Positions 1 to 64,000 of a stretch of DNA of 64,000 nucleotides are shown piece after piece. This DNA comes from Bythopirellula goksoeyrii (lineage in GTDB: Bacteria > Planctomycetota > Planctomycetia > Pirellulales > Lacipirellulaceae). The notes beneath the pieces are model-generated. The model searched no databases and was not told the DNA's origin. It saw only the letters and a list, made by a program, of their open reading frames with translations. The stretch covers positions 904,338 to 968,337 of the forward strand of contig NZ_CP042913.1 in NCBI RefSeq assembly GCF_008065115.1, written 5' to 3'. Each line of letters opens with the position of its first letter. Within the stretch, counting starts at the first letter, position 1. A program made the translations under genes and the position numbers.

Positions 1-413
1 TGGTCATCCCGACCAGGGGTAAGCATGCTGCCCCGCCGCAAGTAAAGCTGGTTCAGTAGTGATTCGCGAGTATCGGGGACCGAGATAATGCGACCAGTCG
101 CTGGTTCAGAAAGCCCGGGGACCGAGAGATTCACTCCCACCACGATCCGCGTTTCAACTCGCGCAACGCCAGGAATCTCGGCAATGCGATCTCGCAGGGC
201 GTCGGGCGCCCGCTTGAGCGAAGCAAAAACCTCGGCAAAATGGAATCGCTGGTAGTACGTAACTTGCGTCAGTTCCAGCGAGTGCAGCATACTGCGCGAG
301 AGAGTAAAGAGCGCTACACCGCAACCGATCACCAGCGCAATCGCCACGGCTTGGCCTTTCATGTGCCAGAGATCTCGAAGCGCCTTACGGTCGAGTGCGG
401 TAATGACGGCCAT
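1..413 (-). CDS. FtsX-like ABC transporter permease, N-terminal part (cut by window edge)
   Basis: An open frame runs from an ATG at 413 off the left edge (137 codons visible). The N-terminus is cytoplasmic and basic (MAVITALDRKALRDLWHMKG), followed by one hydrophobic segment (about residues 22-37). After it comes a soluble stretch with the 'RIAEIPGVARVETRI' pattern typical of the periplasmic MacB-PCD domain of FtsX-type permeases. Such proteins couple an ABC ATPase to lipoprotein or efflux work in the inner membrane. The ATPase partner is not visible and may lie outside the window. The family call rests on the first quarter of the protein only. Confidence 0.75.
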   Translation of the reverse strand, partial: MAVITALDRKALRDLWHMKGQAVAIALVIGCGVALFTLSRSMLHSLELTQVTYYQRFHFAEVFASLKRAPDALRDRIAEIPGVARVETRIVVGVNLSVPGLSEPATGRIISVPDTRESLLNQLYLRRGSMLTPGRDD

Positions 414-506
414 GGGTTTAGTATAGCCGATACGGCTCAGCGTGATGATAAGTAGGCTATGCAGTGCCCACCCTACTCACTTCTCATAAAGTCCGAATAC
501 AAAAAA

Positions 507-571
507 AGCCACAGAGAACACCGAGACTCCAATGCCTTCCACACTCTGAATGCTCTGTGTTCTCTGTGGCT
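507..571. repeat. Inverted repeat, CACAGAGAA family
   Basis: Perfect 15-bp arms (AGCCACAGAGAACAC at 507-521, complement at 557-571) enclose a 35-nt loop between the permease fragment and the channel gene. The same core word recurs at 23495-23589, so it is a dispersed intergenic repeat. It could fold as an RNA hairpin at the 3' end of the channel transcript, but no T-run follows it. Confidence 0.7.
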
Positions 572-627
572 AGAGAGCAATTGACTAGGAATATCGCTTG
601 TCAGGCGCCACAAGAGGATAGGTATTC

Positions 628-1293
628 TCAGTTCGAGTCATTTCTCCCAGTATAGGCACCGACCAAGCGAGAGACGAGGATGGCCAAATAGAACATGCCA
701 AAGGTGGCCTCTACCAGCGCGAGCATTCGCGCCGTGTCGGAAATAGGCATGATATCGCCAAAGGTAATCGTGGTGATGATTTGAACGCTAAAATAGAGCG
801 ATTTGAAACCTTCAAGTTTGGAGTGGGCATCGGCGGCTTCAGTGAAAATGATTGCTCCTGGATCCCACAGGGCAAGCAGTGTGTAGAGCAGAGCCCATGC
901 GACGGCCAATAATAAATAGATTGCAATGGAAGCACACAAAACTTCGTCATTGACTGAGGGTGCAAAGACGACAAAGCGAAATAGATGCACAATGACATAG
1001 ATAATAAACACGATAGAGAAGAAAAAATAGAAATCGTTGAGCAATGAGTCGGGCCACACATGCTGGAGCCAACTCGCACCTACTGCCGGCGCAGCCAAAA
1101 GGGCAGCCGCAATTTGAGATCGACGCTGACCTCCAACGGCGTTCACCGCTACCAATAAAACTATGGTGAAAAAGACCGATGCAACCAGAAAGCCATAGGC
1201 CATATGATCGACAAACGGTTGGACGACAAACATCGCCACCAACGCGACAAGCAAATGAGCGACCGACAGCCGATAACGACCTTCGTAAGGCAT
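628..1293 (-). CDS. Ion channel protein, K+ channel superfamily (pore TITFGD)
   Basis: A 221-residue inner-membrane protein with five or six hydrophobic segments. Residues 160-180 form a pore-loop-like stretch ending in TTITFGDIMP, followed by a last membrane helix (about 190-212). This matches the TM-pore-TM ending of bacterial K+ channel proteins (ion_trans_2 type). The filter reads TITFGD rather than the canonical TVGYG, so K+ selectivity is not assured. No cytosolic RCK domain is present. The start is the ATG at 1293, seven bases after GAGGAA; a TTG 15 bases upstream has no ribosome site. Confidence 0.75.
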   Translation of the reverse strand: MPYEGRYRLSVAHLLVALVAMFVVQPFVDHMAYGFLVASVFFTIVLLVAVNAVGGQRRSQIAAALLAAPAVGASWLQHVWPDSLLNDFYFFFSIVFIIYVIVHLFRFVVFAPSVNDEVLCASIAIYLLLAVAWALLYTLLALWDPGAIIFTEAADAHSKLEGFKSLYFSVQIITTITFGDIMPISDTARMLALVEATFGMFYLAILVSRLVGAYTGRNDSN

Positions 1294-1384
1294 CGCGTGG
1301 TTCCTCAATTGCGCACCGACTCGTCAATAACCTGGCAGGCCATTTGAAACCGACCGCTCGCTTCGCAATCGCATCGACTGCCGC

Positions 1385-3973
1385 CTACTCGCGGCCAGCT
1401 TCAACTTTTTTCAGGCCTTCTTCGAGCTTCTTGATATCTGCTGGCGACAACTGTGGACGATCGATATCAATCGTCAACTTATTGAACTTGGCGGTGAGCG
1501 GAAACGGTGGCGAGTAGTCAGCATCATTGACGCCGGTGATTGTGTCGGAGCCGATGTCAAAGCTCTCGTCCCATTGCAGGATGATGGGGATCGTTTTCTC
1601 CATCTTCTTGGTGGCGACCACCTTGCCGTCCACCTTGAGTGTGCCGGTCCCCGGGCGGCCAAGCCCGGAGAAACTGTTGTAAGCCATCGTACCCACGCCG
1701 AGACCGTCATAATCGAAGTCGAACTCCAGAGTGTGTTCACCCGGCGCGAGAGCATCTGGGCCTTCCCATTTGATTCGCTCCAGATCCAGCAGATTCCAGA
1801 GGAACACCGGCTTGCCTTTGAGCAAATAGAAGCCGAAGCCCGCGAAACGCCCCCCGGAAGTCACGATCATGCCCTCGGCTCCGCCTTCAGGCACGGTAAT
1901 GTCCGCGGTGATGGTGTAGGAGGTGTCAAGCAAGTAGGGCGCATCCCCCTGTGGTAGTCCCGTCATAGGCCGCGTGTACTCCAGTTTGGAGCGACCAGCC
2001 GTGAGGCTGGGACGAGCCGCCGCTACCCGAGCCCCCACTGACGCGTTAAGCGGCAGAACTTGATACTTCTTGGCCTCCTCAAGGAACATCGCCCTCATCT
2101 TCTTGACCCTATCAGGGTGCTGGGTGGCGATGTCCTTAGCCTGATTCCAGCTCTCATTGAGGTTGTAGAGCTGAAAAATCTGATTGTTGAGCGGATCGGG
2201 GTTGGCCTCGCCGAAGGCGTCCCACGGCGCGCGATTCACCTTGGTGCTCATTAACCAACCGTCGTGATACATGGCCCACTGACCCATCATCTCGAAATAC
2301 TGAGTCTTGTGCCGAGATGGCGCCTTGGCGTTCTTCGCATCAAAAGTGTAGGCGAAACTCGTGCCCTCGATCGGCTCTTGCTTAATGCCATCCACGTATT
2401 CAGGCGGAGCGATGCCGGTGACTTCCAGCAGCGTAGGCACGTAGTCAATCACGTGAAGGAATTGCTCGCGCAGACCTCCCTTATCTTTAATTCCATTGGG
2501 CCATGAGATCACCATGTTCTGCCCGGTGCCGCCCAGCCGTGACGCGTTCTGCTTAAACCAGTCGAAGGGCGTGTCGAAGGCCCAAGACCAGCCGGCCGAC
2601 ATATGGTTGTAGGCAAATTCGGTCCCCCAGGCTTCGTAGAATTTCATCTGTACATCCACCGGGGGCTGGACGCCGTTAAAGAATGCCACTTCGCTGAAAG
2701 TTCCTAAGGGTCCGCCCTCGGCGCTGGTGCCGTTGTCGCCGTTCTGGTAGATGACGATCGTGTTGTCGAGCTTGCCCAAATCCTCGAAGGCTTGGATCAC
2801 GCGCCCCATCTCGTGGTCGTTGTAGGCCACGTAGGCCGCGAACACGTTCGCCTGGCGGATAAAGAGCTTCTTTGCGGTGGGGGAGAGTTCCTCCCAAGGC
2901 GTCAGGATATCCTTCGGCCAGGGCGTTAGTTTTAAACCCTTAGGGATCACTCCGATTCGCTGCTGGTTCGCAAAGATGCGTTCACGCAATTTCTCGTAGC
3001 CGTCGTCGAAGAGGTGCATCGCCTCGATCTTGTCCACCCACTCCTTGGTCGGATGGTGCGGCGCGTGCGACGCGCCAGGAATGTAGTGCATGAAGATCGG
3101 CTGGCTGGGGTCACTCTGGTGAATCCGAGTCATCCAGTCAATGGCGTCGTCGGCCATCGCAGTGATCAGGTTCCAACTACTCTCTTTGCCGGTCACAGGC
3201 CAGATCTCCGCGTTCGGATCCGATCGATCCATCTTCAACGTACCCTCGTGACCAATCCACGGATAAATCTGCGTGGTGTTGCGGAAAAGGTTCGGCCCCC
3301 ATTGGTTGGCGTCGCCACCGACGAAACCGTAGAAATAGTCGAAGCCCAGGCCGGTCGGCCACTGCGTGAATGGCCCCACTTGGCTAGCTTCGTACGTAGG
3401 CGTGTTGTGGTCCTTGCCGAACCAACTCGTTGCGTAACCATTGTCACGGAGGATGCGGCCGATGGTGGCCTTGCTCTGCGGGATAATGCTGTCGTAGCCG
3501 GGAAATCCTGTAGCCTGTTCGGCAATGACGCCAAAGCCTACCGAGTGGTGGTTGCGCCCAGTGATCAGCGCAGCGCGCGTCGGGGAGCAGAGCGCAGTGG
3601 AAAACACGCGATTGTAGCGCAACCCAGCCTTGGCGATTCGGTCCATAGTTGGCGTCGGTATGACTCCTCCGAAGGTGCTAGGAACACCGAAGCCGGCGTC
3701 GTCAGTCATGATCAACAGGATATTGGGAGAGTCCTTCGGGGGAACGATCCGCGGGGGCCACCACGCCTTCGATTGCATCGCGTTATCCTTGATAACGCCT
3801 CCAAATTTCGGCGCGGGTGCTGGGAGTTGTTTGCCGTTGATTGTTGTGGTCGCACTGGGAGAACCTGGCGTACCAGTTATTTGTTGTGCAGACGCGGATT
3901 CCGCCGCCAACAACAATGTAGAAGTAAGAATTGCAAATAGAATGTGTTTGCTTGGACGCATGGTTGCTTGCAT
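1385..3973 (-). CDS. Arylsulfatase, type I sulfatase with CSPTR motif
   Basis: An exported 862-residue sulfatase that should hydrolyse sulfate esters in the periplasm or outside the cell. A signal peptide covers about residues 8-29. Metal-binding DD lies at 91-92, and the FGly precursor motif C-S-P-T-R starts at Cys129 followed by AALITGR. Later come 'NGDNGTSAEGG' and a long C-terminal beta-rich region (about 690-860), as in the large arylsulfatase subgroup. The start ATG at 3973 has GAAGGA seven bases upstream. It is the first of three sulfatases in the window. No FGly-generating enzyme gene is visible nearby, so maturation must come from elsewhere in the genome. The natural substrate is unknown. 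Confidence 0.93.
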   Translation of the reverse strand: MQATMRPSKHILFAILTSTLLLAAESASAQQITGTPGSPSATTTINGKQLPAPAPKFGGVIKDNAMQSKAWWPPRIVPPKDSPNILLIMTDDAGFGVPSTFGGVIPTPTMDRIAKAGLRYNRVFSTALCSPTRAALITGRNHHSVGFGVIAEQATGFPGYDSIIPQSKATIGRILRDNGYATSWFGKDHNTPTYEASQVGPFTQWPTGLGFDYFYGFVGGDANQWGPNLFRNTTQIYPWIGHEGTLKMDRSDPNAEIWPVTGKESSWNLITAMADDAIDWMTRIHQSDPSQPIFMHYIPGASHAPHHPTKEWVDKIEAMHLFDDGYEKLRERIFANQQRIGVIPKGLKLTPWPKDILTPWEELSPTAKKLFIRQANVFAAYVAYNDHEMGRVIQAFEDLGKLDNTIVIYQNGDNGTSAEGGPLGTFSEVAFFNGVQPPVDVQMKFYEAWGTEFAYNHMSAGWSWAFDTPFDWFKQNASRLGGTGQNMVISWPNGIKDKGGLREQFLHVIDYVPTLLEVTGIAPPEYVDGIKQEPIEGTSFAYTFDAKNAKAPSRHKTQYFEMMGQWAMYHDGWLMSTKVNRAPWDAFGEANPDPLNNQIFQLYNLNESWNQAKDIATQHPDRVKKMRAMFLEEAKKYQVLPLNASVGARVAAARPSLTAGRSKLEYTRPMTGLPQGDAPYLLDTSYTITADITVPEGGAEGMIVTSGGRFAGFGFYLLKGKPVFLWNLLDLERIKWEGPDALAPGEHTLEFDFDYDGLGVGTMAYNSFSGLGRPGTGTLKVDGKVVATKKMEKTIPIILQWDESFDIGSDTITGVNDADYSPPFPLTAKFNKLTIDIDRPQLSPADIKKLEEGLKKVEAGRE

Positions 3974-4151
3974 TCGATAATCCTTCGGAGAATCAACAAA
4001 TAAGGTTTGATTAGACTAATTCACAGCCACAAACGTGACACTCATAAGAATACTCCTTTAAAGATGAACTTCAATGCCCCTGCTGGCTACCTTAAAGTTT
4101 CGTGAAGTTTCGCGACACTCCTGACAAAAAATTGTTTGTCCAAACACTGCA

Positions 4152-5789
4152 TTACTTAACCAGCTCCATCTCGCTCGGTCGCCAGCTCTTGTCGAAGAAC
4201 GGTTCGAGCGGACTGTAGAGGCGTAGAATCGTAAACCACCCTTTGCCGGGCATCGTCTGAATCCAGTTGCCGCGTTTCACCCCCTGTGGCTGTTTGGGAC
4301 TGAAATAAACCGTCGTCGAGCCATCGGCGCTGGCTTCGGCAGCGGGTGAGGGGTAAGTCTGACTACCAGCGCGCGGGAAACGTTGAGGCGTGTCTAGCAT
4401 TGACCGTGACTGGTTGTCGTACACGGTGAACGACCAAAACTTCCCTGCCGGAATGTCCTTGGGCAGCGTTGCCTTGTAGGTCTTACTGCCATCGTAGGGA
4501 TTGCCGTCGGAGTCGAGAAAGCCCATGAGATACTGCGAGCCGACATCGGGAATTCGCATGATCATGCCTGGCGAATCGAGTGTGTAGGCGTAGTAAAACG
4601 CTGTACGCGAGTCGAGGGTGCGTGCGCCAGTTGGCGGATAGGGTTTGAACATGCCCTCCTTGGTGAACTGAGGCGGAGGTGTTTCGAAGAACGCTCCACC
4701 TTGCCACAACATGCTGCCCCACATCGAGTCGGGGTAGTAGGACCAATCTGGGTGAGAAACTGACCAGTGCCAGTTCAATACGCGGCCGGTGGCGTTACCC
4801 ACAGCGGCAGCATCGCTGAGAATCTTCTTCAGCCGAGCATCGGGCGCAAACGGCTTCCCGTGGACGATGCCGATGGCAGCGAGCTGCCCGGCGAGCTCTA
4901 CGTCGTAGCTGGTAGCCGGCTCTTGCTGGACGTTCTCGTTAATCATCTCGAAGTAGCCGTAGTCGCTGGGGGGAATGGTGTTGAACGATTTGCCGCTGCA
5001 TTCAATAAACTTGGTTTCAGGCACTGGCGGGTTTTTGGCAAGCCGAACCGTGCCTTCGAGTGCAGTGGCGATGGACGTCCCTATCGCCCCGGGTGTGTAC
5101 GGATAGATCTTGAGGTGCTTCTTGATGTTCTCGACGGTCGGCTTGGGGTCATTGTTGGTGAGGAAAGCACGAGCCGCGTAGAGAACATGGTTGGTCTTCG
5201 AGTGGGCAATGTAGAAACCGCCTTCGGGCAACGGTCCGTCGTATCCTGGTGGCACTATCAGGTATCGACCTCCCGCACCCCGATCTGGGCCTGGGAAACC
5301 GATGTCAATGATCCACGAGAACCACATGTCGTTAACGGCACCGAGTCCCATAGGCGGCTGCTCGATCACCATCGGACCCTGAGACAGGTCTACCGCAGAA
5401 AGATAATAGATGGTGTCCGCATTGGCGGTGAGAAACAATGACTTGGAGTCCATCAGGTCGGAGAAGATGACAACGTCGTTGTCCTGTGCACCAATATCGC
5501 GAAATCCCTTGCATATCGCGTAGGCAGATGCGCCGCGGAAACTATTGTTGTAGGAGTTCAGTGCACGGGTGAAGTCGAGAGCATCGCGCACCTTCTCAGC
5601 GGTTTGTATGCTTGGAGCGCCGTCTTTGTATTCCAACGTGCCAATGCTCGTCTCGACTTTGTTAGGGGTGGTGAGCGACGAGGGTATGCCACTATTCGAC
5701 TCGGCCGATGCTATACCTTTGAAACAGACCTGTGTGAGGAAGACGATCGCCAGCGTAGAGATTAATGATTTTGTAAAACAAACTTTCAT
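4152..5789 (-). CDS. DUF1254/DUF1214 domain exported protein
   Basis: A 545-residue protein with a signal peptide (about 1-29). The central region (about 90-240, with 'TANADTIYYLSAVDLSQGP') matches DUF1254. The C-terminal region (about 420-530, 'DIPAGKFWSFTVYDNQSRSM' and 'GNWIQTMPGKGWF') matches DUF1214. These two domains normally occur together in secreted proteins of unknown biochemical role. It lies between an arylsulfatase and two small membrane proteins, all on the minus strand, with a 181-bp gap to the sulfatase. No function can be assigned beyond the domain family. Confidence 0.88.
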   Translation of the reverse strand: MKVCFTKSLISTLAIVFLTQVCFKGIASAESNSGIPSSLTTPNKVETSIGTLEYKDGAPSIQTAEKVRDALDFTRALNSYNNSFRGASAYAICKGFRDIGAQDNDVVIFSDLMDSKSLFLTANADTIYYLSAVDLSQGPMVIEQPPMGLGAVNDMWFSWIIDIGFPGPDRGAGGRYLIVPPGYDGPLPEGGFYIAHSKTNHVLYAARAFLTNNDPKPTVENIKKHLKIYPYTPGAIGTSIATALEGTVRLAKNPPVPETKFIECSGKSFNTIPPSDYGYFEMINENVQQEPATSYDVELAGQLAAIGIVHGKPFAPDARLKKILSDAAAVGNATGRVLNWHWSVSHPDWSYYPDSMWGSMLWQGGAFFETPPPQFTKEGMFKPYPPTGARTLDSRTAFYYAYTLDSPGMIMRIPDVGSQYLMGFLDSDGNPYDGSKTYKATLPKDIPAGKFWSFTVYDNQSRSMLDTPQRFPRAGSQTYPSPAAEASADGSTTVYFSPKQPQGVKRGNWIQTMPGKGWFTILRLYSPLEPFFDKSWRPSEMELVK

Positions 5790-5958
5790 ATGTTGCCTCC
5801 AATAGTGGTCGTTGTGTAATCGGATAAAATTCTAGCAAGACAAAGAACCCCAATAACTTAAAAACCATCCAAATCGCCCCAACTGGGTTCAAGATAGTTT
5901 TTGATAATCAAGCATTGTAGCAATTTTTCTCCCGGAGATATTGTTAAGTTCATGTGAA

Positions 5959-6315
5959 TCAATTTCGAAGCATAGGGAGTGTGAAATAGACACACATTAA
6001 CATTGCGACGAGAGGAATCAACCATACCCATCCCTGCCAAATCCAGGGCAACCAACGATCCGGTATGAGAATCGCAAACACTCCGATTATGATAGCGCCC
6101 AGCGCTGCGGTAGCCATCCACCCATACCAATGCATGGCTGGTAGACCGTTCGCAGATGTGACATCTTGCATGTACTGAGTAGTCTTGAAGGAGAGCAGTC
6201 GAGTAGGATAGACCGTAAACATTGCGATATCCTGCTTGAAGGCACTTACATAAGTGACAGCAAATGCCGGCCCGAAAGCGAAAGCGAATCGCCGAAATGC
6301 GTGCGAAGCATTCAT
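5959..6315 (-). CDS. Small integral membrane protein (pair member 2)
   Basis: A 118-residue protein with three or four hydrophobic segments (about 10-25, 60-80, 86-110). Its ATG at 6315 overlaps the upstream stop in an ATGA arrangement (6312-6315), which fixes the start and implies translational coupling. A longer reading from 6369 would overlap the neighbour by 58 bases. The family was not recognised. Tight coupling suggests the two proteins form one membrane complex. Confidence 0.75.
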   Translation of the reverse strand: MNASHAFRRFAFAFGPAFAVTYVSAFKQDIAMFTVYPTRLLSFKTTQYMQDVTSANGLPAMHWYGWMATAALGAIIIGVFAILIPDRWLPWIWQGWVWLIPLVAMLMCVYFTLPMLRN

Positions 6316-6776
6316 AACCCGAAACCTCGCACATTGTTCGCAATGTGGCCGATCAGAAAACCATACCAAACTATAAATGTCAGCATCACGGTCAGGGCAA
6401 TGCGACTGCTTGAGTATTCTCGGTCAATAATTTCTTGCCAAGAGACCCAATAGGCCGGAAGGAGGGCCATTCCAATCGCGATGAAATGCTCCTTGATGTC
6501 GAAGAGGCTGATGGTTTGCCAATGCTCGGTTTGCTCGAGAACAGGCTTGATTTCGACACGGAAGTACAAATAGACAATTCCTCCCAGGATCGCCGACAGC
6601 ACGTAAAGCACAACGACGGCATTGGTGAACGAGTCTGACGACACTGCGCGAAAGCGACCGATGAATGATTCCGGTCGAGTGGGTAGCGGCACCCAGATTG
6701 CTACGGCCTGATGAGTAATCGCTCCCAATAGGGCCATCGCGACCAGGCCATGTAGGATTAAGAGTGCTGTTGCCAT
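6312..6776 (-). CDS. Integral membrane protein (pair member 1), cytochrome-like topology
   Basis: A 154-residue protein with four predicted membrane helices. A conserved-looking N-terminus carries His9 and His22 (LILHGLVAMALLGAITHQAV), and a later KEHFIAIGMALLP helix adds another His. Histidines placed within helices recall small haem-binding or DUF420/DUF2231-type membrane proteins, but I cannot assign a family. It is translationally coupled to the gene at 5959-6315. Confidence 0.72.
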   Translation of the reverse strand: MATALLILHGLVAMALLGAITHQAVAIWVPLPTRPESFIGRFRAVSSDSFTNAVVVLYVLSAILGGIVYLYFRVEIKPVLEQTEHWQTISLFDIKEHFIAIGMALLPAYWVSWQEIIDREYSSSRIALTVMLTFIVWYGFLIGHIANNVRGFGL

Positions 6777-6892
6777 GAACTCCTACTATAGTAACTGAGT
6801 GCAGATAATGAATACGATGGCGCCCGCCAGCCGTGCATTTCAAATTTCGGTGGAAGCATTAACTTGCGAATCAACAATTCACAACTGCTTCG

Positions 6893-7900
6893 CTACTCGT
6901 CGAACGAAAAAATCCGCTTCCAATCGTTTTTCATGCCGACCACGATCCAGCCATTCTGCTTGGCTTCGTCCATTAAGTCCTGCGGGAAAGTACCTATTTT
7001 CGAATCGGGGAGTCCGCCCGCCGGGCCGTAGGCATACTCGCGTTCTGGGTCATTGTGATACACGAGCAAGCCAAGCCGAGCTCCGTCGCCACCAGTGGCA
7101 TACTGCAGCATTTCTTTATCACCGCTCGAGTTGCCAAAGGCAAGAATCGGGCGCTGACCTATGTGCTGGCCGATTCCGACAGGCTTGCCAGCCTTGTCGT
7201 CAACGAAGTTCAATTTTGGCAAGCGCATCAGCACAGGCATACCATCTTTCATCTGAAACTCGGTCACGATACTCGAACCGACAACTTGCGGCGGCGCGAT
7301 GCCGTACACTCGCTGAGTCCAAGGCCGCATAAACTCGATACCTCCGCCGGAAACGATGAACGTCTTGAAGCCCTTCTCGCGCAAGTAAGTCAGTAGTTCG
7401 AGCTGGGGCACATAGACGCAATCGGTGTAGAGTTGATGAAAGCGTGGATGTTTGGCGGTGGTAATCCAATCGGTAGTGATCTTTTCAAAATCACTGCTGG
7501 TCATGCCGGCGTGCGTCGTCGCGATGATCGCCGCCAACGCGTGCTTCCCCCCTGCGATGAGCTCCTTGAGATCACCATCAATAATCGCTTTGTAAGGCTG
7601 CTCCTCTTTCCATTCGGGGTGTTCGGGAGCAAGTGCCTTTACACGATCGAGCGCGAAAGTCAGTTGAGTGTACAATGGCTGCTCGACCCAGAGTGTACCA
7701 TCGTTGTCGAACGTGGCGATACGATCTTCAGGGGGGACGAAATCGGGGCTTCCTTGTGTCGTTGTTGTTTCAACAAACTTCAAAATTGCCTGCTTAGCAG
7801 GGCCGTCATTCCAGGAGGGCAGGGGGTCCTGGGCTTGAATAGTGAAATGACTGGCGAGAAAAATCGACAGCAGACTTCCAGTGTAGAGGATTGTGTTCAT
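6893..7900 (-). CDS. HAD-superfamily hydrolase, exported
   Basis: A 335-residue phosphatase-like protein with a signal peptide (about 1-23). HAD motif I is FDNDGTLW with Asp65 and Asp67, motif II is FIVSGGG, and motif IV is GNSSGDKEM. It resembles the phosphoserine-phosphatase-like HAD group, here directed to the periplasm. The start is the ATG at 7900, preceded by AAGGAAGGAGT; an upstream extension to 8014 lacks a ribosome site and would put the signal peptide inside the protein. It is co-oriented with the sulfatase ending at 7995. Substrate unknown. Confidence 0.88.
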   Translation of the reverse strand: MNTILYTGSLLSIFLASHFTIQAQDPLPSWNDGPAKQAILKFVETTTTQGSPDFVPPEDRIATFDNDGTLWVEQPLYTQLTFALDRVKALAPEHPEWKEEQPYKAIIDGDLKELIAGGKHALAAIIATTHAGMTSSDFEKITTDWITTAKHPRFHQLYTDCVYVPQLELLTYLREKGFKTFIVSGGGIEFMRPWTQRVYGIAPPQVVGSSIVTEFQMKDGMPVLMRLPKLNFVDDKAGKPVGIGQHIGQRPILAFGNSSGDKEMLQYATGGDGARLGLLVYHNDPEREYAYGPAGGLPDSKIGTFPQDLMDEAKQNGWIVVGMKNDWKRIFSFDE

Positions 7901-7994
7901 CGCTTGATACTCCTTCCTTATGCTTGCGGAAGTGAAGACGCGGGCCGCCTTGTGACAGACGACCCGCGCGAATTGCAATCGGATTGTCGCTCGA

Positions 7995-9707
7995 TTAGTC
8001 GGAGTGGGTGCCACTCGTTTTTTTCAACGAATCGAGGATCTGATCGAGGTTATAGCTTGCCGCCATCTGCAGTGGCGGAAACTCCTTATACGACATCAGT
8101 TCCTTTTCCCAGAGGAGCTGCCCAATCGGCAGGAGGTTCCAGTCGTAGATGTAAGCCGTACTCGGAGACGCGAGCGCTCCGGCATAGCTTAGTAGCGACT
8201 TCGTGTCTGCACCGACGCTGATCTCAAACGGATCGCGCATGATATTGGCGAGTTGGGTCCAGTGGTAAGTTTGGGCCCCCATCAATCCATCCATGGCACC
8301 CGCTCCCACCATCGTGTAGTAGAACTTCCAATTCTTATACCGGACTGCAGAAGGCTGTGCGCCGGTGTAGTAGAAAAAGGTATCCCTTGCGGATTCTTCT
8401 GACTTGCCTGTCAGGTAGTCAATTTGGTTGACGCCATCGAGCTTGGTCTTCACGATACCAGGATACTTTCCGGCCATGATCTGCTCGTTGAGAGCGTTGC
8501 CCTTCTTGCCGCCGGCAATTTCGACCAAGGTGGGTAACCAATCGAGGGAGGCGAACATTTCCTTGAAGACGGTGCCCGGTTTGATTTTGCCAGGCCAACG
8601 GATGACACACGGAGCTCGCATGCCGCCTTCCCATGTAGTGAGCTTTCCACCCTTGAACGGAGTGGTTCCACCATCCGGGAAGGTAATAACTTCTGCGCCG
8701 TTATCGGTAGTGAAGACGACGATTGTATTGTCGAGTTCACCCATGTCCTCGAGCTTCTTGAGAACTACGCCGATGTTGTCGTCGAGTTGCTTCATGCCAA
8801 CTTCGTTGATGCCCCAGTCCTTACCCCCCTTCACACCAAGCATGGCTTCGTACTTTGGCGAGAACATCGTGGTGATGTGCATTCGGGCAGGGTTGTACCA
8901 GACAAAGAATGGCTTGTTCGTCTTCTCAGGGTCGTTGCGATTGAGAAAGTCCACGACCTTGGCAGAGATCTCTTCGTCCACCGTTTTTGACCGTTCAAGG
9001 GTGAGCGGACCTTCATCCTTGCCATTCTGATTCTTCGCCGTGCCATCGGACGATTTCATCCAGAGGATGGGTCGCGGCGCCGCCATGCAGACGCCGTCCT
9101 TTGGATCGATAGCGCCAGGCGTTGCGGGAATGCCAGGGATCGGAACCATCTTCATCGGAGGCACAACGGCCTGATCGGTTGGTGACTTGTTGATGTCTGG
9201 AAAGCTGACCCCTTGCATCGCATCGAGGTGGTACAGGTAACCCCAGAACTCCTGAAAGCCATGCGCAGTCGGCAGGGAATCGGGATGATCGCCAAGGTGG
9301 TTCTTGCCGAACTCGCCGGTGTTGTAGCCCAGATCAAGCAGAAACTTTGCAAGCGCCGGAGTGCCAGGACGCAGGTACGAAATGGCACCCGGCAGTTCTG
9401 GCATCAGCATGCCGGCGCGCATCGGATGCATGCCAGTGAAAAAAGCCGTGCGTCCGGCCGTGCAGCTTTGCTCGGCGTAGTAATGCATGAATATACCGCC
9501 TTCATTGGCGAGTCGGTCGATGTTCGGAGTTTCGCCGACCATCAAGCCGCGGTGATAACAACTCGGCTGCATCCAGCCGATGTCATCTCCCATGATGAAC
9601 AGAATATTCGGCTTCTTCGCCTGCGAGTAAGCCGGCATGACGGCACACATCAAGGCAGCCATCGCACCCAGACCGCTGATGAGCAGTCGTTGTTTCAAGA
9701 GGTTCAT
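7995..9707 (-). CDS. Arylsulfatase with CTAGR motif
   Basis: A 570-residue exported type I sulfatase. A signal peptide lies at about 1-29. Then 'KKPNILFIMGDD' brings the metal-binding Asp41-Asp42, and the FGly motif C-T-A-G-R starts at Cys82 (C-x-A-x-R subtype). 'GEFGKNHLGDHPDSLPT' and 'VVFTTDNGAEVITFPDGGTTPFKGGK' are typical sulfatase active-site strands. It is similar in motif and length to the sulfatase at 13548-15116, so the two are probably paralogues. It sits upstream of the HAD gene on the same strand, with a 94-base gap. Confidence 0.93.
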   Translation of the reverse strand: MNLLKQRLLISGLGAMAALMCAVMPAYSQAKKPNILFIMGDDIGWMQPSCYHRGLMVGETPNIDRLANEGGIFMHYYAEQSCTAGRTAFFTGMHPMRAGMLMPELPGAISYLRPGTPALAKFLLDLGYNTGEFGKNHLGDHPDSLPTAHGFQEFWGYLYHLDAMQGVSFPDINKSPTDQAVVPPMKMVPIPGIPATPGAIDPKDGVCMAAPRPILWMKSSDGTAKNQNGKDEGPLTLERSKTVDEEISAKVVDFLNRNDPEKTNKPFFVWYNPARMHITTMFSPKYEAMLGVKGGKDWGINEVGMKQLDDNIGVVLKKLEDMGELDNTIVVFTTDNGAEVITFPDGGTTPFKGGKLTTWEGGMRAPCVIRWPGKIKPGTVFKEMFASLDWLPTLVEIAGGKKGNALNEQIMAGKYPGIVKTKLDGVNQIDYLTGKSEESARDTFFYYTGAQPSAVRYKNWKFYYTMVGAGAMDGLMGAQTYHWTQLANIMRDPFEISVGADTKSLLSYAGALASPSTAYIYDWNLLPIGQLLWEKELMSYKEFPPLQMAASYNLDQILDSLKKTSGTHSD

Positions 9708-9793
9708 AACAGTTTCTCCTTAGTTGTTGTTAGTACTGATAGAAATTAGGTAGTAGTGTAGCAAAAAACTCACCGGCCATCAGGGATGTCACT

Positions 9794-10534
9794 TCACGGA
9801 ACATCCTCAGCTATCACTCCTATAAACAGATTGCCGTCGGTATGCCAAGGGTCGCCGCCGCCGTTCTTGCCTTCGAGTTGTTTGTGAAAACCATAGTCGA
9901 TGGAATGAGAGGCGAGCTCGCCGGTTTTTTCGAGGCACTCAAACAAATAGTCTCGCTCGACATCGACGTCGGGTGCGGTGACGTGTGTGATCTGGCCGGT
10001 GGTGTGGCTCAGGCCGACGCGCTCGTCGTAAACGGCCGAGCCGATCCATTGTGTTCGGCCAGAGGTGCTCTCGCGGTCCATTTTCCAGAGTCGCACATGG
10101 TGCCGGTGTCGCGGGTTGTCGCCGACCGGTTGTTCAAAGGCCAGGTCTTCTTTACGGCCAAAGAGATAGAGGCTGCTGACGGGAGCTTCATCGTCGGGGC
10201 GAGAGAGTACCGAGTCGGCGGCGATTTCTAAATCGCTGCGTACTCCCAGTGCTGCGGCTGGGTACCACTTGGCAGCTTTAAAAATTTGTTCGACTTGATC
10301 CAGGCTACCGACCAAGCCTACGTTCAGTGGATCGCCCGGATGATGATCGCTCGTTTCAGTGATGCGCGGGCTGTCGTCGAATGCTGGATGATGTTCCGCA
10401 TAACGGTCCCAGGCGAAGGGAACTATCAGATAGGCCGCGAGAAACCAAATGAGAACAAAGACAGCCAGAAGCCTCACGATCTTTCTGAGGCGAGACCGAG
10501 AATGCGGTACCGTGATTTCTGTTTCGTCTTCCAC
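9794..10534 (-). CDS. LssY C-terminal domain membrane-anchored protein
   Basis: A 246-residue protein with one N-terminal membrane helix (about 20-40). The soluble part contains 'LVGSLDQVEQIFKAAKWYPA', 'DLAFEQPVGDNPRHRHHVRLWK' and 'ERDYLFECLEKTG', the pattern of the LssY C-terminal domain. That domain is also found fused to PAP2/DedA-type membrane proteins. Here it stands alone with a signal anchor. Biochemical role unknown. It ends 86 bp upstream of the sulfatase start and may share its transcript. Confidence 0.8.
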   Translation of the reverse strand: MEDETEITVPHSRSRLRKIVRLLAVFVLIWFLAAYLIVPFAWDRYAEHHPAFDDSPRITETSDHHPGDPLNVGLVGSLDQVEQIFKAAKWYPAAALGVRSDLEIAADSVLSRPDDEAPVSSLYLFGRKEDLAFEQPVGDNPRHRHHVRLWKMDRESTSGRTQWIGSAVYDERVGLSHTTGQITHVTAPDVDVERDYLFECLEKTGELASHSIDYGFHKQLEGKNGGGDPWHTDGNLFIGVIAEDVP

Positions 10535-10887
10535 GGTCGTAATTCGAGTTGAGGGGATTGATTTCGCCTATCGACCGTAGCTTATCCCTGTTGCCAGGGA
10601 TTGCAAGGGATTTCGTGTCGAATTTATGTCAAGAGTTGCATCGAGGTTTAGCAAATCTTATAGCCAATCAGGGCGTCCACTGCCCCGCCGATGTGGCATT
10701 TCGAACCCTCCTTATCATTCTGATAGGTGGCGCCCATCCTAAACTTAACCGGAATAATCAGCACAGTTTACCACATTTGTCTCAAGCTGCAGGGACTGGG
10801 ACCCGGTTCGGTTATGCCGTCTGTTGCAGTTCTGCCGATAGTTTCGTTGGGTAGTTTCATGACGAAGCTACCGAGGGGAGCGATCGT
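10535..10887. other. Divergent intergenic region
   Basis: This 353-bp gap separates the minus-strand LssY-domain gene from the plus-strand outer-membrane factor, so it must hold both promoters. No repeat, RNA gene or convincing short reading frame was seen. The ribosome site of the downstream gene (GAGGGGAG) is at its right end. Confidence 0.5.
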
Positions 10888-12486
10888 ATGGACTATGCGG
10901 CAGAACGCCAAGGACTCAGCGGACGAGATCACCACTCCGCAGGTATGATGCTGGGAGTGTTCGTGGTCGTCTTTCTGCTAGCCACTTGCGGCTGCACGTC
11001 GCTGCCTGATTGGCTCCATAACGGTCTGAAAGTCGGACCGAATTATGTGAAACCGATGGCCCCAGTCGAATCACACTGGATCGACTATGGTCGCGACTCC
11101 CGCATCAGTGAGGCACCTGTTAACACGTGTGACTGGTGGACCGTCTTCAACGATCCAGTACTGAACAGCTTAATTGAAACGGCGGCCAGCCAAAATCTCA
11201 CGCTTCGAGAAACGGGTACCCGCATCCTGCAAGCTCAAGCGGCTCACGCCATTGCCGCGGGAAATCTGTTCCCACAGGCGCAGCAGGCATTCGGGAGCTA
11301 CGATCATCTGCAACTCAGTGAGACGATTGCCAACTCGCCACCGATTAAGAACTATGACTTGCTGTCAACGGGGCTAGGGGTTTCCTGGGAAATCGACTTC
11401 TGGGGGCGGTACCGCCGGGCGCTGGAATCGGCCGATGCCTCGCTGGATGCCTCGATCGAAGGCTATGACAATGTGCTCGTCATCTTGCTCTCGGATGTCG
11501 CCGCGACTTATGTGAAGATTCGCACCCTGCAAGAAGAGTTGCGATTGGTCAGAGAAAATGTGCGATTGCAAGAAGAAGCGGTGACTATCGCCGAGGCCCA
11601 ATTCAATGCCGGCCAAGCTGACGCGGCAGACACTTTGCAAACTCGCAATAATGTGGAACAAACCGAGGCACTCATTCCCCGGTTCGAGGCTGCCTTGCGG
11701 CAGGCAAACAATGCGCTCTGCGTCTTGCTGGGCATACCGCCGCGCGATCTGGTGGCAGAACTTGGCGAGGGCCCGATCCCCTCTGCCCCGCCGGAGGTCG
11801 CCCTGGGCATACCAGCGCAGCTATTGCGCCGCCGACCTGACATTCGCCAGGCAGAACGGATTGTCGCTGCCCAATCGGCGCTGATCGGTGTGGCGGAGGC
11901 CGATCTGTACCCGTTCTTCTCGATCGGCGGTACACTCCAATGGCAATCGCAAAACTTGAGTAGCCTATTTAATTCCAACAGCTTCGGCGGATCGACAGGC
12001 CCTTCGTTTGGATGGAACGTCCTTAACTATGGTCGGATACTCAACTCCGTGCGGCAGCAAGAGGCCGTGTTTGAACAAGCAGTTTATGCTTACCAAGGGA
12101 CGGTGCTAAGTGCCCAACAGGAAACTGAGGATGCCATCGTGGGATTCCTCAAAGCACAGGAGCAGACCGCCAAACTGCAGCTTGCAGTTCGCGATATTGA
12201 GGAATTGAACCAAGTGCTACTCACGCAAGCCAATGCCGGGGCCACCGATTTCAGTCGAGTATTCGTGGTCCAGGCCGCGGCCACCGAACAGATGGATAGA
12301 CTCGCCACCAGCCGAGGCGAAATCGCCTTGAACTTGATTCGCATCTATCAGGCTTTGGGGGGTGGCTGGCAAATTCGGTTGCAGTCGCCAAGTAATTTCC
12401 CGATACCTGTGGCGATCGAAGCAGACGAACCGATCGAAGTGCCGCCGATCCCCGAGCCACTCCCGAACCCTGCAGATTTGCAGTAG
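10888..12486 (+). CDS. Outer-membrane efflux lipoprotein, NodT/OprM (TolC) family
   Basis: A 532-residue protein of the RND outer-membrane-factor family. A signal peptide with a lipoprotein-like end (LLATCGCTSL, about residues 30-39) leads into 'VGPNYVKPMAPVESHW', the classic OprM/NodT start. 'GLGVSWEIDFWGRYRRALESADASL' and the second OEP repeat 'GPSFGWNVLNYGRILNSVRQQEA' follow, along with long helices. It forms the trimeric channel of tripartite pumps or type I exporters. No inner-membrane pump lies beside it; the nearest adaptors are the HlyD-type genes at 17189 and 19248. The ATG at 10888 follows GAGGGGAG by seven bases. Confidence 0.93.
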   Translation: MDYAAERQGLSGRDHHSAGMMLGVFVVVFLLATCGCTSLPDWLHNGLKVGPNYVKPMAPVESHWIDYGRDSRISEAPVNTCDWWTVFNDPVLNSLIETAASQNLTLRETGTRILQAQAAHAIAAGNLFPQAQQAFGSYDHLQLSETIANSPPIKNYDLLSTGLGVSWEIDFWGRYRRALESADASLDASIEGYDNVLVILLSDVAATYVKIRTLQEELRLVRENVRLQEEAVTIAEAQFNAGQADAADTLQTRNNVEQTEALIPRFEAALRQANNALCVLLGIPPRDLVAELGEGPIPSAPPEVALGIPAQLLRRRPDIRQAERIVAAQSALIGVAEADLYPFFSIGGTLQWQSQNLSSLFNSNSFGGSTGPSFGWNVLNYGRILNSVRQQEAVFEQAVYAYQGTVLSAQQETEDAIVGFLKAQEQTAKLQLAVRDIEELNQVLLTQANAGATDFSRVFVVQAAATEQMDRLATSRGEIALNLIRIYQALGGGWQIRLQSPSNFPIPVAIEADEPIEVPPIPEPLPNPADLQ

Positions 12487-12514
12487 CTAGACAACTAAAC
12501 ACCACTAAGGGATT

Positions 12515-12608
12515 AAACGCAGAGACCGCCAAGGCGCAGAGCTTCGCAGAGATAGCTCAACAGCATCATACAAATACACGCCTCTGCGCCTCAGCGAACT
12601 CTGCGTTT
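12515..12608. repeat. Inverted repeat, CGCAGAG family
   Basis: Outer arms AAACGCAGAG (12515-12524) and its complement (12599-12608) enclose a second inner pair GGCGCAGAG (12532-12540) and complement (12582-12590). It lies just after the outer-membrane factor gene. Related elements occur at 32076-32142 and 45148-45212. It may form a long RNA hairpin. Confidence 0.7.
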
Positions 12609-12677
12609 TCAAAAACAAAGTTCACACACCTATTTGCCCAAAATCAGAACACGCTTCAGAGAGCGAGATTTCTTGTT

Positions 12678-13037
12678 ATGAACCTCACCACTCAAGATTA
12701 CCGTACAAGCAAGACTCTGTGGGGACTTCTGGCAGGTCTACTACTCGGCTTTGCCACGCTACCGACGGAAGTAGCTGGTGATGGCGTGCCACAGAAGCCA
12801 TGCGATTGCAATTGTCGCAGTGGGCTGATGCTTTGTTGTCCAGACGACTATTGCTCTAAGCCGATGCCGTGCCTGTACTGTCCACGGCTTAGCTGCTGCC
12901 CGAGTGATTACTGCACCAAGCCCCTGCCCTGCCTTCGAGCTCCAGCCTTATCGTGTTATGGGGATGATTATTGCCCCAAGCCCATGCCACGACTCTGTTG
13001 GCCACCTTCTCCGGTGCGCTATAGTTGCGGAAAGTAA
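12678..13037 (+). CDS. Small exported Cys-rich protein with three 20-residue repeats
   Basis: A 119-residue protein with an N-terminal hydrophobic signal (about 14-33). Residues 53-112 consist of three exact 20-residue units of the form C-C/Y-x-x-D-Y-C-x-K-P-M/L-P-C/R-L, each rich in Cys and Pro. A CDCNC cluster at 42-46 precedes them. The pattern suggests an exported disulfide-linked or metal-binding protein. It lies 191 bp behind the outer-membrane factor on the same strand and may be co-expressed. I do not recognise a named family. Confidence 0.75.
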   Translation: MNLTTQDYRTSKTLWGLLAGLLLGFATLPTEVAGDGVPQKPCDCNCRSGLMLCCPDDYCSKPMPCLYCPRLSCCPSDYCTKPLPCLRAPALSCYGDDYCPKPMPRLCWPPSPVRYSCGK

Positions 13038-13368
13038 CTAGATGTGGCGACCAATTGAGCCGGATTTTACGGTAAGCATCTTTTCTAGCCGAACACTCCC
13101 GAAAGAGTCGAACACCGGAAAGTCTGAAACTGCCGTCAACGAGTCCCTCTTCAAGGTCTTGGAGTCAGTCGAAATCCGCTGAGGTGGTCAAGCCCGACAC
13201 GCCCTATTGAAACCGGTAGCTGCAGGAAGTTGATGCATCCGCCGCGCTTTCGAGAAACCTGTAAATGCAGGCGGTGGAGAAAACCTCAGCAGCTGGGCGA
13301 CGCGATTCTCTCCCGAAAAGGATGGCAGTAGTGTCGCCTGTTTTCGGATCGAATGGGCATCGTGGCGG
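13038..13368. other. Gene-free stretch
   Basis: About 330 bp between the Cys-repeat gene and a tiny minus-strand frame. I see no conserved reading frame, repeat or RNA gene in it. Short open frames here are interrupted by stops in every phase. Confidence 0.4.
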
Positions 13369-13473
13369 CTACGCGTTATCAGCCGGCAACGGGTCAGCGG
13401 AGTGAGCAGAGTTGGCGGTGAATGTTAGCGCCCAAACGAACGCGACTGCGAGACCAAGACAGAAAACTTTCAT
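13369..13473 (-). CDS. Possible 34-residue exported peptide
   Basis: An ATG at 13473 opens a 34-codon frame whose product starts MKVFCLGLAVAFVWALTF and ends with ANSAHSADPLPADNA. This is a near-perfect signal peptide with an Ala-x-Ala-like cleavage region and almost no mature part. It lies behind the sulfatase terminator on the same strand. The ribosome site is weak (GAAAGCC). It may be a real small secreted peptide or the remnant N-terminus of a lost exported protein. Confidence 0.35.
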   Translation of the reverse strand: MKVFCLGLAVAFVWALTFTANSAHSADPLPADNA

Positions 13474-13498
13474 AGCTTGGCTTTCGGGTATATGGACC

Positions 13499-13535
13499 AA
13501 AAAAAGGGGGTGCAGTCTGGATCGACCGCACCCCC
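13499..13535 (-). terminator. Rho-independent terminator of the third sulfatase
   Basis: Read on the minus strand, an 8-bp GC-rich stem (complement of GGGGGTGC at 13506-13513 and GCACCCCC at 13528-13535) is followed directly by seven T (13505-13499). It sits 13 bp behind the stop of the sulfatase at 13548. Confidence 0.85.
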
Positions 13536-13547
13536 CAGACGATCTGT

Positions 13548-15116
13548 TTACTCGCCGCCGACGGTCATGTTCTTGATCTGCTTTTCTAGTGACTCAAGAC
13601 TCCAGTCGCCCGGCGTCTGGCTGGGCGGAAATTCCTTCATGCTCGTGAGGAACTTGCTGGCGACCACCTGCATCGGTCCGAGCACATAGGCACGGTCGAT
13701 CATCCAGTCGTGGTAGGTGTTTGAGTTCCCGTACGCCTTTTCGAACGGGTCGCGGCGGAGGTTGAAGAGCAGCGGCATTCGTAGATGAACCAAAGGCTCG
13801 CGCCATACATCCAGTTGATGCGCACGGTTCTCCAGGTAGGTCGCCTTCCAGTCGTCATAGCGGACGGACATCACGGCGCCATCGTCGCCGACATAGATGA
13901 ACTCGCGGCGGGGCGACTTGTCGGTCTTGCCGCTGAGGTAGTCGATCAGGTTGTACCCGTCGATGTGGTTCTTGTATTGCCGCCCATTCAATTCGGCACC
14001 CTTGAGGAGCTGTTCCTTGATGTCGGGATTGCCAGCGGCGGCAGCGAAGGTCGGCAGCCAGTCTTCGTGCGACACGATGCCGTTGAGCGTGACACCTGCC
14101 GGGAAGTGACCAGGCCATTTGACGAAGCAAGGCACGCGGAAAGCGCCTTCCCAGTTCGAGTTTTTCTCACCATGGAAGGGGGTGGTGCCGGCGTCAGGCC
14201 AGGTGTTGTAGTGCGGGCCATTGTCTGTGGAGTACATGATGATGGTGTCATCCGCGAGGCCGAGGTCGTCGATCAGTTTAACGAGTTCGCCGACCAAAGC
14301 GTCGTGTTCGATCATGCCATCAGTGTATTCGTCATTACCCGGATGGCGGTGCTCCTTCCGCACGTGGGTGCGAAAGTGCATGCGAGTTGCGTTCCACCAG
14401 CAGAAAAAGGGCTTTCCAGCCGCGGCCTGGCGCTTGATGAAGTCCTTTGCCGCGGCGTTGGTCTCATCATCGATCGTCTCCATGTGCTTCTTTGTCAGAG
14501 GTCCAAGATTTTCTATGACCTGACCGCCCTGGCCATCGGCCTTGGACTTGATCATGCCACGTGGTCCGAAGACTTCGCGAAATGTCTTGCCGTTGGCCAG
14601 GACCATGTCACCGGGATAGTCCTCGTTCTCCGGCTCTTCCTCAGCATTGAGGTGATAAAGACTGCCGAAGAACTCATCGAATCCGTGCACGGTTGGCAAG
14701 TGTTCGTCGCGATCTCCCTGGTGGTTTTTTCCGAACTGCCCCGTAGCATAGCCCTGGCTTTTTAGAACCGTGGCCATGGTGCAGTCGGTCTTCTGCCAGC
14801 CTTCGGCGGCGCCGGGCATTCCCACCTTCGTCATGCCTGAACGAACCGGTACCGAGCCGCTGATAAATGCGGCGCGACCGGCCGTACAGCTCTGCTGCGC
14901 GTAGTAGTCGGTGAAGGCGACGCCTTCCTTTGCGATGCGGTCGATGTTGGGCGTCTTGTAGCCCATCATGCCACGGTTGTTGTGGCTGATGTTCCACGTG
15001 CCGATGTCATCTCCCCAGATGACGAGGATGTTTGGCTTATTTTGAGCTCGCGCGGCACTACATAGGACGAGGCACATAGTCATCGCGACAAAAGGCCGCA
15101 GTACGCTGGTGATCAT
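13548..15116 (-). CDS. Arylsulfatase with CTAGR motif
   Basis: A 522-residue exported type I sulfatase with a signal peptide (about 1-25), metal-binding Asp36-Asp37 in 'ILVIWGDDIGTWN', and the FGly motif C-T-A-G-R from Cys77. 'MATVLKSQGYATGQFGKNHQGDRDEHLPT' (split by an active-site Lys/His pair) and 'MYSTDNGPHYNTWPDAG' complete the site. The ATG at 15116 has GGAGA eight bases upstream; a 22-codon extension to 15182 has no ribosome site. It has its own terminator and faces a divergent LysR regulator 210 bp away, which is the obvious candidate for its control. Confidence 0.93.
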   Translation of the reverse strand: MITSVLRPFVAMTMCLVLCSAARAQNKPNILVIWGDDIGTWNISHNNRGMMGYKTPNIDRIAKEGVAFTDYYAQQSCTAGRAAFISGSVPVRSGMTKVGMPGAAEGWQKTDCTMATVLKSQGYATGQFGKNHQGDRDEHLPTVHGFDEFFGSLYHLNAEEEPENEDYPGDMVLANGKTFREVFGPRGMIKSKADGQGGQVIENLGPLTKKHMETIDDETNAAAKDFIKRQAAAGKPFFCWWNATRMHFRTHVRKEHRHPGNDEYTDGMIEHDALVGELVKLIDDLGLADDTIIMYSTDNGPHYNTWPDAGTTPFHGEKNSNWEGAFRVPCFVKWPGHFPAGVTLNGIVSHEDWLPTFAAAAGNPDIKEQLLKGAELNGRQYKNHIDGYNLIDYLSGKTDKSPRREFIYVGDDGAVMSVRYDDWKATYLENRAHQLDVWREPLVHLRMPLLFNLRRDPFEKAYGNSNTYHDWMIDRAYVLGPMQVVASKFLTSMKEFPPSQTPGDWSLESLEKQIKNMTVGGE

Positions 15117-15271
15117 GACAGGTATCTCCGTGGTCCAGATGAGTTGAGTCGACTGACGATGAACAGCGGTGGGGTGCAGCACCTGCCACCCGGCACACGA
15201 ATCGCCGAATTATAAACTTAACTCGCTCTGCTTGCCTGTCAACATTCCCTCCAGTAATCTTTATTGATATT

Positions 15272-15292
15272 GTGATTCCCGTAGGGTATCAC
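15272..15292. promoter_or_regulatory. Candidate LysR operator between sulfatase and regulator
   Basis: GTGAT at 15272-15276 and ATCAC at 15288-15292 form a dyad with an 11-base centre (GTGAT-N11-ATCAC), inside an A/T-rich stretch. This fits the T-N11-A logic of LysR-type binding sites. It lies between the divergent starts at 15116 and 15327. Confidence 0.5.
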
Positions 15293-15326
15293 GTGATAAA
15301 TCAAGCGAATCCCCGGAGTGAGTTCG

Positions 15327-16241
15327 ATGGCGGAGCCAAAAGATCTGCGAAATCTCGTTGCTGTCTATGAACACTGCCACTTTGGCAAAGCGGCCCAAGA
15401 AACAGGACTCAGCCAGCCGGCAATCACGAAGTCGATTCAACGTCTGGAGAAGGAATTCGGCTTAGCTCTTTTTGACCGGTCGCGATCTCACGTCGGGCCG
15501 ACCCCGATCTGCGAGGCTATTGTTTCACGCGCGAATTCCGTTCTCTCCGGGTTGGAGAACTTGGACCAGATGGTTCGTATGTTCCGTGGGCTCGAAGCCG
15601 GATCGCTGACCATAGGTGTCGGTCCGGCGATGTCCGAGTCTTATATTACGCAAGCGATTGGCTCGCTGGCCCAGGACCATCCTGGAATTCAAGTGGATGT
15701 CCGGGTCGACCACTGGAAGCAATTATCGGAGTGGATCATTTCCGGAGAGATCGAAATACTTGTCGCCGACCTCGCAGAGGTAGCGGACGATAAACGTTTT
15801 GTTGTATCGCCCCTGCCCGCTCAAGAGTTTATTTGGTTCTGTAACAGTCGGCATCCTTTGGCCGAGAAAGAACGGGTGTCGCGTCACGACCTATTACAAT
15901 ATCCGCTGGCGACGCCTCGGATGCCTCCTTGGGCCATCGGGTGGTTCCATGCTGTGCTTACCGAAGAGGAACGGAACAGCGGCAGTGTGCCCCTGCCAAC
16001 GATTCGATGCGAAAACTACTCAATGCTGAAGCGCATCGTTTTAGACAGCAACTGTGTGAGCGCTGCGTTGGCTGCTACCATCCGACCGGAGGTGCAATCG
16101 GGCTTGTTAACCACTCTACCGGTCGATGCCGCCTCGTTAACGACAGAGGCCGGCATAGTACAGTTGAGCGACCGAACACCATCGCCATTAGCGAATGCAC
16201 TCGTCAACAAGATTGTTGATTTAGCTGCCGTTGAGCATTAA
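15327..16241 (+). CDS. LysR family transcriptional regulator
   Basis: A 304-residue regulator. An N-terminal winged helix-turn-helix (about 5-65, 'FGKAAQETGLSQPAITKSIQRLEKEFGLALFDRS', quoted in parts: GKAAQETGLSQPAITKSI then LEKEFGLALFDR) is followed by a periplasmic-binding-protein-like effector domain (about 90-300). The ATG at 15327 follows GGAG by eight bases and is preferred to the GTG at 15318. It is divergent from the sulfatase at 13548-15116 and probably controls it and/or itself through the dyad at 15272-15292. The inducing ligand is unknown. Confidence 0.92.
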   Translation: MAEPKDLRNLVAVYEHCHFGKAAQETGLSQPAITKSIQRLEKEFGLALFDRSRSHVGPTPICEAIVSRANSVLSGLENLDQMVRMFRGLEAGSLTIGVGPAMSESYITQAIGSLAQDHPGIQVDVRVDHWKQLSEWIISGEIEILVADLAEVADDKRFVVSPLPAQEFIWFCNSRHPLAEKERVSRHDLLQYPLATPRMPPWAIGWFHAVLTEEERNSGSVPLPTIRCENYSMLKRIVLDSNCVSAALAATIRPEVQSGLLTTLPVDAASLTTEAGIVQLSDRTPSPLANALVNKIVDLAAVEH

Positions 16242-16810
16242 GCAAAGTAATCAGTTTCCGCGACCGACTGCGATTTGATGCTTGGCAACGAGCGTGATGT
16301 TGGAGCATCCGCGGCGACTTCAAGAACCGGCGAATCGCTGGCGTTGGCAAGGATCTAGAATTGCTTTGGGCCGTGAGAGCACTCCCTGATTCTCGCTTGG
16401 ATCTGTGTTGTCGCCAAAGGTAGTCTTCGAAACACTTAAGGCTCCGTCTCGCTATCTAGCGGTCGCATTCACGCTCACCGCCGAAACGAAATTCAGCGCA
16501 GCGGTCTCGTCACCTCCTTCAGTTCGCCAGATTCAGAACTCCGGTCGGTTGGACCACCCGCCTAGGCGAGCGCCTTTCGTAACTCGCAGCGGTCTCTATT
16601 CAACAGGGACACCTCATGCAGTTCTCCTAACTCCTCCGACGCCGGCTATGTCTTTCCATATAATCCTGTTCTATTACTCGTCACACACAGTGTCTTGCGT
16701 AACGAATAATTCGGATAATCGGATGAATCGCACTTCTGCGACCTCGCTCCTTTAGCAATCTATAATAGAGGGGTTAAAAACTATCCACTGAACAGACTCC
16801 GGGGGCAACT
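16242..16810. other. Gene-free stretch
   Basis: A 569-bp gap. A 116-codon frame starting with TTG at 16405 is rich in Ser/Thr/Pro and lacks a ribosome site, so I treat it as chance. No repeat or RNA gene was seen. The right end must carry the promoter of the DUF3302/HlyD pair. Confidence 0.45.
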
Positions 16811-17176
16811 TTGCTGGTAGCTGCGCTAGACATCTGGGATTATCTCACGTTCTTGGCGTTTTTTCTTTGTGGCATTGGAATTCTTGGTGCGATCGTTCTA
16901 GTTCTCGGTCTGCCAGGACGAATCGCCTACGCGAGAAAACACCCCGAGGCAGAAGCCATTGATATGATGGGCTGGATAGGATTCCTGGCCGTCGTTCCGT
17001 GGGTCCAGGCATTTCTTTGGGCGTTTAAACCAACCGATGTCGTCGATATCCGGCGATTTCCAAGAGAAGAGCAAGCGGCCCTCGAAGAGGAAGCCCGCAA
17101 ACATGCTGAGGAAGCGGCGCCCAGGCGACGACCTCAGGCACCGACTCCTCCCGCCGATTCCCCAGAGAGCGAGTAA
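16811..17176 (+). CDS. DUF3302 (YiaW-like) inner-membrane protein
   Basis: A 121-residue protein with two membrane helices (about 10-33 and 50-72). The signature between them, LPGRIAYARKHPEAEAIDMMGW, given here as LPGRIAYARKHPEAEA then IDMMGW, matches the 'HPHADAI..AGW' core of E. coli YiaW. The C-terminus is a charged Glu/Pro-rich tail. No ATG is available upstream of the first helix; TTG at 16811, six bases after GGGGG, is the likely start. It lies 12 bp before an HlyD-type adaptor, the same pairing as E. coli yiaW-yiaV. Confidence 0.8.
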   Translation: MLVAALDIWDYLTFLAFFLCGIGILGAIVLVLGLPGRIAYARKHPEAEAIDMMGWIGFLAVVPWVQAFLWAFKPTDVVDIRRFPREEQAALEEEARKHAEEAAPRRRPQAPTPPADSPESE

Positions 17177-17188
17177 AGGTGGTACGTC

Positions 17189-18604
17189 ATGTTTCTTGGT
17201 TTGGTCATTACATTCACTTACATCGCCTTCGTGTGGTTGATCTTCTTCAAGCTAAAGCTGCTGAGGTTCACCAAACCGTGGATCGCGGTTTCGGTCGTCT
17301 TCGGCTTGCATTTGCTCTTGATCTTTCTCATTGGCTTGCGTTTCGTGACTCCCTATACGAAGCATGCGAAAGTTGTGCAGCATACGATCCAACTCATCCC
17401 CCGACTTCCCAACCCGACGCTCGTCACCGAGGTCTTGGTAGAGGCAAATGAACCGGTCAAGAAAGGCCAGCCGCTGTTTCAGTTCGACCGACGACCGTAT
17501 CAGTACCAAGTCGATTCACTCAAAGCACAGCTTGCTCAGGCGAAGCAGAACTACTTGGAACTGAAGGCCTCGCTGGATGCTGCGGATGCCACGGTCGCCG
17601 AAGCTCGCGCGAAGAAGATCGCCCTTCAAGCAACCCTCGAAGCCGCTACTGCATCGGTGGCGAAGGCCCGCGCGGAACAGGAATCACTCAAGTCCTCTCT
17701 CGACGGAGCCAAAGCTAGCCTGGCCAAGGCGAAAGAATCAATGGCCTATGCAAAGGAGGCCATGCAAATTTCGGAGACCGTCAAGGAAGACAACCCGGGA
17801 GCAATCAGTGCTCTTCGCTACGATCAAGCGGTGACCCATCTTAAGGAAACAAAGGCTGCTGTCGATTTAGCCCAGGCAAACGTAAAAAAGGCCGAAACTG
17901 ACTACGAACTAGAAGCTGTGGCGGAAATCAATGTTGCCGTGGCCAATGAAGCACGGGCGCGCGCAGCGGCTGGCCCCGAGGCCGATGCTGCGATCACCGT
18001 TGCGGTGGCCAATCAAACAAAAGCTCGGCTGGAGTACGAAGCACAAATCGATGGGGAAAATACCGAGGTCGCCCAATTCGAAGCAGAGCTAGCCGAGGCC
18101 CAGTACTACCTGGACAACACGACGATGGTGGCACCCGCGGATGGCTATCTCTTCAACCTGCAAGTCCAGGAAGGAATGGTTGCCGGTATTATTCGCGTCG
18201 GTGCCATCGCCTCGTTCGTCGTTGATGCCGATCGCTATGTACTCGCACCCTATACCCAAGAACAGCTCAAGTGGGTAAAGCCCGAACAACCGGTTGAGCT
18301 TGCCATGGATCTTTATCCCGGACAGATATTCAAGGGAACCGTGAGCGAAGTGTGGCAGGGAAGCGGTGTCGGCCAAATGTTGCCGAGCGGAAGACTACCC
18401 AAGTTTCACCCTTTGCCGCCGGAAATGCCTCAAACGATGTTTGCCGTCCAGATTAAGTTGGACGTCGAGAATGAATCGATGTTTCCCATCGGCACCCAGG
18501 GAGCAGCCGCAATTTACACCTCACAAGGAGGCTGGGCTGCCCTGCGGCGAATCGGTATCCGCGCCTATACCTGGGGGAACTGGCTCTACCCACTCGATCT
18601 CTAA
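17189..18604 (+). CDS. HlyD-family membrane fusion protein (YiaV/EmrA-like)
   Basis: A 471-residue periplasmic adaptor. Two N-terminal hydrophobic segments (about 3-20 and 30-52) are followed by the biotinyl-lipoyl half 'VTEVLVEANEPVKKGQPLFQFD'-like motif (EVLVEANEPVKKGQPLFQFD). A long helical hairpin (about 105-310, very rich in Ala/Lys/Glu), the second lipoyl half 'APADGYLFNLQVQEGM' and a beta-barrel end complete it. The helical hairpin contains an internal near-duplication around 'AEINVAVANEARARAA' and 'AAITVAVANQTKARLE'. It is in an operon with the DUF3302 gene. Such adaptors bridge an inner-membrane partner to a TolC-type channel; the orphan channel at 10888 is a possible partner. Confidence 0.9.
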   Translation: MFLGLVITFTYIAFVWLIFFKLKLLRFTKPWIAVSVVFGLHLLLIFLIGLRFVTPYTKHAKVVQHTIQLIPRLPNPTLVTEVLVEANEPVKKGQPLFQFDRRPYQYQVDSLKAQLAQAKQNYLELKASLDAADATVAEARAKKIALQATLEAATASVAKARAEQESLKSSLDGAKASLAKAKESMAYAKEAMQISETVKEDNPGAISALRYDQAVTHLKETKAAVDLAQANVKKAETDYELEAVAEINVAVANEARARAAAGPEADAAITVAVANQTKARLEYEAQIDGENTEVAQFEAELAEAQYYLDNTTMVAPADGYLFNLQVQEGMVAGIIRVGAIASFVVDADRYVLAPYTQEQLKWVKPEQPVELAMDLYPGQIFKGTVSEVWQGSGVGQMLPSGRLPKFHPLPPEMPQTMFAVQIKLDVENESMFPIGTQGAAAIYTSQGGWAALRRIGIRAYTWGNWLYPLDL

Positions 18605-18669
18605 ACGCGCACATCTACGCACCGCAATTTCAATTGCGATGCGTAGTTGTCTACGGTGATGTCTTATCT

Positions 18670-19152
18670 TCACGCGTTCAAAGCGGTTTGCAGTTTGTCT
18701 TCGTCTTCATGGGAAAGCGATGTCTGCAGAACCTTGCCACCAGTTCCCTTGAGTTCTTCCAGGACTTTATCCGGAGTCATGTCACGCACGAGGACAAAAA
18801 GTGCTGAGGTCTCGGGTTTCATCGTCTCGGCCAGATCTTTCATGAACTTGTCATTGATGCCGATATCCGTGAGAGCACCAGAGATGGCCCCGGCAGAGGC
18901 ACCAACAGCAAGGCCCAACAACGGATTGAGGAAAATCATGCCGACCAGAGTCCCCCAAAAACCACCACCAAGCGCACCTGCGCCGGTCAGGTTGACTGGC
19001 TGGTGAAGCTTGACTTTCCCAGCGGCATCTTTGACCGCAACTACGGCGTCTTCCAATGCAATCAAATAATCTTGTTGCATCTTTCTCAATGAAAGTCGGA
19101 CTTCCTCGGCCTTAAAAGCGTCGTCATATCCGATAACTACTAATGTACTCAT
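18670..19152 (-). CDS. DUF1269 domain membrane-associated protein
   Basis: A 160-residue protein. The N-terminal alpha/beta part (MSTLVVIGYDDAFKAEEVRL) is followed by a Gly-rich double hydrophobic hairpin (about 72-110, 'GALGGGFWGTLVGMIFLNPL' then 'GLAVGASAGAISGALTDIGI'). A C-terminal part follows with 'ETSALFVLVRDMTPDKVLEE'. This is the DUF1269 layout. The ATG at 19152 has AAGGA six bases upstream, so the longer reading to 19230 is rejected. It sits between the two DUF3302/HlyD pairs, on the strand of the right-hand pair. Function unknown. Confidence 0.88.
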   Translation of the reverse strand: MSTLVVIGYDDAFKAEEVRLSLRKMQQDYLIALEDAVVAVKDAAGKVKLHQPVNLTGAGALGGGFWGTLVGMIFLNPLLGLAVGASAGAISGALTDIGINDKFMKDLAETMKPETSALFVLVRDMTPDKVLEELKGTGGKVLQTSLSHEDEDKLQTALNA

Positions 19153-19247
19153 AGGTATTCCTTTCCAAATTTCAAGCACGGAGCATGTAGAGGTTCTGAT
19201 TAAAGTAGCGGAGTGAATTGTCGACAACAAGACGGTTGGTATCTAAC

Positions 19248-20369
19248 TCATGGTAACGGCAGATAATACATCCATTTCTTCATACGAATCGTAACCTTGC
19301 TGATCATGGCAAACGGTTTGCCCCAATCGGTGTAGATCGCAACTGCTCCGGCGGCACCCATTTCCAGCTGATCGGCAGGCTCTCCTTCGTCCAAGCTGAT
19401 TTTGACGGCCAAAAGGCCCGGTGATCCGATTTCAGCGGCCGAGGGAAGTTTTCCAGTGGTAGTAAATTGGCCTTCTCCCGTGGCCTCAATCACGTTCACT
19501 ACCTTCCCGCGAAACAACTTGCCCGGCTGATTCTTGAATGCCAATTCTACCGGATTGCCGGGTTGCACATGAACCAGCATCTGCGCTGGCAGTGATGCGG
19601 CGATCATCGTTTCTTCCGTGTCGATGAAGGTGCCTGCGGCTGCGAAGGGCATTGCCGTGACGTAGGTCCCCTCTCGAATTTGCCAATCGGTGATAAACCC
19701 ATCAGTCGGCGCTCGCACAGTGCAGCCTTCCAGATTGAATTGGGCTGTATCGATCTGTGACTGGATAACGCCAATTTGGTCCTTGCCTGCGACAAGCGCA
19801 GCACCGGCTTGATCCTGACTGGCCTTGGCTTTTTGCAGCGAGGCTTGGGAAGCGGCCAGGGCTTCGGTAGCCTCAACAAGTTTTAGCTTTGAAATCGCTT
19901 GGGGGTTCTCTTTGTTGATCGTAACCGACACATCAGAGGCCGCTTGCTTAGTGGCCACATCGGCTTCCGCTTGCTTCACCGCAGCCTCTGCAACTTGAAC
20001 GCTCGCTTCTAGCTGCATTACATTACTCTTCGCCGCAGCCAATTGGGATTTCGCCAAAGCCAGTTGATACTGATAGGGCTCTGGATCGATCTCGTAAAGC
20101 ACGTCCCCCTTCTTGAGCGGCTCATTCGGTTCAGCCGGAATACTGATCACTTGCCCTTTCACGATGGGAACGATCTGTACGACGTAGCGGCTCACCACGG
20201 CTCGAGTGGAGATCGGCGCGGCCAAAGTCCATAGCACAACTGTAGAACCGATCATCGCAACGCCAAGAACCACAAAACCTGCAATGGGCCAGGGGCTAGG
20301 TTTGACCTTGAGGATTTTGAATACGAGTACGATGAGGGCCACGTACACAATCGTCATTACAGCGATCAT
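19248..20369 (-). CDS. HlyD-family membrane fusion protein, second copy
   Basis: A 373-residue periplasmic adaptor with two N-terminal hydrophobic segments (about 3-20 and 27-50). A lipoyl half 'QVISIPAEPNEPLKKGDVLY' is followed by a helical hairpin (about 95-210). The second lipoyl half is 'VRAPTDGFITDWQIREGTYV', and a beta-barrel end completes the protein. It is the counterpart of the protein at 17189 but has a shorter hairpin. Its ATG overlaps the stop of the DUF3302 gene by four bases (ATGA at 20366-20369), so the pair is translationally coupled. Confidence 0.9.
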   Translation of the reverse strand: MIAVMTIVYVALIVLVFKILKVKPSPWPIAGFVVLGVAMIGSTVVLWTLAAPISTRAVVSRYVVQIVPIVKGQVISIPAEPNEPLKKGDVLYEIDPEPYQYQLALAKSQLAAAKSNVMQLEASVQVAEAAVKQAEADVATKQAASDVSVTINKENPQAISKLKLVEATEALAASQASLQKAKASQDQAGAALVAGKDQIGVIQSQIDTAQFNLEGCTVRAPTDGFITDWQIREGTYVTAMPFAAAGTFIDTEETMIAASLPAQMLVHVQPGNPVELAFKNQPGKLFRGKVVNVIEATGEGQFTTTGKLPSAAEIGSPGLLAVKISLDEGEPADQLEMGAAGAVAIYTDWGKPFAMISKVTIRMKKWMYYLPLP

Positions 20370-20620
20370 GAAACGGAATCTCCTTCATTCGCGGAGCGAC
20401 TGGACGGCGGAGCTATGAACGCCCAGACAAACGCTAAGGGCCAAAGTAGACCCAGCGTGACCAAACTTATCCAACTGGCAGCGTTGACGGCATCCGCGTG
20501 GGGATGATTTCGCGCTCTAGCAATCTTCCCCGGGAGCGAGCCCAGTTCCACAACGATCACAACCACCGCCGCTACCAGTACGGCTATGACGAAGAAGGCA
20601 AAATAATCAAATCCGTCCAT
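20366..20620 (-). CDS. DUF3302 (YiaW-like) inner-membrane protein, second copy
   Basis: An 84-residue protein with two membrane helices (about 5-25 and 48-70). The core 'LPGKIARARNHPHADAVNAA' followed by SWISLVTLGLLWPLAFVWA aligns closely with E. coli YiaW. It is coupled by an ATGA overlap to the HlyD-type gene. With the pair at 16811-18604 this makes two DUF3302/HlyD modules on opposite strands within 4 kb. Confidence 0.88.
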   Translation of the reverse strand: MDGFDYFAFFVIAVLVAAVVVIVVELGSLPGKIARARNHPHADAVNAASWISLVTLGLLWPLAFVWAFIAPPSSRSANEGDSVS

Positions 20621-20629
20621 CTAAGTCGG

Positions 20630-20690
20630 GTGGGCACCGCCCACCAAAATGATTGATTGGGTTCAAATATCGTTGGTGGGCGGTGCCCAC
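20630..20690. repeat. Inverted repeat, GTGGGCACCGCCCAC family
   Basis: Perfect 17-bp arms (20630-20646 and 20674-20690) with a 27-base loop. Each arm is itself a small hairpin (GTGGGC-ACC-GCCCAC). It lies between the Gly-rich gene and the DUF3302 gene. A related, imperfect copy is at 34595-34663 and a half copy near 470. Confidence 0.75.
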
Positions 20691-20700
20691 TCTACGGGAA

Positions 20701-22347
20701 TCAGCTCTTGGTTTGCGAGTCGTCTGCCGGCTGCTTCAAACGTACAAGCGTCCATTGTTGGGTCTTGTCCTTGCTTTCGTGGACGAGCATAGTCGACTCG
20801 TCTTTGGTCAAGTTGTAGAGACCCGTGTCGAAAATGATGCTCTTCTTGTTGTCGACGACCCAAGTGACTCGCTGGGTTTTCTTGTCGACGGCACCCGACA
20901 CTTGCTGCACATTGTCATCGCCCGTGTTGTAGTAATTACCGCGAAGTATTCCCTCCTTATTGACGGCAAGTTGGAACGTCATCTTGCTCGACTTTTCACC
21001 GGGGGGAATCGCCTCAAACACACCCAGCGGTAGCCACTGTGGGTTGTCAGCACTCGCCGAACTATCTTCCTGCACGTTGGCCTGTTCGCCCGTCTCGGCA
21101 AGATCAGCGGCCGATTGGTAGTACGCATCGGCAGATGCAATTTCCTGTCCTGCTAGATAGACATTGTCGTCGTCATAATAAATGTTTGATCCATAGTCGT
21201 AGCTCATCGCAGGCCATTCCGTACCATACCAGGCGTTGATGCTTCCCCAAGTAGCGGCTGTCCAGACACCTGCTGCGAAGCCTCGAGCATACCAGGCACC
21301 AGGATAACGCGCGTACCAATCACGGCCGAATGCGCCCCAGTGGTCGTAGTTCGTTCGTACAAAGTTGCCCTGCACACGCATGTCGGCTCTCGAGCATCGC
21401 CACGTGCCGGCGCCACGTGAGTCGGCATAGAATCCACCTCGCGAAGCCTCGCCATGAGCAGCCATGCCGCCGTCTGCACCTCTGACGACCGTGCCACTGG
21501 CTTCGCGTGACCCGCCCGCCACCCCGCCAGGTCCAGCAGCGATACCGCGTTCGCCTGCTTCACCATGGGCAACAGTATTTCCATCGGGGCCTTTGACAAC
21601 GGTGCCGCTTGCTCCTCGCTCACCAGCTGCGCCACCGCGGGGTCCGACTGCGGCACCACGTTCACCGGCTGAGCCATGGGCGATTGTGGCTCCATTGGGT
21701 CCGTGCCAGACGTTGCCCTCAGCTCCCCCCTTGTGTTCTGCTGCTTGATCAAAAGAAGTCAACCCATGCATGCTGCCGCCAACAGCGCCGTGAGAGTCGC
21801 GAGAGCCGGCAGCCGAGATTCCTGAATCAGTCGGCATTCCCAAGAACGAATTGAGTCGCGAAGCCGAAGGGGCTCCGCCACGCATGCCGCCGAATTCTCC
21901 GCCTCGTGCACCTTCGCCACCTAAAGCTGGTCCTCCGGGCCGTCCGCCGGCGCCACCAAGACCTCCTGCTCCTCTCCCTTCCAAGCCGTCGAGACCACCC
22001 GCACCACCGAGGCCACCCTCACCTAATCCGCCGGGAGCTCGACCGCCCCCGCCGAATCCACCTGGGCCGCCAGGGCCTCCTCCGGCGAAACCTCCGCGAG
22101 GTCCGCCGCCACTAAAACCACCGCTGCCGCCAAAGCCACCAGGCATCCCACCTCCGTGGAAACCACCACCACCTCCGCCGAAGCCGCCGCCCATACCACC
22201 ACCATGGAAACCTCCTCCACCCATACCGCCGCCGTGGAAACCTCCGCCGCCATGCCCACCCCCAAAGCCGCGACCATGGGTCAGGTCAACACCCAACAAA
22301 ACCGAAAGACTCATTGCAATCGTGCACAGAAAATAGCGTTTCATCAT
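20701..22347 (-). CDS. Long Gly-rich exported protein with C-terminal conserved domain
   Basis: A 548-residue protein. A signal peptide (about 1-25) is followed by an extreme Gly/His/Phe tract (about 26-165, GGFHGGGMGGG-type repeats). A collagen-like part (about 210-325) has 'AGERG' and 'ASGTVV-G-DG---AHG' repeating about every 43 residues. An aromatic stretch holds 'GAFGRDWYARYPGAWYARGF', and a folded C-terminal domain (about 430-540, 'WLPLGVFEAIPPGEKSSKMTFQL') ends the protein. Such proteins are common in planctomycetes and probably sit in the envelope. The ATG at 22347 overlaps the upstream stop (ATGATGA), so it is coupled to the NTF2-like gene. Confidence 0.85.
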   Translation of the reverse strand: MMKRYFLCTIAMSLSVLLGVDLTHGRGFGGGHGGGGFHGGGMGGGGFHGGGMGGGFGGGGGGFHGGGMPGGFGGSGGFSGGGPRGGFAGGGPGGPGGFGGGGRAPGGLGEGGLGGAGGLDGLEGRGAGGLGGAGGRPGGPALGGEGARGGEFGGMRGGAPSASRLNSFLGMPTDSGISAAGSRDSHGAVGGSMHGLTSFDQAAEHKGGAEGNVWHGPNGATIAHGSAGERGAAVGPRGGAAGERGASGTVVKGPDGNTVAHGEAGERGIAAGPGGVAGGSREASGTVVRGADGGMAAHGEASRGGFYADSRGAGTWRCSRADMRVQGNFVRTNYDHWGAFGRDWYARYPGAWYARGFAAGVWTAATWGSINAWYGTEWPAMSYDYGSNIYYDDDNVYLAGQEIASADAYYQSAADLAETGEQANVQEDSSASADNPQWLPLGVFEAIPPGEKSSKMTFQLAVNKEGILRGNYYNTGDDNVQQVSGAVDKKTQRVTWVVDNKKSIIFDTGLYNLTKDESTMLVHESKDKTQQWTLVRLKQPADDSQTKS

Positions 22348-23294
22348 TTGGTTTCCTTATTCGTTTTGCTGTCGCTCTTGCGCTCGATCACGATTTCTTT
22401 CGTTCTCGGCAGCGGCTCGCCTCCGACGGTGCGGTTGATCGATTGCCAAGAGTGAACGTTGTCGTCGGCATCGTAGAGAATATTTATGGAAGAGGTGGGA
22501 AGACCCTCTGCAGTTACGCCCTGAGTGCGAATCATCCAGTGGGCCCCCTGCTTGCTCCACTCGCCATAGCCATGACTGCCATCGGCGTTGAAGAACCAAG
22601 AGACTAGGTGCCCCGTGACTGGATCCTTGCCGATGATTTGTGATCCACCAGCAATAGGGCCTTTCTCGTCAGTGATCTTCGTTTCGCCACGAATAAAGCT
22701 TCCATTACCCATCCAATCATAGTCCAACTCAACTTCACTTCCGTCGCCTAAGGCGGTCCAATCGCCGACAAGCCAGGCGAGATCTTGTAGGCTCAGATTG
22801 GCTGACGAGGAAGGTCGTGAGGGCGAATCCCGTACACTTGCCATGAGCCACTGTCCGTTTTGCTTGACGTGGATCGCCATGTAGCGACCACTTGCCACAG
22901 CGGCGGGCGAGGCAATTGTGAGTTGCGAGTGCCCGTCTTCAATTGCCGAGTCGGGACTCACTTGCTGAATCGCATTGATCGCGATTTCAATCTTGGCCCC
23001 TTGGTTGTTGGCAAAAAAATCTGCGTACTGTTTCTCGATGGCTGCCCGACCGACCGTACGCGTGCCTGCTTCATCGATATATTCTCCATCCTCTGTCCAC
23101 AATGCGGCAATCGCCTTGGCGTCTGCTTGGTTGAAGGCCGTGACAAATTGTCGGGCGCTTTCACTGACGGCCTGCTCCACTTCCGATCCAGTCGCTGGTG
23201 CATCCTGAGCAGTAGCCACGATCGGATGACAAACCAAGAGACCGAGCAGGCAAAACCCAAGTTTTACGATTGCTTGAAGATGACGAGCTTCCAC
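22344..23294 (-). CDS. Exported NTF2-like (SgcJ/EcaC, DUF4440-type) protein
   Basis: A 316-residue protein with a signal peptide (about 1-30). An NTF2-like domain (about 38-160) shows 'ARQFVTAFNQADAKAIAALW' and 'DGEYIDEAGTRTVGRAAIEK', typical of SgcJ/EcaC-type proteins. A second half (about 165-305, 'LAWLVGDWTALGDGSEVELD') resembles DUF1579-like beta-barrel domains. GTG at 23294 is the start, six bases after GAGGAT. It is coupled by overlap to the Gly-rich protein, suggesting a joint envelope role; no enzymatic role can be claimed. Confidence 0.85.
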   Translation of the reverse strand: MEARHLQAIVKLGFCLLGLLVCHPIVATAQDAPATGSEVEQAVSESARQFVTAFNQADAKAIAALWTEDGEYIDEAGTRTVGRAAIEKQYADFFANNQGAKIEIAINAIQQVSPDSAIEDGHSQLTIASPAAVASGRYMAIHVKQNGQWLMASVRDSPSRPSSSANLSLQDLAWLVGDWTALGDGSEVELDYDWMGNGSFIRGETKITDEKGPIAGGSQIIGKDPVTGHLVSWFFNADGSHGYGEWSKQGAHWMIRTQGVTAEGLPTSSINILYDADDNVHSWQSINRTVGGEPLPRTKEIVIERKSDSKTNKETK

Positions 23295-23836
23295 GATTCG
23301 ATCCTCACGTTGGAATTCAGTTGCTGGATATCGTCCCTAGAACCGAAGATGATTCGCTTGAGTCGCAAATCACCGGAGTCCTACGCAAAGCTAGGGGCGC
23401 TGAGCGCAATATAAGTGGCTGGCATAGCTACGTCAATTAACTCTGGTTGTCGACCTGGAGAAGCTAAAAGTCAAAAACTCCGAAAGACACTATTGGCCAC
23501 AGAGAATACATCTGGCCACAGAGAATACATCTGGCCACAGAGAATACATCAATTCTCAGTACTCTGAGATCTCGGTGTCCTCTGTGGCTATTTATTTGTT
23601 GGCCATGTAATCCACTATGCTGTTCTCCTTGTTGTCGAATTAGCATCTACGGGCGCTTTCAACACGAGCCACGTCAGATTTTTCCAAATCGTTACAAGCG
23701 GTAAAGTCGGCGGGGCTTTCGTCTAGAACACTCTTTTCTGGCTTCTCTGCCATTCAGAGAATGCCGAATTAATAAGTAATCCACTGCGCACCTTTCGTAT
23801 GCGCCGCAGCCCTATCAAGGAAGATGGACTGATACG
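23295..23836. other. Divergent intergenic region with tandem repeat
   Basis: A 542-bp gap between divergent genes (GTG at 23294 minus, ATG at 23837 plus), so both promoters must be here. Besides the repeat at 23495-23589 I see no gene. A 60-codon minus-strand frame at 23464-23646 consists of the repeat itself. Confidence 0.5.
23495..23589. repeat. Three tandem 19-bp units plus inverted half, CACAGAGAA family
   Basis: The unit GGCCACAGAGAATACATCT starts at 23495, 23514 and 23533 (the last incomplete). At 23574-23589 the complement GGTGTCCTCTGTGGCT occurs, so the array can fold back on itself. It is the same core word as the inverted repeat at 507-571, here locally amplified. Confidence 0.8.
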
Positions 23837-25072
23837 ATGAAAATTCAATCTGTTCGATTGCTCGTTCTTCTACTCATTGGCACAGCTACTGCCCAGTGCT
23901 GCCATGGTCAAGATTTTGCCAGCCGCATGGCGGCAATGGCCAAACAGATGGAAGAGAGCGGCGTTGTCTACGTGATAGCAGGAACCGATTTCTACCAGGG
24001 AGTCGCCAGCGGAGGGGCCAACGAAACCTTCGAGAATGGCGTCAAGATCGACCAGTTCCTCATGCTCGACAGCACCAAGATGGGGCTCTGGGAGGGAATG
24101 ACCGTCGTCATCCATGCAGAATCCCGATTGGGTAACGACGTGAATTTTGACGCAGTCGCTTTCTCACCCGTCAATGTGGCCATGCTCTATCCCAAGTCCA
24201 ATGAGCACGACACCGCGATCACGGGCTTTCAGCTTTCCCAAGCACTCAGTGAAGAAGTGCAGTTTACTTTTGGCAAGTTCAATGCGTTGGACATGTTCTA
24301 TATGCTCTATCCGCAGACAGGTCGCGGAGTGAGTGGCTTCATGAATGCCTCGATGGTCATACCCCTGTCGATTGCCCGCGTTGCCCCTTTGTCATTCATG
24401 GGAGCTGGATTCCTGACACTAGAAGGCAAGCAGGTACAGGGAGGCCTTCTGGCATACGATACCAATAACATCACGACCACTAGTGGCTTCGACAACATGT
24501 TTGACAATGGCGCCAATATTATGGGCTTCTGGAGGTTCTTCACTGAATTTGGTGGACTACCCGGGTCGCACCTCTTTGGAGGTGTCGCCTCCACGGGGCA
24601 GTTCACCGCCTTAGACCCGACCGGCTGGGAATTCTCTCCAGGACAGGGAATTGTGGCGCCTCAATCATCGGGTGCCTACACCCTACTCTACATTGCTGAA
24701 CAAACCCTCTGGTTCGATGACTACGACAAGAACCGCAACGTCACCTTGCTGAGTCAAAACGGTTATTCTGACGAGACCACCAGTCCTTTTCAGTGGTCCA
24801 CCAACGTCGCAATTCAGTCAAAGGGGCTCAACCGTCGTCGCCCCAACGATGCGATTGGCATAGGTGGATTCTATACGGGCATCAGCAACGACTTGCAAAA
24901 TCTGGTCTCGTCGGTCGTTGACGTGCAAGACGTCTACGGCGCCGAATTGTACTACAACATGGAAATCGCCAAGTGCTTCCACCTGACGGGCGATCTGCAA
25001 TTCGTCGAACCAGGCAACGCCTCCAACGACACCGCGGTCGTCGTGGGAATGCGGGCGACGCTGGCGCTGTAA
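23837..25072 (+). CDS. OprB-family carbohydrate-selective porin
   Basis: A 411-residue outer-membrane beta-barrel. A signal peptide (about 1-25) is followed by a short helix (ASRMAAMAKQMEESG) and then repeated strands with aromatic ends. 'GLWEGMTVVIHAESRLGNDV', 'QFTFGKFNALDMF' and the terminal 'FHLTGDLQFVEPGNASNDTAVVVGMRATL' region (ending in the aliphatic VVVGMRATLAL) fit the OprB family of sugar porins. The gene stands alone with REP-type palindromes immediately behind it. Sugar specificity cannot be read from sequence. Confidence 0.88.
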   Translation: MKIQSVRLLVLLLIGTATAQCCHGQDFASRMAAMAKQMEESGVVYVIAGTDFYQGVASGGANETFENGVKIDQFLMLDSTKMGLWEGMTVVIHAESRLGNDVNFDAVAFSPVNVAMLYPKSNEHDTAITGFQLSQALSEEVQFTFGKFNALDMFYMLYPQTGRGVSGFMNASMVIPLSIARVAPLSFMGAGFLTLEGKQVQGGLLAYDTNNITTTSGFDNMFDNGANIMGFWRFFTEFGGLPGSHLFGGVASTGQFTALDPTGWEFSPGQGIVAPQSSGAYTLLYIAEQTLWFDDYDKNRNVTLLSQNGYSDETTSPFQWSTNVAIQSKGLNRRRPNDAIGIGGFYTGISNDLQNLVSSVVDVQDVYGAELYYNMEIAKCFHLTGDLQFVEPGNASNDTAVVVGMRATLAL

Positions 25073-25088
25073 GCGACTCCCATGGTAT

Positions 25089-25154
25089 CTGAATTCGCAA
25101 TAATTCAGAGTCACTGGTGCCAACTCGATTCTGAACTCTTGCGAATCCAGCTAC
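25089..25154. repeat. Two REP-type palindromes right of the porin gene
   Basis: Copies at 25089-25108 and 25131-25154 (inverted orientation) share the form CTGAATTCGCAA-GAATTCAG with the flanking word GTAGC. They abut the stop of the REP-associated transposase gene and match the four copies at 25760-25926. Confidence 0.8.
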
Positions 25155-25155
25155 T

Positions 25156-25744
25156 TCAGTCATCCGATTCCTTTCTCCCTCCTACGTGTAAGCCGTACGT
25201 CAGTAAATGTGCGTGGATGCGCCAGAACCGATCCCAATAATCTTCCTGGAACGGCTTGAGTTCCGGGTACCCTGGAACAAGACATCCACTATAGGAGTAG
25301 TCCGTATAGCCGTCCGAACGGACTAGTCCGCTCCGCTCCGGATTTCGCGCAATGTATTCCGCGACTTGTTCGAAGGCGCCTTGTTCTCGTTTTTCCTCAC
25401 GGAGGACATGGTCGTAGGGCTGGGCTTGAAGGCGAGCTTCGAGTTTTTCTAGCACCGGGTTCAATTGTCGGCGAAAGTATCGCATCGCTTCTCGCTGATC
25501 GCTATCGTCGAAAATGCCAATCCAAAGCATATGGATGTGGTCCGGCATACAACAGTACAAGGGACAGCATACCCCGAATCGAAATGCCGCATGAGTGAGG
25601 ATCTCGCGAAATTTGTAATAGAAGAATAGGTATCAGCCAGCCCGTTCTGCGATCTTCCATCGTGAGAGACCAGTGGACGTACGCCTGTCCACGATAGTAC
25701 TCTAGAGGCAACCGCTTCAGGTAGTCATGACGTTTATTGTTCAT
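25156..25744 (-). pseudogene. REP-associated tyrosine transposase (RAYT, Y1/IS200-like), frameshifted
   Basis: Two overlapping frames together make one protein of about 195 residues. The first part (ATG at 25744, 'LPLEYYRGQAYVHWSLTMED' then RRTGWL) continues in another phase as 'FYYKFREILTHAAFRFG', CCPLYCCMPDHIHMLW and then EYIARNPERSGLV. The HUH motif (HIH in MPDHIHMLW) and the YIARNPER helix with the likely catalytic Tyr are present. The phase change falls near 25620, just after GWL. One base removed, or two added, would restore the frame. RAYTs act on REP palindromes, and REP-like repeats flank this gene on both sides. Confidence 0.85.
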
Positions 25745-25759
25745 CAAGTCACCTCATTG

Positions 25760-25926
25760 GTAGCCGAATTCGCAAGGATTCAGATACCTGAGAGTTTATC
25801 TGGACGTAGCTGAATTCACAAGAATTCAGATTTGTCAGAACGCATTTCCCTTGCGGCTGAATACGCCAGAATTCAGATGCGTCAGATAACATCCCCCCAC
25901 GACTGAATTCTTGCGAATCCAGCTAC
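25760..25926. repeat. REP array, four 24-bp palindromic units
   Basis: Units at 25760-25783, 25806-25829, 25853-25876 and (inverted) 25903-25926 have the form GTAGCTGAATTC-N-GAATTCAG with a GCAA or ACAA centre. Spacing is 22 to 26 bp. Together with the pair at 25089-25154 they bracket the broken transposase, a typical RAYT/REP layout. Confidence 0.85.
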
Positions 25927-25951
25927 CGGCGCGTGCTGCCTACAAGCGTGA

Positions 25952-26365
25952 AAGGGGTTCCATACCGCTGTTCGAGAAGCTCCAGTTACCGCAGGTCAGC
26001 GACTGGCGATCCTCTTCAGCAGCACCCACGCGTACTACAGCCCTAGCGATGCTTCCCACTACGTGTGGTTCTTTCAAACTCGCAATCCCCATCCGGGCGG
26101 AGAGTTTTCGATCTATTCCCCCACTCTCTACGGTCCAACACCGCTCCGCGATATCTATCTACCCGTAGCAGACAAAACCGTAGACGCCGGCTTCCGCGTC
26201 TATGTCGATGTGATTCCCGAGCCGTCATCGCTAGTGCTCATCTTGTGCGCTGCCCTATCGAGTTGCAGCCGCGCTACCAGTCCGCGAGGGTGCTACTACC
26301 CCCCAAACGGCTGTTCAACTAACTTGACAGACTCTTTCAGGAACGGATTTATCGACCAACGGTAG
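25952..26365 (+). pseudogene. C-terminal remnant of a PEP-CTERM anchored protein
   Basis: An open frame without a credible start runs from 25952. It reads like the end of an exported beta-rich protein ('SPSDASHYVWFFQTRNPHPG', then FSIYSPTLYGPTPLRDIYLP) and reaches 'DVIPEPSSLVLILCAALSSC' followed by SR. This is a PEP-CTERM signal (IPEPSS, hydrophobic stretch, Arg). The N-terminal part is missing and the fragment begins 25 bp after the last REP unit, so the repeat/transposase event probably destroyed the gene. After the signal the frame continues 30 codons further than usual, which also points to decay. Confidence 0.65.
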
Positions 26366-26481
26366 CCACGGCCATGTTCCGAGGTTTGGCACGGGTATGA
26401 TGGTTTGATCTCAGAAAAATACTCTTCTGGAGAAACTCAGAAGTTAGCGAGTCGTCTAAATCCAGCCTTTCGAGGGGTCCA

Positions 26482-26682
26482 GTGCTGGAAAAATTCCTGG
26501 CATTATTCGCTGTTTTGGTTAATATTGGAGCTTACTTGATTTCCCCTCACGCCATGCAAGCTGGGGCTCTTCTCCATGGTCCGTTCGCTGCTTTGCTGTT
26601 TGTCTTATGTACCTACTCCGGGCACGAATTTGCAGGGATTGAAGTACGACGCGAATCGAATCTAGTGGGAACCGGTGAGTAA
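26482..26682 (+). CDS. Small membrane protein, 66 residues
   Basis: Two hydrophobic segments (about 4-21 and 28-45) and a polar C-terminus. The GTG start at 26482 follows GAGGGG by five bases. Family not recognised. It lies 62 bp before the next gene on the same strand and may be co-transcribed with it. Confidence 0.5.
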   Translation: MLEKFLALFAVLVNIGAYLISPHAMQAGALLHGPFAALLFVLCTYSGHEFAGIEVRRESNLVGTGE

Positions 26683-26743
26683 GGCGAATTATAATCTGCC
26701 TTGAAAGTGCCGCGAAAAGACACTTATAGAGAGAAGGCTATCC

Positions 26744-27232
26744 ATGTCAGAGCCTGAGAAAAAGCAAAGCAGAAATCGAGCGGGCGTTTTCGGCGTTATG
26801 GCTTTGTGCCTAACCGTTCTTCAATGGATATTTGAGCCTGAGCCCACTCCTGAGGAGCTTAGAGAACGTAGAGAAGAAACTATACGTCGAGCAAATCTGA
26901 GAACAGATCAACAATTCACAAAACCTGGAATCATATTCACAAAACGCGAAGCGGACGGGACTTTTAAAGCTTATCAATCACTACGTGTAGTGGACCACGA
27001 CGGATTGGAAAAGGTCCAACTAAAAACTAAGAAGGGGGTCATCGTTTGGGAGAAGTTTCTCGGCGACTTTCCGCCTGCCAATGAGAGTTTAGTCGTGAAG
27101 GGAGAACACGATCAGTATGCCTGTGACGTTCGTCTCTACGTCCCCAGGCTGCCAAATGATACTTACTCCATAATAGTATTTGATAAAGCGGGAAATTCAT
27201 TCACGAAAGAAGCTTTCTTTGGTGACGAATGA
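26744..27232 (+). CDS. Membrane-anchored hypothetical protein
   Basis: A 162-residue protein with one membrane helix near the N-terminus (about 12-30). A charged linker (EPEPTPEELRERREETIRRA) leads to a beta-rich C-terminal half (about 60-160) that looks like an immunoglobulin-type fold ('YSIIVFDKAGNSFTKEAFFG'). GAGAAGG precedes the ATG at 26744. No family recognised. Codon use is more A/T-rich than in the neighbours, as in the whole 26.4-29.4 kb stretch. Confidence 0.7.
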   Translation: MSEPEKKQSRNRAGVFGVMALCLTVLQWIFEPEPTPEELRERREETIRRANLRTDQQFTKPGIIFTKREADGTFKAYQSLRVVDHDGLEKVQLKTKKGVIVWEKFLGDFPPANESLVVKGEHDQYACDVRLYVPRLPNDTYSIIVFDKAGNSFTKEAFFGDE

Positions 27233-27332
27233 ACCAAGCCGTATCGTTCGGCGGTGTGGACACCCACCAGTAGTTAGCAGAAAGCGGTTTGTCCAGCGGT
27301 CGGATTCCCCACTCTACTCATCGGAGTTGGCA

Positions 27333-27686
27333 GTGAACAAAAACGTTATAAGTGGTGTTCTGGCCGTCCTCGTTCTCGCGGCTGTTGCCATACCCCACAA
27401 TCTGCCTACCGAAATCAAGGATCCGTATGAATCGAAACTCTTGGGTTGGCTAATTAGCCTATGGATTTCGTGGGGTGTTGCTTTGCTCGTACTTATCATT
27501 GGCTGCAAGTTTGGCCCGAAACTGAATTACGACGAATCAGCAACACTTGGCGAAATCATTCACTGGAAGCACTTTCCGAAAAACTGGCGGGAGATGCTTT
27601 TTGTACTATTATTCTTCGCGGGTGTAGTCTTGGTGTTCATTTTGACTATCGCGTATATCTCTGCTTATGGGGAGCAGGGGCATTAG
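27333..27686 (+). CDS. Small integral membrane protein, 117 residues
   Basis: Three hydrophobic segments (about 5-22, 37-58, 88-112) with a polar loop (FGPKLNYDESATLGEIIHWK). GTG at 27333 follows CGGAG by six bases; the longer reading from 27180 would overlap the previous gene by 53 bases and has a non-protein-like N-terminus. Family not recognised. Confidence 0.6.
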   Translation: MNKNVISGVLAVLVLAAVAIPHNLPTEIKDPYESKLLGWLISLWISWGVALLVLIIGCKFGPKLNYDESATLGEIIHWKHFPKNWREMLFVLLFFAGVVLVFILTIAYISAYGEQGH

Positions 27687-28054
27687 CCCCTCACTTGCCG
27701 CCCTCTCTGTCTTCCATCAAGTCGTCATCGATAAAGTGCGGCGTGAACAACCGCCGAGCTAAACGGCCGCTCGTTTCTGTGGACGGGCAGATTCTCCGAT
27801 GCCATTTAGCGTGTCATGCCAACTGCTGGCTGAATGAAACCTCATCCCAGGTTCAATGGCTGTATTTGCTAGTTGTAAATGAACAATCGCAATGCTATAC
27901 TCGCACCTGAGTGAAGAGCTCTTCAATAACCAGAGCAGCTCTACTTATGAGCGGCATTTTCTTCCATCTATTCGGAATCGCTTCGGTAGCAAGTGCAATA
28001 CTTGTGGTGCTATTGTCTTTTGTGGTTTTTCATGAAAGGAAAGTGAGGCACCAC
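27687..28054. other. Gene-free stretch
   Basis: A 368-bp gap. A frame open from 27911 into the next gene contains one hydrophobic stretch (FHLFGIASVASAILVVLLSF), but its start has no ribosome site and the true signal peptide begins at 28055. Nothing else was seen. Confidence 0.4.
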
Positions 28055-28709
28055 ATGTCGAGAGCAGTGCCGTTTTTCATTGCGTCTCTTGCCACTGCTG
28101 GGTCTTGTGCTTTCTCAGATGCAGGGCCAGTCCGCTGGGAATTTTCGGATGGTGGCAATGGCCATTGGTATGAAACCGTAGCGGGACCTTTTCAATCGAC
28201 AGGTGTCACATGGTTTGAAGCGAGTCTCGATGCTGAATCACGAGGAGGATACCTGGCAACAATAAGCTCCGCTGCAGAAAATGATTTTGTGTTTGGCCTT
28301 GTCGACTCACCCTTATACTGGACAACAGATGGCATCGGGAATTTTTTTTGGGCCTTGGCTGGGAGGAGTGCAAGATACCAAAGCGTCAGGTCCAGCATCA
28401 GACTGGTTTTGGGTCACCGGTGAACCATTTACTTTCACCAATTGGCACCTAGGTGAACCGAACGATCTCTTTGGAAACCTAGAAGAAGATCGTATTGTTT
28501 TCTTCGCTTCCGAAGGCGTGTCCGGCAATCGATCCAATCTTTGGAACGACGAGTGGAGTATGAGACGTATTAACAACTACTATGTAATTGAGTATGTGCC
28601 GGAGCCCGCCACTTACGCTATAGCTCTTGCTTCACTATTCCAGGTGATTGGCCGACCTCGCTCTGGAAATCTCACCTCATTGCTTCTTAGATCACAACGT
28701 TCTGGGTGA
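28055..28709 (+). pseudogene. C-type-lectin-like PEP-CTERM protein, split by a T8 run
   Basis: Translation from ATG 28055 (GAGG six bases upstream) gives a signal peptide, then 'GPVRWEFSDGGNGHWYE', a lectin fold start ('RGGYLATISSAAENDFVF') and DSPLYWTTDGIGNFF. At 28342-28349 there are eight T. With seven, the frame would continue as GPWLGGVQDTKA, 'GEPFTFTNWHLGEPNDLFGN', LWNDEW and end in the PEP-CTERM motif VPEPATYAIALASLF. Both halves are well preserved. This may be a recent mutation, a phase-variable tract or a sequencing error. The intact product would be about 217 residues and surface-anchored. Confidence 0.85.
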
Positions 28710-28846
28710 GTTCCATGTTTCGGACTAATTAATAGTGGTCACATTGTCGCCTGACATCTTAATTTGACAAACTGCTAACCGTTAGTTGTTCGGAGTGCAC
28801 AAGCCATAGGTGAGATCGGAGCAATCTATCATTTGAGGTAAATGAA

Positions 28847-29425
28847 ATGATGAATCAGTTATCAATGGCTGTTGCAGTTTTATTCCTTGTTGGTTGCGGC
28901 GATCCTTATAAGGCAAAGCAAGACAAGCTAAAGGCGATTGAGTTGAAGTTGGACTCGAAAATCGCAGAATTGCAGGAGACTACGACGGCTCTGATTAGGT
29001 TACACCACGAGAGGATAGAAGCAGGGAGTTTGCCTGCTGATATAGTGGGGAGAGGGTTAGGGAAAACTCCACTTGAACAAAGCAATCGTCTGTTGACGTT
29101 ACTAGGCGAGAGGAGCGAAGCCGAGATTTTGCCTGCTGATTTAGAGGAGAGAGAACTAGGTGAAGATCCACTTGAATCAAGCGATCGTCTGTTTGAGTTG
29201 CAGGGACAGGCAAAGCAACGATACGTCGCGAAGAAGGCCGAGACCGAACCGCAACGCCAGAAGCTGTACGAACGAATGATCATACTAAAGCAAGAGGTTG
29301 ATGAATTAAAGAAGCAGCACACAGAACAAGTAGAGAGTTTGAGAGTCAAGGTAGGGCATAAGAGTTCAGATAAAGACAAAAGTAAGATAATCACTCAACC
29401 GCCAGGGCCACCTGACCCGAAGTGA
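28847..29425 (+). CDS. Coiled-coil lipoprotein, hypothetical
   Basis: A 192-residue protein with a lipoprotein signal peptide: hydrophobic stretch then LFLVGCGD, lipobox Cys near residue 17. The rest is almost wholly charged helix (about 22-60 and 115-165), interrupted by two similar units, each with 'AEILPADLEERELGEDPLES-DRL'-like sequence (first: ERIEAGSLPADIVGRGLG; second: ERSEAEILPADLEERELG). The tail is Pro-rich. ATG 28847 lies eight bases after GAGG. Unknown role; possibly a periplasmic spacer or adaptor. Confidence 0.75.
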   Translation: MMNQLSMAVAVLFLVGCGDPYKAKQDKLKAIELKLDSKIAELQETTTALIRLHHERIEAGSLPADIVGRGLGKTPLEQSNRLLTLLGERSEAEILPADLEERELGEDPLESSDRLFELQGQAKQRYVAKKAETEPQRQKLYERMIILKQEVDELKKQHTEQVESLRVKVGHKSSDKDKSKIITQPPGPPDPK

Positions 29426-29882
29426 GAAAAATCTGCGATAGACAGGGCATGTTGGGAGTGGTGTGCACAACCACTGAGGATAACAGCATCGTTCTAAGCA
29501 CGTCAGCTTTATCGACCTTCGTACTTTCGCTCTCTTGGATTTGTAGCCAACTTACTCGATCGCTGACGGCAAGTCGGGACTAGGAACCCGAACGTCCTTT
29601 AGAACCCAGTGCGGCCATATGCCACTGGTACATGGATCTGGTTCAGCGGAGAAAAACATGTTCTGAGTTACTCGCGTTGTGTTGGCTCCAACAATCTGGG
29701 CGTGCACGGCGGCAGACGGGGAGAAAGAGATTGGTATCTGGGGGCATGGGACGGGGTTCCCCCCTTCGCGGGAATGACGGTGAGTGGTTGGAGGGGAGCG
29801 TCTCTCCGGTCATCCGCCGCGGCGGATGACCGGCGTGCCAATAGTCGCTCCGCGGCAATAGTGACCGACCTTACGGCCCGTG
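29426..29882. other. Convergent intergenic region with perfect palindrome
   Basis: A 457-bp gap between converging genes. It contains the 28-bp palindrome at 29806-29833. A 97-codon plus-strand frame (29609-29902) is Arg/Gly-rich, runs over the palindrome and is judged non-coding. No RNA gene recognised. Confidence 0.45.
29806..29833. repeat. Perfect 28-bp GC-rich palindrome
   Basis: Two exact 14-bp complementary halves with no spacer (CCGGTCATCCGCCG and its complement). It lies 50 bp behind the stop of the minus-strand cyclase gene. It may act as a hairpin at the transcript end or be a mobile palindrome; there is no T-run. Confidence 0.8.
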
Positions 29883-31178
29883 TTAAGCCCGATAGATGGT
29901 AACTGCCTTCTCTCTCCCTTTGACGTGGATTTCGTCGATTCGCTTTAGATCATGGGAACGAGTACAGGCCGCGAGGGCTTGGTCGCTGACGACCAGGTCA
30001 GCCTCCACTTGCTTGGTCATCCCTTCGAGTCGACTGGCTAGGTTGACCGTATCACCGATCACGGTATACGCCGCACGAGTGGAGGTACCTACATTGCCGG
30101 CCACGACGGGGCCAAAGTGAACACCGATGCCGTGTTTTAACTTGGACAATCCCTTTGACTCACGATCTCGATTGTGCGCGTCAATGGCCCCCATCATTGC
30201 TTGGGCACATTCGACTGCACGATCGGCGTCGTCGGGTTTGGGAAGCGGTGCTCCAAATACGGCCATGATGCCATCTCCCATGAACTTGTCGATGATTCCT
30301 CCATGTTCGGTGATCGTGTCGACCATCACGCTCATGTAGTCGTTGAGTTGTTCGACGATTTCTTCTGGTTCCAACGACTCTGAGTAGGTGGTAAAACCGC
30401 GAAGATCGGAGAATAGCACAGCCACATTTTGTCGCTCCCCACCAAGACGAAGCTCAGACTCCTTCAACACTTTGTCGGCCACTTCGGGCGATATATAGGC
30501 GCCCAACTTGGATCTAGCTGATTCGGACAGTAGCGTTTCATTGGCAGACTGTTCGACCAAGCGGCACGTTCGAGTGGCAATCGTCACTCCTAAGACCGCG
30601 GAACCGATCAGCCCGATTCCTACCGTGAGCCATTCAGCCCAACCGATGACGCGCAGATTGTCGACTTGAATAGTGCTGGTTGTCACAAGAGCAATCAACA
30701 TCGCGCTGTTGATGGCCGCGCCGAAGTAGGCTGCGGCGGGTGACAAGCGGACCCCCGCAGTAACGATTGCCAGATAGACAAACGACGCACCATGGACTTC
30801 GACAATACTGTCATGCGATGCACCCGGAGCCAGCACATACATCAGCACCAACGAATTGATGAGAATAGCATCGATGGTGATCGAGGTGTAAGTAAGTGCC
30901 GCACTGGGGTTCGTGTTACGAAGGCGATAAAAGACGTACAAGCTCCATCCTAGGCCCAACATGCCAAGCACAAATGCAGCCACGGCCCGGGGTACAAGCT
31001 CCAAGAGATATTCGCCGTGGACAATCGGCCACATGAGTGTCACAGTCAAACCACACACAAGCCGCGCCCAAGCGACTCCCAATTCACCTTCCCGTGCCGC
31101 TGCGCCGAGAAGATCCGCAACGATCGCCTGCGCGCGGTTGCTATTTGCTGAAAATGGAGGATTATTGATCGGGAGCAT
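29883..31178 (-). CDS. Membrane-anchored class III adenylate/guanylate cyclase
   Basis: A 431-residue protein. About six N-terminal membrane helices (40-205) lead to a short linker (SKLGAYISPEVADKVLKESE) and a class III cyclase catalytic domain (about 245-430). Metal-binding aspartates are Asp258 in LFSDLRGFT and Asp302 in DKFMGDGIMAVFG. 'AAYTVIGDTVNLASRLEGMT' supplies the transition-state region. The product is probably cAMP. The sensory part is the membrane domain. It stands alone with no cNMP-binding effector nearby. Confidence 0.93.
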   Translation of the reverse strand: MLPINNPPFSANSNRAQAIVADLLGAAAREGELGVAWARLVCGLTVTLMWPIVHGEYLLELVPRAVAAFVLGMLGLGWSLYVFYRLRNTNPSAALTYTSITIDAILINSLVLMYVLAPGASHDSIVEVHGASFVYLAIVTAGVRLSPAAAYFGAAINSAMLIALVTTSTIQVDNLRVIGWAEWLTVGIGLIGSAVLGVTIATRTCRLVEQSANETLLSESARSKLGAYISPEVADKVLKESELRLGGERQNVAVLFSDLRGFTTYSESLEPEEIVEQLNDYMSVMVDTITEHGGIIDKFMGDGIMAVFGAPLPKPDDADRAVECAQAMMGAIDAHNRDRESKGLSKLKHGIGVHFGPVVAGNVGTSTRAAYTVIGDTVNLASRLEGMTKQVEADLVVSDQALAACTRSHDLKRIDEIHVKGREKAVTIYRA

Positions 31179-32075
31179 TTTGATTTGAGAACGTGCAAAT
31201 GGTGTTCATGATGCACTGGTCAGAAGTAATCTTGGTTTTCCAGATATTTTAACGGGTGCTTCCGTATGACAGGAGCCAGTCTCATCCCGATTGGCCAGAA
31301 TTCAATTCATTTTGGCACATTCAAAGGGATCTGAGTTGAAATACCAGAACGTATTGATAGCCGAAGTAGGGGACCGAGTGCTTCTTGAGGGATGACGAGT
31401 GTACTCTGGAGATGACGCTTGTCAACGATTGGAGCGTGCTGCCGGTGGTTGGGGGACTCGTTGCCGTAGACCTTGGCCAAGGTGCATTGATGACGCTACT
31501 GCTGGTCAGCCTCCTCTGCTTATTCGTGATGAGCAAACAGGTCGAGAACCCGGTCATCACAGCTGAATTCAAACAGGCCGAATTCGCACAGGAGTTTGAT
31601 CTCGATAACGTCAACTTCATCAGCAACGCGGAACTCGAAGAAAGGTTTTTGAACACGGCGGCTGTGGTACTTGCGGTTGGAATGACGTCGAGAGTTCGCC
31701 ACGTTGAATCTTCGCTACTCGGCCAGACTTCTTCCCTCACCTCTGACTCGCGCTTAGCGCCTCCCTGCTTCTCCCGCCCCAGACTCGCCAATCGTCGCTC
31801 CGCGGCAATTTCCAAGCCACTCCCCCGGTCCCTTCTCGATTCTCGCAACTCAGAACTCGCAACTTCCCTCAATTTTCTTGTAGAAATTGTGCCACTCGAT
31901 TCGTTAACATGCGCGTCGAGTGCTCAGAGTCTCGTGCCAATCACTCTGGCTCCACGCTGCGCAGTGAATGGCCACAAGAAACCCAGCGCGGCCTTGTGCC
32001 GCAACCAAACAAGGCTGAATTCAGCCGCCGACACCTAAAGAATGGCCGAATCAAGAGAATTCCAGGTTACTGATT
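31179..32075. other. Gene-poor stretch
   Basis: About 900 bp with no confident gene. A plus-strand frame (31385-32038, 217 codons) contains one hydrophobic stretch (ALMTLLLVSLLCLFVMSKQV) and an acidic stretch (EFAQEFDLDNVNFI), but its last 100 codons are Ser/Arg/Pro-rich low-quality sequence and its start has GGAG with no spacing. It may hide the relic of a short gene at about 31412-31690. A copy of the word TCGCTCCGCGGCAAT, also at 29849, occurs near 31796. Confidence 0.35.
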
Positions 32076-32142
32076 AAACGCAGAGGTCGCCGAGACGCTG
32101 AGATTCGCAGAGAAAGAAAATGAGTAGCTTTCCTCTGCGTTT
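32076..32142. repeat. Inverted repeat, CGCAGAG family
   Basis: Arms AAACGCAGAGG (32076-32086) and complement (32132-32142). The left part, GATTAAACGCAGAG, is identical to the start of the element at 12511-12524, so both derive from one dispersed family. The 368 bp from here to 32510 hold no gene. Confidence 0.7.
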
Positions 32143-32510
32143 TAAGAATAATTTGTGAAAGCTGCGAAGAATTGAATCGTTAGTAGCACAAAGATGTGCA
32201 AGAAGGAAGAATAGTTGTTATTGTACTTTTCGTGTCTTCTCGTGCTTTTCGTGGCTACTGACAACTGACAATTCTGCGCGGAGGCTGCGCAGATGGGTGA
32301 CACTTGGGTTTTTGTCGCGGGGAGACGGAATTTTGTTTTCAAAACTATTGAAGAATTGCTCTGAAACTCGGGGAAAGTCAACAACTTGGATTTAGTTTTA
32401 TATTTTTGTTTTATCGTTTCAATAAAATCAGCCGAACGAAACTCCCCCTCCGGAGGAGCAGTAGCCAGCCCGGGGAGGGGATTAGGAGAACGGGGTAATG
32501 GGTCAAGTTC

Positions 32511-32828
32511 TCAATGCCCGTGGTGCCAATGCCCCGTCTGGTGGTAATCGTAGTGGCCAGGGATATAGTCATAATGGTTGTAGTGCCTTACGAATCCGCC
32601 CGGATGATAGTCGTAGTGGCTCGTGTCATGCCAATAGTGCCTTCCACCTCGGTGGCCCCTGTGATACACATGGTGGCGTGGACCATCATGATACCCGTTA
32701 TTCCAACCTCCGTAGTAGCCTGAATGCCCTACTCCAACGAAAAACCCTTGAGCCTTGGCATCGTTGGTAACCAAGGCAAAGCTACCCAGCACCAACATTG
32801 CCGCAATTAATAATTTCGCAATTTTCAT
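32511..32828 (-). CDS. Small exported His/Tyr/Gly-rich protein
   Basis: A 105-residue protein with a signal peptide (about 1-27, ending TNDAKAQG). The mature part is dominated by His, Tyr and Gly (for example HGPRHHVYHRGHRGG-like runs and 'HYDYHPGGFVRHYNHYDYIP'). It could bind metal ions or be a structural envelope component. ATG 32828 has GAGGGGAA five bases upstream; the longer reading to 32930 is rejected. Such short His-rich exported proteins are frequent in planctomycetes, with no known function. Confidence 0.75.
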   Translation of the reverse strand: MKIAKLLIAAMLVLGSFALVTNDAKAQGFFVGVGHSGYYGGWNNGYHDGPRHHVYHRGHRGGRHYWHDTSHYDYHPGGFVRHYNHYDYIPGHYDYHQTGHWHHGH

Positions 32829-33214
32829 TTTGATTCCCCTCTGATGACAGTCTCTCGGCCCGTTGAATTCTGGCCAATAGAAGCAATCGCGAATTGTGTG
32901 CCGATTTGGTAGCACACGATAAATCGGCAAAAATTGCCGATTCTTGCTGGTCAGCGCGAAGGGGAGATTGCGATCAATTTGGTCGCGCCTGTCGTCTGAA
33001 TGATTTGATGTGAGAAGGGAAAGCTATTTTCCTCGAGAGGCCGGAGACTGGTCAGCTTCAGAAAGTCCAACTTGACATGTTCGTCCACCGCGTCCGTTAC
33101 TATGACATGGAACCGGGTAGATTTCACGGAGAAATAGAAGAACTAAAGACTGGGACTTGTTCTCGCAGAAGCACAGAGACTACGTTGGTTGCGGCCTGAA
33201 GTTGCGATAAGATA
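32829..33214. other. Intergenic region with short hairpin
   Basis: A 386-bp gap between two minus-strand genes. AATCGGCAA (32922-32930) and its complement (32934-32942) form a 9-bp stem with a three-base loop. It may be an operator in the promoter region of the His-rich gene or a hairpin of the ROK transcript. Nothing else was seen. Confidence 0.45.
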
Positions 33215-34450
33215 TCAATTGGATACCAACGCTTCTTCACTCACTCCGTTCTGAGAATCATTCTGTCTCAAAGAACTTAAATAGCCATCCAGATTGGGCA
33301 CCAAAGAGTCGGTAAGATAGTTGATCACGCTTGCGACGGTACCATCTTGCAAGCTGCAACTCGCAAGGGAAAACTCGCATGCTGACACCGAAGGTTCCAA
33401 GGCAAGCGCCTTGGTTTTCTCAACCAACCTATTAAGTAATTCGGGACACGCCTCAAAAACGCGTCCGTAGATGAAGAAGGTACCTGGATTAAGAATATTC
33501 ACGACATGAGCCAGTCCGATAGCCAGATACTCACACATCCGCTCCAATTCATTGATGGCCTGCTGGTCGCCCGCTTGGGCCATTTCTAGAACTTCGTTGA
33601 TTCGGACTGGGCGACCTAGAATACCCGACATTCGCTTTTCGATGGCCCACTCGCTGGCAACGGATTCGAGGCAGCCTCGTTTTCCACAGACACACATCTC
33701 TCCATCGGGAACGATCAGATTGTGACCAATCTCTCCTGCAAATCCACTGTCTCCGGTGAGGAATCGGCCCTCCACCATCAGGCCTAAACCAATACCAGCA
33801 CACAGGTCAAGCATCGCAAAATTAGAGATCTCCTTGGCATTGCCATGCAATCGTTCTGAAAGCGAGAGGGCATGCGAATCGCGAACGATAACACACTCTT
33901 GCCCCAAGTGTGCTTGGATATCTCTACCAATCGATTTGCCATTAAGGAATGGCATATTTGCCGACAAGACAACGACTTGTTCGCGATAGTCGATTACGGC
34001 CGGCACGCTAACGCCCACGCCCAGGGTCTTTTTGCCACCCTGAAGCATGAGTTGCTTGGCACTGGTTTCGAATTCTTTGAGTAGCGTTTCGTAGGTAGCT
34101 GGCGTGGAAAATCGGACCATGCTTTCTTCGTGGACTACTCCGTTCAAATCACCAACGACGACTGTACATTCATCTCCACCAAGTGTGATGCCAATGACTT
34201 GAGAGTTTTCACTCGCCAAGCGGAGTCGTTTCGCTGGACGCCCCGGGCCTTCCGAAGTATCGTCGATTTCTTCCAGCAGTTGCGAATCCAAGAGCGAAGA
34301 GACCGCCTTGGCTACAGTGGGAAAGGTGACTCCAATGTATTTCGACATCTCGGACCGCGTCGAAGGGCCCCGTTCTTGGATCATCTTCAAGACAAGACGC
34401 TCATTGATCTTGCTGAGCAGCTTAGGTTGAAATGGTGAAACATTGTTCAT
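33215..34450 (-). CDS. ROK-family transcriptional regulator (NagC/XylR-like)
   Basis: A 411-residue regulator. An N-terminal winged helix (about 10-75, 'RSEMSKYIGVTFPTVAKAVS') is followed by a ROK sugar-kinase-like domain (about 80-390). It shows 'GITLGGDECTVVVGDLNGVV', 'GEIGHNLIVPDGEMCVCGKR' with the zinc-type C-x-C-x4-C pattern, and GCLESVAS. ROK repressors sense sugars or sugar phosphates. It is the last gene of a co-oriented set with a GH18 chitinase and an SSS symporter, so it probably represses their transcription in response to an amino-sugar signal. Confidence 0.92.
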   Translation of the reverse strand: MNNVSPFQPKLLSKINERLVLKMIQERGPSTRSEMSKYIGVTFPTVAKAVSSLLDSQLLEEIDDTSEGPGRPAKRLRLASENSQVIGITLGGDECTVVVGDLNGVVHEESMVRFSTPATYETLLKEFETSAKQLMLQGGKKTLGVGVSVPAVIDYREQVVVLSANMPFLNGKSIGRDIQAHLGQECVIVRDSHALSLSERLHGNAKEISNFAMLDLCAGIGLGLMVEGRFLTGDSGFAGEIGHNLIVPDGEMCVCGKRGCLESVASEWAIEKRMSGILGRPVRINEVLEMAQAGDQQAINELERMCEYLAIGLAHVVNILNPGTFFIYGRVFEACPELLNRLVEKTKALALEPSVSACEFSLASCSLQDGTVASVINYLTDSLVPNLDGYLSSLRQNDSQNGVSEEALVSN

Positions 34451-34594
34451 TGGTAGGTCACTTGCGTTTTTGCCGAGGCATTCGTCTGCTGTCTATTTTA
34501 AGCGACGTTGAATTAAACATTCAAGCCAGTTTTCCCCTGCGAATGGGAAAAAGGCAGAGCATGTGGGCACATCGCTCTATCGACAGCATAATCG

Positions 34595-34663
34595 GTAGCG
34601 TGGGCGCCGCCCGGCGGAACCCACCGTGGGGTTAGAAAAATTTGTGGGCGGTGCCCACCCTAC
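34595..34663. repeat. GTGGGC-type inverted repeat and probable chitinase terminator
   Basis: Imperfect arms at 34595-34612 and 34646-34663. On the minus strand, GTGGGC-ACC-GCCCAC (34658-34644) followed by AAATTTTT lies directly behind the chitinase stop and should act as an intrinsic terminator. It is related to the repeat at 20630-20690. Confidence 0.6.
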
Positions 34664-35760
34664 TTGCGCATCTTCTCTTTTGCCGCTTCTTGCAGTGGAT
34701 TGCTGCCATCAGAGAGACGGTCGCCGGCGATTTGCCAAAAGAAGACACCGCGGAGACCCTGCTTCATGGCCCATTCAGTTTTGAGCGAGGTCGATTGCTC
34801 ATCGTCGTAGCATATGATCTCCGAACCATCCTTGGCAATCAGCCAAGGGTTCTTGGTTTCATCGTCCCAGGTGCGTTTCCAATTCGGTTCCGCTTTTAGC
34901 TCAGCGATTTGCCGATAATTAATTGCATCACGCCGGGGTTGAGGTGCATCGACCGTCGTTGCATAGGGTGCTTCGACAGCAAACACGCGGCCATAGAGCG
35001 GGAGACCAACCGCCAAACGCTCGGCTGGATAGTTGCGGCCTTCGATCAGGTATTGAATCGCCGAATCGGTGGAAAACTTTTCTCCCTCGGGAACCTTGGA
35101 TGACAAATAGAGCGGAGATTGATGGCCGGCGAAATCTGTCCAAGGACCTGTGAAGTCATAGGTCATGAGATTTATCCAGTCCATATTCTCCAACAGCAGT
35201 TCGTTTGTGAGCCATTTCAATCGATCGGGATGACAGTTGACCGCCATGGTCAGAAGCATAGGCCGCTGTTTCTTTTCACCCAACTCATCGAGCAACTTGC
35301 GAAACTGGCGGGTCATCCGCTCGAAGCACACGATTTCCGTCTTCGTGTCTGGATATTCCCAGTCGAAATCGATGCCGTCGTAGTCGTAGCCATCAACGAC
35401 GTTCATTACCTCCTGCACATAGCGATCCTCGGCTTGCCGACCCTGGCTCATGGCGATAAATGGCTCCTCGCTCCCCCCCCCACCCAGCGATATCAGCACT
35501 TTCACACCCGCCTGATGGGCATCGTGAGTCAATTGGCGATTGGGAACATGCTCTCGCAGATTCAAACTTCCATCGTCACTCGCCCCCAGAAATGCATGAG
35601 CGAGATGGGTGTAGAGACCGAAGTTGATATCGCGTGGCAGACCGGCGACATATCCCAGAAAGACTTTTTCTGTAGTCGATTCGTTGGAAGGGGCAGCGCA
35701 AACGTGGGACCAAGCCAGAGAGCAAATCAACAGAGCAATCAAGAAACTTGTGGATCGCAT
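34660..35760 (-). CDS. Exported glycoside hydrolase family 18 (chitinase-like)
   Basis: A 366-residue exported enzyme. A signal peptide (about 1-23) leads into a GH18 TIM barrel with SLGGGG at about 91-96 and the catalytic DxxDxDxE motif DGIDFDWEYP at 128-137 (acid Glu135). 'LLLENMDWINLMTYDFTGPW' and AVGLPLYGR follow, plus the final WAMKQGLRGVFFWQ strand with the conserved Trp. It should cleave beta-1,4-linked GlcNAc polymers. ATG 35760 is preferred over GTG 35766 by ribosome-site spacing. It starts six bases after the symporter stop, so the two form an operon. Confidence 0.92.
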   Translation of the reverse strand: MRSTSFLIALLICSLAWSHVCAAPSNESTTEKVFLGYVAGLPRDINFGLYTHLAHAFLGASDDGSLNLREHVPNRQLTHDAHQAGVKVLISLGGGGSEEPFIAMSQGRQAEDRYVQEVMNVVDGYDYDGIDFDWEYPDTKTEIVCFERMTRQFRKLLDELGEKKQRPMLLTMAVNCHPDRLKWLTNELLLENMDWINLMTYDFTGPWTDFAGHQSPLYLSSKVPEGEKFSTDSAIQYLIEGRNYPAERLAVGLPLYGRVFAVEAPYATTVDAPQPRRDAINYRQIAELKAEPNWKRTWDDETKNPWLIAKDGSEIICYDDEQSTSLKTEWAMKQGLRGVFFWQIAGDRLSDGSNPLQEAAKEKMRK

Positions 35761-35766
35761 TGTCAC

Positions 35767-37842
35767 CTACTCCGTTCTCAATCTGCCAAAAAGCTTAAAC
35801 AGACAGAACGTACTCACGAGCGCAATAACGCCCAGCACTGTTGCCTGCACCGTTTTGCCGTACACAATGCCGCCGATGGTGAACAGCGAACAATAGATAG
35901 CCACGCAACCCAAGAACACGCACAAAATCTGCACAGGCATTTCCCACGCCTGACCATGAATCTTTTCGTCGATCATGTCCCCGTCGGCCCGTGCCTCGGC
36001 TACAACTTTCGCCCAGCCTGGCCCTCCCGGGTGGCACCTGCGGAAAAAGCTCCGCAAGGTCGCGTTGCTTTCTGGTTTGGTGACAAATGTTCCCACCAGC
36101 CATGCCACGGTGGTAGCGGCCACGCTGATGAGAAGTTTGCCCGTGAATCCGTCGATGGGGCCCCAAGTCGTGGCACTATCGTCAACAAACAACACGAGCC
36201 AGAAAGCAAAGATGGCCGATACGACCATCGCAAAGATTTCTGACCAAGCATTGATCCGCCACCAGAACCAGCGCAAGAGATAGATGGCACCCGAACCAGC
36301 CCCGGAAAGGAGCAAAATATTGAAAGCCTCTGTGGCACTGGTGAGTACTAGGGAGAGACAGCCCGCAAAGACCATCAGGGTAACGGTGCTGATGCGTCCC
36401 TTGAGGACCAAGTCCTTTTCCGTGGCATCGGGCCGAATGAACCGCTTGTAGAAATCGTTCACCACATAGGAAGAACCCCAGTTTAGGTGCGTGCCGATGG
36501 TGGACATGTAAGCGGCTATGATCGAGGCGATCACGATGCCCAGAAAACCGGGTTTCAGTTTGGAGATCATCGCCGGATAGGCGATGTCCTGGGCGATCAC
36601 CGATTCGTTGACGTGGGGGAACGCAGATTGAATATCGGCAAGGCCTGGAAAACAAACCAGCGAAGCGAGTGCCACCACGATCCACGGCCAAGGCCGCAAC
36701 GCGTAATGGGCAAAGTTGAACAACAATGTCGCCCCGATAGCGTTTTTCTCATCTTTGGCCGCCAACATCCGCTGGGCAATGTATCCCCCACCTCCCGGCT
36801 CGGCGCCGGGATACCAAACCGACCACCATTGGACGGCCACCGGTATAAAGAGCAGGGGAACCCATTGACTGGGGTCGGAGAAATCGGGAAGGATCTGGAT
36901 CTTGTCCGCCACGTTTGCTTCCTTTAACAAGTCAGCCATGGAGTAATTGCTGGTAAACTCCGCAACTTGATCGGATGCGATCGTACCGTCCTCAACAGCT
37001 CTCTCGGCTGCCGATTTAGCAGCCTCTCCCAAGGAGACCACTGCGGCATACACCGCGCCGAACATAGCAATTCCATATTGAAAAAAGTCGGCCCAGATAC
37101 AGCCCTTGAGACCACCGAGCGTGGCATAGATCACCACGCCGAGCGAGCCATAGAGCACGCATTCCCACTTTTCGATGCCGAACATGAGCGAGCCATATTT
37201 TATGACGGCCAAGGTAACCGACGCCATGATCAGAATATTAAAGAAGACGCCCAAATAGATGGAGCGAAACCCCCGCAGAAACGACGCCGGCTTGCCGCCG
37301 TAGCGCAGTTCATAGAACTCCAGATCCGTCATTACATGGCTGCGTCGCCACAGCTTGGCATAGATAAACACAGTAACCATGCCCGTGATCAAGAAGGCCC
37401 ACCAGGCCCAGTTCTTGGAAACACCGTTTTCGCGCACCATGCCGGTCACCAGATTAGGAGTGTCGGCAGAGAAAGTGCAAGCGACCATCGAGATGCCCAA
37501 CAACCACCAGGGCATCCCGCGCCCACCGAGGAAAAACTCAGCAGAACTCTCCCCCGCGGAACGTGAGGCGACGATGCCGATCCCAATCACGACAGCAAAG
37601 AAGACGGCGATGATCGCGTAGTCAATAGCGTAGAGTCGAATTGCAGAAACGGCTGTTAGTGCCGTGATATAAGGAAGTTGAATAATATCTATTCTTTCTA
37701 AAGCGGCTACAGTCGCCCTAACTAAGGATTGGGACTGAAGTAGCCTGTTATTTAACGACCTATTCGAAACGAGTGTGTCATTGTAGATTGTGCGACGGTG
37801 ACGTCCAGAGATTTGATTGCAGTCTGTGTGAAGTCTTGCCAA
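35767..37842 (-). CDS. Sodium:solute symporter (SSS family)
   Basis: Up to 691 residues with about 14 membrane helices from residue 70 on. Family signatures are 'AEFFLGGRGMPWWLLGISMV' and FSADTPN, and 'YATLGGLKGCIWADFFQYGI' follows. 'YMSTIGTHLNWGSSYVVNDF' matches the SSS core. It imports a solute with Na+. The co-transcribed chitinase and the ROK regulator suggest an amino sugar or chito-oligosaccharide. The start is uncertain: TTG 37842 gives an atypical 68-residue polar N-terminus, while homologous sequence begins near IRLYAIDYAI (about 37638), where only a rare ATT is available. Confidence 0.9.
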   Translation of the reverse strand: MARLHTDCNQISGRHRRTIYNDTLVSNRSLNNRLLQSQSLVRATVAALERIDIIQLPYITALTAVSAIRLYAIDYAIIAVFFAVVIGIGIVASRSAGESSAEFFLGGRGMPWWLLGISMVACTFSADTPNLVTGMVRENGVSKNWAWWAFLITGMVTVFIYAKLWRRSHVMTDLEFYELRYGGKPASFLRGFRSIYLGVFFNILIMASVTLAVIKYGSLMFGIEKWECVLYGSLGVVIYATLGGLKGCIWADFFQYGIAMFGAVYAAVVSLGEAAKSAAERAVEDGTIASDQVAEFTSNYSMADLLKEANVADKIQILPDFSDPSQWVPLLFIPVAVQWWSVWYPGAEPGGGGYIAQRMLAAKDEKNAIGATLLFNFAHYALRPWPWIVVALASLVCFPGLADIQSAFPHVNESVIAQDIAYPAMISKLKPGFLGIVIASIIAAYMSTIGTHLNWGSSYVVNDFYKRFIRPDATEKDLVLKGRISTVTLMVFAGCLSLVLTSATEAFNILLLSGAGSGAIYLLRWFWWRINAWSEIFAMVVSAIFAFWLVLFVDDSATTWGPIDGFTGKLLISVAATTVAWLVGTFVTKPESNATLRSFFRRCHPGGPGWAKVVAEARADGDMIDEKIHGQAWEMPVQILCVFLGCVAIYCSLFTIGGIVYGKTVQATVLGVIALVSTFCLFKLFGRLRTE

Positions 37843-37946
37843 TATGGATCGTAATGTGATGCCCTCGTCAGGTTAGTTGCCGGTAGCAGGCACTTGATAG
37901 GATAATTTCATAGCCACCCACCGATCAGGCCTCATGGACCCTCCCG

Positions 37947-39194
37947 ATGAGCGAAATCATAGCCGAGCAAGTGCAAGACATTGTCGACACCATCTATCGC
38001 ACCGAGTCTCGGCGGGTCTTTGCCACGCTTGTGCGGCTGCTAGGCGATTTTGATCTGGCTGAGGAAGCACTCTCTGATGCCTTTGCCGCGGCAGTGGAGA
38101 AGTGGCCAGCGGAAGGGGTGCCGGCCAATCCTCGAGCGTGGCTTGTCTCGGCCGGACGGTTCAGAGCGATAGACACCATGCGCCGGCGGGCGCGCTTCGA
38201 TGCCTCGCTTGAGTCCATTGCCGATCGAATCAATACGGATCATGAGGAGCTCATCAACGACGAGGAAGTAGCCGATGATCGCCTCCGACTGATCTTCACC
38301 TGCTGCCATCCTGCGTTGTCACCAGAGGCACAGGTTGCCCTCACCTTGCGGGAAGTTTGTGGACTGACCACCGAGGCGATCGCTAGCGCCTTTCTGACCG
38401 CCCCCTCGACCCTGGCTCAAAGGATCGTGCGGGCCAAGGCAAAGATTCGCGATGCGAAGATTCCGTACCAGATACCCTCGCGTGCAGAATTGTCCGAGCG
38501 GCTTGAACCGGTTCTGCAAGTTGTCTACTTAGTGTTCAATGAGGGTTACGCGGCTTCGTCGGGCGATTCACTCACGCGGCCTGATCTATCGGGCGAAGCG
38601 ATTCGCTTGGGACATCTACTGGTGGAACTGCTGCCCGACCCGGAAGTCATGGGTCTATTGGCGCTCATGCTGCTGCATGAATCCCGCCGCGCGGCGCGGA
38701 CTTCGCCAACCGGCGAGATCATTCTCTTGGAGGATCAAGACCGAACTCAATGGAATGATGCTATGATCGCGGAAGGCAAATCGCTGGTCGAGGAGGCGAT
38801 GTCATCCAAGGAGGTTGGCCCCTATACCGTACAGGCAGCAATTGCGTCGGTGCATGCTAACGCTGCCGGACCTGAGGTGACCGATTGGGGACAAATCGTG
38901 ACCCTGTACGACATCTTGTCACAAGCCAACCCGTCACCCGTGGTCGAACTCAACCGAGCAGTCGCTGTGGCAATGCGCGATGGACCGGCGGCGGGCATCG
39001 GGCTTATCGACGCCATTCTGGCCCGTGGCGAACTGGCCGACTATCATCTGGTCCACGCCGCTCGTGCAGATCTTTGTCGACGAATGGGAAAGTACGACGA
39101 AGCCCGGGATTCGTATCGTCGTGCACTCGAATTGGCAAAGCAAGAACCGGAACGGCAGTTTCTGGAAAAGCGACTGCAGGAACTTTCAAAGTAA
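37947..39194 (+). CDS. ECF sigma factor, ECF42-type with C-terminal TPR extension
   Basis: A 415-residue sigma factor, twice the usual ECF length. Sigma2 spans about 10-85 (EEALSDAFAAAVEKWPAEG, NPRAWLVSAGRFRAIDTMRR). Sigma4 lies at about 110-170 (LREVCGLTTEAIASAFLT). The extension opens with 'LVFNEGYAASSGD', then ALMLLHESRRAAR, 'LLEDQDRTQWNDAMIAEG' (DUF6596) and TPR-like helices (about 330-415). This is the ECF42 layout, known to occur beside YCII/DGPF genes, as it does here. No anti-sigma gene is present, so the extension is the likely control element. The gene does not have the TGTCGAT-N16-CGACTA site itself. Confidence 0.93.
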   Translation: MSEIIAEQVQDIVDTIYRTESRRVFATLVRLLGDFDLAEEALSDAFAAAVEKWPAEGVPANPRAWLVSAGRFRAIDTMRRRARFDASLESIADRINTDHEELINDEEVADDRLRLIFTCCHPALSPEAQVALTLREVCGLTTEAIASAFLTAPSTLAQRIVRAKAKIRDAKIPYQIPSRAELSERLEPVLQVVYLVFNEGYAASSGDSLTRPDLSGEAIRLGHLLVELLPDPEVMGLLALMLLHESRRAARTSPTGEIILLEDQDRTQWNDAMIAEGKSLVEEAMSSKEVGPYTVQAAIASVHANAAGPEVTDWGQIVTLYDILSQANPSPVVELNRAVAVAMRDGPAAGIGLIDAILARGELADYHLVHAARADLCRRMGKYDEARDSYRRALELAKQEPERQFLEKRLQELSK

Positions 39195-39273
39195 GCGCCG
39201 TGTGCCTCGTTGCGGCACGGCTGAGCGAGCTAGCCGCAAAATGTGATTCGAAAATAGAAATTTTTCGGACCGT

Positions 39274-39305
39274 TGTCGATTTTGTCTCCTCCCCTTCGAC
39301 TAATG
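39274..39305 (+). promoter_or_regulatory. Candidate ECF42 promoter P1
   Basis: TGTCGA at 39274-39279 and CGAC at 39297-39300 are separated by 17 bases and lie 60 bp before the ATG of the first YCII gene. The wider agreement with P2 and P3 is TGTCGAT-N16-CGACTA. Confidence 0.8.
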
Positions 39306-39359
39306 GGTAGCAAGCAATAAAATTAGTCCCTTTCTTCGAGCAATTTTCTGGAGGACGCT

Positions 39360-39767
39360 ATGAAATTCATTTGTCTTGGCTACCTGGACCAAGCGAAATA
39401 TGAAGCACTTTCTGAGGCCGAGGGGAAGGCGATGATGGAAGAGTGCTTTGCCTATGACGACGAACTCCGCCGTGGAGGGCATTTTCTCGGCGGCGAGGCA
39501 CTGCAAAATGCCAGCAAAGCCGTGACCCTGTGGGTTCGCAATGGTAAAGTCGCCGCCACGGACGGTCCCTACGCCGAGACCAAAGAACAACTTGGCGGCA
39601 TTCTAATTCTCGAAGCCCGAAACCTGGATCATGCGATCGAGCTAATGTCCAAGCATCCCGGCGTCCGCGTCGGGCCATTCGAGATTCGTCCGGCGGATGA
39701 ACAAGTCAATGCGCTTGTCGCCGCTCGAGATGCGGCCTTCGCCGAAAAAAATAGTGCTATAAAATAA
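39360..39767 (+). CDS. YCII/DGPF-family protein
   Basis: A 135-residue cytoplasmic protein of the YCII fold. It starts with [17 protein letters not shown] and carries the signature '[20 protein letters not shown]' (DGPYAE in place of DGPFAE), followed by [20 protein letters not shown] precedes the ATG by five bases. YCII proteins are small ferredoxin-like folds whose reaction is largely unknown. It is the first gene behind the ECF42 sigma factor and has its own candidate promoter, so it is the expected primary target. Confidence 0.92.
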
Positions 39768-39778
39768 CTCCGAACAAG

Positions 39779-39810
39779 TGTCGATCCCAGCGTATGCAGT
39801 TCGACTATTT
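39779..39810 (+). promoter_or_regulatory. Candidate ECF42 promoter P2
   Basis: TGTCGA at 39779-39784 and CGAC at 39802-39805, 17 bases apart, lie 57 bp before the ATG at 39862 and 12 bp behind the previous stop. The site would fall inside the longer reading of the next gene, which supports the later start. Confidence 0.8.
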
Positions 39811-39861
39811 CGAAACGAGCGTTTTTCGCCTACAGAAACAGCCGATTTCCAAGGAACAATG

Positions 39862-40215
39862 ATGTATTACCTTTGCCTGGCCTATGGAGATGAAGCGGGC
39901 TGGAACTCTCTGAGCGACGGCGAAAAACAGGAAGTTCTCGCTCAAGATGCCGTCATCCGAGATCGGGGCAATGTTATGTCGGCGGTACAGACGCAGGTCA
40001 CGTCAGTACGGAACTGGAATAAGAAACTTGATTTAAGAGAGGAACCCTTCCTACAACAAAATCTGCCACTTGCTGGGTTTGCAGTGATTGAAGCCAAGAA
40101 TCGGTCCGAGGTTGTCAAGCTTGTATCCAATACTCCTTGTGCTCGAGCACAGGGAGTCATTGAGATTCGCGAGTTCTGGAACATTGGCAACGTTGTCACA
40201 TCACCACGAGATTAA
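39862..40215 (+). CDS. YCII-like protein lacking the DGPF motif
   Basis: A 117-residue protein. The start (MYYLCLAYGDEAGWNSLSDG) and end ('LAGFAVIEAKNRSEVVKLVS' then IEIREFW) follow the YCII pattern, but the middle reads LDLREEPFLQQNLPL where [13 protein letters not shown] is expected. The signature is therefore lost. ATG 39862 is five bases after AAGGAA. It is probably a diverged paralogue of its neighbours, perhaps without the original activity. First gene of the second transcription unit. Confidence 0.8.
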   Translation: MYYLCLAYGDEAGWNSLSDGEKQEVLAQDAVIRDRGNVMSAVQTQVTSVRNWNKKLDLREEPFLQQNLPLAGFAVIEAKNRSEVVKLVSNTPCARAQGVIEIREFWNIGNVVTSPRD

Positions 40216-40228
40216 CGGAGAATACTCC

Positions 40229-40654
40229 ATGACTAGAATGATCTTTATCAACTTGCCCGTCACTGACCTCACAAAGTCGATGGCATTTTATGAATCCCTC
40301 GGGTTTGTCAACAATCCCCATTTCACCGACGAGACGGCAGCATGCATGGTTTGGAGCGAAGCGATCAACGTCATGCTACTCACGCACGAGAAATGGCGAA
40401 CCTTCACAAGCCGGGAAATTCCACCAATGACGTCCAGTGAAGTGATGCTCGCTCTAACCTGTGATAGTCGAGAAATTGTCGACAAGTTGAATGAGCTAGC
40501 TGCAAAGAACGGTGGCACCGCCGACATCAATCCGAAGCAGGATCTAGGTTTCATGTACAATCGCAACCTGGCTGATAGGGATGGCCACGTTTGGGAAATG
40601 TTTTGGATGGACCCAGCCGCGATACCGGCAGCCGGTTCGGCTACTGAAAAATAG
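40229..40654 (+). CDS. VOC-family (glyoxalase/bleomycin-resistance fold) protein
   Basis: A 141-residue protein. 'MIFINLPVTDLTKSMAFYES' followed by LGF is the typical start of a VOC beta-alpha-beta unit, and 'DRDGHVWEMFWMDP' is the typical end with a likely metal-binding Glu. The family covers glyoxalases, dioxygenases and resistance proteins, so the substrate cannot be named. ATG 40229 lies eight bases after GGAG and 13 bp behind the YCII-like gene. Confidence 0.9.
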   Translation: MTRMIFINLPVTDLTKSMAFYESLGFVNNPHFTDETAACMVWSEAINVMLLTHEKWRTFTSREIPPMTSSEVMLALTCDSREIVDKLNELAAKNGGTADINPKQDLGFMYNRNLADRDGHVWEMFWMDPAAIPAAGSATEK

Positions 40655-40705
40655 CCGCCCTGGAATGTAAACCGCGTACAACTAAGAAACAGTGGAGATC
40701 CAATC

Positions 40706-41164
40706 ATGTCTGGTCCATCCAACAGCGTCAAATTACACCGCGTTTTGCGAGCATCGGCTGAGCGTATCTACAATGCCTTTCTCGATCCCGACGCGAAGGC
40801 GCGGTGGTTGCCACCCTATGGATTCATCGGCAAAGTTCATGAGATGAACGCCGAAGTTGGTGGCGGCTACCAGATGTCGTTCACCAACTTCTCTACAGGC
40901 AGTAGTCATTCATTTAGTGGCAAATTTGTCGAACTTACTCCTCACGAGCGGATTCGATACACGGACAAATTCGACGATCCGAATCTACCGGGTGAAATGG
41001 AGGTGACTGTTACCCTACGCCCAGTCATTTGTGGAACGGAGCTTCACATCCTGCAAGAGAATATTCCTGAGGCGATTCCCGCTGAGATGTGCTACCTCGG
41101 CTGGCAGGAGTCTCTCTTGCAGCTTGCCCATCTCGTCGAACCAGAAATCCCCGACGGAGAGTAA
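40706..41164 (+). CDS. SRPBCC-family protein (AHSA1-like)
   Basis: A 152-residue START-like protein: 'HRVLRASAERIYNAFLDPDA' then RWLPPYGFIG, followed by GGGYQMSFTNF, 'GKFVELTPHERIRYTDKFDD' and a C-terminal helix with 'GWQESLLQLAHLVEPEIPDG'. This is the activator-of-Hsp90-ATPase-1-like branch of the SRPBCC hydrophobic-pocket fold. It is a frequent neighbour of YCII genes. The ligand is unknown. GGAG is eight bases before the ATG. Confidence 0.9.
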   Translation: MSGPSNSVKLHRVLRASAERIYNAFLDPDAKARWLPPYGFIGKVHEMNAEVGGGYQMSFTNFSTGSSHSFSGKFVELTPHERIRYTDKFDDPNLPGEMEVTVTLRPVICGTELHILQENIPEAIPAEMCYLGWQESLLQLAHLVEPEIPDGE

Positions 41165-41325
41165 CATTTAAGAATTACTGGCGATGCAGGCAGAAATGTA
41201 TCGGCTCTCTCGCAGTGACAAGATGTCGTCTCAAAGTTGCCTGCCGGCCCTAGGATTCATCAGTTCCGTGAGAATACAATTCCAAACGGGATGAATAGCA
41301 GACCTTCACCATAAGGAGCCACGCG

Positions 41326-41802
41326 ATGTCTTCGCGAATCGATTATCAACATGTTGCCCCAGACGCGTTCCGTGCCATGTTTGGGCTGGAAAGATATATT
41401 CGAGGTTGCGGCCTGGAAACGTCTCTCATCGAATTGGTCAAGATGCGCGCCTCGCAAATCAATGGTTGCGCACACTGCCTGGACATGCACTCGAAGGATG
41501 CTCGTTCCCAAGGTGAAACGGAACAGCGACTCTATCTCTTGAGTGCCTGGCGTGAAGCACCGTTCTACAGTGAGCGTGAACGAGCAGCCCTGGCCTGGAC
41601 AGAAGCATTAACGCTGATTGCCGAGGACGAGGTCTCCGATGAGTTGTACGACGAGGTGCGACAGCATTTTTCGGAGGAAGAACTTGTCAAACTAAGCCTG
41701 GCAGTCGTCACGATCAATGGCTGGAATCGTTTGGCGATCGGGTTTCGAGCAGATGTGGGCAACTATGAACCGGGTTCGATGGAGAAACCGGCAACTAAGT
41801 AA
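41326..41802 (+). CDS. AhpD-like carboxymuconolactone decarboxylase family protein
   Basis: A 158-residue protein with the peroxidase-type redox motif 'NGCAHCLDMHSKDARSQGET' (C-x-x-C and His), preceded by LIELVKMRASQI. It ends with a helix containing 'VVTINGWNRLAIGF'. AhpD-type members use the Cys pair to reduce peroxides or transfer electrons to a peroxiredoxin. The role here is inferred to be redox or detoxification. GGAG precedes the ATG. Last gene of the second unit, followed by promoter P3. Confidence 0.92.
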   Translation: MSSRIDYQHVAPDAFRAMFGLERYIRGCGLETSLIELVKMRASQINGCAHCLDMHSKDARSQGETEQRLYLLSAWREAPFYSERERAALAWTEALTLIAEDEVSDELYDEVRQHFSEEELVKLSLAVVTINGWNRLAIGFRADVGNYEPGSMEKPATK

Positions 41803-41834
41803 GTTGCGGCGACCTAAAAAATAATTTCCGTGCT

Positions 41835-41866
41835 TGTCGATTTGGCCATTCTCCAAACGACTACTT
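41835..41866 (+). promoter_or_regulatory. Candidate ECF42 promoter P3
   Basis: TGTCGA at 41835-41840 and CGAC at 41858-41861, 17 bases apart, lie 54 bp before the ATG at 41915. It opens the third and longest unit, which runs to the DoxX-like gene. Confidence 0.8.
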
Positions 41867-41914
41867 GGTGACAGACGACAATTGAGGCAACATTCCCTAT
41901 GGAGGTTCAGATCT

Positions 41915-42337
41915 ATGCGATTCATGGTCCTAGTAAAGGCTGACAAAGATTCTGAAGCTGGCGTGATGCCTAGTGAAGAACTCCTTACTGAGATGGGTAA
42001 GTTCAACGAGAAATTGGTTAATGCTGGTGTCATGTTAGCCGGCGAAGGGCTCCACCCCACTTCGAAGGGAGTGCGGGTAAAGTTCTCCGGGAAACAACCG
42101 TCTGTGATCGATGGTCCGTTCGCCGAAACCAAGGAACTTGTCGCGGGCTTTTGGATCTGGAAGTGCGATTCACTCGCCAAAGCGATCGACTGGATTAAGC
42201 AGAGCCCGTTTCAAGATACGGAGATCGAAATCCGCCAAATCTTTGAAGCAGAGGATTTTGGCGCCGAGTTGACGCCTGAACTTCGCGAGCAAGAAGAACG
42301 ACTGCGAGCCAAAGCCGAGGAGCTTAGCAAAACCTGA
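41915..42337 (+). CDS. YCII/DGPF-family protein
   Basis: A 140-residue YCII protein: MRFMVLVKADKDSEAG, later 'VIDGPFAETKELVAGFWIWK' with an intact DGPFAE signature, then 'EIRQIFEAEDFG'. The C-terminus is a charged helix. GGAGG lies nine bases before ATG 41915; a reading from 41834 would overlap promoter P3 and is rejected. Confidence 0.92.
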   Translation: MRFMVLVKADKDSEAGVMPSEELLTEMGKFNEKLVNAGVMLAGEGLHPTSKGVRVKFSGKQPSVIDGPFAETKELVAGFWIWKCDSLAKAIDWIKQSPFQDTEIEIRQIFEAEDFGAELTPELREQEERLRAKAEELSKT

Positions 42338-42386
42338 TCTCACTTTTAGAAAACCCTAGCCGGAGGCACACTTGCCGCCGGGACAC

Positions 42387-42408
42387 CCGGACCAAGGTGT
42401 TGGTCCGG
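42387..42408. repeat. Short hairpin behind a YCII gene
   Basis: CCGGACCAA and its complement with a GGTG loop, 50 bp behind the stop at 42337. It lies in a wider inverted context (AGCCGG near 42359, CCGGCT ending at 42410). No T-run, so a processing or attenuation hairpin is as likely as a terminator. Confidence 0.55.
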
Positions 42409-42462
42409 CTAAGGTGAGAACATTCATATCGCCAAGCAACATTCAAATCTAAGGAGCCCCTT

Positions 42463-42558
42463 ATGACCAATCCATTCGAGGTTCACGCCAAAGGCTGGTT
42501 TAGCATCATCAAGGATCTCAGGACGGCCTTACTCGGACTATGGCAGGGCACAAATTAG
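42463..42558 (+). CDS. Candidate small protein, 31 residues
   Basis: A short frame with a strong ribosome site (AAGGAG, seven bases before ATG 42463). The product starts MTNPFEVHAKGWFSIIKDLR and ends TALLGLWQGTN, amphipathic with several aromatic residues. It is in line with the operon and ends 36 bp before the next gene. It might be a true small protein of the ECF42 regulon or the leftover N-terminus of a lost gene. Confidence 0.5.
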   Translation: MTNPFEVHAKGWFSIIKDLRTALLGLWQGTN

Positions 42559-42594
42559 CCCGCGACCCAAGGCATATTCAGAAAGAGACCACCG

Positions 42595-42900
42595 ATGTGC
42601 CGGACATGTAAACAATCGCGCACGCCAGTTTCTGGAACGAAGCCCACCAAGATCGTTGGTTGGTTTGGCAGCATCCTCGGTTGGCTACTGCCAAGTGTGG
42701 GACTCGCAATAATGCCCAAATGTCCGGCGTGCGTGGTAGGCTATGTGGCATTGGCTACCGGAGTTGGCATTTCGGCATCTACCGCGACCTTTCTGCGCAC
42801 GGGTTTGGTCGTTTTGTGTGTGGGGTTGCTGCTCTTAGGTGTGGTAAAGGCGACTCGTTATTTGCTTCCACAAATACGCCACAGAGAACAAATAGTTTGA
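42595..42900 (+). CDS. Small membrane protein with CPxC motif
   Basis: A 101-residue protein with a Cys pair at the N-terminus (MCRTCKQ). Two membrane helices (about 22-55 and 65-90) and a central 'IMPKCPACVVGYVALATGVG' with C-P-x-C placed at the helix start. The arrangement recalls small MerC-like or thiol-containing membrane proteins, but no family is assigned. It lies inside the ECF42 cluster, next to a thioredoxin-like DUF899 gene. Confidence 0.75.
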   Translation: MCRTCKQSRTPVSGTKPTKIVGWFGSILGWLLPSVGLAIMPKCPACVVGYVALATGVGISASTATFLRTGLVVLCVGLLLLGVVKATRYLLPQIRHREQIV

Positions 42901-42942
42901 TCCTTGATTTCATAGAAACTTCATTTCCGAGGAGTACAAAGG

Positions 42943-43668
42943 ATGGCTACAATCACAATCGCTTGTCCAGAAATCGTATCGCAAACCGAATGGCAACAGG
43001 CGCGGGACAAATTGCTTGTGAAAGAAAAAGCGGCGATGAAGGCGAGCGACGCCTTGGCTGCTGAACGGCGTCGTCTGCCGATGGTTCGCATCGAGAAAGA
43101 CTATGTCTTCGAAGGGCCCCAGGGCAAGGTAAAGCTTGTCGATTTGTTTGAAGGACGAAGTCAACTGGCACTTTACCACTTTATGTTTGCCGAAGGAGTC
43201 AGCGGGTGGCCAGAGGCGGGATGCCCAGGATGTTCCCTGGTCATCGATAACATCGGCTATCCTGAACATTTTAACGTCCGTGATTTGTCTTTTGCGATCG
43301 TATCCCGCGGTCCGCTGGCAAATCTCGAAGCCTACAAGAAACGTATGGGCTGGAATTATCCCTGGTACTCGTCTGAGGGAACAACGTTCAATGAAGACTT
43401 CGGTGTGACGACTCCGCAAGGCGAGACCTTCAGGCTGAGTTTCTTTTTGAAGAATGGCGATGACATTTTTCAAACTTACTACACAACTAACCGTGGTGCG
43501 GAAGTACTGCTGAGCAACTTCGCCCTGCTCGATATGGCTCCCTACGGTCGGCAAGAAGACTGGGAAGATTCGCCATCCGGCTGGCCTCAGTCGAAACCCT
43601 ACATCTGGTGGCGTCGCCACGATGAACACGAAACTCAAAAGGAGCAATCATGCAATACATGCTGTTAA
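42943..43668 (+). CDS. DUF899 thioredoxin-like protein
   Basis: A 241-residue protein of the DUF899 family: 'ACPEIVSQTEWQQARDKLLV', RRRLPMVRIEKDYVFEGP-type segment (LPMVRIEKDYVFEGPQG). Then 'YHFMFAEGVSGWPEAGCPGC' with a Cys pair in place of a thioredoxin active site, and PWYSSEGTTFNEDFGV. The end, TCC preceded by CN, overlaps the next gene by 19 bases. Family members are presumed thiol-redox proteins. Position in the cluster supports a detoxification role. Confidence 0.92.
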   Translation: MATITIACPEIVSQTEWQQARDKLLVKEKAAMKASDALAAERRRLPMVRIEKDYVFEGPQGKVKLVDLFEGRSQLALYHFMFAEGVSGWPEAGCPGCSLVIDNIGYPEHFNVRDLSFAIVSRGPLANLEAYKKRMGWNYPWYSSEGTTFNEDFGVTTPQGETFRLSFFLKNGDDIFQTYYTTNRGAEVLLSNFALLDMAPYGRQEDWEDSPSGWPQSKPYIWWRRHDEHETQKEQSCNTCC

Positions 43669-44042
43669 TCTACTCCGACGAAAACGACTGGACTCAAGAA
43701 GAACGCGAGCACTGCTATAAGGAGTCTACCGAACTCACACAGGAACTAAACAAACGAGGACAATTCGTCTCGGCTTCGCCCTTGGAATCCGTATCAACGG
43801 CGACGAGTGTGCGCGTGCGCGATGGCAAACGGACGGTAACCGATGGTCCCTTTGCCGAGACTCGCGAGCAACTTGGCGGGTACTTCATTGTTGAGGCCAA
43901 GGATCTCAACGAGGCAATTGCCATCGCCAGTCGTATCCCTTCGGCTCGCAAGGGAACTGTCGAAGTACGACCCGTCGTGGAATTGGCTGGCTTGCCAACC
44001 CCCAATAGTGCTGTGACATCTCAAACTTCACCAATCTACTGA
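43650..44042 (+). CDS. YCII/DGPF-family protein
   Basis: A 130-residue YCII protein (MQYMLLIYSDENDWTQ, 'VRDGKRTVTDGPFAETREQL', GGYFIVEAKDLNEAIAIA). AAAAGGAG precedes the ATG within the end of the DUF899 gene, so the two are translationally coupled. Very similar to the following gene, suggesting tandem duplication. Confidence 0.93.
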   Translation: MQYMLLIYSDENDWTQEEREHCYKESTELTQELNKRGQFVSASPLESVSTATSVRVRDGKRTVTDGPFAETREQLGGYFIVEAKDLNEAIAIASRIPSARKGTVEVRPVVELAGLPTPNSAVTSQTSPIY

Positions 44043-44056
44043 ATGAATCGAAGAAC

Positions 44057-44428
44057 ATGAAATTCATATTGCTATGTTACGATGACGAGCAAGCCTGGCA
44101 ACAAGCGGGTAAGGCGGCACATGAAGCGGCAATTGCTGAAGCCGTGCAGCTTACTCACGAACTCCAGAAGAGAGGGCAATACATTCGCTCGGCGCCGCTT
44201 CACCCTACGGCGACTGCAACCAGTGTACGGGTTCGCGAGGGGAAGAAGTTGGTGACGGATGGTCCGTTTGCTGAGACCCGTGAGGTGCTCGGTGGATTTC
44301 ATTTGATCGATGTAAATAGCCTCGAAGAGGCAATTGATATTGCTGGCCGACATCCTGGGGCCCGCATAGGGTGCGTTGAGATCAGGCCGATTGTTGAGCT
44401 GACAAGTCTGCCCGCTATCAACACTTAA
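44057..44428 (+). CDS. YCII/DGPF-family protein
   Basis: A 123-residue YCII protein (MKFILLCYDDEQAWQQAG, 'VREGKKLVTDGPFAETREVL', GGFHLIDVNSLEEAIDIA). It follows its paralogue by 14 bp. The two share the same order of motifs (SAPL, TATSVRVR, TDGPFAETRE, EVRP/EIRP-VEL), which shows a local duplication. Confidence 0.93.
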   Translation: MKFILLCYDDEQAWQQAGKAAHEAAIAEAVQLTHELQKRGQYIRSAPLHPTATATSVRVREGKKLVTDGPFAETREVLGGFHLIDVNSLEEAIDIAGRHPGARIGCVEIRPIVELTSLPAINT

Positions 44429-44496
44429 GTTGCGAGAATGATGACGAAGTTGTTTCCAAATCAACTGTTTCCTTTCTTTTTCCTATGGAGGTTCCT

Positions 44497-45132
44497 ATGA
44501 ACACGAAGATTTTGGCTGCTAGTTTTGGTTCGTTGATTTTGGGCAGCGCGCTCGCTGTGGCCGCTACTTCAACGGATGCATCGTCTTCCGATCAGGCACA
44601 AATGCAATTGCCACCAGGCTGGACGATGGAAGACATGCAGGCGGTCATGGAGGCAGGGACGCCCGGCAAGATGCACGAGCGTTTGGCCAAGGACGTCGGC
44701 ACTTGGGACTGTGAGACGACCATGTGGATGGTTCCCGACAGTGAGCCGATGAAAAGCAGCGGCACGGCCACATACACAGCGTTGATGGATGGCCGCTTTG
44801 TAAAGTGCGAGATGGATGGCGAAATGCCCGGCATGGGCCCTTACCATGGCCTGGGAATCGCTGGTTACGACAATGTCTCGAAAGAGTTCGTGTCTAATTG
44901 GCTGGACAATCACGGCACTGGCATCATGAACGGAACGGGAGAACTTTCGTCCGACGGCAAGACGCTCACTTGGGAGTACACAGGCAATTGCCCTGTCACT
45001 AAGCAGCCGATCGTGATGCGTGAGGTAGAAACAGTGACCGGTCCCAACACCAAGACGATGGAAATGTTCGGCGAAGACCCCAAGAGTGGCAAAGAATTCA
45101 AGATGATGCACATTGAATTCACCAAGCAGTAA
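44497..45132 (+). CDS. Exported DUF1579 protein
   Basis: A 211-residue protein with a signal peptide (about 1-24). The DUF1579 beta-barrel region shows 'LAKDVGTWDCETTMWMVPDS', 'CEMDGEMPGMGPYHGLGIAG' (MPGMGPYHGLGIAGYD) and 'TMEMFGEDPKSGKEFKMMHI'. ATG 44497 lies five bases behind GGAGG; ATG 44485 is too close to nothing recognisable. Family members are presumed ligand-binding. It is followed by a strong terminator. Confidence 0.9.
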   Translation: MNTKILAASFGSLILGSALAVAATSTDASSSDQAQMQLPPGWTMEDMQAVMEAGTPGKMHERLAKDVGTWDCETTMWMVPDSEPMKSSGTATYTALMDGRFVKCEMDGEMPGMGPYHGLGIAGYDNVSKEFVSNWLDNHGTGIMNGTGELSSDGKTLTWEYTGNCPVTKQPIVMREVETVTGPNTKTMEMFGEDPKSGKEFKMMHIEFTKQ

Positions 45133-45147
45133 GTCGGTTAGTTTCTT

Positions 45148-45220
45148 CTCTCGCAGAGCCGCAGAGACGCGGAGCACTTGATACGCTCTGCGACTTGTCG
45201 TCTCTGCGAGAGTTTTTTTC
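45148..45220 (+). terminator. Terminator-like inverted repeat, CGCAGAG family
   Basis: CTCTCGCAGAG (45148-45158) pairs with CTCTGCGAGAG (45202-45212), followed at once by a run of T. It is at the same time a member of the CGCAGAG repeat family seen at 12515 and 32076, so here a dispersed repeat appears to serve as terminator. Read-through would still supply the last three genes. Confidence 0.75.
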
Positions 45221-45245
45221 ATGCTTGCACGTCAAAGGATACGCA

Positions 45246-45662
45246 ATGTACGTTCAACCTTATCTATTCTTCGGTGGTCGCTGTGAGGAAGCACTTGAGT
45301 TTTATTCGAAGTCTCTCGGTGCCAAGGTCGAAATGGTGATGCGATTCAATGAGAGCCCCGAACCAATGCCTCCCGACACAGTACCTCCTGGCTTTGAGGA
45401 TAAAGTGATGCACGCCAGTTTTCGAATCGGCGATTCTCTGGTTATGGCATCCGATGGATGTGACGAAGCTTCGAATTTTAGCGGCTTCTCGTTGTCTCTC
45501 TCTGTGTCAAACGAAGAGGAAGCTGACCGCGTGTTTGCGGCACTATCTGAAGGGGGCAAAGTCGGCATGCCCTTGGGCCGAACATTTTGGTCGCCCCGCT
45601 TTGGCATGCTTACAGACCAATTTGGAATCGGGTGGATGGTCAGCGTAGCTGCAGAAGGTTAA
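45246..45662 (+). CDS. PhnB-like VOC-family protein
   Basis: A 138-residue protein: 'VQPYLFFGGRCEEALEFYSK' then SLGAKVEMVMRF, 'MHASFRIGDSLVMASDGCDE', and 'FGMLTDQFGIGWMVSVAAEG' at the end. This is the PhnB/DUF3828-like branch of the VOC superfamily, common beside YCII genes. Substrate unknown. AAAGGA is six bases before ATG 45246. Confidence 0.92.
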   Translation: MYVQPYLFFGGRCEEALEFYSKSLGAKVEMVMRFNESPEPMPPDTVPPGFEDKVMHASFRIGDSLVMASDGCDEASNFSGFSLSLSVSNEEEADRVFAALSEGGKVGMPLGRTFWSPRFGMLTDQFGIGWMVSVAAEG

Positions 45663-45689
45663 GCTCTCTCAAGTTGTTGGAGAAACGAA

Positions 45690-46322
45690 ATGCCTGAATC
45701 CACAGAAACAAATATTGAAGCCCCTCCAACAGAACGCAAAAGCAGCTCTGTTTTATCGAAAGCCGTCTTGGCACTCGTGCTAATCGTCGCTGGTTTGGCG
45801 ACTGTCATTGCGATGCAACCCTCGGAGTTCCGCGTCGAACGATCGACGACGATGGCCGCTTCGGCGTCGACGATTTTCGCCGAAGTGAATGATTTTCATC
45901 ATTGGGAAGCTTGGTCCCCCTGGTTGGAGCTTGACCCGAATGCAAAAAACTGGTTCGAGGGTCCTCCTTCCGGGAAAGGGGCTGCGTTCCACTGGGACGG
46001 CAATGACGATGTCGGTGCCGGTAGCATGACTATTATCGAAAGTAGCCCCAACGACTTGGTTCGCATCCAGCTAGATTTCACCAGGCCCTTTGAAGACTCC
46101 AGTACAACCGAACTTTCAATCGTGCCGGCGGGCGACGAGTCCAAGGTCACCTGGAGCATGTACGGCAAGAACAATTTTATCAGCAAAGCGTTCTGTCTTG
46201 TCATGGACATGGACAAGATGATCGGCGACAAATACGAAGAAGGTCTCGCCAGTTTGAAGTCGATCGTAGAATCAAAGGCCCAGCCAAAGGACTCTGCTGA
46301 AGCGAATAAAGAGTCCGAGTGA
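45690..46322 (+). CDS. Membrane-anchored SRPBCC (polyketide-cyclase-like) protein
   Basis: A 210-residue protein with one membrane helix (about 24-42) and a START-like domain: FRVERSTTMAASASTIFAEV, 'NDFHHWEAWSPWLELDPNAK', then 'EDSSTTELSIVPAGDESKVT' and a C-terminal amphipathic helix. The family binds hydrophobic ligands. A charged tail ends the protein. GGAGAAACGAA precedes the ATG. Confidence 0.9.
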   Translation: MPESTETNIEAPPTERKSSSVLSKAVLALVLIVAGLATVIAMQPSEFRVERSTTMAASASTIFAEVNDFHHWEAWSPWLELDPNAKNWFEGPPSGKGAAFHWDGNDDVGAGSMTIIESSPNDLVRIQLDFTRPFEDSSTTELSIVPAGDESKVTWSMYGKNNFISKAFCLVMDMDKMIGDKYEEGLASLKSIVESKAQPKDSAEANKESE

Positions 46323-46341
46323 ATCAAGGAAAGGTAAACCC

Positions 46342-46734
46342 ATGGATTCTGAAAACACTACGTCAACCGGTTCCAAGAAGATGCTCTGGGCCGGCTGGAT
46401 TGCCAGCGCCATTCCTGTGGCGATGCTCATCCTGAGCGGCGTCATGAAACTACTGAAACCTGAACCCGTAGTCGAAGGTTTTGAGCACCTCGGCTGGCCC
46501 GCGAGTCTCGCACTGGCGTTAGGTATCGTCGAGCTCGTAAGCACGGCATTGTATGTGGTTCCACGCACGGCAGTGCTCGGAGCCATTCTGCTCACAGGCT
46601 ACTTGGGTGGAGCCATCGCCACGCATGTTCGCATCGGCGAAGGGTTCATCGGCCCGGCGGCCTTCGGCGTGTTGGTCTGGCTGGGCCTGTATCTCCGCGA
46701 TGCGCGAATTCGTGAGATACTCCCGCTGCGCTGA
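46342..46734 (+). CDS. DoxX-like membrane protein
   Basis: A 130-residue protein with four membrane helices and the DoxX pattern: 'AMLILSGVMKLLKPEPVVEG' followed by FEHLGWP, 'GIVELVSTALYVVPRTAVLG' and LLTGYLGGAIATHVRIGEG. DoxX-like proteins act in thiol stress responses in some bacteria; here the role is inferred only from context. Last gene of the ECF42 cluster. Confidence 0.92.
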   Translation: MDSENTTSTGSKKMLWAGWIASAIPVAMLILSGVMKLLKPEPVVEGFEHLGWPASLALALGIVELVSTALYVVPRTAVLGAILLTGYLGGAIATHVRIGEGFIGPAAFGVLVWLGLYLRDARIREILPLR

Positions 46735-47073
46735 TCCAGTGAACTTGTGACCGAAGTCCCATGCCGGAACTGCGCAGGGCTTGTTCCGGCCTACAACCTG
46801 ATCCCTGCGCACTGCCTCCAACTCGGTGGCCATTTCTCTTGAAAACAATAAAACAAAATACAAAACTAAATACGCCTACCCTTGTTTTACAGTGGTTTTT
46901 GAATGTTTTGCCCATGGTTTTGTCAAGCAAAATTCTCCTCCCCAGGACTAGCAGGCAATAGGCTTTGGGCAAACGAAGTCCTGGGGAGGACCGACGGATC
47001 TCTAGACACGACGCAGCTCCGTGCGTGGTAGGAACGATTTCGATTTTCAAAGAACAGGGGGGCAGTGGTTAGT
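46735..47073. other. Gene-free stretch with inverted repeat
   Basis: 339 bp behind the DoxX-like gene. TCCTCCCCAGGAC (46936-46948) and its complement (46978-46990) form a 13-bp perfect stem with a 29-base loop. It may end the ECF42 cluster transcript, although no T-run follows. No gene recognised. Confidence 0.55.
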
Positions 47074-47159
47074 GGTCAGTTGTCAGTTGTCAGTGGTCAG
47101 TTGTCAGTTGTCAGTTGTCAGTTGTCAGTTGTCAGTTGTCAGTTGTCAGTTGTCAGTTG
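47074..47159. repeat. Heptanucleotide tandem array (GTCAGTT)n
   Basis: About 12 copies of GTCAGTT, with one or two TCAGTG variants in the first third. The array is intergenic. It lies in open-frame sequence on the plus strand only by chance (the period 7 shifts phase each unit). Confidence 0.9.
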
Positions 47160-47620
47160 GACATTGGTCATTCTGGGTGCGGGCTGTGAAAACTGGATGA
47201 TTCTATCTCACTCCTGCGCACCGCAGGTGGGGTTTTGTCCCCTCACATTTTGTCGCAAACTTGTTCTACAAAACAAAACCCCCTCTCCATCGGTCGGTCC
47301 GCTGGGCTTCAACTCGTTGGCGGATCACGACTTGCGCGAATCACGTTGCCTCGGGTGCGGCGAGGTTTTGTAAACCAAACCCCACCAAACTGGCCGCTAC
47401 TTGCTCGTCGAAACCGTCAAACTCCTGCAGCGCGCGGACCTGGCGCGAGCAATCCCGCAATGCTCTGCGGGCGCTGGTGCGCTGCTGTTACCTATCGCAT
47501 GCCCCATTATCAACATGCCGGGGAGGAATTCCACAACGATTTTTGGGCCATCTCAAAAACAGCCACGAGGCGACGATTGGCCAGCCGCGAACGTGAGTGA
47601 CCGGAAGGGGCTTGGGGTCT
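47160..47620. other. Gene-free stretch
   Basis: About 460 bp with overlapping Arg/Ser/Pro-rich chance frames in two phases and no ribosome sites. Nothing recognised. Confidence 0.4.
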
Positions 47621-47830
47621 ATTGTATCGCGACTCTCCGAGTCGCCTCTGGTACGTAGTGCCTATCCCAAAACCGATTTGACTCGTAGCCCCTCCCCGGC
47701 CGCTACCGCGTCCGACCCTCCCGAGGGAGGGTTTTTGTTATAACCCTCCTTCGGGAGGGTCGGCCTCTCAGGGCCGGGGAGGGGTATTTGGATAAGCACT
47801 CAGTTACGACTCGGAGAGTCGCGCTACAAT
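47621..47830. repeat. Nested foldback element, MITE-like
   Basis: Terminal inverted repeats of 24 bp with one mismatch (47621-47644 and 47807-47830; ATTGTA at the outer ends, core GCGACTCTCCGAGTCG). Inside are two more pairs: CCCCTCCCCGGC (47689-47700 / 47773-47784) and CCGACCCTCCCG (47712-47723 / 47752-47763). The whole 210 bp could fold into one long cruciform or RNA hairpin. No reading frame, no obvious target duplication. Confidence 0.75.
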
Positions 47831-48111
47831 GGGATGGGGATTGTGGGCGGCGTTAGTCAAAAACAGGGGGCTGGGATTTGGGGGGCGTAGGTGAGTGGCT
47901 CGCGGGCGCAAAGCTGCCGACATGCTACTGTACACCAACCACCAATCTCTAGCCTCTATTGAGATTCTTTCTGCAAGATTTCAACCCTGAAAGAGTGCAA
48001 TTGCGAATTTCCAATGGCGGATCGGTCTCGGAAGTGAAAATAGACAGGATTAATTGCAAAAATACTCTGCCGTTCTTTCTTCACTGTATTCGATTCGGCG
48101 AGTGCAGATAT
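47831..48111. other. Gene-free stretch
   Basis: 281 bp between the foldback element and the stop of the HIRAN protein gene. A 63-codon plus-strand frame (47959-48150) has no ribosome site. Nothing supported. Confidence 0.4.
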
Positions 48112-49614
48112 CTAATCAATTTCATAAACACCAACAATCAGGCCACCTGACTGTGGCTTTCTAAATGCCGTAAATCCGAATTGGCGACCTCGATCTAGAA
48201 TAGGTGCAAACCAAATGGCCACTTCACGTTTAAGGTAGCCGAGTTGACGCCCCTCAATGTCACTCACAGCAATTGCGTTTGTGTCGTAAGGGTTTCGAGG
48301 CTCTCGTTGAATCTTAATTGGACTTCCCAACTCAAGCCTAGCAATCCATTGCTCCCGATCACCAATGTGATCACCTACGACCCGAAATGTGTATCTAGGT
48401 TCGTGAAGCTGGGACCACCCGTTATCAAGTTCTTCTTTATAAGTAGGAATTGCTAAAGACTCTGGGATAAACTTCTTTGTAGGGATTAAACCTAGAACTG
48501 GATCACGATTTATTGTGGAGACCGCGAGCATGGCCCAAATGTCGCATACTAAATCCTTACATGGGCGCAGAAAGAGACTCTTGCCACTCGAACGATTGAA
48601 GAGAATTCCATCTGCATATTTGGTGACCTTTGCAACAGAAGCCAACGTAAATTTCTTGGCTGCCAAATCACCTACTAAGAGAACTCTTTTGTCTGTTAGC
48701 AAGCACTGACCAGCAGCGATGTTCTTCAAATAATGATCGTTACCTAGTGGTATCCCAGCAGGCCTTTTTAGTTGAACTATTTCATGCCATTCAAATGGTG
48801 CCTGGTGAATCGCATTCTCTCGTGAGTTTAGTTGAATGCTGTCGTCAAAAGTGCAGTTGGGAATATATGAGCCAACGGCCAACTGATAGGCTAGATCGCA
48901 TAGGTGCAAACGATGGTTTTGTTCATTACTGAGGTTGATTTTTAGACCAAGCCCTGCTGCTAGATCCCCTATCCTCTGTCGCTCTTGAGGGTCTAATACG
49001 CCGTCTTCGAGAGCTTCCTCAATCACAGTGTCTAGTAACTGTTGTGATTCCCTCTTCAAAAGCTCTAGTACCTCTGCCTCAGATATATTGGCCTTCATCG
49101 CAAACTCCAGCAACTGACTTCGCTCACTGAGAGTCACTCTGCCATCCGATATGGCTGTAGAAACAGCTCGCTGCAAGCGCATGCGATTCTCGGACAGAAC
49201 ATTTTGTCGACGCTGTTCTACTGCAGCAGCCCTTACTCTCTCAGCAGCTCGCTGGTCGACATGGGCTTTAACTAGGCCTAAATGTACCTTGGAAAGTTCA
49301 ATCCATTCATTATTTGTAAACCCTGGACTTAAGACTTCTGTATCCTCATAGAGCTTGCCGGCTGAGTGCAGTGACAACAAGTCCTCACTAGAAACTGGAC
49401 CGAATACTTCGTGACCGCGTAAGAATTTGAGTTTCTTGTAGTGCCAAGTAGCAGCAAGCTTTGAATCGATCGACTCATGTCGATTCGGATAGACCCAAAT
49501 AGTTCGCTTGCACTTTGGGCAAGTTAGTCGACGACCAACATGGGCAGCTGAAACATCGAAAGTCTGTTCACAAAACGAACAATTGAAGCGCCTGTCGATT
49601 GAATCACTCTTCAT
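48112..49614 (-). CDS. Multidomain protein: zinc ribbon, GYF-like, TerB-like, PH-like, HIRAN
   Basis: A 500-residue cytoplasmic protein. Zinc-ribbon Cys pairs lie at 12/15 and 32/35. A GYF_2-like unit follows at about 57-108 (WHYKKLKFLRGHEVFGPVSS). A helical TerB-like region spans about 140-235 (LDTVIEEALEDGVLDPQERQ). A GRAM/bacterial-PH-like stretch is at about 280-370 (AAGQCLLTDKRVLLVGDLAA). The C-terminal HIRAN domain spans about 410-490 (NPYDTNAIAVSDIEGRQLGY). HIRAN domains bind single-stranded 3' DNA ends in eukaryotic HLTF. It is in an operon (11-base gap) behind a YifB/ComM-type ATPase, so a DNA-processing role is inferred. Domain boundaries are by eye. Confidence 0.8.
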   Translation of the reverse strand: MKSDSIDRRFNCSFCEQTFDVSAAHVGRRLTCPKCKRTIWVYPNRHESIDSKLAATWHYKKLKFLRGHEVFGPVSSEDLLSLHSAGKLYEDTEVLSPGFTNNEWIELSKVHLGLVKAHVDQRAAERVRAAAVEQRRQNVLSENRMRLQRAVSTAISDGRVTLSERSQLLEFAMKANISEAEVLELLKRESQQLLDTVIEEALEDGVLDPQERQRIGDLAAGLGLKINLSNEQNHRLHLCDLAYQLAVGSYIPNCTFDDSIQLNSRENAIHQAPFEWHEIVQLKRPAGIPLGNDHYLKNIAAGQCLLTDKRVLLVGDLAAKKFTLASVAKVTKYADGILFNRSSGKSLFLRPCKDLVCDIWAMLAVSTINRDPVLGLIPTKKFIPESLAIPTYKEELDNGWSQLHEPRYTFRVVGDHIGDREQWIARLELGSPIKIQREPRNPYDTNAIAVSDIEGRQLGYLKREVAIWFAPILDRGRQFGFTAFRKPQSGGLIVGVYEID

Positions 49615-49625
49615 GACAACTCGTA

Positions 49626-51230
49626 CTAAACAGCTTGTAGTACTCCACCGGCAACGAATAGAGCAGCCTCCTCCACGTGTACAGGCGCCACTTCAGAAGC
49701 ATCAGTCAGATCCGCAATGGTTCGAGCGACTTTTGCTAGGCGATCAGTAGTTCGAGTGGAAACTCGATCACGTGATATGACCTCTTTAAATGACTCAAAA
49801 CCATCCACTGAGAAATGGCAATAGTCTGGGACCTGACCGCCCGGTATTGCTGCGTTGTTTGTGATTGCAGTTCCCATGAATCGGTTAATCTGACGTTGTC
49901 GTGCCCGGTCTACGATTGCCCGTAGTTTCGGCGAGTCACCATCCCGAACCGGCGCGAATCGCTCATCCGTTGATAATGGTCGTATACTAACTTGCAAATC
50001 GATTCGATCAAGAAGTGGTCCGCTCAATTTTTTTTGATATCTTTCAATTGTTTTAGAATCGCACACACATTTGTCACTACCAGCGTACCCACATGGACAG
50101 GGATTCATCGCAGCCACAAGTGTAAAACGGGCAGGAAATTCAAGACTAGCCTGGACCCGAGTGACTTGAACTTTGCCGTTCTCCATAGGTTGTCGCAAAG
50201 CTTCAAGCGACTGACGTGAGAATTCAGGGAGTTCGTCAAGGAAAAGGATTCCGTGGTGTGCAAGGGTTATTTCACCTGGACGCGGCACTCCAGAACCACC
50301 CCCAATTAAGGCGGGCATTGAAACGCTATGATGAATCGAACGCATTGGTCGCCGCGTCACAGCACATCCGTCCTGCTCCAATGCGCCTACTGCTGAGTAT
50401 ATGCGAGTCAATTCAACTTTCTCACCGTCTGTTAGCCTTGGCAGAATGCCAGGTAACGCAGAGGCAAGCAGTGATTTACCTTCGCCGGGAGGACCAATCA
50501 ACAGCAGGTTATGGCCTCCTGCAGCAGATATCAGTGCAGCTCTCTTAGCCTGTTCTTGCCCACGTATTCGTCCAAAATCGAGTGGTTTGTCGATGATAGG
50601 ATCAAATTCTATCTTTTCGCGCAGCGCATTCGGCAACATACCACGACCATGAAAGCACTCTATAACCTCTTCGAGAGAGCTGGCAGGATAAACTGCACAG
50701 TTTTCATGGCCAGGCTTTGCCAGAATCAAAGCGCATTCTTTCTCATTGCCCTTAGGAACAATGAGAGATTGTCCAGGTTTGGCACAGTATGCCAACGAGA
50801 GTGCTCCAGGAACACGGCGAAGTTCTCCGTGGATGCCCAATTCCCCAAATAATATAAACCGTTCTTCTTGTTCGTTCGACAGATCAGGCATTAAACCAGC
50901 CGCTTGAAGCATGATTATGGCTATAGGTAGGTCGAGCCAAGTTCCACCTTTCTCTAAAGCGGCTGGTGCTAAATTGATGAGTATCTCAACAGGACTTGGC
51001 GGAATGCCGAGCTTACTAAAAGCACCGCCGATTCTGTGCAAAGCTTCTCGAACAGTTCCCTTGGCCATTCCAGTAATTTGGCAGGAATTGACTACAGGTG
51101 TTGGCGTCCGAAGAAGTTGAGTTGCACGTGCTTGAAGTTCAATAAGATGACCATCAATTCCAAATAAGATACCTCCCCGCAACGTGTGGTCCCTACGCAT
51201 CAATTGGTCATTAAAACTGAAACGATTCAC
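49626..51230 (-). CDS. YifB/ComM-family Mg-chelatase-like AAA+ ATPase
   Basis: A 534-residue protein. An N-terminal ChlI/Lon-protease-like fold (about 20-180, 'VREALHRIGGAFSKLGIPPS') is followed by an AAA+ module. Walker A is LLIGPPGEGKSLLAS at about 242, Walker B is GILFLDELPEF, and sensor sequence AAMNPCPCGYAG carries a CPCG cluster. The Mg-chelatase C-terminal lid is at about 430-530. The family includes ComM, a helicase-like factor that aids branch migration in natural transformation. GTG 51230 is the likely start; ATG 51200 is an alternative. Co-transcribed with the HIRAN protein. Confidence 0.93.
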   Translation of the reverse strand: MNRFSFNDQLMRRDHTLRGGILFGIDGHLIELQARATQLLRTPTPVVNSCQITGMAKGTVREALHRIGGAFSKLGIPPSPVEILINLAPAALEKGGTWLDLPIAIIMLQAAGLMPDLSNEQEERFILFGELGIHGELRRVPGALSLAYCAKPGQSLIVPKGNEKECALILAKPGHENCAVYPASSLEEVIECFHGRGMLPNALREKIEFDPIIDKPLDFGRIRGQEQAKRAALISAAGGHNLLLIGPPGEGKSLLASALPGILPRLTDGEKVELTRIYSAVGALEQDGCAVTRRPMRSIHHSVSMPALIGGGSGVPRPGEITLAHHGILFLDELPEFSRQSLEALRQPMENGKVQVTRVQASLEFPARFTLVAAMNPCPCGYAGSDKCVCDSKTIERYQKKLSGPLLDRIDLQVSIRPLSTDERFAPVRDGDSPKLRAIVDRARQRQINRFMGTAITNNAAIPGGQVPDYCHFSVDGFESFKEVISRDRVSTRTTDRLAKVARTIADLTDASEVAPVHVEEAALFVAGGVLQAV

Positions 51231-52104
51231 ATACCACTCGAATAATTGAGTTGGTTACAAAACTGCATACAATTCTGCCATGTTGGGGTGCCACAGAAAG
51301 TGAATCCTGGATGCACCATTTGATCCTAACAAAAGAACTGATCGGAATGAAAAAAATAAGAGACTCTAGTTGAATGGAAACCGTAACTTGCGTCAAGTTG
51401 CCCTAGAGAAAAGTTATAAGATGAGGTTCATATAGGTTGTTCGCATGGAGATTCCCTCAGGGAGGGGCTAATTATTGGTGAATTGTCGGGAAGATAGGGT
51501 TACGGAAGTATTGTCAAACGCGACTATTTATTCCCTTCAGAATCCTAACAAACAACATAGCACTAACTAGGGCTTAGAAATTGGTGGGAGACGGTAACCG
51601 TTGCCCGGGGGTCGCCTTCTAACAGGTGGCCTGTGTAAGTATATTTACACTAGTTCATGTGGTTCTCTAAGACGAAGTTGTCACACAGATTAGTAGGGAT
51701 TTGGGGGCTGGGAATGCTATGTGCAACCCTTTCAGGGTAGAGGCTATTGTGGGTTTCGTATCCCAGGGTAGCAGCAAAGTTCGTGGAACTCACTTGGTGG
51801 CAACCGCTGGGCTAGGGTGTGAAACCCCGTTGGGGTACGGTTCGAAGACTGGTTCCGGTACCCAGGGTGCGCCGGACTACCGGCGACCGCTCGGCTGGGG
51901 AGTGGAATAGGTGCGAGGCGCCGGTTGTTCGGCACGGCGAATCTTCGACTCGGCGCTAGCCAGAAAGGGAGTAGGGGAATGCGGAATTCGGATTGCGGAA
52001 TTCGGAATGCGGAATGGAAGAGGGGGCGCGGAGCGCAGCCTGGGGTACGGGGTCGATTCTGTTTTCCTCTGCTGAGGGGGAGGGTGATTAGCGATATCTT
52101 GGGG
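51231..52104. other. Long gene-free region with dispersed repeat element
   Basis: 874 bp between two minus-strand genes. At about 51718-51905 lies a segment built of short palindromic words (AACCCTTTCAGGGTAG, GAAACCCCGTTGGGGTAC, ACCCAGGGT) separated by GC-rich sequence; it looks like a multi-hairpin non-coding repeat. At 51976-52016 the word GCGGAATTCGGATT recurs three times with variation (GCGGAAT-CGGA). A 69-codon frame over the first segment is judged chance. The promoter of the YifB gene must lie near 51240-51400. Confidence 0.5.
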
Positions 52105-54036
52105 CTAATTTACCATGCCGTGCTTTTTTAGGAAGTCGACAATTCGCTTGACGCATTCGTCTACGTCGAGCTCGTGCGTGCCGAGGACCAGGTCGGCGTT
52201 TTCGGGGGCTTCGTAGGGGGCGCTTACGCCGGGGAAGTTGGCGATTTCGCCTGCGTCGGCGGCACCGTAGAGGCCCTCTTGATCTCGTTGACGGCAGACG
52301 TCGATGGGGGCGTTGAGATGCACGACGAAAAACTTATCGCGTCCCACAACCTCTGCCGCCTTTTTGCGGACCTCTTCTTGGGGAGCAAGGAATGCGGCGA
52401 TGGTGATCAGGCCAGCGTCGTTCATGAGGCGGGCCACTTCGGCGCTGCGGCGCAAGTTTTCGCTACGGTCGTCCACTGAGAAGCCCAGATCGCGGGTGAT
52501 GCCGCGACGCATGTTTTGGCCGTCGAGCACCGTGACTGCGCGGCCCATGTCAAACAGGCGTCGTTCCAGGGCGTAGGCAATCGTCGTCTTGCCGGCGCCG
52601 GCTAATCCTGTGAGCAGAATCGTCGCCGGTTTCTGGTCGAAACGGCCCGAGCGCTCGGCGGTGGTGACGTTGCTCAATTCTACTTGCAAACGTTCGTCGG
52701 CTTCGTCGTCCCAATGATCGCTGTCGGTGGCGGCGGTGCGTTCGAGGATCATCCCGGCGCCAACGGTCACGTTGGTCAGTCGGTCGATGATGATGAAAGA
52801 ACCGGTGCCGTGATTGTTTCGATAGTTGTCAAAGGCAATCGCTTGATTGAGCCGCACGTGGCAGCGACCAATCTCATTCAAAGAGAGCTTGTCGGTCTCT
52901 TCGCGATGCAGCGTGTTCACGTCGATGCGGTAGCGGATGTTCGACACACTGCCCGAGACGGTCTTTGTCGCTTGCTTAATGTGATACTGCTTGCCGGGCT
53001 GAAGCGGATCCTCGGCCATCCAGACGATGGTGGCATCGAAGGCGTCGGCCATCACAGGGACATTCTCCGGGCGCACGAGCATGTCGCCCCGACTGACGTC
53101 GATCTCGTCCTCCAATGTGAGCGTCACCGACATCGGTGTGAACGCCTCGTCAAGTTCGCCGTCGTAGGTGACGATCGACTCTACACGGCTGGTTTTCCGC
53201 GAAGGGAGCACCATGACCGAGTCTCCCTTGCTGATCTTGCCGGAGGCGATCGTGCCGCAGAAGCCACGGAAGTCGAGGTGGGGACGATTCACGAACTGCA
53301 CCGGATAGCGGAAGTCGATGAAATTGCGGTCCGAGGCGATATGCACGTTTTCCAGATGGTGCATCAAGGTCGAGCCTTCGTACCAGGGCATTTTCTCACT
53401 GTGTACGACGAGGTTGTCTCCCTTGAGGGCGCTGATGGGAATGAAGTGCTGATCGACCATGTCGAGTCGCACGGCAAATTCGCGATAGTCCTGCTTGATC
53501 TTGTCGAACACTTCCTCCGAGTAGTCGACCAGATCCATCTTGTTCACCGCCACCAGCACATGCTTAATCCCCAGCAGCGACACGATGAATGAGTGCCGCT
53601 TGGTCTGTGTCATCACGCCATGGCGGGCATCGATAAGAATAATCGCTAAATCGCAGGTGCTGGCACCCGTGGCCATGTTGCGAGTGTACTGCTCGTGGCC
53701 AGGGCAATCGGCGATGATGAATTTTCGCTTGGCGGTCGAGAAGTAGCGATACGCCACGTCGATCGTGATCCCCTGTTCGCGCTCGGCCTTGAGACCATCA
53801 GTCAAGAGCGCTGGATCGAATTCGCCGCCGGTCGTGCCATGGGCGGCACTGTCGCGCTCGATCGCGGCAAGTTGATCCTCGTAGATCATCTTAGTTTCGT
53901 AGAGCAGCATCCCAATGAGCGTGCTCTTGCCGTCGTCAACGCTCCCGCAGGTGAGAAACCGCAAAAGTTCCTTCTGCTCGTGCTGCTTGAGATAGGCGTC
54001 GATATCGGTGGCAATTAGTTCAGATTGATGGGACAT
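52105..54036 (-). CDS. cysNC: Bifunctional sulfate adenylyltransferase subunit 1 / adenylylsulfate kinase
   Basis: A 643-residue fusion. Residues about 25-450 form the CysN GTPase: P-loop GSVDDGKS at 31-38, '[20 protein letters not shown]' and NKMD. It drives ATP sulfurylase activity together with CysD. Residues about 470-643 form APS kinase: P-loop GLAGAGKT at 477-484 and [17 protein letters not shown]. The fusion makes PAPS from sulfate and two nucleotides in the cytoplasm. Its partner cysD is upstream on the same strand, with a toxin-antitoxin pair between them. Confidence 0.97.
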
Positions 54037-54068
54037 AGGAATATAGATTTCTTGGCGTTTCTGTGTGG

Positions 54069-54398
54069 CTAGAGATATTCGAGGTGTTGGTGCATTTCAA
54101 CTTCTGTCATGCATTCAGCGACGATCTGAAGTGCCTCGCAGAATTCTTGAATGGTGTACTTGTCTCGATGACAAAAGCATATGCCAAAGCCTGCTTGAGA
54201 GATTGTTTCCGGGCGAGTGAAATCTGCGTCACAAGTAACTAACGTCCTTTTTTGATTTACTGCAAATGATAGTTGCGAATCGTCGGTTCGCCCTAGTAAT
54301 CCAGTATCTTGAGAAGTCGTAACATCAAATCCATTCCCCCGTAAAAACTCTGCAACGATCGGCGAGATATGTTCGTCAAGATGAAAACGAATTGCCAT
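54069..54398 (-). CDS. DUF5615 PIN-like toxin
   Basis: A 109-residue protein. '[20 protein letters not shown]', [18 protein letters not shown] and '[14 protein letters not shown]' carry acidic residues (Asp8, Asp36, Asp58/60) in the pattern of a PIN-like RNase (DUF5615, VapC-related). ATG 54398 lies inside the preceding gene (23-base overlap) with AGGAAG four bases upstream. The partner is the DUF433 protein. Together they form a putative type II toxin-antitoxin module. Confidence 0.88.
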
Positions 54399-54711
54399 CA
54401 GTCTTCCTGCGTTTGATGGCTTCAGGCAGTTTCGGAGGATTTTGATTCGTAGCCTCCTCGGCTGCCTTATTTTCTCGATTCATTTGCTCCTTCATATATT
54501 CTTCGTTGTCCCAGTAATATGTCATGGCTGCATAGATATCAGCCAATTTCAAGTGAGGAAATTCCTCAACGATTTGTTGAGCCGACTTCCCCATTTCAAC
54601 ATGCCAAGTATAGACATCCATCACGCGTATGCGTGTACCAGCGATCACAGCCTTCTCTCCGTGAAGTGCGCTGGGCATCATTTCGATGTGTTGAGTGATA
54701 ACGGGGCTCAT
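54376..54711 (-). CDS. DUF433 antitoxin-like protein
   Basis: A 111-residue protein of the DUF433 family: 'HGEKAVIAGTRIRVMDVYTW' then AQQIVEEFPHLKLADIYAAM and TYYWDN, a helix-turn-helix-like fold. The C-terminal third is charged and probably disordered, as expected for a toxin-neutralising tail. It starts 22 bp after the cysD stop and overlaps the DUF5615 gene, so the module is embedded in the cys operon. Confidence 0.9.
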   Translation of the reverse strand: MSPVITQHIEMMPSALHGEKAVIAGTRIRVMDVYTWHVEMGKSAQQIVEEFPHLKLADIYAAMTYYWDNEEYMKEQMNRENKAAEEATNQNPPKLPEAIKRRKTDGNSFSS

Positions 54712-54733
54712 AACTCGATTATACCTGCTTTGC

Positions 54734-55645
54734 TCAAAAATATCCGTCTTTTTTCTTCTCTTCCATCGAGCCGCTTTGGTCGTAGTCGATCACGCGGCCT
54801 TGCCGCTCGCTGGTGGTTGTGAGCAACATTTCTTGGATGATTTGGGGGAGCGTCGTTGCCTCGGATTCGACAGCACCGGTGAGGGGGTAACAGCCAAGGG
54901 TGCGGAAACGAACCATGCGTTCTTCGATTATCTCCCCAGGCTCGATAGGCATGCGGTCGTCGTCGACCATGATCAACACGCCGTCCTTGTTGACCACGGG
55001 ACGCATGGCGGCTTTGTACAGCGGCACAATGGGGATGTTCTCCAAGTGGATATATTGCCAAACGTCGAGTTCCGTCCAGTTGGAAAGTGGGAAGACGCGG
55101 ATGCTCTCTCCCTTGTGGACTTTGCCGTTGTACAAGTCCCACAATTCGGGGCGTTGATTCTTGGGATCCCAACGGTGGTTCTTATCGCGAAACGAATAGA
55201 CGCGCTCTTTGGCCCGTGACTTTTCTTCGTCACGACGGGCTCCGCCAAAGGCCGCGTCAAATTTGTATTTGGTCAGCGCTTGCTTGAGGGCCTGGGTCTT
55301 CATCACATCGGTGTGATACTGGCTGCCGTGGGTGAAAGGACCGACACCCTCTTTGATTCCCTCTTCGTTGCTATGAACGATGAGGTCCCAGCCGAGTTGG
55401 TTGCGGATCAACTCTTCGCGGAAACTGATCATTTCCCGAAACTTCCAAGTGGTGTCCACGTGCATTAACGGAAAGGGAGGCTTGGCCGGGTAGAAAGCTT
55501 TCTCGGCCAGCCGGACCATCACCGACGAATCTTTGCCGATCGAGTAGAGCATCACGGGATTATCGAACTCGGCAGCCACTTCTCGGATAATGTGGATGCT
55601 CTCGGCTTCAAGCTGCTTGAGGTGGGTCAGATTATAGGAGGTCAT
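54734..55645 (-). CDS. cysD: Sulfate adenylyltransferase subunit 2
   Basis: A 303-residue CysD. The PP-loop reads [20 protein letters not shown] (SxGKDS), followed by '[20 protein letters not shown]', '[20 protein letters not shown]' and '[20 protein letters not shown]'. It adenylates sulfate to APS with the GTPase CysN. Length and motifs are standard. ATG 55645 has GGAGG two bases upstream of the GTC-adjacent site (ATAGGAGGTCAT on the plus strand is its reverse context). First gene of the operon cysD, antitoxin, toxin, cysNC. Confidence 0.97.
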
Positions 55646-56120
55646 TGATGGTGTAGGATGTTTGGTGCAAGGTACTGGGGGGATAGCAAGATTACAGCAG
55701 TTTCTTGGCTAGATTCCAATTCCCCTGCCGCAGGGAAAGATAAAATCAGAAGTCCCACGGGACTGCCAAGTCCATCGCATAAACCGCAAAACCGGTAGTC
55801 TAGGTCCCAGAGGGCGTAAAAACAACTCGAACTACGGCAGTGGAGACAAATAGGACAACTGTCACGATCGGTTTTGCTCCACCTGGTCGGGCTTTCGTGG
55901 TAGCCAAACTATTGTAATCAAGGGTTTTGAGGGGATAATAGTAGCATGGCACTTGGCTAGGCGATCGGGCTCTGCGGAGATTTTCCGCGGTTTCCTGCTT
56001 CCTGGCCAATTTACGGAACAGATTTCAAAACCGAACCGCATTATTGCGTAGTTTCTCAGCGACGGGCTGTCGCGCGGGTTCAGCGGTGACGATAGCATTT
56101 TGAAACACGGCACATATTCT
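55646..56120. other. Divergent intergenic region
   Basis: 475 bp between cysD (minus) and the subtilase-like gene (plus). It contains the short palindrome AGTCCCACGGGACT near 55751 and the word ATTTTCCGCGG near 55979. Two minus-strand frames of 69 and 83 codons lack ribosome sites and are treated as chance. The cysD promoter should be near its left end. Confidence 0.45.
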
Positions 56121-57782
56121 ATGCAATACGACCCCAGACATCTGGCGGCTACGCGGACGACTCCTCAGGTATCTGCTACCTGGCAATCGATTCGCATGTT
56201 CTCTGTTGCGCTGTGCCTGGTTTGCCTGAATCTCAGCAATACTTTCGCCGACTGGAAAGACGACATCGGCTATACGCAGCTTTGGAGTATGGTCGGCTCA
56301 TCACTGCCCAACGGCAATGGGGTTCCAATTTCAATTGTCGAAGCCGGAAGTGGGACGCCTTCAAAATACTTTCCGGACACGACCAACGATGATTTTCAGG
56401 CAGATGACGATCCTTTAACTTCTTCAGTCAACTTTATCGATGGCTCTGGGATGCAAAGTAACGGCATCTCGAATCATGCGACAAATTCAGTATCAAGGCC
56501 TTTTATCGGAAATACTTCAAGCGTCGCTCCAGGTGCCAATGAAGTTACTGTTTATGAAGCAAACCACTACCTCAGCAGTATTCTACGCGCGACTGGAGGA
56601 GCGGCTCCCGTATCTCAACCCTATCGCGTCCAGAATTTCAGTTGGATCGGCTCCTACGAAAATGATTCGCATGACACGAGTGCGTTGCGACGGTTTGATT
56701 TTGTGATCGAGCGAGACAACATCACTGCGATGGTTGGTTTGAATAACGGCATTACTTCTATGCCTCGGTTGTTCGCTCAGAGTTACAACTCCATTGCCGT
56801 TGGCCGTTCGGACGGCCAGCACAGCACGGGGCTTACGGATTTTTCGAATTACGGCCCGGGGCGTAGCAAGCCAGACATTGTCGCGCCACGCGGCACGACG
56901 AGTGCCTCGACCGCTACCATGAGTTCTGTAGCGACCTTTCTGCATAGTGCCGTTGCAGGTACGGATGCGGCAAAGAGTGAAACCATGAAGGCGATACTCA
57001 TGGCGGGGGCAATCAAGGACAGTCCACATTTTACCTCAACTTGGACGCACACTCCTACGCAACCTTTGGACGACATTTTCGGTGCTGGCGAAGTGAACGC
57101 CTACAACAGCTATCTGATAACGCAAGGAGGACGGTTTACAGGCGATGCCGAAGTCCCAACTCCTGTGGCATCCCATGGTTGGGACTATCAGACGATCACC
57201 GGCGGCAGCGGAAACGAGCTCGAGTACTTGTTCTCAGTCCCCGTCGGAAGTACCGCGACCGAACTTTCGATCTTACTTGATTGGAATATTGATATTCCGT
57301 CTGGATTTAACAGTCAAACTCTCGCTAACTTTAGCTTAGATCTCAAGGATTCCTCCGGACAAAGCATTCAGACCAGCAATAGTGCTGTCGACAACGTGGA
57401 GCACCTCTACCTGACAAATCTCGGACCAGGTGAATACACGCTCTCCGTGGCTAGCAATATGACCCACGACTTTGGCTTGGCATGGCGAACGTCAACTCTC
57501 TTCGATTTCGCCTCGGCGGATTTCGATGACGATGGGGACGTCGATGGCCGTGATTTTCTAACCTGGCAACGAGGCTATGGCAAACTGCTGGGGGCCGCCC
57601 ATTCCGAAGGAGACGCCGACGGCGATGGCGACGTGGATGCCGACGACATCATGGTCTTCCATGCCCAATACGGCTCGCCGCCCGAATTAGCCTCTGCTTT
57701 GATATTCGCAGTGCCTGAGCCGAGTACCTTGGTACTGGTAACCGGTGGCCTGTTCGCGTTTCTGCTTCGGCGTCGACGATAA
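56121..57782 (+). CDS. Subtilase-like exported protein with dockerin repeats and PEP-CTERM anchor
   Basis: About 553 residues. A hydrophobic signal (IRMFSVALCLVCLNLSNTFA, about 25-44) leads to an S8-like domain: VPISIVEAGSG where subtilases have an Asp, then HATNS, VAPGANEV, and 'YGPGRSKPDIVAPRGTTSAS' followed by TATMSSVATFL near the Ser. Then come a beta-rich domain (about 355-460) and two EF-hand-like dockerin units (FDDDGDVDGRDFLTWQ and DADGDGDVDADDIMVF). The last element is PEP-CTERM (VPEPSTLVLVTGGLFAFLLR then RRR). Surface-anchored, possibly with impaired catalysis. The start is uncertain (TTG 56100, ATG 56121 or 56196; none with a clear ribosome site). Confidence 0.8.
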   Translation: MQYDPRHLAATRTTPQVSATWQSIRMFSVALCLVCLNLSNTFADWKDDIGYTQLWSMVGSSLPNGNGVPISIVEAGSGTPSKYFPDTTNDDFQADDDPLTSSVNFIDGSGMQSNGISNHATNSVSRPFIGNTSSVAPGANEVTVYEANHYLSSILRATGGAAPVSQPYRVQNFSWIGSYENDSHDTSALRRFDFVIERDNITAMVGLNNGITSMPRLFAQSYNSIAVGRSDGQHSTGLTDFSNYGPGRSKPDIVAPRGTTSASTATMSSVATFLHSAVAGTDAAKSETMKAILMAGAIKDSPHFTSTWTHTPTQPLDDIFGAGEVNAYNSYLITQGGRFTGDAEVPTPVASHGWDYQTITGGSGNELEYLFSVPVGSTATELSILLDWNIDIPSGFNSQTLANFSLDLKDSSGQSIQTSNSAVDNVEHLYLTNLGPGEYTLSVASNMTHDFGLAWRTSTLFDFASADFDDDGDVDGRDFLTWQRGYGKLLGAAHSEGDADGDGDVDADDIMVFHAQYGSPPELASALIFAVPEPSTLVLVTGGLFAFLLRRRR

Positions 57783-57821
57783 GATTCTCATTCATGGGGC
57801 AGGCTAAAAGCCTGACCCCCA

Positions 57822-58172
57822 CTATTTTGGGTGTTGGCCTGTCACTAGCATCACCAGACCGATTGCGGCTAACGAGCCACCGGATACTTTCAACCAATAA
57901 GATATTTCCTCGGGCCGTTGGCGGGCTGTTTCTAACTCGGCTTTGATTTTCTCAAATCGTCGCTGAACAGCGGCAAACTCTTCGGCTGATTCTCCATGCT
58001 GGTGGCCATGGGCTGCTTCATGCAATGCAGCAGATGATTTGGCAAATTCTTCTGCTTTCTCTTGCGGCCATTTGGGTTCTCCGGCCAGGGGCCACAAGAA
58101 TCCTGCCGCTACTAAGAAAAGCCCTACAAAGACGGCACACGTAGCAATTGTGTGCTTCGGTTCCAACTTCAT
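57822..58172 (-). CDS. Small membrane protein with coiled-coil centre
   Basis: A 116-residue protein: membrane helix (about 10-30), a polar helix rich in His/Glu/Ala (AALHEAAHGHQHGESAEEFA) continuing as RRFEKIKAELETARQR, and a second membrane helix (about 93-112). The topology places the middle in the periplasm. It starts 12 bp behind the stop of the DUF1559 gene and is probably co-transcribed. No family recognised. Confidence 0.7.
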   Translation of the reverse strand: MKLEPKHTIATCAVFVGLFLVAAGFLWPLAGEPKWPQEKAEEFAKSSAALHEAAHGHQHGESAEEFAAVQRRFEKIKAELETARQRPEEISYWLKVSGGSLAAIGLVMLVTGQHPK

Positions 58173-58184
58173 GGCCGTGTGAGA

Positions 58185-59276
58185 TCAGTTAGAGGAGGAA
58201 GCTGCAGAAGTAGCCGTTGGAACGGAGGTCCCAGGAGTATGTCCATCGTTGATGCTTATTAGATAGGCCATCACATACTCATCGATGTCATCTGAAAGGA
58301 ACTCAACTCGACCGTCGACATACGCACTATCTACCCCGCCAGGATGTAAGCTGCGTGCTGGCGCGGAGAGGTAGTGGTAGCTATTAGAATCAAGGCAGGG
58401 CATACCGTCTAGCTGGGATCCCGCTAGATCGGGGCAAATCTGCAACATATCACTGTTGGGACCAAGCGTATTGGGTAACTGAGTCTGATCGGCATATCGA
58501 TTGTAGGCAACGAACGGATCGTCGAATCGCCTTGCCGTATCGTGGTGCATGTCAAATGCCAATAAACTAGCTGCCGTCCAAGGCAATGCCCATACCCCTC
58601 GTTCGTCTTGCTCATGATCTCGAGTTCTGACTTCAGCAAAGAGCAGTGCGTTGCTCGAACCATCGCTGATCTTTCTCATGGCTTGACCTCGTGCAACCAG
58701 TGCCCCGGGAAAGACCATCTGCAAGTCGGTGTGAAAGGGTGTGCAGAACGCGGCGTAGTTTCCCTTGGCAAACCGTTTGCCGAGAGTAAATGTTTCTTCT
58801 TGAAACATGCGTCCGTGTGCCTCGTCACTGGGGCAGGCGAGTTGCTGCAGAAACTGCGATTGCGGCTCGGTAGTTTGCTCGAAAACCGACTTGTCGAAAT
58901 CAAATTGATTGTATAACTGCTGTTGCTCAATATACGGCAGGAGCATGACGGCCCAACTAAACTGCTTTCCTTCTCGTTGGCGGTAAGACTCGTAGTCGAC
59001 ACCCGCATAGACTCTTGGTTCGAGCACGACATCGCCCGAGGGAGGCAACTTGCCGGTGGCACTTTCATAGTTGCTGGTGGCTAGCGCAAGTTGCCGCAAG
59101 TTGTTCGTGCATTGTACGCGCCGAGCCGACTCGCGGGCCGCCTGTACGGCGGGCAATATGAGAGAGATCAATACCCCAATGATCGCGATCACTACCAGTA
59201 GCTCGACGAGCGTAAAACCGCTCCTCAAGGTGCTGGCAAAGGGGCGATGTATGCGAGGCGATTTGACCGAGTACAT
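58185..59276 (-). CDS. DUF1559 protein with prepilin-type N-terminus
   Basis: A 363-residue protein of the planctomycete-expanded DUF1559 family. A type IV pilin-like cleavage/methylation sequence RSGFTLVELLVVIAIIGVLI (Gly-Phe at about 20-21) leads into 'AVQAARESARRVQCTNNLRQ'. The C-terminal H-X9-DG motif region reads 'LHPGGVDSAYVDGRVEFLSD'. These proteins are processed like pseudopilins and thought to be envelope or secretion-system components. Length is normal. Confidence 0.95.
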   Translation of the reverse strand: MYSVKSPRIHRPFASTLRSGFTLVELLVVIAIIGVLISLILPAVQAARESARRVQCTNNLRQLALATSNYESATGKLPPSGDVVLEPRVYAGVDYESYRQREGKQFSWAVMLLPYIEQQQLYNQFDFDKSVFEQTTEPQSQFLQQLACPSDEAHGRMFQEETFTLGKRFAKGNYAAFCTPFHTDLQMVFPGALVARGQAMRKISDGSSNALLFAEVRTRDHEQDERGVWALPWTAASLLAFDMHHDTARRFDDPFVAYNRYADQTQLPNTLGPNSDMLQICPDLAGSQLDGMPCLDSNSYHYLSAPARSLHPGGVDSAYVDGRVEFLSDDIDEYVMAYLISINDGHTPGTSVPTATSAASSSN

Positions 59277-59510
59277 AAGGAATCGATAGAAACTATAGGG
59301 GGGATTCTCAGGAAAACCGTTCCGGGCATGAGACTACTGATTATACGTCATACCGGCAAAAGAGGCTAACCTTTCGATGAATCGGAAGGGCACAAAATTC
59401 AGCGGTTTTGCCAGTTTTTCGGGGAATACGAAACGCATCTTGAGGAGTATACTCGGTGGTTTCCCTGATGAAACGCTTAATCAGTAGCCTTTAACCTATT
59501 AGGAGATATC

Positions 59511-60203
59511 ATGTTCCGTTCACTTGCATTGAAAACTATCGTAATCGCCGCAAGTCTGTCGACGACTGCTTGCCTCGAATCAACAGCCCAAGAAGGCCTT
59601 CCCAGTGGCGATCAGAAAGACAATTCAACGGCTCCCACGTATAGCTATGCCATTGGGCTGGAGATCGGCACAAGCTTCCTGGCCGATGGGGTTGAGCTGG
59701 ATGTTGACAGTCTGGTAGCCGGCATCAAGGATGGGCTCGCCAAAGCGAAACCCAAGTACGATGAGGAAACTTTGGTACAAGCACTTCGTCAACTATCTCT
59801 AGCCCGAGCAGGAGCGATGATCGATCAAAACAAGAAATTTCTCGAAGAAAACAAGAAGGCCGAAGGGGTAACCGTACTTCCTAGTGGACTTCAGTATAAA
59901 GTCCTCAAGTCAGGGGAGGGAGCGACACCCACAGAGAATGACACGGTTCGCACCCATTATGAAGGCAAGCTCGTGGACGGCACCGTATTCGATAGTTCCT
60001 ACGAGCGGAATGAGCCTGCTGAGTTCCCCGTCACAGGTGTCATTGGTGGGTGGACAGAAGCGCTTCAGCTGATGAAGGTGGGCGACAAATGGCAACTGTT
60101 CATCCCCAGCAATTTGGCCTATGGCGAAGCTGGTGCCAGCGGAGTTATTCCACCGCATGCAACCCTCATTTTTGACATTGAGCTACTGGATGTCGTGGAG
60201 TGA
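59511..60203 (+). CDS. FKBP-type peptidyl-prolyl isomerase (FkpA/Mip-like)
   Basis: A 230-residue exported isomerase. A signal peptide (about 1-21) may end as a lipoprotein (Cys21), though the lipobox STTAC is poor. An N-terminal dimerisation helix region (about 42-115, 'YSYAIGLEIGTSFLADGVEL') precedes an FKBP domain (about 122-230: 'THYEGKLVDGTVFDSSYERN', 'GEAGASGVIPPHATLIFDIE'). It catalyses prolyl isomerisation in the periplasm to help protein folding. AGGAGAT precedes the ATG. Single gene unit. Confidence 0.94.
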   Translation: MFRSLALKTIVIAASLSTTACLESTAQEGLPSGDQKDNSTAPTYSYAIGLEIGTSFLADGVELDVDSLVAGIKDGLAKAKPKYDEETLVQALRQLSLARAGAMIDQNKKFLEENKKAEGVTVLPSGLQYKVLKSGEGATPTENDTVRTHYEGKLVDGTVFDSSYERNEPAEFPVTGVIGGWTEALQLMKVGDKWQLFIPSNLAYGEAGASGVIPPHATLIFDIELLDVVE

Positions 60204-60541
60204 TCGAATACCGCATGAATTACTTTTTATTCTTTTGAACAAACGACGAGTAGCCTCCGAGAAGTGCTGTCTTAGGACCGGACAGATTGTCGCTGCGCTA
60301 CAGGCCAGTTCTCATTGACGTGCTTTAACCCAAACTTAATATTAGCTGCGGATTTCAAGCTCCTCATTCCAGCATCCTAGAATTCATTCTTGGGTGTATG
60401 GAGTGAGGGTTCCGTGGCTTTCACTGCCAATTGGCACACTCCTTGGGGATACTACGCACTTCTGGGTTGCTCATCTAACGAGGAAAACTTGATTGTGCAG
60501 TCAGTGCATCTGATAGCGACTTCTTTCGAATTCGACAAAAT
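60204..60541. other. Gene-free stretch
   Basis: 338 bp behind the FKBP gene. Only short chance frames. The promoter of the YTV gene, or a leader RNA, may lie here in front of the terminator at 60542. Confidence 0.4.
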
Positions 60542-60561
60542 CCCCAAAAAGGGGTTTTTTT
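60542..60561 (+). terminator. Intrinsic terminator 185 bp before the YTV gene
   Basis: CCCCAAAAAGGGG followed by seven T, read on the plus strand. It may end the FKBP transcript (340 bp behind its stop) or act in the leader of the YTV gene. Confidence 0.75.
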
Positions 60562-60745
60562 AACCTAAGATTGTTGCGTGCCGGAATTCTCTTGCTAAAA
60601 TCGCTTGAATACCCATCTTCCTCAATTAAACAGGAAAAATCGGGAAAACGGCACGTAATCACCAGAATGGGAAATGTGGGTAATTTGTATTGCCCCTGCC
60701 GTTCTGGAAACATACTTTTTATCTTCAAAAGATGGAGGGCGCCCT

Positions 60746-62275
60746 ATGTTACGAAAAATCATGTGCCTGCTCCCAGTAGTCGCTCTGCTGGTAGCGGGAG
60801 TCCAGAGCGACGCTCTGGCAGGTAGACACCACAAGAAAGCTTGCTCGAGTAGCTGTGCTTCTGCACCTGCTTGTGGTTGTGCGAGCGACTGCGGATGCCC
60901 AAGCGCCTGCGGTGGTGCGAGCGATTGTGGATGCGGTGGAGCTGCGATCCCTGCCGATGGCGGTTGTGGCTGTGGTACGACAACAGTAACGAAGACCATC
61001 ATGGTCCCAACCTACGAGACACAAACTCGTACCGTTACGTCCACTGTCTACAACAAAGAAGAACGTACTCGCAACTACACAGTCATGGTTCCCGAGACTC
61101 GCACCAAGACGGTGAATTACACCGTTTGCAAGCCAGTCACCGAGACCAAGACTCGCGAATACACGGTGCAAGTCCCTTACACCGAAAATGTCGAGCAGAA
61201 GTACACCGTCATGGTCCCTACCTATGAGGACAAGACGGTCAGCTACACAGTGCAAGTTCCTTACACTGAAAATATCGAGCAGAAGTACACCGTCATGGTT
61301 CCTACCTACGAGGACAAGACGGTCAGCTACAAAGTGCAAGTTCCTTACACTGAAAACATCGAGCAGAAGTACACCGTTCAGGTCCCTACTTACGAGGAGA
61401 AGACGGTCAGCTACACAGTGCAAGTTCCTTACACTGAGAACGTCGAGCAGTCCTACACTGTGAATGTTCCTTACACTGAAGAGCGTCAAGGTACACGCAC
61501 GGTTTCCAAGCGAGTTCCTGAAACCACCACGAGGACTGTTACGGTCCGCGGTGGTCACTGGGAAACTCAAACGATGGAAGTTCCCGTGAGCGGTGGCTGC
61601 GGAAACGATGCTTGCGGAGGTTGCTGCGAATGCACTCGCACTTGTTGCAAGCGTGTCTGGGTTCCCACTTGCGAGACTCGCGAAGTGCCATGCACGACTT
61701 ACAAGTGTGTGACCGAAGAAGTTCCTTACACCTACACCGTTTGCCTGTCTCGCCAAGAGCAGCGCACACGTACTGTTTGTGTCAACAAATGCAGGACCGA
61801 AGAACGTCAACGGACCGTCAAGGTTTGCAAGATGGTACCTGAAGAGCGTACACGAACCGTATGCGTTCAGAAGTGCCGCACTGAAGACCGCGAACGGACC
61901 GTTAAGGTCTGCAAGATGGTGCCTGAAGAGCGAACACGAACTGTGTGCGTCAACAAGTGTCGCACCGAGGACCGCGAACGGACCGTTAAGGTCTGCAAGA
62001 TGGTGCCTGAAGAGCGAACACGAACCGTGTGCGTCAACAAGTGCAGGACCGAAACTCGCACGGCTGACTATCAGGTCACCAACTACGTGAATGAGACCCG
62101 AAGCAAGGAAGTGAACTACACAGTTTGCGTTCCTCAGGAAAGAACTCAGACCTATACGGTTTGTGTTCCAAGCCAGGTCGAGAAGCAGATCGAAGTGAAG
62201 GTTTGCAAGATGGTATGTCAAGAAGTTCAGGAAGAAGTGCCTTGTGGCTGCAGCGGCTGCGGTTGCTGTAACTGA
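60746..62275 (+). CDS. YTV-repeat Cys-rich exported protein (planctomycete wall type)
   Basis: A 509-residue protein. A signal peptide (about 1-25) and a Cys/Gly/Ala segment (about 30-75) precede four 28-residue units with YTVQVPYTEN-IEQKYTVMVP (about 141-250). A second array of four 28-residue units carries TVCVNKCRTE-RTVKVCKMVP (about 345-455), and a Cys cluster ends the protein (CGCSGCGCC). YTV-domain proteins are characteristic of planctomycetes and were proposed as disulfide-linked cell-wall components. ATG 60746 is seven bases after GGAGG. A strong terminator follows. Confidence 0.92.
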   Translation: MLRKIMCLLPVVALLVAGVQSDALAGRHHKKACSSSCASAPACGCASDCGCPSACGGASDCGCGGAAIPADGGCGCGTTTVTKTIMVPTYETQTRTVTSTVYNKEERTRNYTVMVPETRTKTVNYTVCKPVTETKTREYTVQVPYTENVEQKYTVMVPTYEDKTVSYTVQVPYTENIEQKYTVMVPTYEDKTVSYKVQVPYTENIEQKYTVQVPTYEEKTVSYTVQVPYTENVEQSYTVNVPYTEERQGTRTVSKRVPETTTRTVTVRGGHWETQTMEVPVSGGCGNDACGGCCECTRTCCKRVWVPTCETREVPCTTYKCVTEEVPYTYTVCLSRQEQRTRTVCVNKCRTEERQRTVKVCKMVPEERTRTVCVQKCRTEDRERTVKVCKMVPEERTRTVCVNKCRTEDRERTVKVCKMVPEERTRTVCVNKCRTETRTADYQVTNYVNETRSKEVNYTVCVPQERTQTYTVCVPSQVEKQIEVKVCKMVCQEVQEEVPCGCSGCGCCN

Positions 62276-62314
62276 TTCTTGTGCTTGCTCACTGTTGAGT
62301 ATTGCTAGCTAATC

Positions 62315-62350
62315 ACGGGGGCTGAGTTTTTTGACTCAGCCCCCGTTTTC
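62315..62350 (+). terminator. Strong intrinsic terminator of the YTV gene
   Basis: Perfect 13-bp stem ACGGGGGCTGAGT (62315-62327) and complement (62334-62346) with a TTTTTG loop, followed by TTTTC. It lies 40 bp behind the stop at 62275. Confidence 0.88.
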
Positions 62351-62518
62351 TATTTGCACTCTGCAATCTATTTGATTTAAGTCCCCTTCTGCTAGCTTGA
62401 TGGTACTGCTATCTGAGATCTCCCTTGTTAGGCACGATATGCATTGGCTATATCGATGCTCCCCCAAGCACCCGATTCTTTCTGTGCCAAGAGTCTGCTG
62501 ACTCCTTGGCTGGCGGCC

Positions 62519-63478
62519 ATGTCGTACCTACGTATTACCGGAATCCCGATCCTGTTCGGGATGATATTCGCAAGCATGGCTTTCTGCTGCGCCTCAAAGA
62601 TTAGTGCGGCGGGCGATACTAATGGCCCCGGAGTGTTGCCTCCACCAAGTACCAACTTGAAATTCCCCAACCCAACCGAATTTCCAGAGACTTTACTTCC
62701 CCCGCCTACGACAACGGCTACCGAAGAATTTGCCGGGGAAGAGATTGAAGGAATCACTCCCTCTGAAGACTTGTTGGCTCCTATTCCCATTTACCATTGG
62801 TACGAGGCCGGGTATTGGTTTGGTCCTACGCCATGGGATATCGGGATGGAATTTGGACTCAATGGCAGTGAGGGTGCGAATCAAACACAGAGCGTGACGG
62901 TTGGAGGCCATTGGAAGCGCAAAACAAAAACGTGGAAATCCAACACCAAGATTGCCTACAACCGCAATTCTGCAAACCGCATCGAGACCCAGAACAACGC
63001 GCTTTTGGATACCCGCATCGACCGCCAGTTCGAAGAAACCCCTTGGTCCATGTTTGCATTGAACCAGTTACTCTACGACGAATTCCAGGCTTACGACCTA
63101 CGCGTGTCTCTCAACTCGGGTGTGGGATATCAATGGTTCGATACGGAGATCTTTGACTTGGAAACTCGTTTTGGTGCCGGTACTTCAAGAGAATTTGGTG
63201 GGCCAGACAACCGATGGACAAGGGAAGCCTTGTTTGGGATGGAAACCGAATACTCGATCAGCGCCACGCAACGACTTACAGCGAAAGCTGACTACTTCCC
63301 TGAATTCGAGCATTTCGGTCAATATCGTGTCGTTACGGATGCCGGCTGGGAGATTGATCTCGATCGACCTGCCAACGTGAGCCTGAAGTTCTCTGTGAAC
63401 GACCGTTACGACAGTACTCCCAACGGCGTGGATCCCAACTTGCTCAATTACTCTGCCCTCTTGATCTGGGGCCTGTGA
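62519..63478 (+). CDS. DUF481-like outer-membrane beta-barrel protein
   Basis: About 320 residues. A signal peptide (ITGIPILFGMIFASMAFCCA then SKISAA) leads to a Pro/Thr-rich linker (about 35-85). A repeat-free beta-barrel follows with paired strands typical of DUF481: 'GMEFGLNGSEGANQTQSVTV' then WKRKTKTWKSNTKIAYNR, and the final VSLKFSVNDRYDSTPNG followed by LLNYSALLIWGL. It probably sits in the outer membrane. The start is uncertain: ATG 62456 or TTG 62444 would add 21-25 residues. A weak hairpin at 63508 may terminate it. Confidence 0.82.
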   Translation: MSYLRITGIPILFGMIFASMAFCCASKISAAGDTNGPGVLPPPSTNLKFPNPTEFPETLLPPPTTTATEEFAGEEIEGITPSEDLLAPIPIYHWYEAGYWFGPTPWDIGMEFGLNGSEGANQTQSVTVGGHWKRKTKTWKSNTKIAYNRNSANRIETQNNALLDTRIDRQFEETPWSMFALNQLLYDEFQAYDLRVSLNSGVGYQWFDTEIFDLETRFGAGTSREFGGPDNRWTREALFGMETEYSISATQRLTAKADYFPEFEHFGQYRVVTDAGWEIDLDRPANVSLKFSVNDRYDSTPNGVDPNLLNYSALLIWGL

Positions 63479-63507
63479 GCAACAGGGGACAGAAATCAGA
63501 ATTCTAG

Positions 63508-63534
63508 CCACAGGCGGAAGCCTGCGGTTTCTTT
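63508..63534 (+). terminator. Weak terminator-like hairpin
   Basis: CCACAGGC and GCCTGCGG (one mismatch) with a GGAA loop, followed by TTTCTTTG, 30 bp behind the DUF481-like gene. Confidence 0.5.
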
Positions 63535-63637
63535 GTCAGAAAACCATCGGCTTCCACCGAAGGCAAGCATACAGTAGCATAGTAGACTCGAAATTCGACC
63601 GTACTTGGTGATTTTTTTAGCCTCTGCGTCTGACTCA

Positions 63638-64000
63638 ATGACCGACCCACTGATCGACAATCTTCAGCAGACGCTGCATCGAGAGATGCCCATTACTAAG
63701 GCGATGGGCATCACTGTCCATGACTGGGATGGCCAGCGGCTCGCTATGCAAATGCCGCTCGAACCCAATCGCAATCATCAGTATTCCGCTTTTGCCGGCA
63801 GTCTCAATGCCCTCTGCACGGCGGTCGGCTGGGGCACGGTCGTCATGCTGCTAGAGTCCCAGGGCCTTACCGGAAATGTCGTCATCCGTCGGGGGAAGAT
63901 CCGGTATCTGCGGCCGGTCCGTACTCCCTTGTTTATTGCCAAAGGACTTCCGATTGACCCTGAGGAGTTGGAGTACTTCTACGCACTGCAGCGATCTAAA
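63638..64000 (+). CDS. YiiD C-terminal-type thioesterase domain protein (cut by window edge)
   Basis: An open frame from ATG 63638 to the right edge (121 codons). 'HREMPITKAMGITVHDWDGQ', 'LEPNRNHQYSAFAGSLNALC' and TAVGWGTVVMLLESQGL match the hot-dog fold domain of YiiD-type putative thioesterases; 'NHQYSAFAGSL' corresponds to the conserved N-x-N-x-x-T/A-x-F-x-G-S segment. It probably acts on acyl-thioesters. The C-terminus is missing, and no ribosome site stands out. Confidence 0.8.
   Translation, partial: MTDPLIDNLQQTLHREMPITKAMGITVHDWDGQRLAMQMPLEPNRNHQYSAFAGSLNALCTAVGWGTVVMLLESQGLTGNVVIRRGKIRYLRPVRTPLFIAKGLPIDPEELEYFYALQRSK

Follow-up and report, generated by a model that had tools for sequence, protein, structure and literature searches.

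In Streptomyces venezuelae, Liu, Pinto and Mascher (2018) reportedly assigned to an ECF42 sigma factor a promoter with TGTCGA as the -35 element and CGA/TC as the -10 element. The operons it precedes are said to contain the sigma gene itself, for which autoregulation was reportedly proposed. As far as the passages of a review go, ECF42 proteins carry a C-terminal, TPR-rich extension of about 200 residues, a YCII-related protein is suggested to take part in their control, and the member ECF-10 of Pseudomonas putida is tied to oxidative stress and antibiotic sensitivity (PMC8999054). For RpoE10, the ECF42 sigma factor of Sinorhizobium meliloti, the relevant passages give three linked sequences showing TGTCGG-N17-CGTC, two of which precede RpoE10-responsive operons while the third gene is unresponsive; the head gene of the rpoE10 operon carries the motif, yet does not respond to overexpression (PMC6180224). 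Among the literature matches listed, represented by titles and the first lines of abstracts and not extending to the main ECF42 papers, none deals with two ECF42 wirings or with ECF42 in planctomycetes. Here, we compare these systems with a locus of the planctomycete Bythopirellula goksoeyrii.

Results

An ECF42-type sigma gene heads a cluster of small-protein genes

The DNA analyzed is a 64,000-nucleotide stretch (the window) of a 6.47-Mb genome, and its relevant features are as follows.

37877..37906, plus strand: TTGCCG-18-GATAAT, sigma-70-like, a weak candidate for the sigma gene's promoter (promoter scan)
37947..39194, plus strand: ECF42-type sigma factor, 415 aa (PF04542, PF08281, PF20239, TPR models)
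39274..39302, plus strand: putative ECF42-type promoter P1 (exact TGTCGAT-N16-CGACTA, locus comparison)
39360..39767, plus strand: YCII-related protein 1 (PF03795)
39779..39807, plus strand: putative ECF42-type promoter P2 (exact match, locus comparison)
39862..40215, plus strand: YCII-related protein 2, a divergent member with a possible start at 39859 (PF03795, 27.6 bits; cut-off 24)
40229..40654, plus strand: glyoxalase/VOC-family protein (PF22677, PF00903)
40706..41164, plus strand: AHSA1/SRPBCC-family protein (PF08327)
41326..41802, plus strand: carboxymuconolactone decarboxylase/AhpD-like protein (PF02627, TIGR00778)
41835..41863, plus strand: putative ECF42-type promoter P3 (exact match, locus comparison)
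41915..42337, plus strand: YCII-related protein 3 (PF03795)
42595..42900, plus strand: small open frame without Pfam match
42943..43668, plus strand: DUF899 protein (PF05988)
43650..44042, plus strand: YCII-related protein 4 (PF03795)
44057..44428, plus strand: YCII-related protein 5 (PF03795)
44485..45132, plus strand: DUF1579 protein (PF07617)
45148..45219, plus strand: terminator-like hairpin (11-bp outer stem with arms 45148-45158 and 45202-45212, then T7)
45246..46734, plus strand: VOC, SRPBCC and DoxX genes 3' of the hairpin (PF06983, PF10604, PF13564)

The product of the sigma gene contains sigma-70 regions 2 and 4, DUF6596 at residues 185 to 285 and TPR models around residues 369 to 403, and it fits the ECF42 group description of a C-terminal extension with TPR. 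This gene is the sole PF20239 match in the genome at E <= 0.001. The other traits of the group were found as well: a YCII-related gene (39360) directly follows the sigma gene, and the predicted target promoter combines TGTCGA with CGA/TC at 17 bases, the motif reported for the group, which the Sinorhizobium sequences support. The cluster holds five YCII genes, which are all those found genome-wide. Its small-protein families are often tied to stress or detoxification. No anti-sigma family was found among the scanned neighbors by Pfam, the one small frame at 42595..42900 being without a match. The system belongs to the known ECF42 kind.

The locus resembles that of S. venezuelae, as far as the review passages describe it, in a sigma factor with a TPR extension and a YCII-related neighbor (PMC8999054), and it shares with the P. 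putida system the ECF42 group and the TPR extension, although the phylum is different; other Pseudomonas loci are among those compared below. According to the RpoE10 passages, the Sinorhizobium system has in common with it the ECF42 group, the 17-base spacing, the lack of any sign of self-activation and glyoxalase-like genes, which occur in both RpoE10 target operons and, as glyoxalase/VOC genes, in the window cluster; it differs in its TGTCGG and CGTC elements and in having the sigma gene behind a YCII-related gene (PMC6180224). The sites in the window follow the sigma gene and lie within a larger cluster, which sets the locus apart from the arrangement reported for S. venezuelae.

Three near-identical sites precede genes of the cluster

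An exact scan of the window for TGTCGAT-N16-CGACTA returned P1, P2 and P3, all on the plus strand, and none was present in 100 dinucleotide-preserving shuffles of the window. Exactly 17 bases separate TGTCGA from CGAC in every copy, and all three sites are intergenic relative to the named genes. From the last base of CGAC to the ATG we counted 60 (P1), 57 (P2) and 54 (P3) positions, and direct reading found a ribosome-site-like GGAGG ahead of the ATGs behind P1 and P3 and AAGGAA ahead of that behind P2. The sites, their gaps, the distances and the ribosome-site support thus agree with a first-pass annotation of this DNA. When the shorter TGTCGA-N17-CGAC was allowed up to one mismatch, the window gave 11 matches versus 5.3 expected, a number reached by 3 of 100 shuffles. 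P1, P2 and P3 alone are exact; the other eight carry one mismatch, and two of the eight are P1 and P2 on the minus strand, since the motif is partly symmetric.

No exact or one-mismatch copy of TGTCGA-N17-CGAC was found within 400 bp upstream of the sigma gene, which bears out the absence claimed by the first-pass annotation. A candidate promoter there is the weak sigma-70-like sequence at 37877..37906, and sigma-70-like sites around the gene (9 versus 6.3 expected, SD 2.6) are not clearly above chance.

Across the whole genome, TGTCGAT-N16-CGACTA occurs in six exact copies, and the reversed pattern in none. The six comprise P1 to P3, one distal copy before a DUF1579 gene and two copies within coding frames, so that four of the six sit 52 to 58 positions ahead of the start codon of a cluster-type gene. 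With one mismatch, nine further matches were obtained versus eight for the reversed pattern, which is the chance level, and they were thus not used as evidence. The exact copies do not give the picture of many random matches without an upstream bias that the first-pass annotation had named as speaking against promoters.

Two side observations came from the genome scan. From the end of the distal copy, 1.8 Mb away, it is 53 positions to the ATG of a DUF1579 gene, the second of the two DUF1579 genes found in the genome (the other is in the cluster); this copy lies outside the window, beyond the view of the first-pass annotation. A weak lead is given by one of the one-mismatch matches, which is followed after about 46 bp by the likely panB start.

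The extent of the third transcription unit is doubtful

The first-pass annotation had divided the cluster into units 39360-39767, 39862-41802 and 41915-46734. The last of these is doubtful because of the terminator-like hairpin at 45148-45219 inside it: the 103-base stretch with this hairpin has a fold z of -3.65, and 0 of 200 shuffles were equally stable. The hairpin may end or weaken the predicted third unit after 45132, and the VOC, SRPBCC and DoxX genes at 45246..46734 may belong to a unit other than that of P3. The terminator scan, whose loops were limited to 3 to 8, missed this hairpin since its loop is too large, and no site was listed by it in the intergenic gaps that precede P2 and P3. 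Both may therefore be internal promoters, but with 9 sites versus 9.4 expected from shuffles the scan gives weak evidence.

The site co-occurs with ECF42 in related genomes

We then considered 39 related genomes, our own included, of which 17 are ECF42 positive and 22 are ECF42 negative. Any exact site was present in 13 of the 17 versus 2 of the 22 (Fisher P = 2.9e-5), and an exact site before a cluster-type gene in 11 of the 17 versus 0 of the 22 (P = 7.4e-6). With our own genome excluded, the latter comparison was 10/16 versus 0/22 (P = 1.7e-5). The reversed pattern gave two matches in the 39 genomes. Twelve of the 14 nonown sites in ECF42-positive relatives precede YCII, VOC, DUF1579 or DoxX genes, all 12 Pfam confirmed, and three of these 12 lie on a contig other than that of the sigma gene in draft genomes, before a VOC (L177), a DoxX (L187) and a YCII gene (L189). 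The remaining two sites fall within an HlyD-like gene of genomes G184 and G162 (L179 and L185); these two genomes are positive solely by that site, probably by coincidence. Four of the 17 ECF42-positive relatives (G157, G174, G176 and G179) are without an exact site, although a looser site is present in G176 (L217).

In 149 genomes drawn more widely from the phylum (27 ECF42 positive and 122 ECF42 negative), the link was weaker than in relatives. Any exact site was found in 5/27 versus 4/122 (P = 0.010), and one before a cluster-type gene in 4/27 versus 0/122 (P = 0.0009), or 3/26 with our own genome excluded (P = 0.005). The true pattern had 14 matches in this draw, 6 of them from our own genome, versus 5 for the reversed pattern.

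A 17-base spacer is shared across phyla

For a comparison of loci, 133 were assembled from the window, 36 of 39 phylum matches (omitting the window's own match, one gene's second fragment and a broken fragment), the best 80 of at least 591 public relatives, and 16 of 18 related-genome matches (the window's own and one already included were left out). These loci are mutually related, and they were chosen for their resemblance to the sigma factor of the window and its kin. Pseudomonadota account for 52 of the 80 public loci, which bear 13 phylum-level labels, and several of the remaining loci are single metagenome bins.

Among the best 80 of at least 591 public loci, TGTCGA and CGAC were 17 bases apart 79 times, whereas the remaining spacers in the range 12 to 22 had counts of 4 to 18. 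No such enrichment was seen in these loci for TGTCGG with CGWC (4 versus 3 to 20 elsewhere) or for TGTCGA with CGTC (9 versus 2 to 14 elsewhere). In all 133 loci, with CGAC or CGTC accepted, 54 had a spacer-17 site in the 2.5 kb preceding the sigma gene and 44 had one in the 2.5 kb following it, whereas the other spacers from 12 to 22 gave 0 to 8 loci per side; spacer 17 alone stands out strongly. Sites located 20 to 130 bp before a cluster-type gene numbered 67 at spacer 17, 9 at spacer 16, among them those of acidobacterial loci (L099 and L103), and 0 at spacers 15, 18 and 19. Fifty-seven of the 67 lie 35 to 73 bp from the approximate gene start. The window is the sole locus of the 133, the best 80 of at least 591 included, with three sites before cluster-type genes.

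A strict site beside the sigma gene was found in 11 of the 13 phylum-level groups among these best 80 of at least 591 loci, and in none of the two Myxococcota loci and one Nitrospirota locus of the set. Together with the 17-base spacing in Sinorhizobium, this supports the agreement across phyla that the first-pass annotation had suggested. Thirty-eight of the 133 loci have no strict site, and nine of these, with cluster genes solely downstream, show a variant by eye, which is an unscored and uncontrolled reading.

A logo was built from 108 sites picked by TGTCGA-N17-CGWC, and its TGTCGA and CGWC bases are fixed by the picking, so the other positions alone count. The base after TGTCGA is T in 76 sites and A in 27, and a T-rich stretch follows. 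CC appears near the spacer end, and T precedes CGAC in 64 sites; after CGAC, 74 sites have T and 13 have A, and the next base is A in 88. A T-rich tract lies 9 to 12 bases upstream of the sites, with no counterpart over the 22 bases that follow them. Sigma factor positions 63 and 73 covary suggestively with CGTC versus CGAC, with only three independent pairs on supported branches, so no conclusion was drawn on the residues concerned.

The site goes with the YCII-type genes on either side of the sigma gene

Relative to the sigma gene, the strict site is upstream only in 51 of the 133 loci (the best 80 of at least 591 included), downstream only in 41, on both sides in 3 and on neither in 38. The cluster genes are distributed in parallel: at the 51 upstream-site loci they lie upstream only in 46, downstream only in 1, on both sides in 2 and on neither in 2, and at the 41 downstream-site loci they lie downstream only in 39, on both sides in 1 and on neither in 1. 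On this comparison of loci, the predicted promoter goes with the YCII-type genes, on whichever side of the sigma gene these lie.

The window belongs to the downstream type. Thirty-seven of the 41 loci of this type have a relaxed spacer-17 site within 250 bp after the sigma gene, and none of the 41 has one within 400 bp before it. Other genomes in the same class, order, family or genus as the window contribute 28 loci; 15 of these have a strict site, in every case of the downstream type, and the remaining 13 lack one. When the type was mapped on a quick FastTree tree of the sigma factors, from whose alignment L149 and L159 had been dropped as too short, parsimony gave 11 changes, at least 5 of which are forced by well-supported branches. 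The missing site before the sigma gene is thus a recurrent wiring, as judged from these predicted sites.

Discussion

The identity of the sites, their spacing, their co-occurrence with ECF42 and their position before the same gene families are direct observations, and sequence comparison makes P1 to P3 well supported as promoters, as the first-pass annotation had proposed. Very probably, the single ECF42-type sigma factor whose gene lies just upstream recognizes them. Its -35 element would then be TGTCGAT and its -10 element CGACTA, TGTCGA and CGAC being 17 bases apart. Upon activation, the sigma factor would direct transcription of the YCII, VOC, SRPBCC, AhpD-like, DUF899 and DUF1579 proteins of the cluster, as well as of the second DUF1579 gene 1.8 Mb off. 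Control of its activity presumably runs through the TPR extension together with a partner protein, as the review passages propose for ECF42 (PMC8999054).

It is very improbable that the sites are instead operators of a dimeric transcription factor, with TGTCGA...TCGACA read as an inverted repeat. Two of the three window sites do match the minus strand with one mismatch, and exact inverted repeats occur at a few loci (L054 and L058), but the two halves differ consistently in the 108 sites, both in the bases after CGAC and in the T-rich tract, which is confined to the upstream side. A strictly palindromic operator was rejected by the logo, as it needs A after CGAC, which 13 of the 108 sites have. 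The narrow distance of most sites to the start of a cluster-type gene also argues against operators, as do the similar Sinorhizobium sites near mapped starts, which are assigned to an ECF42 sigma factor (PMC6180224). Still less credible is that another ECF sigma factor of the genome reads the sites, in view of their co-occurrence with ECF42 in relatives and their presence beside an ECF42-type gene in 11 of 13 phylum-level groups (the best 80 of at least 591 loci).

A different question is whether the sigma gene activates itself. Compatible with the promoter identity of P1 to P3, it could be self-activated through an unseen site or by read-through; this is unlikely, although strict sites flank the sigma gene on both sides in 3 of the 133 loci and its own candidate promoter is weak. 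The same-wiring loci argue against it: the relaxed site was found in 0/41 before the sigma gene and in 37/41 after it. Probably, then, the sigma gene is not self-activated. Placed outside its own regulon, it would be supplied from another promoter. The absent upstream site conflicts with the autoregulation reportedly proposed for the ECF42 group, which is not a strict criterion of the group. This is a surprise of limited size, given that a review puts the share of ECF sigma factors with predicted autoregulation at only about 55% (PMC8103513).

We consider this recurrent nonautoregulated wiring the most interesting part of the results. On balance, we lean toward two ECF42 wirings that have been interchanged repeatedly: in one, the sigma gene lies behind a promoter-YCII unit and could amplify itself, and in the other it lies in front and could not. 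The promoter would stay with the genes of YCII type, which rather than the sigma gene would therefore be the fixed output, and the switch of the second wiring would be the activity of the sigma protein or another promoter.

ECF42 sigma factors are widespread. With a strict and portable motif, ECF42 targets may be listed from sequence, the distal DUF1579 gene being an example. If a large share of loci is without self-activation, models that assume ECF42 autoregulation would need revision, and the two wirings would offer a natural comparison for how the TPR extension and a YCII partner control the activity of the sigma factor.

Apparent variants of the ECF42-type promoter

The ECF42-type promoter, TGTCGAT-N16-CGACTA, was found to vary in its downstream element, as CGTC takes the place of CGAC at three Rhizobiales loci (L145, L151, and L154) and occurs alongside CGAC at a fourth locus, L148. 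The sigma factors encoded at these four loci carry F or Y at the residue corresponding to position 63 of the window's ECF42-type sigma factor, and R occupies this position in most of the CGAC users. Position 63 is a candidate specificity residue. The spacer also seems to vary, being 16 bases long in what is otherwise the same promoter at acidobacterial loci and two others (L099, L103, L124, L137, and L165), with the length at L124, L137, and L165 judged by eye.

Genomic settings of the sites and of the cluster

Downstream of one ECF42-type site, a single open frame (L180:1559-2437) joins a YCII domain to a glyoxalase-type domain. In the window's genome, a site with one mismatch (L015) lies about 46 bp upstream of the point where a panB gene probably begins. 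The exact motif was also detected within an HlyD-like gene in two genomes (L179 and L185), at a roughly equal position near the 3′ end of the gene, where it is probably a chance product of the coding sequence. Immediately past the window's ECF42 cluster, at 47075-47158, the 7-base unit GTCAGTT or GTCAGTG is repeated in tandem, with 12 head-to-tail units as counted by the pattern used.

Distribution of ECF42-type genes

Five ECF42-type genes (L059, L066, L070, L073, and L085) reside in a single genome of the same phylum, G125. Thirteen genomes from the genus of the window's genome were sampled (G149-G161), not all of them complete; ECF42 is present in only three, and the system is thus patchy.
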